Shown here: positions 1 through 45,911 of the stretch, piece after piece
Position numbering within the stretch: the stretch's first letter is position 1
Layout of the letters: each line of letters starts with the position of its first letter
NCBI GenBank assembly: GCA_013001165.1
Contig: JABDNC010000285.1
Coordinates: 1-45,911, forward strand
DNA length: 45,911 bases
Origin: Erythrobacter sp.
Lineage (GTDB): Bacteria; Pseudomonadota; Alphaproteobacteria; Sphingomonadales; Sphingomonadaceae
Direction: 5' to 3'
The notes under the pieces: model-generated
Databases searched by the model: none
Told to the model about the DNA's origin: nothing
What the model saw: only the letters and a program-made list of their open reading frames with translations
Translations under genes and position numbers: made by a program

Positions 1-1641
1 GACGCCACCATTCTTCGCGAATTCGACATGACGACCAAGCAGTTCGTCGAAGGCGGCTTCGTGATCGAAGAGAAGAGCCAGGGCGGCGTCAGCTGGGTCG
101 ACGAGAACACGCTGCTCGTGGGTCGCGATTTCGGCGAAGGCACCCTCACGGAAAGCGAATATCCCTTCACCACCCGCATGTGGACGCGCGGCACCGCATT
201 GGCAGATGCTCCGGAAATATTCCGCGGCGATGCCAAGGACGTGTCGGCAGGCGCCTATCACCTGCGCACGCCCGATGGCGAGATCCAGGCCCGCATCGCT
301 TATCGCGGTCTCTCGTTCCACGAACGCGCCTACTACCTCTGGAAAGACGACGAGTGGGTTCAGCTCGACCTGCCGAAGAAGGCCGGCCCGTACGGCATTC
401 TCGATGGCCACATGCTCTTTTCGACCGATGTCGATTGGGAAACCCAGGGACAGACTTTCCCCGCTGACTCGCTGATCGCGGTCGATCTGGAAGAATGGAA
501 AACCAATCCCAACGGTGCGACCAAGACGCTCGTTTGGGCGCCCGAGCAACGCCAGACCAAGCGCGGCGGCAATTCGACGGCCAACAGCGCCTACATGTCG
601 ATCCTCGACAATGTCGTGGGCAAGGTACTCAAGATCGACTTCGAGGACGGCGAATGGGTGAAGCGCGAAGTCGCCCTGCCCGACAACGCCACGCTTGGCG
701 TCTCGACCGCGTCCTCGGAATCCGACGAGATCATGTTCACCTCGACCGATTTCCTCACGCCAAGCACGCTCTGGTATACGGACGGCAGCGGCGATCCCGA
801 AGTGCTCAAGACCTCTCCCAGCTATTTCGATTCCACGGGCATGGAAGTCGAGCAGTTCGAGGCGACCAGCAAGGACGGGGCGAAGATCCCCTACTTCCTC
901 GTCAAGCCCAAGGGCATGGAGATGGACGGTACCACGCCGACGCTGCTGTACGGATATGGCGGTTTCCAGATCTCGCAGCTGCCGAGCTATCGTTCGCTTA
1001 CCGGCAAGCTCTGGCTCGAAAAGGGCGGCGCGTTCATTCTCGCCAACCTGCGCGGCGGCGGTGAGTTCGGCCCCGGCTGGCACCAGACCGCAATCCGCGA
1101 GAACAAGCAGCGCACCTGGGACGATTTCATCGCTGTCGGCCAGGATGTGGTAGAACGCGGGATCACCAATCCCGGCCAGCTCGGCATCCAAGGCGGCAGC
1201 CAAGGCGGCCTTCTGGTCGGCACGGCCTTTACGCAGGCTCCCGAAAGCTTCGATGCGGCGATCGTCGCGATCCCGCTGTTCGACATGCTGCGCTATCACC
1301 TGATCGGTCGCGGCGCTTCGTGGATCGGCGAATATGGCGATCCGCGCATTCCCGAACAGCGCGCATGGATCGAGGGCTATTCGCCCTACCAGAAGATCGT
1401 CGAAGGCGTGGACTACCCGGCTCCGTTCCTCTGGGCCTCGACAGCCGACGACCGCACGCACCCTGCCCATGCGCGCAAGGCTGCTGCCAAGCTCAAGGAG
1501 CTCGGCCAGGACTACTGGTATTTCGAGGACATGACCGGCGGCCATTCGGGCGGCGTCGACAATGAGCAGCGCGCCAAGCTCCAAGCCCTGCAGATGATCT
1601 ATCTGATGCAGCGCCTGATGGACGACAACGAGAGCGAATAG
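1..1641 (+). CDS. Prolyl oligopeptidase family serine peptidase (S9), 5' truncated by window edge
   Basis: Frame is open to base 1 (DATILREFD before the listed Met). GGSQGGLL nucleophile elbow, GYGGFQ, LANLRGGGEFGPGWH and a C-terminal GGHSGG histidine motif are typical of S9A. Confidence 0.93.
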   Translation, partial: DATILREFDMTTKQFVEGGFVIEEKSQGGVSWVDENTLLVGRDFGEGTLTESEYPFTTRMWTRGTALADAPEIFRGDAKDVSAGAYHLRTPDGEIQARIAYRGLSFHERAYYLWKDDEWVQLDLPKKAGPYGILDGHMLFSTDVDWETQGQTFPADSLIAVDLEEWKTNPNGATKTLVWAPEQRQTKRGGNSTANSAYMSILDNVVGKVLKIDFEDGEWVKREVALPDNATLGVSTASSESDEIMFTSTDFLTPSTLWYTDGSGDPEVLKTSPSYFDSTGMEVEQFEATSKDGAKIPYFLVKPKGMEMDGTTPTLLYGYGGFQISQLPSYRSLTGKLWLEKGGAFILANLRGGGEFGPGWHQTAIRENKQRTWDDFIAVGQDVVERGITNPGQLGIQGGSQGGLLVGTAFTQAPESFDAAIVAIPLFDMLRYHLIGRGASWIGEYGDPRIPEQRAWIEGYSPYQKIVEGVDYPAPFLWASTADDRTHPAHARKAAAKLKELGQDYWYFEDMTGGHSGGVDNEQRAKLQALQMIYLMQRLMDDNESE

Positions 1642-1660
1642 GCTTTCGCTCAGGACACAG

Positions 1661-1696
1661 AAAAGGGGCGGCCCCGCGCTGGGGCCGCCCCTTTTT
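1661..1696. terminator. Bidirectional Rho-independent terminator between convergent genes
   Basis: aaaaggggcggcccc-gcgct-ggggccgcccctttttc: perfect long GC stem flanked by A- and T-runs, between convergent CDSs. Confidence 0.9.
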
Positions 1697-1710
1697 CGTT
1701 GTCTTGAGAG

Positions 1711-2358
1711 CTATCTGATCGGGATCATGACCTCGTTGCGGCGCATGCGAGCCGGAACGCGCGGCGCATCGTAGAAGGCGTATTCCGGCGCACCGGCTGC
1801 CTCCAGCCCTTGCTCCTCCATCCAGCGGCGAAGGAATCCTTCCATCTTCTCGAGATCCTCCTGTCGCCCCCAGCCGTCGAATTTGACGCTGGCCATCTTG
1901 CGAGCTGGGATTTCGATCAGCGTTATGTCCGAAGGCGGCTCGGGCAGGGTCTCCATCGTGTAGCTTTCGGGCATAACGAAACGCGTATTCCAGCTGCCCG
2001 TATCCTCACCCTCGCCGATGGTGACGGGAGAAGTCATTGCGATCTTTTCAGCCTGCTTGCGGATGACCGGGGTTGTCATTCCGATAGGTGCACGCCCGTC
2101 CTCCTGCGCGAAGATATAGGCTGCGAGCCGGCGGAAACCGGCATTCATGGCGCGCATCCGATCACCGGTGTGCGTTACCTCGGCGACGATCATCGGTTCG
2201 TATTCGCGTACCTCGAAGGCGCCCTGCTGGGCGACGAGCTCGAATGCGGGCTCGTCGCTGTAGCGGCCCTGCGCATAGGCTGCGGTGCCTGCAAGCAGTG
2301 CCGCACCCAGGCCAATCGCAAGATATTTCGCTTTTACCATTTCCGACATCCTCTGCAT
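1711..2358 (-). CDS. SOUL family heme-binding protein
   Basis: 215 aa with signal peptide; FEVREYEPMIVAEV, NAGFRRLAAYIF, IAMTSPV and RVPARMRRNEVMIPI motifs typical of the SOUL family. Confidence 0.9.
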   Translation of the reverse strand: MQRMSEMVKAKYLAIGLGAALLAGTAAYAQGRYSDEPAFELVAQQGAFEVREYEPMIVAEVTHTGDRMRAMNAGFRRLAAYIFAQEDGRAPIGMTTPVIRKQAEKIAMTSPVTIGEGEDTGSWNTRFVMPESYTMETLPEPPSDITLIEIPARKMASVKFDGWGRQEDLEKMEGFLRRWMEEQGLEAAGAPEYAFYDAPRVPARMRRNEVMIPIR

Positions 2359-2409
2359 GACTTTATCAGACAGCAGTTACGCAGCCGCTTCGTTCCCGGA
2401 TGCATCGGG

Positions 2410-2682
2410 TCACTTGCGCGTCGGGGCATGGAAATCGGGCGGCTTCCCGGCAATCCAGCGCAGGAACTTCTCAATCGCCTCGTTTTCTATCAGCGACTCA
2501 CGGTCTTCGCCGATCCGCGCCAGTTGGGCATTGGTGAAGTTGGCATGGATCGCCTGGTGGCAGATCGGATGGACGGGGACCGTGAAGCGCCCCTTCTTCG
2601 ACTTGGGAATCGGGTGATGGTACTGGACCCGCGTGCCGATGGGCCGCTCGCAAAGCCAGCAGGTGGTCCGGCCCTCGCTCAG
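2410..2682 (-). CDS. Small HNH-type endonuclease-like protein (about 90 aa), putative CTG start
   Basis: Not in the ORF track. Minus frame reads (L/M)SEGRTTCWLCERPIGTRVQYHHPIPKSKKGRFTVPVHPICHQAIHANFTNAQLARIGEDRESLIENEAIEKFLRWIAGKPPDFHAPTRK*. CxxC, HH and CHQAIH resemble small HNH proteins. No ATG/GTG/TTG in frame; CTG at 2682 overlaps the glmU TGA as CTGA. Confidence 0.75.
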   Translation of the reverse strand: MSEGRTTCWLCERPIGTRVQYHHPIPKSKKGRFTVPVHPICHQAIHANFTNAQLARIGEDRESLIENEAIEKFLRWIAGKPPDFHAPTRK

Positions 2683-4046
2683 CCCTTCTTCTCCGACGCT
2701 TTCTTCTTTTTCATCGTGTCGTGAAAGCGGTCGGCCCAGCCCGGTTTGACCAGCTGTTCGGCGCGAACCATGCGCAGCTCGCCAGCTGCAACGTCGCGAC
2801 TGACAGCGCTTCCCGCGGCAACGATCGCATCAGCACCGATTTCGACCGGCGCGATTAGCGAACTGTTGCTGCCGATGAAGGCGCGCTCGCCGATCTTGGT
2901 CTGGTATTTGAAATAGCCGTCGTAATTGCAGGTGATCGTGCCGGCGCCGATGTTCGCCCCTGCCCCGACCGTCGCATCGCCGAGATAGGTCAGGTGATTG
3001 GCTTTGGCGCCCTCGCCCAGCGTCGCCTTCTTCATCTCGACGAAATTGCCGACCTTGCTGCCCTTCTCCATCACGGCGCCCGGGCGCAGGCGGGCGTACG
3101 GACCGACTTCGCAATCCTGGCCGACGTGCGCGCCTTCGAGATGGCTGAAAGCACGAATGCGCGTGCCACTTTCCACCTTCACGCCGGGCGCGAAGACGAC
3201 GTTCGGCTCGACCGTGACGTCGGGAGCGAGGTCGGTGTCGTAGCTGAAGAAAACCGTCTCGGGCGCCTTCAATGTCACGCCGTTCTCCAGCGCTTCCTCG
3301 CGCTTCAAATCCTGCCACTGGCGTTCCGCGGCTGCCAGTTCCTTGCGCGAATTGATACCGACCACTTCGTGCGGGCGATCGGTGACCACGGCGGCGCAGG
3401 TCTTGCCGTCCTTCACCGCTACATTGACGATGTCGGGCAGGTAGTATTCGCCCTGCGCATTGTCGTTGTCGACACGGTCGAGCAGGTCGAACAGGACCTC
3501 GGCGCGCGCAGCCATCAGGCCCGAATTGCACAGGCGGCAGGCGCGCTCGGCTTCGTTGGCGTCCTTGAACTCGACCATCTTCTCGATGGTCATGTCACGG
3601 TGCGTGATTACCCGGCCGTATTGAAGCGCATCCTCCGGTTCGAAGCCCAGCACCACCACGGCAGGCGCATCGGCAGCGCGCAGGCGGGTGAGCATGTCGT
3701 TCATGGTCGAACTCTTGATGAAAGGCGCATCGCCCAAAAGCATCACGACATCGCCATCGAACCCGGCGAGCGCTTCCTTGGCCTGCGCAACCGCATGACC
3801 GGTGCCAAGCTGCGGTTCCTGCACCACGCATTCCGCGCGCTCGCCCAGCTGGCCGATGACCTGTTCGCGCTCGTCACCGACAATCACGATGGTCCGTGCC
3901 GGCGAAAGCTCTTCGACCGAGGCCATCAGGTGCTCGATGATCGGTCGGCCCGCGATATTGTGGAGGACCTTGTGCAGGCCGCTCTTGAGGCGGGTGCCCT
4001 TGCCGGCAGCAAGGATGACGGCGGCGAAATCGCGGGTGTTGCTCAT
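2679..4046 (-). CDS. glmU: Bifunctional N-acetylglucosamine-1-phosphate uridyltransferase / glucosamine-1-phosphate acetyltransferase
   Basis: VILAAGKGTRLKSGLHKVLHNIAGRPIIEH and left-handed beta-helix hexapeptides (NHLTYLGDATVGAGANIGAGTITCNYDG). Start set at MSNTRDFAAV, 4046. Confidence 0.97.
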   Translation of the reverse strand: MSNTRDFAAVILAAGKGTRLKSGLHKVLHNIAGRPIIEHLMASVEELSPARTIVIVGDEREQVIGQLGERAECVVQEPQLGTGHAVAQAKEALAGFDGDVVMLLGDAPFIKSSTMNDMLTRLRAADAPAVVVLGFEPEDALQYGRVITHRDMTIEKMVEFKDANEAERACRLCNSGLMAARAEVLFDLLDRVDNDNAQGEYYLPDIVNVAVKDGKTCAAVVTDRPHEVVGINSRKELAAAERQWQDLKREEALENGVTLKAPETVFFSYDTDLAPDVTVEPNVVFAPGVKVESGTRIRAFSHLEGAHVGQDCEVGPYARLRPGAVMEKGSKVGNFVEMKKATLGEGAKANHLTYLGDATVGAGANIGAGTITCNYDGYFKYQTKIGERAFIGSNSSLIAPVEIGADAIVAAGSAVSRDVAAGELRMVRAEQLVKPGWADRFHDTMKKKKASEKKG

Positions 4047-4107
4047 GAAAAGGGGCCATGCCACCATTCGCTTGCAGTTTGAAGAACCATCCTGCACTCG
4101 GAGGGCG

Positions 4108-4791
4108 ATGACCGGCTTTCCCTTCGATATCGTCGCCTTCGACCTCGACGGCACCCTGCTCGAAACGCACCGCGACCTCGGTACGGCTGTGAACCATGCG
4201 CTGGACATCGGAGGCTTCGACCCCGTCCCGATCGACAGCGCGACCGACCTGATCGGCGGCGGCGCCAAGATCATGCTCAAGCAGGCGATCGACTTGCAGG
4301 GCGGGCTGGCGGAGGATGAATTCCGCAAGCTCTACAAGGAGATGCTGGGATATTATTCCCGGAACAACGCGGTCCACACGCGCCCCTATCCCCACGCGGT
4401 CGAGACGCTCGAAGCGCTGTGCGGACGCGGGGTGCGCATGGCGGTGGTCACGAACAAGTTCGAAAGCTTTGCCACCGATATCCTCCAGACGCTTGGGCTG
4501 GCGAGCAGGTTCGAGATTATCGTGGGCGGCGACAGCCTCGGCAAAGGCCCCGACGGGAAGCACCGCGCCAAACCGGCTCCGGACCCGATCTGGCACGCCC
4601 GCGAGGCCTGCGGCGGTGGAAGCATCGCCTTTGTCGGCGACAGCAGCTACGATGTGAAAGCCGCGCGAGCAGCCGGCGTCCCGGTAATCGCGGCGGCTTA
4701 TGGCTATTGCGATGCCCCGGCAGCGGAACTTGGCGCCGACGCAGCGATTGATTCGCTAGAAGGCCTCATTCCCGCCCTCGAACGCCTCTAA
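4108..4791 (+). CDS. gph: HAD hydrolase, phosphoglycolate phosphatase-like
   Basis: FDLDGTLLETHRDLGTAVNHAL, VVTNKFE and FVGDSSYDVKAARAAGVPVIAAAYGY; start at MTGFPFDIVAFDLDGTL. Confidence 0.88.
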   Translation: MTGFPFDIVAFDLDGTLLETHRDLGTAVNHALDIGGFDPVPIDSATDLIGGGAKIMLKQAIDLQGGLAEDEFRKLYKEMLGYYSRNNAVHTRPYPHAVETLEALCGRGVRMAVVTNKFESFATDILQTLGLASRFEIIVGGDSLGKGPDGKHRAKPAPDPIWHAREACGGGSIAFVGDSSYDVKAARAAGVPVIAAAYGYCDAPAAELGADAAIDSLEGLIPALERL

Positions 4792-4918
4792 GAGCCCGCA
4801 CTGCCCCTACGGCATCGGGCATGGCCGCTCGCAGTATTGCAAGTGCGAAGGGAACGTGGCAGTCCGCTTCGCCAATTGACCTTTACGTAAACGACAAACA
4901 ACCAAGCAGGAGCCCCCC

Positions 4919-5848
4919 ATGACCATCGACTTCAAGGACAAGGTAGCCATCGTCACCGGCGCAGGCGGCGGTCTGGGCCGCGAATACGCGCTCGAACTCG
5001 CACGCCGCGGCGCGAAGGTCGTCGTCAACGACCTCGGCGGTGCGCGCGACGGCACCGGCCACTCCGACATGGCCCTCCAGGTCGTCGAGGAAATCGAGAA
5101 GATGGGCGGCGAGGCAATGTCGAACGGCGGCAGCGTCACCGAATACGACCAGATGGAAAAGATGGTTGCCGACGCCAAGCAGAAGTGGGGCGGCGTGCAC
5201 ATCCTGCTCAACAACGCAGGCGTCCTGCGCGACAAGACCTTCGCGAAGATGAGCCCGGAAGACTTCGAGTTCGTCCTCAAGGTCCACCTGACCGGCTCGG
5301 CTTTCGTCACCAAAGCGTGCTGGGAAACCTTCCGCGAGCAGGCCTATGGCCGCATAATGATGACCGCGTCGTCGACCGGCCTGTTCGGCAACTTCGGCCA
5401 GGCGAACTACGGCGCGGCGAAACTGGGTCTTGCGGGCCTTACCAAGACGCTCGCGCTCGAAGGTGCGAAGTACAACATCAAGGTCAACACGCTCTCGCCT
5501 GTTGCAGGTACGCGCATGACCGAAGACCTCTTCCCTGAAGAAGCCTTCAAGCTGTTCGATCCGGTGAACGTGGTTCCGGCAGCCCTCTTCCTCGTCAGTG
5601 AAGACGCGCCCACCAATGCCATCGTCGGCGCCGGTGCCGGTGGCTACCACTCGGCATGGACCGTCATGAACGATGCCGTCTGGCTGCCCGATGGTGAGCG
5701 TACGGTCGAAGGCTTCGCCGCCAATTGGGACAAGATCAGCGAGTTTTCGAACCTCAAGGCCCCGCAGTCGGGCAGCGAGCAGTCGGGCGCGATCCTGACC
5801 GCCATGCAGAAGGTCACCGGAACCGGCCCGAGCAGCGCACGCGGGTAA
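4919..5848 (+). CDS. SDR family oxidoreductase (resembles the dehydrogenase domain of peroxisomal multifunctional enzyme type 2)
   Basis: VAIVTGAGGGLGREYALELARRGAKVVVNDLGG; NNAG; YGAAKLGL. Confidence 0.9.
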   Translation: MTIDFKDKVAIVTGAGGGLGREYALELARRGAKVVVNDLGGARDGTGHSDMALQVVEEIEKMGGEAMSNGGSVTEYDQMEKMVADAKQKWGGVHILLNNAGVLRDKTFAKMSPEDFEFVLKVHLTGSAFVTKACWETFREQAYGRIMMTASSTGLFGNFGQANYGAAKLGLAGLTKTLALEGAKYNIKVNTLSPVAGTRMTEDLFPEEAFKLFDPVNVVPAALFLVSEDAPTNAIVGAGAGGYHSAWTVMNDAVWLPDGERTVEGFAANWDKISEFSNLKAPQSGSEQSGAILTAMQKVTGTGPSSARG

Positions 5849-5866
5849 AACCGGCAATAACCGATT

Positions 5867-5908
5867 GAAAAAGCCCCCGCTGCATAGCAATATGCGGCGG
5901 GGTTTTTC
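5867..5908 (+). terminator. Rho-independent terminator downstream of the SDR gene
   Basis: aaaaagcccccgctgcatagcaatatgcggcggggtttttctt: long stem plus T-run. Confidence 0.85.
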
Positions 5909-5922
5909 TTTGGGGGGTTGCC

Positions 5923-6750
5923 ATGGATCTCGACAAGAACTTGCGCACGCTGCGCAAGACGTCGCTCGTTGTTACGATTTTGTCTTTCATCGTCATAATC
6001 GCCGGACTCGTCCAACTCGGACTGGGCGGGATAGCAGTGAAGCAGGAATACGAGCGGATCGCCGAAGTCGAGGCGATGATCGGCCAGCCCTCGAACTACT
6101 ATGGCTACCAGCGGCAATATCGCGAACTGCAGGCAAGGTATAACCGCTCGAGCAGCGCGTTTTTCCTCGAGGGACGCTTCCTTCCTTCGGACGAAAACCT
6201 TGCGCCGGATGCTCCCGGAGTGATTACTTTCGGTGTCTTTCTGGCATCGACCTTCGCCTTCCTCATCGCCGCAATGCTCTGGGTGTACCGCGCCCATGCC
6301 AATCTGCGCGACGTCGGAATCAGGGCGAAATACGGGCTAGGCCGCGCGGTATCCTCCTATCTCATCCCTCTCGCAAACCTCATGCTTCCCTTCGAAGCCA
6401 TGCGCGAACTCTACAATCGCAGCGAGGGTGAAGGAGACGATTTCGCCCATTCGACGGTCGAGAACGTCACGGCATGGTGGACGTCGGTGATCGTCGGCCT
6501 CCTGATCCTTAGCGCAATGATCGTGAAATTCGCGCTCGATGCGGCGACCAATCTCATAATCATGACGCCGATCTGGATGGAGTTCGTGATCCTGAGCTTC
6601 GCAATCGTGCTGCTGCTCGGTTCAGCCTATCTCTTCGCGAACCTGACGCGCAAGATCACGCAGGCGCAAATGGAAATCCTGCCGCAGATTGAACCGCAGG
6701 TGGTCGAGGAAGAAGCGCCGTCGCGACCCACGGTGAACATCATCGGGTGA
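5923..6750 (+). CDS. DUF4328-like membrane protein
   Basis: Multiple TM segments; VYRAHANLRDVG...LIPLANLMLPFEAMRELYNRS resembles DUF4328. Confidence 0.7.
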   Translation: MDLDKNLRTLRKTSLVVTILSFIVIIAGLVQLGLGGIAVKQEYERIAEVEAMIGQPSNYYGYQRQYRELQARYNRSSSAFFLEGRFLPSDENLAPDAPGVITFGVFLASTFAFLIAAMLWVYRAHANLRDVGIRAKYGLGRAVSSYLIPLANLMLPFEAMRELYNRSEGEGDDFAHSTVENVTAWWTSVIVGLLILSAMIVKFALDAATNLIIMTPIWMEFVILSFAIVLLLGSAYLFANLTRKITQAQMEILPQIEPQVVEEEAPSRPTVNIIG

Positions 6751-6761
6751 AGCTAGGCGTA

Positions 6762-6790
6762 TTGACGTATTAATACAGTAGGCGTATCAC
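6762..6790 (+). promoter_or_regulatory. Putative sigma70-type promoter
   Basis: TTGACG (6762-6767), 17-bp spacer, TATCAC (6785-6790), about 30 bp upstream of the ATG at 6822. Confidence 0.4.
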
Positions 6791-6821
6791 CCGCACCATT
6801 CTTCAATGGGGAGAGATTGGC

Positions 6822-7961
6822 ATGTATAGCCAGGAAGACCTGAATTCAGCCGTCGCGGCGGGCGCGATCAGCGCCGAAGCTGCGGACGCACTGCGCGCGC
6901 ACACGGCGGCACAGCGCGATGCACTACCCGCCGACGCCGAGCATTTCCGGCTCATCACCGGCTTCAACGACATCTTCGTCTCGATCGGCGTGGTCATCAT
7001 GCTCGTCGCGATGGGGGCAATCGGCCAAGCACTGGCCGGGGTGATCTACCCGATTCCCGAATGGACGCCCAATGCAGCGGACAATTGGTGGATCGAGACC
7101 CGCGAACAACGCAATATGGCGCAGGGCGTCGCCCTGTCGCTCGCTGCTCTCTTCGTTGCGGGCACGGCATGGTTCCTTGCCGAATTCTTCACCCGCAAAC
7201 GTCGTATGGCTCTGCCCAGCATCATCCTCCTTCTCGCCTTCGTCGGCGGGGTCATGGCGACGCTTACCGGCGTTGTCGTCGGCTGGCTTACGCCGCAGGG
7301 TGACGAGCAGGCCGCACTCGGCTTCTCATTGCTCGCCGTGGCCGCACTGATCACGGCTGGCGCTGCATGGCTCCACTGGCGCCGTTTCATGGTGCCGATC
7401 ACCATTGCTGCAGGGACCGGCGCGGTCGCCGCAACTGCAATCCTGCTGCTGGTGGCGATCATCGGCCCGAACGCCTCGAACATCGAGACCGTAATTCTCA
7501 GCCTCGTGTTCGTCGCTGGCCTCGTGATTTTCGCTTTCGCCATGCGCTGGGACATGAGCGACCCTCGCCGCGAAACGCGCCGCAGCGACGTGGCCTTCTG
7601 GCTGCACCTACTCGCCGCACCGATGATCGCACACCCGATCTTCGCGCTGCTGGGTGTGACCGATGGCGACAATATCGGTGCGGGCGCTGCGGTGGCCGTG
7701 CTCGCGGTCTACATCGCTTTCGGCCTGATCGCTCTGGCGATCGACCGCCGCGCTCTGCTCGTTTCGGCCCTCGCCTACGTGCTCATCGCGCTGGCCTATC
7801 TCTTCCGCGAATTCGGCGCGGTCGAGCTGACCTTCGCGCTGACCGCACTGGTCATCGGCTCCGCCCTGCTCTCGCTGAGCGCACTGTGGACACCGATCCG
7901 CCGTGCGGTCGTGAAGGGGCTGCCGGGTGACATGCAGGCACGGCTTCCGGCCACCGCCTGA
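6822..7961 (+). CDS. Multi-pass membrane protein of unknown function (possibly DUF2157-like)
   Basis: 379 aa; N-terminal soluble segment (SQEDLNSAVAAGAISAEAADALRAH) followed by about 10 hydrophobic segments. Confidence 0.75.
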   Translation: MYSQEDLNSAVAAGAISAEAADALRAHTAAQRDALPADAEHFRLITGFNDIFVSIGVVIMLVAMGAIGQALAGVIYPIPEWTPNAADNWWIETREQRNMAQGVALSLAALFVAGTAWFLAEFFTRKRRMALPSIILLLAFVGGVMATLTGVVVGWLTPQGDEQAALGFSLLAVAALITAGAAWLHWRRFMVPITIAAGTGAVAATAILLLVAIIGPNASNIETVILSLVFVAGLVIFAFAMRWDMSDPRRETRRSDVAFWLHLLAAPMIAHPIFALLGVTDGDNIGAGAAVAVLAVYIAFGLIALAIDRRALLVSALAYVLIALAYLFREFGAVELTFALTALVIGSALLSLSALWTPIRRAVVKGLPGDMQARLPATA

Positions 7962-7984
7962 CACGACACACGAAGCTGATCGGA

Positions 7985-8016
7985 GAAGGCTCGCACTGCG
8001 GTGCGGGCCTTTTCTT
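7985..8016 (+). terminator. Rho-independent terminator
   Basis: aaggctcgcactgcggtgcgggccttttctttt, between convergent genes. Confidence 0.75.
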
Positions 8017-8022
8017 TTGCGC

Positions 8023-8373
8023 TCAGTCCTCGACGGCTTTCATGAGTCGCCGCTCGATCGGGGCGACGACGCCAGGCAGTTCATGGCCGCGCTTGAGGAT
8101 CTGGCCATGCTCGCCGAACAGGGTCCACATGCCCTGCTTGCCGCGCAGCGACGGCCGTTTCTCGATCCGTGCCTGCGGACGTTCGGCATGGCGCACGAAT
8201 GCAGCGAAGGTGGCCGCATCCTTGGTGAAATCCATCGCGTAGTCGCGCCATTGCCCGGCTGCGACCATGCGGCCGTACACGTCGAGAATTCGGGTTAGTT
8301 CTTCCCGCGTGAAACCGATCTGGTCGGGCTTGCGTCCGGGGAAAGATACGACCTTCGCGCTGCTGAAATTCAT
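8023..8373 (-). CDS. DUF2794 domain-containing protein
   Basis: 116 aa; FTREELTRILDVYGRMVAAGQWRDYAMDFTKDAATFAAFVRHAERPQARIEKRPSLRGKQGMWTLFGEHGQILKRG resembles DUF2794. Confidence 0.88.
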   Translation of the reverse strand: MNFSSAKVVSFPGRKPDQIGFTREELTRILDVYGRMVAAGQWRDYAMDFTKDAATFAAFVRHAERPQARIEKRPSLRGKQGMWTLFGEHGQILKRGHELPGVVAPIERRLMKAVED

Positions 8374-9074
8374 CAGTCGTCGGTACCGCTTCGCTGACCA
8401 GGTTCGGCTGCGGCGCGCAGCTCGGCGATTTCACCGCGCAGCGACTTCAACTCGCCCTCAAGCTTTTCGATGCAATCGCGGCCGACCTCGCGTGCCTCTT
8501 CACACGGATCATCGCAGGGCGTGCCGTAGGGCATGAATTCCTTCATCCATTCTTCGGCCGGCACCAGCGTACTGCGCGCCTTGAGGCCGATCATCGTCGC
8601 ACCTTCGGGCACCTCGTCGGTTACCACGGCATTCGCACCGATACGCGCGCGCCGACCCACCGTTATCGGACCGATGACCTGCGCACCCGAACCAATGATC
8701 ACATCGTCCCCGATCGTTGGGTGGCGCTTGCCGCCCTTGCCGTTGGTCGGGTTGGTCCCGCCGAGCGTCACGCACTGGTAGATGGTGACATTGTTGCCGA
8801 TCTCTGCGGTCTCTCCGATGACGGTGAAGCCATGGTCGATGAAGAAATTCCGGCCGATCTTGGCGCCCGGGTGGATATCAATCCCCGTCACCATGCGGCT
8901 CCAGTGATTGATCAGGCGGGCAAGGAAGAACAGGTCTGCCTCGAACAGCCAGTGTGCGGCGCGGTGATAGGCCAGCGCCCAGACACCCGGATAAAGCAGC
9001 ACTTCCCAGCGGCTGCGCGGTGCAGGATCGCGGGCCTTGATCGAGTCCAGATAGGCGATCAGCCGTTCCAACAT
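8373..9074 (-). CDS. cysE: Serine O-acetyltransferase
   Basis: GIDIHPGAKIGRNFFIDHGFTVIGETAEIGNNVTIYQCVTLGGT...KRHPTIGDDVIIGSGAQVIGPITVG. Confidence 0.93.
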   Translation of the reverse strand: MLERLIAYLDSIKARDPAPRSRWEVLLYPGVWALAYHRAAHWLFEADLFFLARLINHWSRMVTGIDIHPGAKIGRNFFIDHGFTVIGETAEIGNNVTIYQCVTLGGTNPTNGKGGKRHPTIGDDVIIGSGAQVIGPITVGRRARIGANAVVTDEVPEGATMIGLKARSTLVPAEEWMKEFMPYGTPCDDPCEEAREVGRDCIEKLEGELKSLRGEIAELRAAAEPGQRSGTDD

Positions 9075-9101
9075 GGCCTCAATCCTTCCATTTTAGTCCA
9101 T

Positions 9102-9713
9102 TCAAAGCAAGCGGGCCTGCTCGGGGCCTTGCACAGCGTCGAGCGCGTCGCGCCAGATCGACATGGTGGCAGGTACCTTGCGTTCAAGGCTGAGCCGGTC
9201 GATTTCCGCCACGATCCGCTCGATAGCGGCGTAGCTGCGCTCCATTCTGGGTACGAGATAGGCGGGCGCGCCCTCGCCTAGCGCGAGGCCGCGCTGTGCT
9301 GCATGGCTCAGCATGAGCTGTGCGGCCATATCATCGTCCGGAGGCGCGATTTCGAGCTGGAGAGCGGCTCCCATCCGGCTACGCAAATCGGGCAGCTCGA
9401 TCTCCCAGCCCTTCGCATCGACCGTGAGCAATAGCGGGTAACCGTCCTCGCGCGCGCGGTTCCATGCGTGGAATATCTCGGTTTCATCCTTCGTATCGGC
9501 ATCGTCGATCGCCCCGCCTCCGGTGTGCGAGGCGAACCAGCGTGCGAAAAGCGATTTGCCCGCGCGCGGCGGTCCGGCAAGGATCGCGGTCCCGAAGGGC
9601 CAGTCCTGCGATGCAGCCAGCGCCTCGGCGACTGCCCGGTTGCTTTCGCCGATAATGATGCTGTCCGGCCCCTCGGAACCGGAATGCGTAAGCGGAAGCG
9701 CGATCTGGCTCAT
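9102..9713 (-). CDS. hdaA: DnaA-related AAA+ protein, HdaA-like
   Basis: 203 aa; NRAVAEALA...WPFGTAILAGPPRAGKSLFARWFA P-loop; DnaA-like domain without a DNA-binding domain; lies near purMN as hda often does. Confidence 0.8.
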   Translation of the reverse strand: MSQIALPLTHSGSEGPDSIIIGESNRAVAEALAASQDWPFGTAILAGPPRAGKSLFARWFASHTGGGAIDDADTKDETEIFHAWNRAREDGYPLLLTVDAKGWEIELPDLRSRMGAALQLEIAPPDDDMAAQLMLSHAAQRGLALGEGAPAYLVPRMERSYAAIERIVAEIDRLSLERKVPATMSIWRDALDAVQGPEQARLL

Positions 9714-9732
9714 GCAGGCACCGTGTGCGCGA

Positions 9733-11004
9733 TCAGCGGCTGATCAAGAGCGCTGTCGCTCCCTGCTGGACAGTGAAGCCCTGCCCGCGCAGCGCCTCTG
9801 CAAGCTGACCGATCGAACCCGAATAGCTGACCGTCATGACCGACGTGCCGCCGATTGCGGTACTACGCACGCCGGTCGAGCGGACGCCGGGCGTAGCCCT
9901 GACCGCGGCAAGGACGCTGCCGAAGCTGGAGGCATCGGGCGTCTGGAACTGCACGGTGTAGAGCGCGACCGAACCTTCGGGCGGCGGTGCGGCAATAGGC
10001 GCAGCGCTGATCGCCCCACCGCTGGCCTCGGTCGGCTGCGACGCGACCTGAGCAAGCGCCTCATCCTGTGCCCTCAGGCGCCGGCCCAGTTCGACAAGGC
10101 GCGCGATCTCTGGATTGAGGTCGCCAGTCTTTACATTGAGCGTCGGGTCGGGCCTGATCGTGCCATCGGTCAGGGCGACCTGGAAGACGGCATCGAAACG
10201 GCGCACAGCCTGTTCGAGCATCGCGGGCAATTGCTCGGGGCTTTCCGCCCGCATCGTGAAACTGTCGAGATATTCGTTATCCGGCCCGTGCCTTGCCGTG
10301 AAGGTCCCCTCGATCGGCCCGCCGGGATACGAATAGCGCAGGTTGGCAATCGGGATGAGGACGTCGGCAGCACCGAAGGAATCGAGTATGTCGCGCCACC
10401 ACACGCGGCTGCGTCGGTTGGTCTGGCCATAAGTGAGCAGCAGCGATTCGCCGCCCGCACCGCTGGGCCGCACGTAATTCACGCTGCTTTGCCCTGCCTG
10501 GAATTCTGCCCATGCGCGCTGCCACGGGTTGCGTTGCTCATACATGAGCTGCGTTCCGCCCGACATCGTGACCGGGAGAAGCAGCATCGGCGCGCTGCGC
10601 CGCGACATGCCGTCATCGCCGAGATAGGAATTGGCCTTCTGGCGGTCGAAGATCACACCCAGCGTTGCGATGTAGCGCTTGGGCCCGATCCGCTCGCGCT
10701 GGACTACGATGGCAGAGACCATGCCCGAAATCTGCGAATCGGAGAGATTCGGGCCGTCCAGCTTCTCCCACGCCTTGACCTGCGCTTCCTTCCAGGCCTT
10801 TTCGCGGGCCTCGACACCTGTGTCCCCGCGCACGTCGACCTCGATATCGCTGACCTGAATGTCGCGCGATGCGGCAACTGCCGCGATACCGCGCTGGCCG
10901 CCGACCTGTGCCTGCGCCAGCCAGCCAGCCCCGCCTGCCAGCGCAATGCCGGAAGCGATCAGGGCGTAGCGGGCGCGCCGGGAAAGGGGAAAATTTGTCC
11001 GCAT
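9733..11004 (-). CDS. DUF2066-like exported protein
   Basis: 423 aa with N-terminal TM/signal; [35 protein letters not shown]; position between hdaA and purM. Confidence 0.65.
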
Positions 11005-11095
11005 GGGCTATTCAGGCGGGCCTTTTGCCCAATCGGTTCGGGAAATCCAAGCGCATTTGCTGGAAATTCGGCGCGGAATGCGCAAGGGGGCAAAC

Positions 11096-12193
11096 ATGAG
11101 CAGCGACACGCCTTCCTATACCTACGAACAGGCCGGGGTTTCGATCGACGCGGGCAACCGCCTCGTCAAAGCGATCGGACCGCTGGTTAAGTCCACCATG
11201 CGCCCAGGCGCCGACGGCGAGATCGGGGGCTTCGGCGGCTTCTTCGATCCCAAGGCGGCGGGCTACAAGGATCCGCTGCTGGTGGCCGGCAATGACGGCG
11301 TGGGCACGAAGCTCAAGCTCGCCATCGACACCGACCGACACGACCATGTCGGCATCGACCTCGTCGCCATGTGCGTGAACGACCTGATCGTCCAGGGTGC
11401 GGAACCGCTCTTCTTCCTCGACTACTTCGCCACCGGCAAACTGGAAAACGGCGTTGCCGAGCGCGTGATCGCGGGCATCGCGGAAGGCTGCAAGCAGGCA
11501 GGCTGCGCGCTGATCGGCGGCGAGACTGCGGAAATGCCCGGCATGTATGCCAGCGGCGACTACGACCTTGCAGGCTTCTGCGTCGGTGCAGTGGAGCGCG
11601 GCGAACAGCTGACCGGAGAGCGCGTCGCTCCGGGTCACGTCCTGCTCGGCCTTGCCAGCTCGGGCGTGCATTCTAACGGCTTTTCGCTGGTACGCCGTCT
11701 TGCAGAGGACAAGGGCTGGAAGCTCGACCGTCCGGCGCTGTTCGATCAGGATCGGCTGCTGGTCGAAACCCTGCTCGAACCAACCCGCATCTATGTGAAG
11801 ACATTGCTGCCGCTCGTTCGCGACGGCCTGATCGACGCGATGGCGCATATCACTGGCGGCGGACTGCTCGAGAATATCCCGCGTGTCCTTCCCCAAGGCG
11901 CGCATGCCGAGGTCGATGCCGACAGCTGGGAACAGCCCGGGCTGATGGCCTTCCTGCAGGCGCAGGGCAATATCGAGCCCGGCGAGATGGCACGCACGTT
12001 CAATTGCGGCATCGGCATGGTGCTCGCAGTCGAACCGTCCAAGGTCGAACTCGTGCGCAGCCGTCTGGAAGACGCCGGCGAGCAGGTCCTCGCAGTCGGC
12101 CAGATTGTCGAGGGCGACAAGGGCTGCACCGTGCGCGGTTCTCACGGCACCTGGTCGGCCAAGGAAGACTGGGAGGCCGTGCACCTTGGCTAA
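11096..12193 (+). CDS. purM: Phosphoribosylformylglycinamidine cyclo-ligase
   Basis: [78 protein letters not shown]. Confidence 0.97.
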
Positions 12194-13151
12194 CAAGGCC
12201 AAAGTCGCGATTTTCATTTCCGGGCGCGGCAGCAACATGGCCGCGTTGCTCTACGCCTCGTTCCTGCCCGGAGCCGCCTATGAAGTGGTTCTCGTGGCCG
12301 CCAACGATCCCGAGGCAGAGGGGCTGGCATTGGCGGCTGGCGAAGGCATTTCCACCTTTGCGCTTTCGCACAAAGGCATGCCGCGCGAGCAGCACGACGA
12401 AGCGATGGAGAAAGCCGCCCGCGATGCCGGGGCCGATTACATCGTGCTGGCCGGTTACATGCGCATCCTGACCGATGGTTTCGTGACGCGCTGGGAGGGC
12501 CGGATGCTCAACATCCACCCTTCCCTCCTGCCGAAGTATCCCGGCCTCGACACCCACCAGCGCGCTATCGATGCAGGCGATACGCACGGCGGCGTATCGG
12601 TGCATCTGGTAACGCCCGAACTCGATGCGGGCGAAGTCCTAGGCCAGATGGCGGTTTCGATCCGCGAAGGCGAAACCGCCGGCACGCTGGCCGAGCGCGT
12701 AAGATTTGCGGAGCATCAGCTCTATCCGCGCGTTGTCAGCGAATATGTGGGTCGCGAAAATGATCCTGAATATTTGCTCGGCAAGGTCCGGGAGCTTGCG
12801 CTCGCCCTACCCCAGACGCACGAGCGCGAAAGTCACGGTTCGCCCGGCTGGCGCGCGGGTAGCGAGAAATCGGGCAAGTACTTCGCCTATTTCAACGACC
12901 AGCACCACGGCAGCGAACATGTCGCCTTGCTCGTCAAGACGGGCAGCATGGACGAACTTCTCGACCTCGTCGAAGCGCAGCCGCAAGCTTATTTCAAGCC
13001 TGCCTATTACGGTGCAAGCGGGTGGATCGGCGTGATCCTCAACCGCCCTGGCCTCGACTGGGACCACGTTGCCGACTGGCTGGAACGCAGCTGGCGCAGC
13101 GTTGCACCGAAGAGTGCGACCAAGCTGCACAATGCGGCGGACCAGTTCTGA
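12186..13151 (+). CDS. purN: Phosphoribosylglycinamide formyltransferase with C-terminal MmcQ/YjbR-like domain (fusion)
   Basis: [66 protein letters not shown] (PurN), continuing in frame into [24 protein letters not shown]...KYFAYFND...[41 protein letters not shown] (YjbR-like). TTG start overlaps purM. Confidence 0.9.
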
Positions 13152-13357
13152 TGCGCCGCCTCACGCCGTACATCTTCTTCCTGCTGGCGATCATGGCGTT
13201 CGCGATGATCGCATTCGACAAGGGTGAAAGCTGGCAGACCGAACAGGTCGACATTCTCGATGCGGTGCTCATCACGGCCGGAGTTCTCATCGGCGCTCAC
13301 CTCCTGCGCAAGCTCGCCGAGGTGCTTTACAAACGCTGGAAGTCGCCGCGCAAATGA
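13151..13357 (+). CDS. Small membrane protein (68 aa)
   Basis: TGATG overlap with the purN stop; two predicted TM segments ([68 protein letters not shown]). Confidence 0.7.
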   Translation: MRRLTPYIFFLLAIMAFAMIAFDKGESWQTEQVDILDAVLITAGVLIGAHLLRKLAEVLYKRWKSPRK

Positions 13358-14544
13358 ACCCTCAGCGTCCCCATCCCTTTACACGCTCGCGCTTTGCTAC
13401 TTGGCTGGACGGGCTGATTGAGAGGGTCTGGAAGAAGGGCTGGCAGGAAATGCCAGAATTCGATCCGGAATACCTCTGGAACATCGGGAGTCGCGGCTAT
13501 GGCGCACAAGACGAAGTTTCCATCCGCGATGAGGAAGACGTCGCCGACTTCAGGCTAAGGCTCGAGGTGCTTTGCCGGTCGCTTCGGGAAGAAGCACAGC
13601 TCAACGCGCTTGGTCACACCATGGCTTACGGACAGATTACCTCGGCGATCCGCAAGCGCCATGCGCTGGGCAAGCTGTGGCGCGAGCAGCCCGAGCTCGC
13701 CCGGACCGAAATCGCACCGCCCATCGTCGTGCTCGGCCAGATGCGCAGCGGGACCACTCGCGTCCAGCGCTTGCTGGCAGCCGATCCGCGCTTTTGCGGC
13801 ACGCGTTTCTGCAACAGCCAGGATCCCGTTCCTGCATCGCCCGACTTGAGGCCGGTGAAGGCCCGCGTCGCCCTAGCCATCGCCCATGCAGTCAACCCGT
13901 GGCTCGAAGCGATGCATCCCTTTGGCGCGACCCGCGTGGACGAGGAAATCGGCTGGCTGGCAGCGGCGCTCTCGCCTGCCGCCTTCGAGGCGCAATGGCG
14001 CATCCCCTCGTTCGTCGCTTTCAGCGAAGCGCGCGACGCCTCACCGGTTTATCGCGAATTCGCTCGGATATTGCGGACCGACGCGGCGGCGATGGCCAAC
14101 GCGGATCGGCCCAGAGTGCTGAAATGCCCGCAATTTGCCGAAGACATGGCCGCCCTGATTGCCGTATTTCCCGATGCACGCGTGATAGCATGCGAGCGCG
14201 ACAGCGAAAGCGTGCTTGCCAGCAGCGTCTCGATGGTTGCGAGCCAGATGGCGTTCCAGAGCGATCTCGGCGATGTCGAAGCGCTAGAAGCGGAATGGCG
14301 CAGGAAGATGGATCTACGAGCTCGGCGGATCGACGCATTCTCGGCCGATCCCGGTGCGGTTGCGGCGAAGGTGCACTTCGATGCGCTCAACGAAGATCCG
14401 ATAGCAGCTTTGGCAGATGCCTACAGCGCGCTCGGCAAAGACTTCGCTCCACATGCGCGCTCGGCTGCGGAAAGCGAATTGCAGCGGGCATCGCGCGACG
14501 GTCACGGACAACACAGGCGCCAGCTCGAGAATTTCGCATCTTGA
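13354..14544 (+). CDS. Sulfotransferase family protein
   Basis: ATGA overlap with the upstream gene; 5'-PSB-like loop VLGQMRSGTTRVQRLLAADPRF, FPDARVIACERDSESVLASSVSM. Confidence 0.82.
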   Translation: MNPQRPHPFTRSRFATWLDGLIERVWKKGWQEMPEFDPEYLWNIGSRGYGAQDEVSIRDEEDVADFRLRLEVLCRSLREEAQLNALGHTMAYGQITSAIRKRHALGKLWREQPELARTEIAPPIVVLGQMRSGTTRVQRLLAADPRFCGTRFCNSQDPVPASPDLRPVKARVALAIAHAVNPWLEAMHPFGATRVDEEIGWLAAALSPAAFEAQWRIPSFVAFSEARDASPVYREFARILRTDAAAMANADRPRVLKCPQFAEDMAALIAVFPDARVIACERDSESVLASSVSMVASQMAFQSDLGDVEALEAEWRRKMDLRARRIDAFSADPGAVAAKVHFDALNEDPIAALADAYSALGKDFAPHARSAAESELQRASRDGHGQHRRQLENFAS

Positions 14545-14562
14545 GAATTCGTGATCTGGCCC

Positions 14563-14985
14563 TCAGGCCGCAACGGTCACCGCGAATTTAGGCAGGGTTA
14601 TTTGCTGTTGATCGCGCGTTACATCCACGCGGGAAATGCGGTTACCCTCGAATTCGACCTGCCAAAGCGCCAAACCGGCAACTTCGTCGAAGCGGCTTTC
14701 GAAATGACCGCGCACAAGGACGCTACCGCGATGATTATTCATCTCGTCGATGGTAAGCTTACGGTCGGGAAAACGCCGCGCGATCTCCGCCTCTATGCGC
14801 AGCAGCTCATCGCGACCGCGAATTTCGCGAAAATTCCCATCACGCACCTTAACGTCTTCGGCGAAGTATACCTCCGCGTCTTTGTAGTCGCGCGCGTTGA
14901 AACAATCCACGCAGTCACGGATGCACTGCTGGCGGGTCGCCTTTCGCGAGCTGAATTTGAAGACGCTCGAAAACATGATGGGCAC
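14563..14985 (-). CDS. Nuclear transport factor 2-like (SnoaL-type) protein
   Basis: 140 aa; CIRDCVDCFNARDYKDAEVYFAEDVKVRDGNFREIRGRDELLRIEAEIARRFPDRKLTID. Confidence 0.78.
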   Translation of the reverse strand: MPIMFSSVFKFSSRKATRQQCIRDCVDCFNARDYKDAEVYFAEDVKVRDGNFREIRGRDELLRIEAEIARRFPDRKLTIDEMNNHRGSVLVRGHFESRFDEVAGLALWQVEFEGNRISRVDVTRDQQQITLPKFAVTVAA

Positions 14986-15066
14986 ACCCTAACCCAGGAT
15001 GCGCCCATCACCTAACCCATTAACCTGTCTGCCGAAAATGAACCGGCAGAGGAAATTTGATTTCAA

Positions 15067-15489
15067 TCAACCGACGATTTCGTTCTCGTCGAAGAAGAAT
15101 TCGATCTCGATCTTTGCGTTTTCTTCGCTGTCCGAACCGTGGACCGAGTTGGCTTCAATCGACTCGGCATAGGTCTTGCGGATCGTGCCTTCGTCGGCGT
15201 CGGCCGGGTTGGTAGCGCCCATCACGTCGCGATTGCGCTTCACGGCGTCTTCGCCTTCGAGGACCTGCACGACGACCGGGCCGGAAATCATGAAGTCGAC
15301 CAGTTCACCGAAGAAGGGGCGTTCCTTGTGGACCGCGTAGAAGCCTTCGGCCTGTTCGCGGGTCATCTGGATGCGCTTCGAAGCGACGACACGCAGGCCG
15401 GCGTCTTCGAGCATCTTGGTGACGGCGCCGGTCAGGTTGCGGCGGGTGGCATCGGGCTTGATGATCGAAAAGGTGCGGGTAACCGCCAT
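15067..15489 (-). CDS. ndk: Nucleoside diphosphate kinase
   Basis: [58 protein letters not shown]. Confidence 0.98.
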
Positions 15490-15572
15490 GATAATGTTCC
15501 TTGCGAATATCTTTGTAGGGGGAGAATGTTCTCGCGCGCGCCCCTAGCGCCGCGCGCGCGAAGGGGCAAGAA

Positions 15573-16091
15573 TTAGTCGAAACCGCTCGCGATGCTGACC
15601 TGCCCTTCTGTAAGCGCCGAGACGCGTGTCACCTGAAGTGCAAAACTGGACTGCCGCTGGCGGTTCTCGCCGCCGAGCGTGGTGGTGGCTCCAGCCGAAA
15701 CCTCCACCTCCGGTTCGATCCCTGCATCGTGCGCCTGCTTCCGGTAGAATTCGACCACCTTCTCGCGCTCGTCCGAAGTGGTGAACTCCACTGTCACAAA
15801 AGCCCCGTCGCCCTGCTCCACACGGGTGGTGTTGGTCACGGTTGCGCCCGGATAGAGCGAGAAGGGTTCGGGCAGGCGTGCCTCCACCCTCTCGCCGGCC
15901 CGCATTGTCGTGGTCACGCCAGCCGCATCTGTATGGGTTGCCCGAACCTCGCCACTTTGCGGGTCGATATCGTAGGAACCGAGCGCCTCCTGCGCATCCT
16001 CGGATGTGCCATCGGCGGGCTCATCGCCCTGTTGCCCGCATGCTGACAGGGCAAGGACCAAGGCGACGGAGATTGAAAGAACGCTACGCAT
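15573..16091 (-). CDS. Putative lipoprotein
   Basis: MRSVLSISVALVLALSACGQQGDEP lipobox (LSAC); start placed at 16091. Confidence 0.75.
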   Translation of the reverse strand: MRSVLSISVALVLALSACGQQGDEPADGTSEDAQEALGSYDIDPQSGEVRATHTDAAGVTTTMRAGERVEARLPEPFSLYPGATVTNTTRVEQGDGAFVTVEFTTSDEREKVVEFYRKQAHDAGIEPEVEVSAGATTTLGGENRQRQSSFALQVTRVSALTEGQVSIASGFD

Positions 16092-16131
16092 ACCCAACCG
16101 ACGGGCGAAAGCAGCGCAAGTTCCTGAAAGT

Positions 16132-16572
16132 TCAACGCCCCTCGCGCCAGCCGCCTTCCGGCGTCTGCTTGAAGATGCGGTTCTCGATATCGTCGCGGAC
16201 TGCGAGTTCACGCCACAGAGCGCGGGCGGCCTCGGTGGCATCGGCATCGAATAGCAGCATGGCCCTGTCGAACCGGGTCGCTTCGTCGCGCCATTGGCCA
16301 TCGGCGAGGATGGCCATGCGCGCTTCGTTCGGGGCTGCACAATCGGCAGATATCAGGATCGGCTGGCGAGTGGCGTGAGGCCCGTCGGCAGGACCATTGG
16401 CGAGGAAGCTGCCATTGCCATGCTGCCACAGGGCCTCGGAAAGATGCTCGCGCAGGCCTTCATCCGCAGCGACCACTACCAGCCGTTCGCCTGCCTGCAT
16501 GACCTTGCGGGCAAGTTTGACCACGGTCACGTCGACCGGATCGCGGCTGAGCTGGTAGAAATCGACGAGAAT
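16132..16572 (-). CDS. holC: DNA polymerase III subunit chi, putative ATT start
   Basis: Reading upstream of the ORF-track start gives (I)LVDFYQLSRDPVDVTVVKLARKVMQAGERLVVVAADEGLREHLSEALWQ; the N-terminal xVDFYQL strand is expected for HolC. In-frame TAG at 16588-16590 limits the extension; no ATG/GTG/TTG before the conserved strand. Confidence 0.8.
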   Translation of the reverse strand: MLVDFYQLSRDPVDVTVVKLARKVMQAGERLVVVAADEGLREHLSEALWQHGNGSFLANGPADGPHATRQPILISADCAAPNEARMAILADGQWRDEATRFDRAMLLFDADATEAARALWRELAVRDDIENRIFKQTPEGGWREGR

Positions 16573-16597
16573 GACCTGCCCCTTTCCCTACGGCCCT

Positions 16598-16759
16598 TCA
16601 GCCGGCTTCTTCGCCGGCCTGCTTGTTCCTGCGACACCGCTCGGAACAATAGCGCACGTTATCCCAGTCGCGCGCCCATTTCTTGCGCCAAGCGAAGCTG
16701 AGGCCGCAAGTCGCGCAGATCTTCGTGGGAAGGTCTGCCTTGCGCCTCATCTTCGCCAT
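16598..16759 (-). CDS. DUF2256 domain-containing protein
   Basis: [53 protein letters not shown]: CxxC and YCSxxCRR zinc-binding pattern of DUF2256; overlaps the pepA 3' end. Confidence 0.88.
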
Positions 16760-18231
16760 GACGCCGCTTTCTTTGAGCCTTCTACCGTATCGGCGATGAG
16801 ACGGTCGATCAGGCGTACGCCGTAACCCGTGGCGCCCTTGCCCCAGGTGCGGCCCGGCTTGTCCGACCATGCCATGCCGGCAATGTCGATATGCGCCCAT
16901 GGCGTATCGTCGGCGATGAAGCGCTGGAGGAACTGCGCCGCGGTGATCGAGCCTGCGCCCTTGCCGCCGATGTTTTTCATATCGGCGATCGGGCTGTCGA
17001 TCAGCTTGTCGTAAGCCTTGCCAAGCGGCATGCGCCAGACTTTATCGCCAACGGCCTCGCCAGCTTCGGACAGTTCCTTGGAAAGCTGGTCGTCATTCGA
17101 GAAGAGACCGGCGTATTCATTGCCTAGCGAAATGATGATCGCACCCGTCAGCGTGGCGAAGTCGATCACACGGCTCGGCTGGAATTCTTCCTGCGTCCAG
17201 TGCAGCGCATCGGCGAGAACGAGGCGGCCTTCCGCATCGGTGTTGAGGATTTCGATGGTCTGGCCGTTCATCGACTTGACCACATCGCCCGGACGCTGCG
17301 CATTGCCGTCGGGCATGTTCTCGACGAGGCCCATGACGCCGACCACATTGGCCTTCGCCTTGCGCTTGACGAGAGCGAGCATGCCGCCGGCAACCGCGCC
17401 TGCGCCGCCCATGTCCCACTTCATGTCTTCCATGCCGGGTCCCGGCTTGATCGAGATGCCGCCGGTGTCGAAGGTCACGCCCTTGCCGACGAAGGCCACG
17501 GGCGCTTCGCTGCCGCCGCCGTTCCAGCGGATGGCGAGGATACGGCTATCGCGGGCCGAGCCCTGCCCGACGCCTAGCAGCGAGCCCATGCCCATTTCTT
17601 CCATCTGCCCTTCGTCGAGCACGATCAGTTCAGCGCCGGTGTCCTCGAAACGCTCCTTGCAGCGCGCAACGAAGCTTTCGGGGTAGATCACATTGGCCGG
17701 TTCGGTGACGAGTTCGCGGGTAAATTCCACACCCTCGGCAAGGGCAGCGGCATGGGCCCAGGCACCTTCGATGCCTTCGGGCGCGCCAACGACGGTCACG
17801 CCTTCGAGCGTGATCTTCTGTTCGTCCTTCAGCTTGGTGCGATAGATGTCATAGCGCCAGTTGCGCAGGCGCAGGCCGAGCAGCACATGCGCCGCCTCGA
17901 TCGCGGTCAGGTCACTTTCCGACAGGTCGAGCACCAGCTGCTTGTCGCCGGTCGACTGATACTTGCCGGCAAGCGCCGCGCCTGCCTTTTCCAGATTTGC
18001 GAGGCGCGCTTCGTCGTTCTTGTCGCCTGCACCGGCCAGCGCCAGCCGCGCCACACCGCCGTCCGTTTCGACGAAGCCGTCGAAGGTCTGTCCCGCACTG
18101 CCTTTAAATCGGGCCGCCTCGGCGCCTGCGCGCATCGCGGCATTGGTGGCAGCAGGAAGCTTGCCCTTGTCGACCACATGCGCAATGAGGCGCGCGCCTT
18201 GCGGACGGGATTGGCTAAACTGGATGTGCAT
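16747..18231 (-). CDS. pepA: Leucyl aminopeptidase (M17)
   Basis: [31 protein letters not shown]; start set at [15 protein letters not shown]. Confidence 0.95.
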
Positions 18232-18331
18232 GGATTCTCCCGAGATATTGTCTGGTCGTAGCGGGCCTGTTGCGACCGTCGCCGTAGGAAACGCGATTGC
18301 GATTAGGCGTGGCCGGTGCGATAGGCAAGAC

Positions 18332-20677
18332 ATGGTCCCGAGCCGAGCCTACCGGATTGCAAACGCAACGCACCTTCTCGGCACGGGTGTGGCAATGCTC
18401 GCGCTTGTCGCCGCTGCACCTCTGGCGGCGCAGGAAGGCGCGGCGACCGGAACCGGCACGGTCGAAGAACCGGAGGGCGAGAGCCCGAGCGACCTACCGG
18501 CCCCACCCGATCCTGTCATTATTGCGACGCAGGAAGACATTCCCCCGCCCCCGCCCGAATTCAACAAGGCAGGCGAGCGGCAGATATCGTTTGCCGCCGA
18601 TATACTGAGCTACGATTCCGACGCGGACATCACCACGGCCGAAGGCAATGTTGTCCTGCGCTCGGGGGACCGGTCGCTGCGGGCGGATAGTGTCAGCTGG
18701 AGCCAGCGCACCGGTGTGATTGTTGCAAGCGGGAACGTCCGCTTCGTCGACGAGAACGGCAACCAGCTCTACTCCGAACGCGTCGAACTCACCGACCAGT
18801 TCGAAGCCGGCGCGATGGACGATCTGCTGCTGGCCCTGCGTCAGGGTGGCAGGCTGGCGGCCAATCGCGGCGTGCGCGAAAATGACGGCACGATCGCACT
18901 CGAACAGGCCGCCTACAGCGCCTGTTCCGTCACAACGCCGGAAGGCTGTGACAAGGAGCCGAGCTGGCGCATCACGGCCGAGCGGGTCATCTACGATCCG
19001 ACCGACAGCAAGGTGCGTTTCAAGGGTGCCTATCTCGAACTGTTCGGTGCGCGCATCCTGCCCCTGCCCGGCCTTTCGGTCCGGACCGATGGCGGCGCGG
19101 TATCGGGCTTCCTCGTCCCCGACCTGCGGATTTCCGAAAGCAACGGGGTCGAGGTTTCGGGCAGCTACTACGTCCGTTTTGCCGACAACCGCGACCTGAC
19201 CGTTTCGGCCTACGCCTTCACCAAGGCTCCGCCGATGGTCTCGGCCCAGTGGCGACACCTGACCGACAAGGGCGCCTACCAGATCACCGGCTACGCAACG
19301 CATAGCCGCCGCTTCACCGACGCGACCCGCACCGACACGTTCGATAGCGAGCCGCGCGGATACCTTTTCGCCAACGGCAAGTTCCAGTTCACGCCCGAAT
19401 GGAGCCTGACCGGATCGGTCCGCCTCGCCAGCGACCGGACCTTCCTGCGACGCTATGACATCAGCCGCGACGACCGCCTGCGTTCGATGGTCGATCTCGA
19501 ACGGATCGACGAGAAGTCTTATTTCTCGATGGCCGGTTGGGCGACGCAGACGCTGCGGCTGGGCCAGGACCAGGACAATGTGCCCGTTGCCCTGCCTGTC
19601 ATGGACTGGCGCTATCGCCTCGACGACCCGATTGCCGGCGGGAACGTCGAGTTGCAGCTCAACAGCCTCGCGATCATCCGTAAAGAAGGCCAGGAAACCG
19701 AGCGCGCCTTCGCCAAGGCGCAATGGGACCTGAAGCGCATCACCGGTCTCGGACAGGTCGTCACACTGACCGGCCTGCTGCGCGGCGACATCTACCATTC
19801 GGACGGTAACGAATTCACCGAAACCGCATCCTATCGAGGCAATCCCGGCTGGGAGACACGCGGCGTGGCGCTCGGTGCAGTCGACGTCGAGTGGCCCTTC
19901 GTGGGCGAACTCTTCGGCGGCGAGCAGGTGTTCACGCCCCGAGTGCAGTTCGTGGTGACGCCCGACATCAAGAACCTCGCCATCCCCAACGAGGATGCGC
20001 GCGCCATCGATCTCGAGGATTCGAACCTCTTCGCGCTCAATCGCTTCCCGGGATACGACCGCGTGGAAGACGGTGCGCGCGTGACATACGGCTTCGACTG
20101 GAAGCTGCGCCGTCCGGGATGGGAACTGCTGACCACGCTGGGCCAATCCTATCGGCTCGATTCGGACCGCGATATCTTTCCCGACGGGACGGGACTTTCC
20201 GAGAAGGTGAGCGATTTCGTCGGTCGCACCCAGATCCGATACCGCGACTTCCTCAAGCTCACCCACCGCTACCGGCTCGACAAGGACAATTTCGCGATCC
20301 GCCGGAATGAATTCGATGCGACGATCGGTACCAGTCGAACCTATGCCGAGATCGGCTACCTGCGCCTGAACCGCGACATTACAACTGTCGAAGACTTGCA
20401 GGACCGCGAGGAATTGCGCGCTGCGGTGCGCGTGGCTTTTGCCGATTATTGGTCGGCCTTCGGGTCGGGCGTGTTTAACCTCACCGACCGCGAGGAAGAC
20501 CCCACGCTTACCAGCGACGGTTTCCAGCCGATCCGCACGCGTCTCGGCATTGCCTATCAGGACGACTGCCTCGAAATGGGCGCCACATGGCGGCGCGACT
20601 ACGTTTCCGCAGGCGACGCGAGGCGCGGTGATACCTTCCAGCTCTATTTGAGCCTGAAGAATCTCGGCTTCCGCTAG
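18332..20677 (+). CDS. lptD: LPS-assembly protein LptD
   Basis: Signal peptide, then an OstA-type domain (ISFAADILSYDSDADITTAEGNVVLRSGDRSLRADSVSWSQRTGVIVASGNVRF) and a beta-barrel; directly upstream of surA-pdxA-rsmA. Confidence 0.93.
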   Translation: MVPSRAYRIANATHLLGTGVAMLALVAAAPLAAQEGAATGTGTVEEPEGESPSDLPAPPDPVIIATQEDIPPPPPEFNKAGERQISFAADILSYDSDADITTAEGNVVLRSGDRSLRADSVSWSQRTGVIVASGNVRFVDENGNQLYSERVELTDQFEAGAMDDLLLALRQGGRLAANRGVRENDGTIALEQAAYSACSVTTPEGCDKEPSWRITAERVIYDPTDSKVRFKGAYLELFGARILPLPGLSVRTDGGAVSGFLVPDLRISESNGVEVSGSYYVRFADNRDLTVSAYAFTKAPPMVSAQWRHLTDKGAYQITGYATHSRRFTDATRTDTFDSEPRGYLFANGKFQFTPEWSLTGSVRLASDRTFLRRYDISRDDRLRSMVDLERIDEKSYFSMAGWATQTLRLGQDQDNVPVALPVMDWRYRLDDPIAGGNVELQLNSLAIIRKEGQETERAFAKAQWDLKRITGLGQVVTLTGLLRGDIYHSDGNEFTETASYRGNPGWETRGVALGAVDVEWPFVGELFGGEQVFTPRVQFVVTPDIKNLAIPNEDARAIDLEDSNLFALNRFPGYDRVEDGARVTYGFDWKLRRPGWELLTTLGQSYRLDSDRDIFPDGTGLSEKVSDFVGRTQIRYRDFLKLTHRYRLDKDNFAIRRNEFDATIGTSRTYAEIGYLRLNRDITTVEDLQDREELRAAVRVAFADYWSAFGSGVFNLTDREEDPTLTSDGFQPIRTRLGIAYQDDCLEMGATWRRDYVSAGDARRGDTFQLYLSLKNLGFR

Positions 20678-20828
20678 GAATTGCATCCACAAGCGCCTCG
20701 CGCGCGTGTTGGCAGCAGGGGACAAACGCGCTATCCGCGCATCGCTTATCAGCAACGGTTAAGCCGCAGTGCGGCATGACCGGGGCATTCGGGCGCAACA
20801 CAACGGCGCCGCAAGGGAATTTTACAGC

Positions 20829-22172
20829 GTGAACGCACATTTGGTTTCGAAACTGGCCGGTATGGCCGCGGCAATCGGTATTCTCGCAAGCGCACCGGGC
20901 GTTGGCGCACAATCGGCCGTCGGTCCGCAGGATCCGCTGAACCTGCCGGGCGAGCTCACCATGCTCACCAATCCCGACCCGAATGTCCGCAAGGCAACCG
21001 CTGTCGTAAACGGACATGTCATCACGGGCACCGATCTCGACCACCGCGTCGCGCTGCTTGTCGATGCGAGCCAGAGTGAAATCTCGCCCGAGGAAATGCA
21101 GCGCGTCCGCTCGCAGGTCTTGCGCAATCTCATCGACGAGACGCTGCAGATCCAGGCTGCTGAGGCCGAAGAAATCGTGATCGAGCCTGCCGAGGTCAAC
21201 CAGACCTATGCGCGGCTTGCTGCACAGTCCAACCGCCGTCTCGAAGAGATGGACGCATACCTGATCTCGATCGGCTCCTCGCCGGTTTCGCTCAAGCGCC
21301 AGATTCAGGGCGAGCTTGCATGGCAGCGCCTGCTGCGCCGCAAGGTCTCGATGTTCGTCAACGTTTCGGCCGAAGAAGTGAACGAGCTCATGGAGCGCCT
21401 CAACGCTTCGAAGGGCACCGATGAATACTGGGTCTGGGAAATCTTCCTGTCCTCCACCCCGCAGAATGCCGCGGCAGTCGAAGCCAATGCCCAGAAGATC
21501 GTCGAACAGCTTCGCCAGGGCGGCAGCTTCGTCGCCTATGCACGCCAGTTCTCCGAAGCATCGACCGCGGCAGTTGGCGGCGACCTCGGCTGGATCCACT
21601 TGCCGCAGCTCAAGGACCCGCAGCTGGAAACCGTCGTCGGCCAGATGCAGCCCGGCCAGCTGGTAGGCCCGATCGCCATTTCGGGCGGTTACTGGATCGT
21701 GTTCCTGCGCGAAAAGCGCCAGGTGCTGACCGCCGACCCGCGCGATGCAACGCTCAGCCTCAAGCAGATCCAGGTCACCTTCGACCCCGCTGTCGATGCG
21801 GCGGTTAACCAGGCGAAGCTCGATACCTTCATTGCCGGCGTCCAGAACATGCGCGGCTGTGGCAGCGCCGATGAAATCGCGGCATCGCTCGATGCCAATG
21901 TCGTTACCAACGACCAGATCAATGCCCGCGCGCTTCCCGACCAGCTCCAGAACATGGTGCTGAACATGCAGGTCGGCGAAGTGACGCCGCCCTTCGGTTC
22001 GGTGCAGGACGGCGTCCGCGTATTGATGCTGTGCGGTCGTGACGATCCGCAGGTCGAATCCGGTCCGAACTTCGACGAGCTCATGGCCGAAATCGAAGAC
22101 GAGCGCGTCAACAAGGCTGCGCAGCGTTACCTGCGCGACCTGCGCAACGACGCATATATCGAGTACAATTGA
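20829..22172 (+). CDS. surA: Peptidylprolyl isomerase / periplasmic chaperone SurA
   Basis: VVNGHVITGTDLDHRVALL, Rotamase-like FVAYARQFSEASTAAVGGDLGWIHLPQL; two PPIase-like regions; start codon (GTG) uncertain. Confidence 0.9.
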   Translation: MNAHLVSKLAGMAAAIGILASAPGVGAQSAVGPQDPLNLPGELTMLTNPDPNVRKATAVVNGHVITGTDLDHRVALLVDASQSEISPEEMQRVRSQVLRNLIDETLQIQAAEAEEIVIEPAEVNQTYARLAAQSNRRLEEMDAYLISIGSSPVSLKRQIQGELAWQRLLRRKVSMFVNVSAEEVNELMERLNASKGTDEYWVWEIFLSSTPQNAAAVEANAQKIVEQLRQGGSFVAYARQFSEASTAAVGGDLGWIHLPQLKDPQLETVVGQMQPGQLVGPIAISGGYWIVFLREKRQVLTADPRDATLSLKQIQVTFDPAVDAAVNQAKLDTFIAGVQNMRGCGSADEIAASLDANVVTNDQINARALPDQLQNMVLNMQVGEVTPPFGSVQDGVRVLMLCGRDDPQVESGPNFDELMAEIEDERVNKAAQRYLRDLRNDAYIEYN

Positions 22173-23182
22173 CCCCCGCCTCGCTCCCCCTCGCCGTTTC
22201 GCTGGGTGATCCGGCGGGGATAGGACCCGAAATCATTGCCGCCGCGTGGTCGCGGCGCGAAAGTGACGCAATACCGCCGTTCTTCGTGACCGGCGGTGCG
22301 GGTGTTATCGGGACTGCCGCGCATTCCTGCGGTATTTCCCTTCGGATCGAGCGCATTTCGAAGCCGGAACAGGCACCGCAGGTATTCCAGCGCGCGCTTC
22401 CCGTGCTGGGCATGGCAGACCATTCCTACGATCCCGGGACGCTGCTCGAAGCTGGGGCCAAGCTGGCGCTCCATTCGCTCGAGACCGCGACCAAGCTGGC
22501 GATATCGGGCGAAGCTGCGGGCCTCGTCACCGCCCCGATCTCCAAGGCCGAACTGGCCAATGTCGGGTTCAAGCAGCCCGGCCAGACCGAATACCTTGCC
22601 GATGCCTGCGGGCTCGAACGGCGCGATGCGGTGATGATGCTGGCAGGTCCCAGCCTTCGCACTGTCCCGCTGACGATCCATCATGCGCTTGCCGATGTGC
22701 CGACCCTCCTGACCAAAGAGCTGATCTGCCACCGCGCCCGCATCGTCGAGGCTGCGCTACGCGATGAATTCGGCATCGATGCCCCGCGGCTTGCAGTTTG
22801 CGGCCTCAACCCGCACGCAGGAGAAGACGGGCGTTTCGGTGACGAGGAAGAACGCATCATCACCCCGGCAATCGAGGAATTACGCGCCGAGGGCATGGGA
22901 ATTTCGGGTCCCTATCCCGCCGACGCACTGTTCACCCCGCGCGCCCGCAGCAAATACGACGTGGCCCTCGCAATGTATCACGACCAGGCTCTCATCCCGA
23001 TCAAGGCGCTCGACTTCGACGAAGGGGTGAATGTGACGCTCGGCCTGCCCATCATCCGCACCAGCCCCGATCACGGCACGGCTTTCGACATTGCCGGTAA
23101 GGGGATCGCCGATCCAGGCGCGATGATCGCCGCGCTTCGCATGGCCGGCGAGATGGCCGCGAGGCGCGCTGCCCGTGACTGA
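22169..23182 (+). CDS. pdxA: 4-hydroxythreonine-4-phosphate dehydrogenase
   Basis: SLGDPAGIGPEII, GLVTAPISKAEL, VCGLNPHAGEDGRFGDEE, AMYHDQALIPIKALDFDEGVNVTLGLPIIRTSPDHGTAFDIAGKG. TTG start, TTGA overlap with surA. Confidence 0.97.
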   Translation: MTPASLPLAVSLGDPAGIGPEIIAAAWSRRESDAIPPFFVTGGAGVIGTAAHSCGISLRIERISKPEQAPQVFQRALPVLGMADHSYDPGTLLEAGAKLALHSLETATKLAISGEAAGLVTAPISKAELANVGFKQPGQTEYLADACGLERRDAVMMLAGPSLRTVPLTIHHALADVPTLLTKELICHRARIVEAALRDEFGIDAPRLAVCGLNPHAGEDGRFGDEEERIITPAIEELRAEGMGISGPYPADALFTPRARSKYDVALAMYHDQALIPIKALDFDEGVNVTLGLPIIRTSPDHGTAFDIAGKGIADPGAMIAALRMAGEMAARRAARD

Positions 23183-23996
23183 TCTGCCTCCGCTGCGCGA
23201 CGTCATCGCGCGTCACGGCCTCAGCGCGTCCAAGGCGTTGGGCCAGAACTTCCTTTTCGACCAGCAATTGCTCGACCGGATCGCTGCCGTGCCCGGAGAT
23301 CTTGCGGGCAAGAAGGTGCTCGAGATCGGCCCAGGCCCGGGCGGCCTCACCCGCGCATTGCTGCGCGCAGGCGCCGAGGTCACGGCGATCGAAATGGACA
23401 CGCGCTGCCTGCCCGCCCTGTCCGAGCTGGCCATGGTCTTTCCCGACCGGCTCCGCGTGATAGAGGGCGATGCGCTCAAGCTCGACCATGATGCAGTCAT
23501 GGGGGGCGAGCCATACGCTGTCCTCTCGAACCTGCCCTACAATGTCGGCACCGCGCTTTTCACGCGCTGGATGGGCGGCGAGGAATGGCCTCCTTTGTGG
23601 ACCTCGCTGACGCTGATGTTCCAGCAGGAGGTTGCCCAGCGGATCGTCGCCAAGCCCGGCGGTTCCGCATACGGACGCCTCGCGGTCCTTGCCCAGTGGC
23701 GCGCAGAGGCGAAGATGGCGATGAAAGTCCATCGCAGCGCCTTCACCCCTCCGCCCAAGGTGATGAGCGCGATCGTGCACGTCGAACCCGCCGCTATGCC
23801 CGAAGGCGTATCGGCAAGATTGTTAGAACGGCTGACCGAGGCGGCGTTCGGCCAGCGCCGCAAGATGCTGCGGCAAAGCCTCAAGGGTGTGCCGGGAGCT
23901 GTCGAAACGCTCGAGGAAATCGGGATCGATCCTCAGCGCAGGGCGGAAACCCTCGAAGTCGACGATTTCGTCCGATTGGCGCGCGCGCTCGGTTAG
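23175..23996 (+). CDS. rsmA: 16S rRNA (adenine1518-N6/adenine1519-N6)-dimethyltransferase
   Basis: KALGQNFLFDQQLLDRI, VLEIGPGPGGLTRALL, VLSNLPYNVGTAL; GTG start overlapping pdxA. Confidence 0.97.
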   Translation: MTDLPPLRDVIARHGLSASKALGQNFLFDQQLLDRIAAVPGDLAGKKVLEIGPGPGGLTRALLRAGAEVTAIEMDTRCLPALSELAMVFPDRLRVIEGDALKLDHDAVMGGEPYAVLSNLPYNVGTALFTRWMGGEEWPPLWTSLTLMFQQEVAQRIVAKPGGSAYGRLAVLAQWRAEAKMAMKVHRSAFTPPPKVMSAIVHVEPAAMPEGVSARLLERLTEAAFGQRRKMLRQSLKGVPGAVETLEEIGIDPQRRAETLEVDDFVRLARALG

Positions 23997-24532
23997 TCTT
24001 CGCGCAGGGCCAGCTTGCGCAGCAGCTGCGCCGAAATGTCCAGCGCCTGCAATTGCGTCGCATACCGGCCGAAGAGGTCTGGCTCGCCAGCCAGCGCATC
24101 GGCCAATTCTTCCAGCGCCGCGGCGGACCGCTCCATGTAATCGGCAGTGATCTGCGAGCGATGATGCGGCGCGACTACCGGCTCTCGCTTGTCCTGCCGG
24201 TGCATTTCGCGGGCGATGCGCTGGAAGGCCTTGTCGACCGAGTTCTGCGGCTCTGCTTCGGGGAACCAGTGATCGACTTCGGTGCGATCGGAAAACGAGA
24301 TACCCGCCTTGTTTCCGGCCCGCCAGATGATGCGTCCCCGTACGGCCGTCGCCCCGCGCTGGAGATCGACGGCGCGACCCGTCTCGGGCATGTCGTCGCC
24401 TTCGATCAGGGCGCCCATCGCCGAGATGTTGCACAGTCGCACGACGCTGCTCGCACCGTCGGTATGCAAAGTCACGCGAACGAGTAGATCCACGCGATCC
24501 TCGCGGCGCTCCCTGATAGGAATTGCAGACAC
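23993..24532 (-). CDS. PilZ domain-containing protein
   Basis: RERREDRVDLLVRVTL and CNISAMGALIEGDDMPETGRAVDL match the PilZ RxxxR and D/NxSxxG motifs. Confidence 0.87.
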   Translation of the reverse strand: MSAIPIRERREDRVDLLVRVTLHTDGASSVVRLCNISAMGALIEGDDMPETGRAVDLQRGATAVRGRIIWRAGNKAGISFSDRTEVDHWFPEAEPQNSVDKAFQRIAREMHRQDKREPVVAPHHRSQITADYMERSAAALEELADALAGEPDLFGRYATQLQALDISAQLLRKLALRED

Positions 24533-24614
24533 TGTGGCGACCTTCTCTTCGTTATGGGAAGGCAGCCTATGGCCAAAGGCTTAGCAATTGCTTGCGGCAG
24601 GAACCCGCAGTTTG

Positions 24615-26720
24615 TCAGGCGGCGGCCTTCTTCCTGAGCCTCCAGGCATGCAGCAACGGCTCGGTATATCCGCTCGGCTGTTCGACGCCTTTGAAAATCA
24701 GGTCCTTGGCGGCGCTGAATGCAGGTCCGTCCTCGTTCGCCAGCAGCGGCTCGTAGGTCGGATCGCCGGCGTTCTGTTCGTCCACTTTTGCAGCCATGCG
24801 GCGCAGCGAATCGATCACCTGCCCTTCGGATATGACGCCGTGGAGCAGCCAGTTCGCGATATGCTGGCTGGAGATTCGCAAGGTGGCGCGGTCTTCCATC
24901 AGGCCGACATCGTTGATGTCCGGCACCTTGGAACAGCCGACGCCCTGGTCGATCCAGCGCACGACATAGCCGAGCAGGCCCTGGCAATTGTTGTCGAGCT
25001 CCTCGCCGATCTCGTCCTCGGACCAGTTGGTGCCCTCTGCAAGCGGGATAGCGAGCAGGTCACCGAGGCCCGGCACATCGCCCAGACCCTTCTGGATCTC
25101 GAAGACGTCCTCGCGGTGATAGTGGATCGCGTGAAGCGTCGCCGCGGTCGGGCTCGGCACCCATGCCGTGTTGGCGCCGGCGCGAAGGTGACCGATCTTC
25201 TCGATCATCATCTGGCCCATAAGGTCGGGCGCGGCCCACATGCCCTTTCCGATCTGCGCGCGGCCGGAAAGACCGTGCTTCAGGCCGATGCCGACATTGC
25301 GCGCCTCATAGGCTTTCAGCCAGGCGGAGTTCTTCATCTCGCCCTTCCGCATCATCGGTCCGGCCTGCATCGAGGTATGGATCTCGTCGCCCGTACGGTC
25401 GAGGAAGCCAGTGTTGATGAAGACGATGCGGTCTTTCACCGCATGGATGCAGGCACCAAGGTTGGCGCTGGTGCGACGTTCCTCGTCCATGACGCCGACC
25501 TTGATCGTGTGACGCGGCAGGCCCAGCAGGTCCTCGACCGCATCGAACAGATCGTTGGTGAAGGCACATTCCTCGGGCCCGTGCATCTTGGGCTTAACGA
25601 TATAGATCGAGCCGCACCGCGAGTTGCCGTATTTGCCCAGCCCCGCGACGTCCTGCGCCGAGATCGCGCTCGTCATCACCGCATCGAGAATGCCTTCGGG
25701 GATTTCCTTCCCGTCCCACCGCATCGCCGGATTGGTCATGAGGTGCCCCACATTGCGCACGAACATCAGGCTGCGGCCGGGCAAGGAGAACTCGCCTCCA
25801 TCCGGTGCAGTGTAGGTACGGTCCGCCGCCAGCTCGCGGGTGACGGTCTTGCCGCCCTTGTCGAAGCTTTCCGACAGATCGCCGCGGATCACGCCGAGCC
25901 AGTTACGATAGGCGAGCAGCTTGTCCTCCGCGTCCACCGCCGCGACCGAGTCCTCGCAGTCGGCAATCGTCGTAAGCGCCGCTTCGAGATTGATGTCTGC
26001 GATATTGGCAGGGTCGGTCCTGCCAACCGGGTGCTCCGCATCGAAAACGACCTCGATGTGCAGCCCGTTGTGCTTGAAGAGGCAGGCCTTGTCGTTCCAG
26101 CCGACGCATTGCGCAGGATCGGCCAGCGGAATGCCGCAATCCTTCACATCGGTGAGATCGGCCCATTTCCTGCCATCCGCCAGCGGCACAGCCTCGTCCA
26201 TGAAGCGCTTGGCCTCGGCGATAACTGCTGCCCCGCGATCCTCGTCATAACCACCGGGCCTTGCAGGCGGCGCATCGAGCGCGTCGGTCCCGTAAAAGGC
26301 ATCATAGAGGCTGCCCCAACGCGCGTTGGCGGCGTTGAGCAAGAAGCGCGCGTTGAGAATGGGCACGACCAGCTGGGGGCCTGCCATGGTCGCGATTTCA
26401 GGATCGACGTTCTGCGTCCCGATGGTGAATTCGCCCGGTTCGGGGACGAGATATCCGATCTCTTCTAGGAAGGCGCGATAGGCGTCTGCGTCATGGGCCT
26501 GCCCCTTGCGCTCGACATGCCAGGCATCGATCTGCGCCTGCAAATCCTCACGCTTTTGGAGCAACGCCGCGTTGCGCGGCGCGAACTCGCCCAAAAGGCT
26601 CGCGAACCCAGTCCAGAATGCTTCGCCATCGCGGCCAAGCGGCGCGAGAACTTCGGTTTCGACGAAAGTGGCCAGCGCCTGGTCGACCTCGATACCGGCG
26701 CGCGTCACGTAATTGCTCAT
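24615..26720 (-). CDS. glcB: Malate synthase G
   Basis: [60 protein letters not shown]. Confidence 0.96.
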
Positions 26721-26851
26721 GGAACTCCTCTGGGTAAGCCTATTGCTTGCTATGTGGACCCGGGGAGGAGTGGGTTTGCTATGCCCAGACCGGTTGACGA
26801 TTGCAAGCGGCGGGGTGGACTTGATTGTCGGCATGTCTAAGGAAGTTGCCG

Positions 26852-28060
26852 ATGAAACCGGATACGCCAGCGCAAGCCCTCCTCGACGCTATCGATGCGG
26901 ATGTGATGCTGCGCGAAGTGCAGGACTGGGCGGCGATCAATACCGGCACAGCCAATATCGACGGGCTCAAGACAATGGCGGACGTCCTCGCCGATGCCTT
27001 CTCCGCCCTACCCGGCGACGTCGAGCTGGTCGATCCGGCCACGGTGACGGCTATTTCGGCTGAGGGTCGCGAATTCGAAAAGCCGCATGGCCAGCACATG
27101 GTCCTGCGGGTGCGCCCCGAAGCGGAGCGCCGCTTCGTGCTGACCGGTCACATGGATACGGTTTTTCCGGTCGACCATCCTTTTCAGGAAACCAAGTGGC
27201 TCGATGAAGAGGTCATCAACGGTCCCGGCACTGCGGACATGAAGGGCGGCCTCGACGTCATTCTCCATGCCCTCAAACTGTTCGAGAGCGTCGAGGGTTC
27301 GGCCCGCGTCGGCTATGACGTGATGATCAATTCGGACGAGGAAACCGGCAGCCTCGCCAGCCGCGGCCTGATCGAGGAACTGGCGCGCGGCAAATATGCC
27401 GCCCTGACCTACGAACCTTCCGCCCTGCCCGACGGCACACTTGCCCATGCGCGCGGCGGCACCGGTAACTACTCGATCACCATCACCGGTCGCAGCGCCC
27501 ATGCAGGTCGCAACCCGCACGATGGTCGCAATGCCATTGTTGCTGCTTCGGATCTGGTGCTGCGGATCAAGGCACTCGAAGCCGAAGACATCACAGTGAA
27601 CCCGGCCAAGATCGAAGGCGGCGCAGCCAACAATGTCGTGCCCGACCTCGCGATCCTGCGCTTCAACATCCGCCCCAAGTCGACCGACGCGATGAACCGC
27701 TTCGACGGCGAACTGGGCGCGATCCTCAAGATGATCGAAGCCGAACACGATGTCGGCATCCACCGCCACGGCGGCGTCACCCGTCCGCCCAAACCGGTCG
27801 ACGACAAGGCGCAGCGCCTGTTCGACCTCGTGAAAGCATGCGGTGCCGAGCTCGGCCAGCAGATCGGCTGGAAATCGACCGGCGGCGTGTGCGACGGCAA
27901 CAACATCGCTGCGACCGGCGTGCCCGTGGTCGACACCATGGGCGTGCGCGGCGGCGCCATCCATTCGCCCGACGAATTCATGATTGTCCCTTCGCTGCGG
28001 GAACGCGCCGCGCTGAGCGCGCTGGTCCTCACGAAGCTATCCACCGGAGACCATCTGTGA
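26852..28060 (+). CDS. M20 family metallopeptidase / hydrolase
   Basis: [68 protein letters not shown]. Confidence 0.9.
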
Positions 28061-29073
28061 CCTTCCGCCTGCGCGCTGCGCATATTTCCGATCTCGAACA
28101 CCTTTACGAGATGGCCAAACTGACCGGGGGCGGTTTCACCAACCTGCCGGCGGACAAGAATGCGCTGACCAAAAAGCTGGAACGCGCCGAAGCAGCATTC
28201 TCGCGCACCGATGATACGCTGGGAGATGACGTCTTCACTCTGGTGCTGGAAAATACCGAGACCGGCCAGGTTCGCGGCACCTGCCAGCTCTTCAGCCAGG
28301 TCGGCCAGCAGTGGCCCTTCTACAGCTACCGTCTCAACACGCTGACCCAGCATAGCCAAGAACTCGATCGCACGGTTCGAGCCGAACTGCTCAGCCTCGT
28401 GACCGATCTGGAAGGGTCTTCGGAAGTCGGCGGCCTGTTCCTTCACCCAGGCGAGCGCGCGGGCGGGCTGGGACTGCTGCTGGCGCGTAGCCGTTACCTT
28501 TTCATCGCCATGCACCGCGCGCGATTCGCGGACCGCATCATCGCCGAATTGCGCGGAGTGATCGATGATCGCGGTGGCTCGCCCTTCTGGGACGGTGTTG
28601 CTGGCCGGTTCTTTGGAATGACCTTCCAGGAAGCGGACTATTTCAATGCCATCAACGGCAATCAGTTCATTGCCGACCTGATGCCCAAGCACCCGGTCTA
28701 TGTCGCCATGCTCGACGATGAAGCCAAGAAGGTGATCGGCGTGCCCCACCCGACAGGTCGCGCGGCGATGCGGATGCTGGAGAACGAAGGATTCGCCGCC
28801 GAAGGCTATGTCGACATCTTCGACGGCGGCCCGACGATGACGGCGCGTACCGACCAGGTGAAGAGCGTAGCCGAAGCGCGGCCTGCCAAAATCAGCGCCA
28901 CCGACCTCGACATCGGCGAACGCTCCCTGATCGCCACGGGTACGCTGGACACATTCAAGTCCGCCTATGGCATGCGTGAATTCGGCGATGACGACACGGT
29001 GGCGATCGACGAAATCAGCGCGAAGGTGCTCGAAGTGGGTGTCGGCGACACGGTGTGGAGCGTGGCGCGATGA
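28057..29073 (+). CDS. astA: Arginine N-succinyltransferase
   Basis: LRAAHISDLEHLYEMAKLTGGGFTNLPADKNAL, FLHPGERAGGLGLLLARSRYLFIA, ELRGVIDDRGGSPFWDGVAGRFFGM; GTGA overlap with the M20 gene. Confidence 0.95.
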   Translation: MTFRLRAAHISDLEHLYEMAKLTGGGFTNLPADKNALTKKLERAEAAFSRTDDTLGDDVFTLVLENTETGQVRGTCQLFSQVGQQWPFYSYRLNTLTQHSQELDRTVRAELLSLVTDLEGSSEVGGLFLHPGERAGGLGLLLARSRYLFIAMHRARFADRIIAELRGVIDDRGGSPFWDGVAGRFFGMTFQEADYFNAINGNQFIADLMPKHPVYVAMLDDEAKKVIGVPHPTGRAAMRMLENEGFAAEGYVDIFDGGPTMTARTDQVKSVAEARPAKISATDLDIGERSLIATGTLDTFKSAYGMREFGDDDTVAIDEISAKVLEVGVGDTVWSVAR

Positions 29074-30320
29074 GTCTCGTCGAGATCAATTTCGACGGCA
29101 TCGTCGGCCCTTCGCATAACTACGCAGGCCTCAGCCTAGGCAATATCGCCAGCGCAAGTCACAAAGGCGACACTTCCTATCCGCGTGCCGCTGCATTGCA
29201 GGGTATCGCCAAGATGCGTTCGAACATGGCGCTCGGCCTCGCGCAGGGCTTTCTGCTGCCCTTGCCGCGACCCAATGGCGACCTCATTCGCGGGCTTGCC
29301 ATCGACGAAACCGCACCGCGCCAGCTTCTCGCCGCCGCATGGTCGGCCTCGAGCATGTGGACGGCCAATGCCGCCACCGTCAGCCCCGCCCCCGACACGG
29401 CGGACGGGCGTTGCCACCTTACCCCCGCCAACCTCGTCACCATGCCGCACCGTGCGCAGGAATGGCAGGACACGCAGGCGCAGCTTGCAATCGCATTCGG
29501 CGATGAAGAGCACTTCACCATTCACGATGCCGTCCTCCCCGCTTTCGGTGACGAGGGCGCTGCAAACCACATGCGGTTCTGCGAAGGTCACGGTGCGCAA
29601 GGCGTCGAAGTCTTCGTCTGGGGCCGTCAGGGCGGCAAATTCCCCGCACGCCAGCACGAACAAGCCAGCCGCGCCATCGCGCGGCTCCACGGTCTCGCCC
29701 CGGACAAATGTGTCTTCATCGAGCAAAACCCCGAGGCGATCGAAGCCGGCGCCTTCCACAATGACGTGGTTTCGGTGGCGAACGAGCGTGTGCTCTTCAC
29801 GCACGAGCGCGCCTTTGCCGACCAGCAGGGCGCATACGAGGCGATCCGTGAAGCATTCCCCGCACTTGAAGTCGTCGCGGTGCCCGAAAGCGCTGTCAGC
29901 CTCGAAGAGGCGATCCGCACCTATCTCTTCAACGCACAGCTGCTCACCCTGCCCGGCGGTGAGATGGCGCTGGTCGTGCCGAGCGAGTGCCAGGAAAGCG
30001 CGAGCGTCTGGAGCTATTGCGAAAGCATGCTCGCCAGCAACGGTCCCATTCGCAAGGTCATCCCGGTCGATGTGAAGCAGTCGATGGCAAATGGCGGCGG
30101 CCCTGCCTGCCTGCGCCTGCGCGTCGTGGCCGATCCCGCCACAGTCGACCAGCGCTTCATGCTGGACGAAGCAAAGGCCGACCGGATCGAATCCGTGGTG
30201 GCCCAGATGTGGCCCGAGACCATCGATCCGAAAGACCTCGGCAGCGAGGATCTGGCCATCCGCGTTATCGAAGCGCGCGAAGCCTTGCTGACTGTCCTAT
30301 CCTTGGACACCCTCGCGTAA
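29070..30320 (+). CDS. astB: N-succinylarginine dihydrolase
   Basis: EINFDGIVGPSHNYAGLSLGNIAS, ANAATVSPAPDTADGRCHLTPANL, SMANGGGPACLRLRV; ATGA overlap with astA. Confidence 0.96.
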   Translation: MSLVEINFDGIVGPSHNYAGLSLGNIASASHKGDTSYPRAAALQGIAKMRSNMALGLAQGFLLPLPRPNGDLIRGLAIDETAPRQLLAAAWSASSMWTANAATVSPAPDTADGRCHLTPANLVTMPHRAQEWQDTQAQLAIAFGDEEHFTIHDAVLPAFGDEGAANHMRFCEGHGAQGVEVFVWGRQGGKFPARQHEQASRAIARLHGLAPDKCVFIEQNPEAIEAGAFHNDVVSVANERVLFTHERAFADQQGAYEAIREAFPALEVVAVPESAVSLEEAIRTYLFNAQLLTLPGGEMALVVPSECQESASVWSYCESMLASNGPIRKVIPVDVKQSMANGGGPACLRLRVVADPATVDQRFMLDEAKADRIESVVAQMWPETIDPKDLGSEDLAIRVIEAREALLTVLSLDTLA

Positions 30321-30342
30321 AACGGGTGCCTAAAAGTTAACC

Positions 30343-30370
30343 AACTCGACTCTTCGTCGAGGGTTTTTAC
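30343..30370 (+). terminator. Probable terminator after astB
   Basis: actcgac-tctt-cgtcgagggtttttac: short GC stem followed by a T-run. Confidence 0.6.
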
Positions 30371-30465
30371 ACTCGTCCCTGAATTAACCACGCGAATCGG
30401 CAGGAACGTGTCACTGGCACGCTCATTGCAGATCAAGAGGTTAAGAAAGGAGTGCGCGCCACACC

Positions 30466-30708
30466 ATGTGGAAGAAGGTCAAAAGGCTGTTCGTGATCAA
30501 GACGCGCTTCGAAGCGTATCTGATCATCTACGCCCTTGCCCTTGGCGCAATGACCCGCGGCGCCGACTACACCGTACAATATCCCGGTTTCGGCGGATAT
30601 CTGCTGATGGCAGCCACGGCAGGTGCGGTGTTCCTCGGCGGAGCAAAGATCCTCGACGCGATCCGTTACGAGCGTGAGGCGGAAGAGCGCTCGAAAGAAT
30701 CCGACTAG
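30466..30708 (+). CDS. Small membrane protein (80 aa)
   Basis: Preceded by AAGGAG-like spacing (gaaaggagtg); MWKKVKRLFVIKTRFEAYLIIYALALGAMTRGADYTVQYPGFGGYLLMAATAGAVFLGGAKILDAIRYEREAEERSKESD with two hydrophobic segments. Confidence 0.7.
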   Translation: MWKKVKRLFVIKTRFEAYLIIYALALGAMTRGADYTVQYPGFGGYLLMAATAGAVFLGGAKILDAIRYEREAEERSKESD

Positions 30709-31163
30709 CGATACCGGGCAGCAGTGATGAATTCACCGAAGGTCTCGCACCAAACGACGACCGTATCGTATTGATCGATGTCGACGCCCTCGGGCACTTC
30801 CAGCAGGAACCCGTCATAGCTCTTCACGCTGCCTATAAGGGCGGCTTGCGACTTCACCGGTTCGAACTCGTCCTCGTGCTCGACGAAGCCCTTCGTCAGG
30901 TACAGCTTGTAGTCCGGGCCCGGAGCGAGCTCGCCTCGATGGGCGATTGATTCCGCCGATACACTGACTTGGCCTTCGCCCCAGTGCAACGCATCGCTTC
31001 CGCGTAAATCGCGTGTGAGTTGCGCGGTATATTCCGCACCTGCCTCTGCTGCATCCAGTTGCGCGCTGTCGGGTGCGTCTTCTGCGGTGAGGATGGGATA
31101 GAGATAAATGCCTGCGCCGAGGATTACGAGCGCGGACAGGGCGATGGCGATGAGCTTTTTCAC
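30705..31163 (-). CDS. DM13 domain-containing protein
   Basis: GTG start; N-terminal TM anchor, then ELAPGPDYKLYLTKGFV...GSVKSYDGFLLEVPEGVDIDQYDTVVVWCETFGEFITAARYR, as in DM13. Confidence 0.85.
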   Translation of the reverse strand: MKKLIAIALSALVILGAGIYLYPILTAEDAPDSAQLDAAEAGAEYTAQLTRDLRGSDALHWGEGQVSVSAESIAHRGELAPGPDYKLYLTKGFVEHEDEFEPVKSQAALIGSVKSYDGFLLEVPEGVDIDQYDTVVVWCETFGEFITAARYR

Positions 31164-31281
31164 AAGGTGTCCCCTTCGTGCGGTTTGATCTCCATTCGCA
31201 GGCCTAGTCAGGAAGGTTACAACGAGAGCATGCGCACCCAAAGGATCGCGACCGATCGGACGTTCTCTAGCTGTCGTGAAG

Positions 31282-31635
31282 GTGGGGGTTTCTGTTGCTA
31301 GCTACCCCCGGAGCCCCGGAATCCGCTTCTGTTGCCCGGTGGGTCCAACCGCGCTTTAGCTTTGTAAGATCAGGCCGTTAGGCCGTCAGATTACGCTGCG
31401 AGAGCGAGTGCTTCGTTATCGTTGGCACTTGTGTGTTGTGAACATTTTTACGGGGTACTCAGCCCGGGCAAAAACACCGTCTTTCAGCACACGTCGATCC
31501 TAGTTCGGCCCCGTCAAAAACCGCAGCATTTACCGCGGGTTATGGTGGAGCCGCCGGGTACTGCCCCCGGGTCCGTTGTACCTATTACACGGCGCAATTT
31601 ATCGCCATATCCGGTCGAAACCGGCAAGCTCCATA
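31282..31635 (-). ncRNA. ssrA: Transfer-messenger RNA, circularly permuted two-piece form (outer ends approximate)
   Basis: Minus strand: acceptor piece ending ...GGACCCGGGGGCAGUACCCGGCGGCUCCACCA (3' end 31543), about 30-nt intervening sequence, then coding piece from GGGGCCGAACUAGGAUCGACG (5' end 31512). Tag ORF at 31391-31426 GCC AAC GAT AAC GAA GCA CTC GCT CTC GCA GCG TAA = ANDNEALALAA*. GGGGCCG pairs with CGGCUCC as the acceptor stem. Confidence 0.94.
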
Positions 31636-31664
31636 TAGCGATGAAACGCTTAATGTGAAGTGTA

Positions 31665-31688
31665 CCCCTCTCCCGGTGAGGAGAGGGG
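31665..31688 (-). terminator. Hairpin downstream of mscL
   Basis: cccctctcc-cggtga-ggagagggg inverted repeat between mscL and ssrA, both on minus. Confidence 0.5.
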
Positions 31689-31695
31689 CAAAGCT

Positions 31696-32163
31696 TCAGC
31701 CCATCGGGCCTTTGTCGGGCGCGTAATCGGGGCGCGCGGCGCGCAGCTCGTCGCGGATTTCCTTCAGGAGGTCGGTCTCGCTCGGACCTGCGGGCTTTTC
31801 TTCCGGCTTGTCCTCGAATTCCTCCATTACCTTCTTGGCGTAGCGCACCAGCAGGAAGATGATGAATGCGAGGATCAGGAAATTGATGATCGCGGTGATG
31901 AAGCTGCCGTAACCGATCATTGCGGCGCCTGCTTCCTGCAGCGCGGCATAGTCGTCCATCGCGCCTTCATAACCTTCCGGCGTGCTTAGCAGGATGAAGT
32001 AACGGCTGAAGTCCGCGCCGCCGAAAATCGCACCGACGACCGGCATGATAATTTCGTCGGTCAGCGATTTGACGATCGTGGCAAATGCCCCGCCGATGAT
32101 CACGGCGACGGCAAGTTCCATCACATTGCCCTTGGCGATAAACGCCTTGAAGTCGTTCAACAT
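31696..32163 (-). CDS. mscL: Large-conductance mechanosensitive channel
   Basis: FKAFIAKGNVMELAVAVIIGGAFATIVKSLTDEIIMPVVGAI; start MLNDF at 32163. Confidence 0.97.
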   Translation of the reverse strand: MLNDFKAFIAKGNVMELAVAVIIGGAFATIVKSLTDEIIMPVVGAIFGGADFSRYFILLSTPEGYEGAMDDYAALQEAGAAMIGYGSFITAIINFLILAFIIFLLVRYAKKVMEEFEDKPEEKPAGPSETDLLKEIRDELRAARPDYAPDKGPMG

Positions 32164-32299
32164 ATACAGTCCCTCCAGCAACCCTGTTAGCGGTGGCAAG
32201 TTAGTGACACGACAACCCTGTGCTCTCAAGCCCGCTTCGCTTGAAAGCAACAGATACGCGTCCTATCTCGCTAAGACAGTTTTTAAGGGGAATGCCGAC

Positions 32300-32914
32300 A
32301 TGAATCGTATCATCGCCTTTCGCACCGTAATGCTGGGCGCTTTCGCCCTCGCCCTCTCCGCCTGCGGTATCAATTCCGTGCCTGCGGCAGAAGAGACCGC
32401 CAAGGCGCGTTGGGCCGACGTGGAGGCTCAGTTCCAGCGCCGCGCAAACCTGATCCCCAACCTCGAACAGATCGTCATGTCCTCTGCCGAACAGGAACGA
32501 CAGACGCTAAACGAAGTAATCGAGGCACGCGCATCTGCAACGCGCCCGGAAATCAAGCTCGAGGGCGACGACCTCACCGATGCTTCCAAGATGCAGCAGT
32601 ATCAACAGGCGCAGAACAATCTGGGCGGCGCGCTGAGCCGCCTGCTCGTCTCGGTCGAACGCTATCCCGAACTGCGCAGCCAGGACAATTTCGGCCGCTT
32701 CATGACGCAGCTCGAAGGCACGGAAAACCGCATCGCGGTCGCCATCCGCGACTACAACGAGGCGGTCCGCGACTATAATACTACGATCCGCACATTCCCG
32801 GACACGATTGGCGCCAACATCATCCACGGCGCAGAGCCGCTGGTGCCCTACGAAGCCGTCTCGGAAGGCGCGGAAGTGGCTCCCGAACTCGATATGCGCA
32901 GCGATGCCAACTGA
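32300..32914 (+). CDS. LemA family lipoprotein
   Basis: LSACGIN lipobox; WADVEAQFQRRANLIPNLEQIV, ENRIAVAIRDYNEAVRDYNTTIRTFP. Confidence 0.95.
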   Translation: MNRIIAFRTVMLGAFALALSACGINSVPAAEETAKARWADVEAQFQRRANLIPNLEQIVMSSAEQERQTLNEVIEARASATRPEIKLEGDDLTDASKMQQYQQAQNNLGGALSRLLVSVERYPELRSQDNFGRFMTQLEGTENRIAVAIRDYNEAVRDYNTTIRTFPDTIGANIIHGAEPLVPYEAVSEGAEVAPELDMRSDAN

Positions 32915-32934
32915 TCTGCGCAGGTAGCGCGATC

Positions 32935-33777
32935 ATGAAGAATCTGAGACGCCTCTTGGTAATCGTGGCGGTAGCGCTCGGCCTAGCCGTGCCTGCCGCC
33001 GCGCAGCCGAGCTTTCCCGAGCGCGGAACCGCGCCGGTGCTCGACCAGGCGAATATCATCGACGATGCCACCGAGGCGGAGCTGACCCGCAAACTCGACG
33101 AATTCGAGGAGCGTAGCCAGCGCCAGTTCGTGATTGCGACAGTGGATAGCCTTCAGGGCTATGACATCGCCGAATACGGTTACCAGCTGGGCCGCTACTG
33201 GCAGCTGGGCGATGCGGAAAACGACGATGGCATCATCCTGCTCGTGGCACCGAACGAGCGGCAGATGCGCGTCGAGGTCGGTTACGGCCTCGAAGGCATC
33301 ATCCCTGACGGTCTGGCCTTCGAATATGTCGAGGGCATGAAGCCCTATTTCCGCGACGGGGATTTCTCCGGCGGCATCAGCTGGGGTGCCGACGAAATCA
33401 TAAGGCAGCTGGAACTCCCTCCCGAAGAGGCTGCGCAGATTGCCCAGAATGCGGAGCGATCGACCGAAAGCCGCGAAAGCTCGGGCGGTTTCCCGCTTGG
33501 CGGCCTGATCTGGTTCGCCTTCATTTTCTTCTTCTTCATCCTGCCGATACTGCGCGGCGGCGGACGCAGGCGTCGCCGCTATCGCCGCGGCCCGTGGGGT
33601 GACACCGCCCGTGACATCATTTTGTGGGAAGCTGGCAAGGCAATCGCCCGCGGCCTCAACGATAGTGGCGGTGGCTGGGGCGGCGGTGGCGGCTTTGGTG
33701 GCGGCTTCGGCGGAGGCGGTGGCTTCTCCGGCGGCGGCGGAAGTTTTGGGGGCGGCGGCGCCTCGGGGGGCTGGTAA
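32935..33777 (+). CDS. TPM domain-containing protein (YgcG family) with Gly-rich C-terminus
   Basis: ILDQANIIDD..., QFVIATVDSLQGYDIAEYGYQLGRYWQLGDAENDDGIILLVAPNERQMRVEVGYGLEGIIPDG; C-terminal GGGWGGGGGFGGGFGGGGGFSGGGGSFGGGGASGGW. Confidence 0.93.
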   Translation: MKNLRRLLVIVAVALGLAVPAAAQPSFPERGTAPVLDQANIIDDATEAELTRKLDEFEERSQRQFVIATVDSLQGYDIAEYGYQLGRYWQLGDAENDDGIILLVAPNERQMRVEVGYGLEGIIPDGLAFEYVEGMKPYFRDGDFSGGISWGADEIIRQLELPPEEAAQIAQNAERSTESRESSGGFPLGGLIWFAFIFFFFILPILRGGGRRRRRYRRGPWGDTARDIILWEAGKAIARGLNDSGGGWGGGGGFGGGFGGGGGFSGGGGSFGGGGASGGW

Positions 33778-34452
33778 ATGGGCTATCTGGACGAAAAACA
33801 GCACCGGATCGTGACCGAAGCGGTCGCCGCTGCCGAAGAACAGACGAGCGGCGAGATCGTCACCGTGCTGGCCGAAAGGTCGGACGGTTATACCGATGTC
33901 GCGCTGTGGTGGGCGCTTGGCTTCAGCTTTACGGTGATGAGCCTCTTCGCGGCCTTCCCGGAACCGGTTCTCAAATGGATCGACAGCCTGAGAGGCGGAT
34001 GGACCAGCGAATGGACCAGGGGCCAGGTGCTTACCCTCGTGCTGGGTGCAGGGCTTGTCTCGCTCCTTCTGGTGCTCGCCGTGCAGCTTTGGCAGCCACT
34101 CAAATTTCGCATGATCCCTTCGCCCGTGACTGCACAGCGTGTACGCGAAGCGGCGATCAAGCACTTCAAGGTCGGCGCAGAGCGTCGAACACACGGTCGT
34201 ACCGGCGTGTTGCTCTATCTTTCTATGCGCGAACACCGCGCCGAAATCGTCGCCGACGATGCCATCGCGACGCAGGTCCCCGCTGAAGTCTGGGGCGAGG
34301 CGATGGTGGATATGCTGGCAGAGGTATCGAAAGGCTGCGTGGCGGAAGGCCTCGCAGCGGGCGTACGCGATGTCGGGATCGTGCTCGCGGAACATTTCCC
34401 GCGCGATGCCGACGACCAGAACGAATTGCCCGACCGACTGATCGAGGTGTAA
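33778..34452 (+). CDS. Second TPM domain protein
   Basis: Immediately downstream; AVAAAEEQTSGEIVTVLAERSDGY..., RTGVLLYLSMREHRAEIVADDAIATQVPAEVWGEAM; two TM segments. Confidence 0.88.
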   Translation: MGYLDEKQHRIVTEAVAAAEEQTSGEIVTVLAERSDGYTDVALWWALGFSFTVMSLFAAFPEPVLKWIDSLRGGWTSEWTRGQVLTLVLGAGLVSLLLVLAVQLWQPLKFRMIPSPVTAQRVREAAIKHFKVGAERRTHGRTGVLLYLSMREHRAEIVADDAIATQVPAEVWGEAMVDMLAEVSKGCVAEGLAAGVRDVGIVLAEHFPRDADDQNELPDRLIEV

Positions 34453-34456
34453 ATCC

Positions 34457-35002
34457 ATGAGTACCGCTGACCACGACGCCCCGGTGGAGATCACCTGGCA
34501 GGGCAAGTTCATCACGGCCAAGAAGCAGGGCCGGTGGGAATATGTCGCCCGTTCGCGCGGCATCCGTGCCGCCGCCATCCTCGCCGTCGACGAGGACGAT
34601 CATGTCCTGCTCGTCGAACAGTACCGCGTGCCGCTCGGCCGCAACTGCCTCGAGTTCCCGGCAGGCCTGATCGGTGACGATGACGGCATGGAAGACGAAG
34701 ACGCGCTGACCGCCGCTGGTCGCGAGCTGGAAGAAGAGACCGGCTATCGCGCCTCCACTCTCGAGAACCTGGGCACATTCTATTCCTCGCCCGGCATGGT
34801 CAGTGAAAGTTTCACCCTCGTGCGCGCACGCGGCCTCACCAAGGTCGGCGAAGGCGGCGGTGTCGAAGGCGAAAACATCACCGTGCACCGCGTCGCACGC
34901 TCAGACCTGACCGAATTCATCGCCGCCAAGCGCCAAGAAGGTTGCGGCATCGACGTGCGTATGCTCACGCTCCTCGGACAAGGATTCATCGAGGGAGAGT
35001 AG
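34457..35002 (+). CDS. NUDIX hydrolase (ADP-ribose pyrophosphatase-like)
   Basis: FPAGLIGDDDGMEDEDALTAAGRELEEETGYRA Nudix box; PGMVSESFTLVRA. Confidence 0.93.
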   Translation: MSTADHDAPVEITWQGKFITAKKQGRWEYVARSRGIRAAAILAVDEDDHVLLVEQYRVPLGRNCLEFPAGLIGDDDGMEDEDALTAAGRELEEETGYRASTLENLGTFYSSPGMVSESFTLVRARGLTKVGEGGGVEGENITVHRVARSDLTEFIAAKRQEGCGIDVRMLTLLGQGFIEGE

Positions 35003-35004
35003 TC

Positions 35005-35799
35005 ATGGCAGCCAAGGCAAACGGACGCTGCAAGGGTAAGCTGGCGCTGGTAACGGGTGCGGCACAGGGACTTGGCGCGGCCCATGCCCGCAGGCTGGCC
35101 GAAGAAGGCGCGAGGGTCCTATGCACCGATATCAACGGAGACGGCGCCGAGGCGACAGCTGCCCGTATCGTCGAGGAAATGGGTGCCGGTCATGCGGTCG
35201 GCGTCCAGCATGACGTGACCGATCCCGATGCATGGGAACGCGTGGTCGATGTCGCCGAAAGGGAGCTCGGCGGGCTCAACGTGCTGGTCAATAATGCCGG
35301 GATCGGTGTGGGCGGCAATATCGAGACCTGTAAGTTCGAGGACTGGCAGCGCTGTTTTTCGGTCAATGTCGATTCCATCTTTCACGGCTGCCAGAAGGCG
35401 CTTCCGCTTATGCGCGAACATGCGCCGGGATCGATCATCAACATCTCGAGCATCGCCGGCCTGATCGCCAGCGACACAATGCCTGCCTACAATGCCAGCA
35501 AGGCGGCGGTATGGATGCTGTCGAAGTCCATTGCGCTACACTGCGCGAAGAACCGCATGGATATCCGCTGCAACTCGGTACATCCGACCTTCGTCGACAC
35601 GCCGATCCTCGACGGGACGGCGATCAACCACAATATCGACAAGGATGTGCTGTTGGAAAAGCTCGCCCGTCAGATCCCGCTCAAGAAGGTCGGCGAACCG
35701 GACGATATCGCCAATGCGGTGGTTTATCTCGCCAGTGACGAGAGCAAGTTCATGACCGGTGCGGAGCTGAAGCTCGACGGCGGTATCTCGGCCATGTGA
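35005..35799 (+). CDS. SDR family oxidoreductase
   Basis: GKLALVTGAAQGLGAAHARRLAEEGARVLCTDING; NNAG; YNASKAAV; GGISAM C-terminus. Confidence 0.93.
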   Translation: MAAKANGRCKGKLALVTGAAQGLGAAHARRLAEEGARVLCTDINGDGAEATAARIVEEMGAGHAVGVQHDVTDPDAWERVVDVAERELGGLNVLVNNAGIGVGGNIETCKFEDWQRCFSVNVDSIFHGCQKALPLMREHAPGSIINISSIAGLIASDTMPAYNASKAAVWMLSKSIALHCAKNRMDIRCNSVHPTFVDTPILDGTAINHNIDKDVLLEKLARQIPLKKVGEPDDIANAVVYLASDESKFMTGAELKLDGGISAM

Positions 35800-35806
35800 G
35801 AATTGG

Positions 35807-35836
35807 CGGACTTCGCGCCTGCAAATGCGAAGTCCG
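35807..35836. terminator. Hairpin 1 between convergent SDR and pspC
   Basis: cggacttcgc-gcctgcaaat-gcgaagtccg, perfect 10-bp stem, no T-run. Confidence 0.5.
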
Positions 35837-35850
35837 ACCCTTCTCGCCCG

Positions 35851-35873
35851 ATCCCGGACCTTCTGTCCGGGAT
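35851..35873. terminator. Hairpin 2 between convergent SDR and pspC
   Basis: atcccggac-cttct-gtccgggat, perfect 9-bp stem, no T-run. Confidence 0.45.
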
Positions 35874-35891
35874 GTTGCGGAAGGATCGAAC

Positions 35892-36110
35892 TCAGTCTGC
35901 GATCAATCCGATCGCGAGATAGATGAGGATGAAGCTGCCGAAGCCGAGCAGCGTCCCCAGGACGAAGCCGACGCGAACCAGCGTGGTGTCGATCCCGAAG
36001 TAGCGGCCGATGCCGGCGCAAACGCCCATCAGCTTGCCGTTGGTGCGGTCGAGCCGGAAAGACTTGCTCGGGCTGACGGCATTGTCATCGCGGAATTTCA
36101 GGTCGTTCAT
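35892..36110 (-). CDS. PspC domain-containing protein
   Basis: 72 aa; RLDRTNGKLMGVCAGIGRYFGIDTTLVRVGFVLGTLLGFGSFILIYLAIGLIAD. Confidence 0.93.
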   Translation of the reverse strand: MNDLKFRDDNAVSPSKSFRLDRTNGKLMGVCAGIGRYFGIDTTLVRVGFVLGTLLGFGSFILIYLAIGLIAD

Positions 36111-36226
36111 GCCAGTACTCCATTGGGCGATGCGGGGACGATAGCAGCTGCAAAGAAAGCTGCCGAGATGGTAAGCGAGAAGGCGGCTGCGAAAAGCTTG
36201 CTGCCATATTTTTCGAGGTCGAACAT
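36107..36226 (-). CDS. Micro-protein, 39 aa, single hydrophobic segment (paralog B)
   Basis: Not in ORF track. MFDLEKYGSKLFAAAFSLTISAAFFAAAIVPASPNGVLA*; ATGA overlap with pspC; similar to 36266-36385. Confidence 0.72.
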   Translation of the reverse strand: MFDLEKYGSKLFAAAFSLTISAAFFAAAIVPASPNGVLA

Positions 36227-36265
36227 AGATCCTTTTCCTATTGAATTAGTGTGGGCGCTAATGGC

Positions 36266-36385
36266 TCAGGCGATGAGGCCGGCCGGGCTAGCGGGGACGA
36301 TTGCCATTGCCATCATGATGGCCGAGGCAGCGAAAGCGAAGACCGATGCGAGGGCCTTGTTGTTGGAAGCGTCGAAAGCGAACAT
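36266..36385 (-). CDS. Micro-protein, 39 aa, single hydrophobic segment (paralog A)
   Basis: Not in ORF track. MFAFDASNNKALASVFAFAASAIMMAMAIVPASPAGLIA*; same length and same MF...AIVPASPxGxxA ends as paralog B. Confidence 0.72.
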   Translation of the reverse strand: MFAFDASNNKALASVFAFAASAIMMAMAIVPASPAGLIA

Positions 36386-36472
36386 TTGTGTGTATCCCTG
36401 AATTATCTTGACCGTTCACCGGACCATCCGGTGGACACCCCAAGCATTGCAACCCCCGTGCCAAAATCGAAA

Positions 36473-36492
36473 AATGGCTGAATTCAGCCATT
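36473..36492. promoter_or_regulatory. Perfect 20-bp palindrome in divergent intergenic region
   Basis: aatggctgaattcagccatt equals its reverse complement; lies between the micro-ORF/pspC unit (minus) and recF (plus). Confidence 0.5.
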
Positions 36493-36615
36493 CTTAACTG
36501 AACCGGCGGCACCGGGCTCGTTAATGAAACCGAAAGGTTGGTGAAAATTCCCAACTTTTGGATTTCGCTTTCCGGTGGCGACGAGCGGAGGCTCGCGCTA
36601 GGGCTTGCGTGCCCC

Positions 36616-37695
36616 ATGCTCGACCGCATTTCCCTCACTCGCTTCCGTAATCACGAGGTCACCGAACTGCGGGGCACCTCGTGCTTCAACCTGCTTGTCG
36701 GAGAAAACGGCGCGGGGAAAACCAACGTGCTCGAGGCGCTTTCGCTGCTGGCGCCCGGGCGCGGGCTGCGGCGGGCAGCGCTGGCCGACATGGTCCAGCA
36801 CGATGCTCAGACCGGCTTCACCATCGGTGCGGACCTGTTGCAGGAAGACGGCGAGGCGATCCGGCTCGGCACCTATACCGAAAGCGATCACCCCGCCCGT
36901 CGGCGCGTACGCATCAATGGCGCGGAAAGCAGCGCAACGGCCTTGGGCGAATGGCTCGCCCTTACTTGGCTTACCCCGGCGATGGACGGCCTCTTCACCG
37001 GCCCCGCTGCCGATCGGCGCAGGTTCATGGACCGCATGGCGCTGGCGCTCGATCCTGCGCATGCCGCCTATGCCTCGCGCTATGAAGCCGCGCTCCGCGA
37101 ACGCAACCGACTGCTCACAGACGACCGCGCGCCCGAAAGCGCCTGGCTCGATGCGATCGAGGCGCAGATGGTCGAACACGGAGGGAAGCTGATTGCCGGT
37201 CGCGCGATGCTGGTCGACACGCTGATGAGCCGCATCGCCCATATGCCGAGCGAACCCTTCGCCCGCCCCGCCCTGACCTATGCGCCCGGTGGCACCGACA
37301 ATGCCGAAGCGCTGTCGCAGGCGCTGTTCGACGGGCGCGCGAGGGACCGTGCGGCCCAGCGCACCCTGTCAGGCCCTCACCGCGACGAGCTGGAAGTGGT
37401 TCATGCCGCCAAGCGCGTACCTGCTGCCCAAAGCTCGACCGGCGAACAAAAGGCCATGTTGGTCGCCATCACGCTCGCCCATGCGGCACTTGCGGCACAG
37501 GGACGCAGCGGTGTCCTGCTGCTCGACGAGGTTGCTGCACATCTCGATCCGGTCCGCCGCGCCGCACTGTTCGACCAGCTTGCTGCGAGCGGCGCACAAG
37601 TTTGGATGACGGGAACCGAACTGGCCCCCTTCGACAGCATTTCCAATGAAGCCGCCGTCTGGCGCGTGACCGGCGGCAGCGTCGAACGGATCTAG
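36616..37695 (+). CDS. recF: DNA replication/repair protein RecF
   Basis: LTRFRNHEVTELRGTSCFNLLVGENGAGKTNVLEALSLLAPGRGLR, SGPHRDEL, STGEQKAML, LLLDEVAAHLD. Confidence 0.96.
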   Translation: MLDRISLTRFRNHEVTELRGTSCFNLLVGENGAGKTNVLEALSLLAPGRGLRRAALADMVQHDAQTGFTIGADLLQEDGEAIRLGTYTESDHPARRRVRINGAESSATALGEWLALTWLTPAMDGLFTGPAADRRRFMDRMALALDPAHAAYASRYEAALRERNRLLTDDRAPESAWLDAIEAQMVEHGGKLIAGRAMLVDTLMSRIAHMPSEPFARPALTYAPGGTDNAEALSQALFDGRARDRAAQRTLSGPHRDELEVVHAAKRVPAAQSSTGEQKAMLVAITLAHAALAAQGRSGVLLLDEVAAHLDPVRRAALFDQLAASGAQVWMTGTELAPFDSISNEAAVWRVTGGSVERI

Positions 37696-38393
37696 CCTGC
37701 GTCGGGCAGCGCCGCCCGCACATCGTCGATAGTATCCGCGACCAGCAGGTCAATACCCTCGGCAGTGGGATGAATCCGGTCCGACTGAAACAATCCGGCC
37801 GACTGGTAGATGCTCTCGAGCCAAAACGGCACCAGCTGCGCATCATATTTACGCGCCAGCTCGCCATAGAGCGCGTCGAATTCTTGCTGGTATTCCGGAC
37901 CGTAGTTCGGAGGTGAGCGCATTCCCATCAGCAGCACCGGAATGCCGCGGCTCTGCAATTCGGAAAGCATGCCTTCGAAATTGGCGCGTGTCGCCGCAGG
38001 CTGGATTCCGCGCAGCATGTCGTTTCCGCCAAGTTCGAGGATGAACAGGTCCGGCTTTACCGGCTGCTGGTCGAGCAGGAAGCCGATCCGCTCCAGCCCG
38101 CCTGAACTGGTGTCGCCCGATACGCCCGCGTCGACCACAGTGGCATTGATGCCCGCCTGCCTGAGCGCACGCTGCAGCCGCTCGGGATAGCCTTCATGCT
38201 CTGCCAGATTGTAGCCGGCGAACAGGCTGTCCCCGAAGGCGATGATGCGCCGCTCCTCGCCCTCGACGACGATCTCTTCCGGCGCTTCGCTGGCTGCCGC
38301 CGCCTGGGCCTGTGGCGGAGCTTCATCGACCTCGCTGCCGCAAGCGGCAAGCATCAGGGCGAAAAGAGGTATCGACAAACTACTAAGGCGCAT
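37692..38393 (-). CDS. GDSL/SGNH arylesterase, TesA-like lipoprotein
   Basis: LAACGSE lipobox; IIAFGDSLFAGYNLAEHEGYPERLQ, LELGGNDMLRGI, DRIHPTAEG. Confidence 0.93.
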   Translation of the reverse strand: MRLSSLSIPLFALMLAACGSEVDEAPPQAQAAAASEAPEEIVVEGEERRIIAFGDSLFAGYNLAEHEGYPERLQRALRQAGINATVVDAGVSGDTSSGGLERIGFLLDQQPVKPDLFILELGGNDMLRGIQPAATRANFEGMLSELQSRGIPVLLMGMRSPPNYGPEYQQEFDALYGELARKYDAQLVPFWLESIYQSAGLFQSDRIHPTAEGIDLLVADTIDDVRAALPDAG

Positions 38394-38440
38394 CGGCGAG
38401 CTTCCTTGTGCGTACGTGGTCCTTCTGCCATCGCAGCCGC

Positions 38441-39145
38441 GTGAAGACTACTCAAGATGCGATTTGCGCGCGCGACCTGCGCCTCACCCTCGGCTCCTCC
38501 GAAGCACCGGTGGAAATCCTTAAAGGGCTCGACCTCACCATCGGTAAGGGAGAAACCGTCGCCCTGCTCGGCCCGTCCGGATCGGGCAAGAGCTCGCTCA
38601 TGGCGGTCCTGTCCGGGCTCGAACGCGCGACATCTGGCACGCTGAGCGTTGCCGGGGCCGACTTCGCCACCATGGATGAGGATGGCCTTGCCCGTGCCCG
38701 CAGAGGAAGGATCGGCATCGTATTGCAGGCATTCCACCTCCTGCCGACCATGACCGCGCTCGAAAACGTCGCCACGCCGATGGAGCTGGCCGGCGAAACC
38801 GACGCCCAGCAACGCGCGAAGGCCGAACTGGAAGCCGTCGGCCTTGGCCACCGGCTCGACCACTATCCGCAGCAGCTTTCCGGCGGCGAGCAACAGCGTG
38901 TCGCCATCGCCCGCGCCATTGCGCCGCGCCCCGACCTCATTTTCGCCGACGAACCTACCGGCAACCTCGATGCTGCGACCGGTCACGAGATCGTCGAGCT
39001 CCTGTTCAACCGGCGCGAGGAAACCGGCGCGACCCTGCTGGTGATCACCCATGATCCCGAGCTTGCCGACCATTGCGAGCGCGTGCTGACGCTGGGCGAC
39101 GGCAAGATCGCAAGCGACACTTCCAGCGCGACCGCCGCAGCATGA
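38441..39145 (+). CDS. ABC transporter ATP-binding protein (YbbA/LolD-like)
   Basis: [55 protein letters not shown] start; divergent from the TesA-like gene. Confidence 0.94.
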
Positions 39146-41649
39146 GCTGGGGCACCGCCTGGCGCATCGCACGGCGCGATCTCAACGCGCGCTTCAAGGG
39201 GCTGCGCCTCCTCCTCGTCTGCATTTTCCTTGGGACGGCGGCGCTGGCCGCGATCGGCTCGCTAACTGCGGCGATCGAGCGTGAGCTTGCAGCCAACGGC
39301 CAGGCCTTCCTCGGCGGCGACTTGCAAATCGAGTTGTGGCAGCGTTCGCTGAACGATGAAGAACGCGGCGCACTCGAAGAACTTGGCACGGTTTCGGCAG
39401 GTACGCGCATGCAGGCAATGGCGCGCAAGGACGACACCGCAGCGCCCATCGAACTCAAGGCTGTCGACGACGCTTACCCGCTCTACGGCACGCTGATGCT
39501 CGAAGGCAGGGGAGAGGCTCCGGCCCCGACCGGCAACGTGGCCTATATCGCACCCGGCGCAGCCGACCGGCTTGGCGTAGGTGCCGGCGATAGCATCGCC
39601 ATCGGCACGGAGACGCTGACGGTTGCGGGTATCATTGCCGACGAGCCCGACCGACTTGGCGAGGGTTTTCAGCTCGGCCCGACGATTATCGTCGCCGAAG
39701 ATCTGCCCGGGCGCGCGGGACTGCTGGCCCCCGGTGCGATGTACCAGAGCAAGACCCGCGTCGCGCTTGCCACGCCGCGCAACCTCGAAGCGATCGAAGA
39801 AGACCTCGAGAACCGCTTCCCCGAAGCCGGTTTCGACATCGATACGGCGGAACGCGCTGCGCCCGGCACCGACCGCTTCGTCGAACGTATGAGCGAATTC
39901 CTGACCCTCGTGGGTCTCGCTGCATTAGTCATTGCAGGCATAGGCATCGGCGGCGGTGTTTCGTCCTATCTCGATGCGCGCCGTCAGTCGGTGGCGACAC
40001 TCAAGATCCTCGGCGCGACCGCCAAGGACATAGCCCGCATATACGCGCTGCAGATCTTCGCTGCTGCGGCGGTCGGCAGTATCGCCGGCCTCGCAGTCGG
40101 TGTCGCCGTCGTGCCGATCCTGGCGCAGGCGCTGGAAGGTCTCCTGCCGGTCAATGCCGGCTTCGTGTTCGATCCGGGCGCGCTGTTGCTTGCGGCAGCC
40201 TATGGCCTGCTGGTCGCGCTGGTTTTCGCCGCGCCGCCGCTGATGAGAGCGCGCAATTATCCCGCCATGGCGCTTATGCGCGCTCGCGTCGCGCCGCTCG
40301 TCCGCGACAAGGCCGCCATCGGCGTCGTCCTGGTCGGTCTTGCTGCAATCGTGGGGCTGGCGCTCGTCACTTCGAGCCGTCCGATGCTGGCTGGCGGTTT
40401 TCTCGCCGGCGCTGCCGTCGTGTTCGGCCTGCTCGCGCTGCTCGGCTGGGCTATACGCAAAACCGCAGCCTCGCTGCCGCGGCCGAAAAGCCCTATCGCC
40501 CGCGCGGCGATTGCCAATATCCATCGCCCCGGCTCGAGCACAGGTGCACTGGTGACCGCGCTCGGCTTCGGCCTTGCCGCCTTCGTGCTGCTTGCCGCCA
40601 TCCAGAGTTCGATCGACGGCAATATCGAAAAGCGCGTCCCCGAACGCGCACCGGACTATTTCGTGCTCGACGTCCCCCGCGACCGCGAGGGCGAATTCCG
40701 CGATCTCGTGGCGGAAACAGATGCCGGTGCGCAGGTGACAGCAGTTGCCGCACTTCGCGGATCGGTTCTCGCATTCGGCACCGAGGGCGATCTGACCCGC
40801 ACCGCCAGCCTCGAGGAAATCCCCGATGGCGCTTGGGCGCTACGGGGCGAACGCGGGCTCACCTATACCGACACCCTTCCCGAGGGCGACGAGCTGGTTG
40901 ACGGCGAATGGTGGGGACCAATGCATGAAGGCGAATACCTCGTCAGCGTAGAGGATGATTTTGCCTCAGCCGCAGGCCTCGAAGTGGGCGACAAGCTGGT
41001 CTTCGGCATTCTCGGCGCAGAGATCGAGGCCCGTATCGCCAGCACGCGCACGATCGACTGGGAGAGCATGGGCTTCAATTACGTCTTCGTGCTCAGCCCC
41101 AATGCCCTGCGCGACACACCGCACAATCTTGCTGCCACTATCGAACTGACGGAGGGCACGCCTACCGGCCCACTCCTGCAAGCGCTCGTGCGCAATTTCC
41201 AATCGACCTCGGTGATCGAGGTTGGCGGCGTGCTCCAGCAGGCGCGCACGATCCTCGAACAGGTCGGTCTGGCGACGCTCGCTGCTGCCAGTGTTGCCGT
41301 ATTGGCCGGTCTTGCCGTGTTGTTGGGTGCGATTGCAGCAGCACGCGCCTCGCGCACCTACGACACGGTAGTGCTGCGCGTGCTCGGCGCGGACCGCGGG
41401 CAGGTGCTCAAGATGCAGCTGGCGGAATACGCCCTGCTTGCAGGTGCGCTGGCGATAGTCGCGCTCGGCCTCGGAACGCTGACTGCATGGCTGGTCGTGA
41501 CCCAGCTGTTCGAATTCGACTGGCTGCCCGACTGGATGGAAGTCTTCGCCGTGCTTGGCCTCGGCCTTTTCGTGGTCCTTGCCTTTGCTATCGGCGGTTC
41601 GCTGCCGCTGCTGAGGGCCAAGCCTGCGCAGGCCTTGCGCGCACTCTAG
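39142..41649 (+). CDS. FtsX-like ABC transporter permease (YbbP-like)
   Basis: 835 aa; ATGA overlap with the ATPase; WGTAWRIARRDLNARFKGLRLLLVCIFLGTAALAAIGSL; two FtsX-type TM blocks. Confidence 0.93.
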   Translation: MSWGTAWRIARRDLNARFKGLRLLLVCIFLGTAALAAIGSLTAAIERELAANGQAFLGGDLQIELWQRSLNDEERGALEELGTVSAGTRMQAMARKDDTAAPIELKAVDDAYPLYGTLMLEGRGEAPAPTGNVAYIAPGAADRLGVGAGDSIAIGTETLTVAGIIADEPDRLGEGFQLGPTIIVAEDLPGRAGLLAPGAMYQSKTRVALATPRNLEAIEEDLENRFPEAGFDIDTAERAAPGTDRFVERMSEFLTLVGLAALVIAGIGIGGGVSSYLDARRQSVATLKILGATAKDIARIYALQIFAAAAVGSIAGLAVGVAVVPILAQALEGLLPVNAGFVFDPGALLLAAAYGLLVALVFAAPPLMRARNYPAMALMRARVAPLVRDKAAIGVVLVGLAAIVGLALVTSSRPMLAGGFLAGAAVVFGLLALLGWAIRKTAASLPRPKSPIARAAIANIHRPGSSTGALVTALGFGLAAFVLLAAIQSSIDGNIEKRVPERAPDYFVLDVPRDREGEFRDLVAETDAGAQVTAVAALRGSVLAFGTEGDLTRTASLEEIPDGAWALRGERGLTYTDTLPEGDELVDGEWWGPMHEGEYLVSVEDDFASAAGLEVGDKLVFGILGAEIEARIASTRTIDWESMGFNYVFVLSPNALRDTPHNLAATIELTEGTPTGPLLQALVRNFQSTSVIEVGGVLQQARTILEQVGLATLAAASVAVLAGLAVLLGAIAAARASRTYDTVVLRVLGADRGQVLKMQLAEYALLAGALAIVALGLGTLTAWLVVTQLFEFDWLPDWMEVFAVLGLGLFVVLAFAIGGSLPLLRAKPAQALRAL

Positions 41650-42140
41650 TCGGGCCTGACCGGTGCGGCCGGCAGCGGCACATAATCGAATTCGCGATCC
41701 GGCTTGGGCGGCACCTCGACACGGCCCTTGGGGTCCGGCCCGTAGATCGTATCGAAGGGCTGGCTGTCCTGCAGGAACCAGACCAGCAACCAAATCGTCC
41801 CGAGCCACGGGATGAGGATCACGAGATACCACCAGCCCGAGCGTCCGGTGTCGTGCAAACGCCTGATCGACAGGGCGAGATGCACCCAGCCGAAGAACAG
41901 GAAGAGCGGTCCTCCGACCCACAGGAGCATCCTGTTGGCCCCTTCGCTGATGGGCGGAGCATCTTCCAGCGGCGGTTCGCCCGGCATCCCTTCGGGTAGA
42001 GGAAACAGCGCATCGGCGGAGAAGAACAGGGCCAACCAGAACGCGAACAGAGCCAGCGAGAATATCCAGAATTCCCGGCGCCGCGAGCGGCCCTTGAAAT
42101 CGGTCATCCGCTTCACCGGACTGACTAGCCAGTTGGTCAT
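41646..42140 (-). CDS. DUF805 domain-containing membrane protein
   Basis: FKGRSRRREFWIFSLALFAFWLALFF, LALSIRRLHDTGRSGWWYLVILIPWLGTIWLLVWFLQ. Confidence 0.92.
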   Translation of the reverse strand: MTNWLVSPVKRMTDFKGRSRRREFWIFSLALFAFWLALFFSADALFPLPEGMPGEPPLEDAPPISEGANRMLLWVGGPLFLFFGWVHLALSIRRLHDTGRSGWWYLVILIPWLGTIWLLVWFLQDSQPFDTIYGPDPKGRVEVPPKPDREFDYVPLPAAPVRPD

Positions 42141-42189
42141 GTCATGCGCTCCTGCTGCGATGCCCTCTTAGACGGTCGGCGCACACAGA

Positions 42190-42213
42190 AAAGGGGGCCC
42201 GAAAGCCCCCTTC
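42190..42213 (-). terminator. Terminator of TonB-dependent receptor gene
   Basis: Minus strand: aagggggctttcgggccccctttt; GC stem plus T-run downstream of the stop at 42242. Confidence 0.8.
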
Positions 42214-42241
42214 CCCGTTTTCCAGTCTGTTCGCCTGGCGA

Positions 42242-44926
42242 TCAGAACTTGAACTTGACCGCAGCGCCGTAGGTGCGCGGCTGGTTCGGATAGCCCGAGA
42301 TCGAGCCGGACTGTGCCACCGAGTCGAAGATCGTCGTGATGTAACGATCGTCGAGCAGGTTGCGGCCCCAGACCGAGATTTCGAGACCCATGTCGAAGGC
42401 ATAGGTCAGACTTGCCGAAAGCTCGTTCACTTCGCGGCGGAACGGACGGGCAGCGGCAAATGCGCTTTCCTGGTCCACACCGTCAAAGAAGCCCGGAAGA
42501 CCGTCTGCGACCTGCACCGGAGCTTCGTAGTAGAAGTTGGTGTTGAAGATCACGCGGTCGCCAGCGGAATTGACTTCCTTGTTGATCTGGCCGCCGATCG
42601 ACATCGAGTACTGCGAGATCCCTGCAACCGGGCGGCCCGAAAGGTCACCGATCGAGCTGTTGGGGAACTCAACATATTCGGGGTCGAGGTAGGTGAAGGC
42701 AGCATTCAGGGTCAGCCAGTCGGTCGGGCGGACGTTACCGTCGAACTCGATACCGAAGGTTTCCTGCAGACCTGCATTGGCCAGCGCGAAGCCGGTGCCG
42801 GTGAAGATGTTCGACTGGAAACCGTCGATCTTCTGGCGGAAGATGGTCAGGTTACCCGCAGCGTAATCCCACTGGCCCTTGAGGCCCAGTTCGATGACTT
42901 CGGTTTCTTCCGGACCAGCGAAGCGCGAACCCGTGCCGAGGTTGACCGGAGCGATGCCGGCAGCCTGGACGGCAGCGAGGTCGGACTGCAGCGGACGGCT
43001 GTCACGCGACAGGTTGAAGCTGCTTGCCTTGAAGCCCGTCGCGTAGCTCGCATAGATGTTGAGCGTCGGCGAGATGTCGTAGGCGAGACGTGCAGTCCAG
43101 CTCCAGTCATCGTCGCTCGTCTTGCCGTCTTCCACCGAGTTCGGAATATCGAGGAAGGGCGGCAGGAACTGCAGCGCCTGCAGCGGAATGAACGGGTTGC
43201 CGCCGACATTGAGCGGGTTCGGATCGGTCGCAGCCGCATCGGGCGACAGCGTCGAGTTGTAGGCTGCAATAGCCTGGAACTGCGCGAACAGGGCCGGGTT
43301 CGCGCCAGCGAATGCTGCAATTGCTGCAGGATCTGCCGGGTTGACGCCAGCGCTTCCGAGCAGGGTCGAGAAGATCGCCGTCTGGCCCGACGAAATCAGG
43401 TCGATGCCCGAGAACACGTCCGTCGAGGTGACGTCGGTCGTGACTTCCTTGCTATCGTCGGTGTAGTTCGCACCAAGTGTCAGCACGAGACCGTCAGTGA
43501 TCTCGAAATCGAGCTGACCGAAGATCGAGAGCGCTTCGTTCTTGAGCGTGTAGCTTTCGATCAGGCCCTGGCCGGTTGCGAAGAACTGGCCAGCATAGTT
43601 CTGGCCGTTCAACGCCGAAAGCGTGCCTTCGATCGACTGGACCGCGAAATCGTTCGGCGGGCTCGTGATCGGGCCGCCGATCAGGATGTTGGCATATTCG
43701 CGGAAATCTTCACCGAAGAGGATCTCGTTCGACTGGTCGATGCTTTCGTCGAAGTAGTAACCGCCAAGCAGGATGCTGAGACGGTCGCCGATTTCACCCG
43801 AAATGCGGAGTTCCTGCGTAAAGGTGTCGATGCCGACATCGGCGAAGTTGCGACCGATCAGGTCGGCAGTGGTGAAGTCCGAATCCTGGTCGGTGATCAG
43901 GTCACTTTCACGATAGGCCGTGATCGAGGTCAGCGTGAAAGCGCCGAGTTCGTAATCGATCTGGCCCGAGATGCCCTTGTTCTCGATGTCATTCGAGGAA
44001 TCGAAGTTGGTATAGACTTCACCTTCGAAACGGTCGGCAGGATCGTTGACAGCGCCGCCGAGGGCGAAGATCGCGCCGGTCGCGGGGCTCTGCTGCAGGT
44101 TGACGACGCCGCAGCAGTTTTCGTCGACCTTGTCGTAGTCGGCGATGAGGCGAACCTTGAGCGGGCCACCGGCATCGAACAGCAGCTGGCCACGGCCGAA
44201 CCAACGGTCACGGTCGTTGACGTCGTTGCCCGTGCCGAGGTCTTCAAGATAGCCGTCGCGCTTGTTGATACCGCCGGCCAGACTGAATGCGATGGAATCG
44301 CTGATCGGGCCAGTGACGAGGCCCTTGCCCACGATCGAGTTGTAGTTGCCGTATGCAACTTCAGCGAGGCCGCCGAATTCGAATTCGGGTTCCTTGGTGA
44401 CGATCGAGATGACGCCTGCGCTGGCGTTCTTTCCGAACAGGGTCGACTGCGGGCCGCGCAGGACCTCGATACGCTGGACGTCGGGAAGATCGGTAATCTG
44501 CGACGCGGTACGGCTGCGATAGACGCCGTCCACGAATACGCCGACCGACGGCTCGATACCGGCATTGTTGGCGCCGTTGCCGAAGCCGCGGATCAGGAAG
44601 TTGGTGTTGGCCGAGCTCTGCAGCTGGTTCACGCGAAGCGAAGGAACCTGCGTCTGGAGGTCCTTGAGGTCGCGGATCTGAGCGCGCTCGATGGTTTCGG
44701 CGGTGGTCACGCTGACGGCGACGGGCACTTCCTGCAGGGTCTGTGCACGCTTCGTCGCGGTGACGATGATGACGTTGGGATCGGGGCTTTCGGCCTGCTC
44801 TTCAGCCGTATCGGCGACAGCGGCCTGTTCCTGGTCTTCGTCCTGTGCGTAGGCAGCGGTGGGCAGCGCGAAAGCGGTGGCACCAGTCAGCAGGGCGGCA
44901 CGAAGGCTCGTATTCTTGAAATTCAT
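42242..44926 (-). CDS. TonB-dependent receptor
   Basis: Signal peptide MNFKNTSLRAALLTGATAFALPTAAYAQ; VIIVTATKRAQTLQEVPVAVSVTTAETIERA; plug IEVLRGPQSTLFGKNASAGVISIVTK; C-terminal YGAAVKFKF. Confidence 0.96.
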   Translation of the reverse strand: MNFKNTSLRAALLTGATAFALPTAAYAQDEDQEQAAVADTAEEQAESPDPNVIIVTATKRAQTLQEVPVAVSVTTAETIERAQIRDLKDLQTQVPSLRVNQLQSSANTNFLIRGFGNGANNAGIEPSVGVFVDGVYRSRTASQITDLPDVQRIEVLRGPQSTLFGKNASAGVISIVTKEPEFEFGGLAEVAYGNYNSIVGKGLVTGPISDSIAFSLAGGINKRDGYLEDLGTGNDVNDRDRWFGRGQLLFDAGGPLKVRLIADYDKVDENCCGVVNLQQSPATGAIFALGGAVNDPADRFEGEVYTNFDSSNDIENKGISGQIDYELGAFTLTSITAYRESDLITDQDSDFTTADLIGRNFADVGIDTFTQELRISGEIGDRLSILLGGYYFDESIDQSNEILFGEDFREYANILIGGPITSPPNDFAVQSIEGTLSALNGQNYAGQFFATGQGLIESYTLKNEALSIFGQLDFEITDGLVLTLGANYTDDSKEVTTDVTSTDVFSGIDLISSGQTAIFSTLLGSAGVNPADPAAIAAFAGANPALFAQFQAIAAYNSTLSPDAAATDPNPLNVGGNPFIPLQALQFLPPFLDIPNSVEDGKTSDDDWSWTARLAYDISPTLNIYASYATGFKASSFNLSRDSRPLQSDLAAVQAAGIAPVNLGTGSRFAGPEETEVIELGLKGQWDYAAGNLTIFRQKIDGFQSNIFTGTGFALANAGLQETFGIEFDGNVRPTDWLTLNAAFTYLDPEYVEFPNSSIGDLSGRPVAGISQYSMSIGGQINKEVNSAGDRVIFNTNFYYEAPVQVADGLPGFFDGVDQESAFAAARPFRREVNELSASLTYAFDMGLEISVWGRNLLDDRYITTIFDSVAQSGSISGYPNQPRTYGAAVKFKF

Positions 44927-45183
44927 GTATTGGCTTCCTCTCACAGAAACTTGCGTCATGGGATGCTGCGCATTCCCCAAAATCACGCAGTGGCGGTGAG
45001 TTATTCGCCTGCGGGCCGTCCAACAAGGGTGAAGCGGCATACCTATGCAAGACACCGTCCAGTGTGCCTTTCGAGTCACACCTGCTCACGCTTGCCGCAT
45101 TGCACCATTTCGGCTAGGGGCGCGCTCGAATTGGCTGCGCCGGAATCACGCGCCGCTACGGCATCCTTACGAAAGCACATATT

Positions 45184-45911
45184 ATGTCCCGCGACCTTCG
45201 CAACGTGGCGATCATCGCCCACGTCGACCATGGCAAGACCACCCTCGTCGACCAGCTCTTCCGCCAGTCCGGCACCTTCCGCGAGAACCAGCGCGTCGAA
45301 GAACGCGCGATGGATAGCAACGACCTCGAAAAAGAGCGCGGCATCACCATTCTCGCCAAGTGCACGAGCGTCGAAAAGGACGGCGTGCGCATCAACATCG
45401 TCGACACCCCGGGCCACGCCGACTTCGGCGCCGAGGTTGAGCGTATCCTGAGCATGGTCGATGGCGTTATCCTGCTCGTCGACAGTGCCGAAGGCCCGAT
45501 GCCGCAGACCAAGTTCGTAACTGGGAAGGCGCTGGGCCTCGGCCTTCGCCCGATCGTGGTCGTCAATAAGATCGACCGCAGCGACGCGCGTCCGCAGGAA
45601 GTGCTCGACGAAGTGTTCGACCTTTTCGCTTCGCTCGATGCCACCGACGAACAGCTCGATTTCCCGTCGCTCTGGGCCTCGGGCCGCGACGGCTATGCCA
45701 GCGAAGACGAGAACGCGCGTTCGGGCGACCTCGAACCGCTGTTCAAGCTGATCACCGAACATGTCCCGGCTCCCGGCCTCGACACCGAAGCGCCGTTCAG
45801 CTTCCTCGCGACCCTGCTCGACCGCGACAACTTCATGGGCCGCGTGCTCACCGGCCGCGTCCAGTCGGGCACGATCAACCTCAATGATCCGATCCACGCG
45901 CTCGACGCCGA
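45184..45911 (+). CDS. typA: Translational GTPase TypA/BipA, 3' truncated
   Basis: [73 protein letters not shown]-type G3 motif; open to window end. Confidence 0.96.

Follow-up and report, generated by a model that had tools for sequence, protein, structure and literature searches.

Many bacteria protect their inner membrane by a Psp (phage-shock) response. In a 45,911-nt stretch of Erythrobacter sp. DNA, here called the window, a small pspC gene is preceded by two very short open reading frames, which raises the question whether these frames are genes and what their products would do beside a phage-shock gene. A sequence-only reading had described them as tandem paralogous microproteins, possibly partners of PspC. 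Translation of the minus strand gave the same two frames (microprotein 1, 36266–36385; microprotein 2, 36107–36226), each of 39 codons, separated by 39 nt, with the stop codon of the second overlapping the start of pspC as ATGA at 36107–36110. The pspC gene (35892–36110, minus strand) encodes a protein of 72 aa in which a domain search detected PspC (PF04024, E 2e-17). It is followed by a terminator-like hairpin, ATCCCGGAC-AGAAG-GTCCGGGAT (35851–35873, minus strand; fold of the stretch -22.4 kcal/mol, no following T-run), in the gap to a convergent short-chain dehydrogenase (SDR) gene recognised from its sequence (35005–35799, plus strand). On the other side lies the divergent recF (36601–37695, plus strand; TIGR00611, 242 bits), which marks the locus as a conserved one.

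The paralogy of the two frames was borne out: they are each other's best matches genome-wide (E 0.003 in the whole-genome search; phmmer 4e-6 to 8e-6). A third weak match in the window, at 16574, lies inside another frame and was rejected as chance. For the orthologs from Qipengyuania and Erythrobacter we calculated pN/pS and dN/dS. In frame, pN/pS was 0.475 for copy 1 and 0.282 for copy 2 as opposed to 1.28–1.86 in the shifted frames, and 49–60% of the differences among orthologs fall on codon position 3. Median dN/dS, the measure by which selection on the frames had been proposed to be judged, was 0.45 and 0.32 for the microproteins and 0.25 for pspC. Upstream array copies that do not overlap with pspC are likewise under purifying selection. 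The peptide sequences diverge fast. In a 40-sequence profile, the core shows almost no variation at its A, I and P positions. Judged by the sequence, both 39-residue frames are real genes for tiny proteins. Neither product matched a Pfam or NCBIfam family at E≤1, the PspG, PspB and PspC models included, and no relatives were found in PHROGs, the PDB or plasmids.

Both microproteins are predicted single-span membrane proteins. Among members of the pspC-linked type, 95% carry K or R in the N-terminal part, followed by one hydrophobic helix, and all tails are free of K and R. For microprotein 2 an AlphaFold2 model shows one helix at residues 4–32 with moderate confidence (pLDDT 72, pTM 0.38). Hydropathy, charge and model together fit membrane proteins that would span the bilayer once with the N-terminus inside.

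When a single peptide was used as query, matches were obtained in 48 of 201 genomes of the same family, often as tandem pairs or triplets about 150–170 nt apart. With the 40-sequence profile the count rose to 136 of 401 genomes of the family at E≤0.01, the faintest of these matches probably being noise; in other families of the class, 237 genomes yielded a single match at E≤1e-5, a spurious one inside a 553-aa frame. In named genomes, where we located the loci with pspC as bait (80 pspC loci), tandem arrays recur upstream of pspC in Qipengyuania, Erythrobacter and their relatives. The order recF, microproteins and pspC, SDR is conserved, and in most arrays the last microprotein overlaps pspC by the four bases ATGA or GTGA. 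In Novosphingobium and Croceicoccus the same slot is held by far more divergent proteins of 40–54 aa; those linked to pspC in Novosphingobium are related to the window's microproteins by profile comparison (probability 95.6%). Stand-alone arrays with the same promoter also exist (loci L104, L105 and L259–L261), in which tblastn detected no pspC within the stretch read.

Upstream of the frames lie three elements which the sequence-only reading did not contain: a sigma-54 promoter, an upstream activating sequence (UAS) and a hairpin at the 5' end of the message. The sigma-54 promoter, TGGCACGGGGGTTGCA (-24/-12; 36448–36463, minus strand), is a near-perfect box found at all 31 homologous loci of the family, 91–113 nt upstream of the first conserved Arg/Lys codon, and at most of the 80 named pspC loci. 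Just past the predicted transcription start the mRNA could fold into a 5'-terminal hairpin, CACCGG-ATGGT-CCGGTG (36417–36433, minus strand). With the 5' UTRs aligned by MAFFT, RNAalifold returned no pairs because stems of unequal length were misaligned; we therefore folded each sequence separately and compared it with shuffles. Across 66 loci the mean z was -2.1 and a stem of at least 5 bp was present in 83%, while the stem sequences differ. The hairpin plausibly protects the 5' end of the mRNA.

Upstream of the promoter lies the UAS, TTGGGAATTTTCACCAA (36538–36554, minus strand), a 17-bp near-palindrome of the type TTGGTGAAATTTCCCAA whose 3' end is located 74 bp before the -24 element; the same distance is the median upstream of TGGCAC over the microprotein-pspC promoters, the family's pspA promoters and four stand-alone microprotein promoters. 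Motif and spacing are common to the pspA and stand-alone promoters. A UAS score of at least 20 was reached by 87.5% of the microprotein promoters, 45% of the family's pspA promoters and four of four stand-alone promoters, as against fewer than 0.2% of shuffles. Neither glnK nor the pspA promoters from other orders had the element. We then defined a strict composite pattern, a sigma-54 box separated by 71–77 bp from the UAS, and the regulon counts given here rest on searches with such patterns. It has exactly two matches in the genome of the window, the microprotein-pspC operon and pspA, whereas the reversed pattern has none in 201 genomes. The UAS shared with pspA, the two matches and the empty control together strongly suggest that PspF acts at the microprotein operon. 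Direct similarity of the UAS to the E. coli pspF-pspA region is modest (12 of 17 positions identical, with 78 of 2000 shuffles as good). In E. coli, PspF is known to bind the UASs of both pspA and pspG (PMC3709507). The genome of the window encodes a pspF divergent from pspA (TIGR02974, 473 bits, cut-off 444). It is present in 188 of 201 family genomes, among them all 48 that are microprotein-positive, but since pspF is so common this co-occurrence says little. Of the other regulators encoded in the genome, which include NtrC and PrsR, we had considered the PEP-CTERM regulator PrsR as activator and dropped it once the UAS proved to match the pspA promoter. With promoter and UAS the link to envelope stress, previously drawn from the PspC domain, is supported far more strongly than could have been known from the frames and pspC.

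Between the UAS and the -24 element lies in addition a perfect 20-bp palindrome, AATGGCTGAATTCAGCCATT (36473–36492, minus strand), conserved at microprotein promoters. An extended palindrome pattern matched solely the microprotein operon and pspA, which had made it the first candidate for the PspF site. We abandoned it for the UAS further upstream because a similar element is present at the NtrC-type sigma-54 promoter of glnK (z 4.0), and it is thus not specific to PspF. The glnK-like palindrome, seen in the window and near position 1480 of locus L035, may belong to sigma-54 promoters of the clade in general.

The composite pattern also allowed us to see what such promoters drive. Among 29 readable loci with the pattern in the family, 28 have between one and four microproteins (about 28–56 aa) as their first genes, located at a roughly constant distance from the box whether pspA or pspC follows or the microproteins stand alone. 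In the most extreme array (L257) four tandem peptides, mostly of 28 aa, precede pspC. At another locus (L254) a composite PspF/sigma-54 site leads a secreted-looking Ser/Gly-rich protein of 107 aa, with no microprotein. In the genome of the window itself, a 50-aa single-helix ORF (MYDRKFFSTQ...HVEIA; positions 1558–1710 of locus L056, contig C263) lies between the sigma-54 promoter and pspA, and a separate PspB of 98 aa follows pspA. ORFs of similar shape lead pspA across the Sphingomonadaceae. Profile comparison detected no homology between these and the window's microproteins, which share architecture and slot; the class is therefore defined by position and shape. We infer a function common to the pspA-leading and pspC-leading microproteins from the slot only, since homology between them is not demonstrable. 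Elsewhere in the Alphaproteobacteria either pspA comes straight after the promoter or a small ORF of another kind intervenes; in three loci from other alphaproteobacterial families (L236, L237 and L244) a small ORF with a C-terminal helix (such as ...ESWLFFAAGLVLGG) was seen between the sigma-54 promoter and pspA.

We think it likely that the locus is an extra PspF/sigma-54 operon of the Psp response, making single-span membrane microproteins together with PspC in response to inner-membrane damage. In E. coli membrane damage frees PspF from its inhibitor PspA (PMC3709507). By the same route, PspF released from PspA would bind the UAS at 36538–36554 and drive sigma-54 RNA polymerase at the promoter at 36448–36463. 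The resulting mRNA would begin with the 5' hairpin and carry the two microproteins and then the small PspC coupled through ATGA. With the N-terminus in the cytoplasm, a single Ala/Phe-rich helix and a short uncharged tail outside, the microproteins would in all likelihood enter the inner membrane under stress and serve there as small Psp effectors, comparable to E. coli PspG in their regulation or to LiaI and PspB in scale, acting as partners of PspC or PspA or by altering membrane packing. By analogy with PspG, a PspF-regulated inner-membrane effector of E. coli (PMC2763126), small Psp effectors in the membrane would be the simplest reading. Of the earlier proposal that the peptides are partners of PspC, the envelope-stress setting stands, but the restriction to PspC is too narrow, since there are stand-alone arrays without pspC and non-homologous microproteins in the pspA slot. 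Tentatively, the picture may be wider: essentially every PspF-controlled operon of the Sphingomonadaceae would open with hypervariable, often tandem single-helix microproteins. As slot, promoter and helix are conserved but the sequence is not, this would imply a biophysical role in membrane repair or re-packing, not one specific binding partner.

Other functions could be imagined for frames in this position. They might be leader ORFs that set the translation of pspC through the ATGA coupling, with peptides of little function of their own. The very wide conservation of the ATGA/GTGA overlap and the fast divergence of the peptides are what such leaders would be expected to show; however, pspC does not always follow, and because stand-alone arrays with the same promoter exist we regard a pure leader role as very unlikely. 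The purifying selection on non-overlapping upstream copies and the nearly invariant A, I and P positions argue in the same direction. The peptides might instead leave the membrane. In 39 of 40 sequences AxA stands immediately before [IV]xP, which could be a signal-peptidase I site releasing a tail of about 10–15 aa from a Sec-exported peptide as a signal or periplasmic ligand, e.g. for PspC, and PAxA motifs resembling cleavage sites occur in pspA-leading microproteins of other genera. Yet the 28-aa members (L257 and L258) stop at the hydrophobic stretch and have no tail to release, and a regular AxA is missing from the Novosphingobium branch. Cleavage at AxA, in line with the processing motif suggested in the sequence-only reading, may occur; the export reading as a whole we consider rather unlikely.

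Finally, size, the single hydrophobic helix and the tandem arrays are similar to those of stress-induced membrane-active peptides, which would lower the membrane potential and quieten metabolism as is reported for YohP, or act like type I toxins. Such an activity we consider unlikely: the genes share one operon with pspC and a promoter type with pspA, hence a protective regulon, and as to toxins, Rfam at the locus gave no toxin or antitoxin RNA but only a chance miRNA match below the gathering score.

Several known proteins resemble the proposed effectors in part. One of them is E. coli PspG, also a small inner-membrane protein made from a separate second transcription unit of the PspF/sigma-54 regulon (PMC3709507, PMC2763126), but PspG has two predicted helices, whereas the window-type microproteins have one helix in about 28–56 aa and are often tandem, hypervariable and coupled to pspC. 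PspB and PspC of the psp operon are small inner-membrane Psp proteins as well, and the window's operon does encode a PspC-domain protein; this domain is confined to the downstream gene, and the microproteins carry neither. LiaI of Bacillus, which recruits LiaH to the membrane, and PspM of actinobacteria are likewise membrane proteins whose genes accompany PspA-type stress systems (PMC9239133, PMC11237479), with other regulators and another size. YohP (27 aa) and further small membrane proteins that E. coli makes under stress resemble the microproteins in having a single helix in fewer than 50 aa (PMC12719787). YohP is reported to lower the membrane potential and quieten metabolism (PMC12719787), and it induces Psp; unlike the window's operon with its predicted PspF control, it is not described as a PspF target. 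The predicted PspF/sigma-54 promoter and UAS would place the operon in the Psp regulon, with proteins outside the PspB, PspC and PspG families.

The microproteins are apparently an undescribed part of the phage-shock response. A term search in two large surveys of Psp neighbourhoods, both resting on known domains, found no mention of such sphingomonad genes, which is not proof of novelty (PMC9239133, PMC11237479). If our reading is true, a large environmental family has a core portion of its Psp regulon that has been overlooked because the genes comprise only about 28–56 codons and diverge too far for family models. Conservation of the promoter and UAS makes the microproteins findable by position, not by sequence, and offers a clear genetic test of the role of tiny membrane proteins under stress.

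Two further observations concern promoters of this kind. The window contains a second sigma-54-like box, TGGCACGCTCATTGCA (30415–30430, plus strand), ahead of a membrane-like ORF of 80 aa (30466–30708, plus strand) that has no NCBIfam match and whose promoter shows no PspF-type UAS. In one genome (G122), stand-alone arrays whose promoters are almost identical occupy the very ends of two contigs, both ends in each case (L109–L112), which looks as if the arrays or inverted copies of them broke the assembly.
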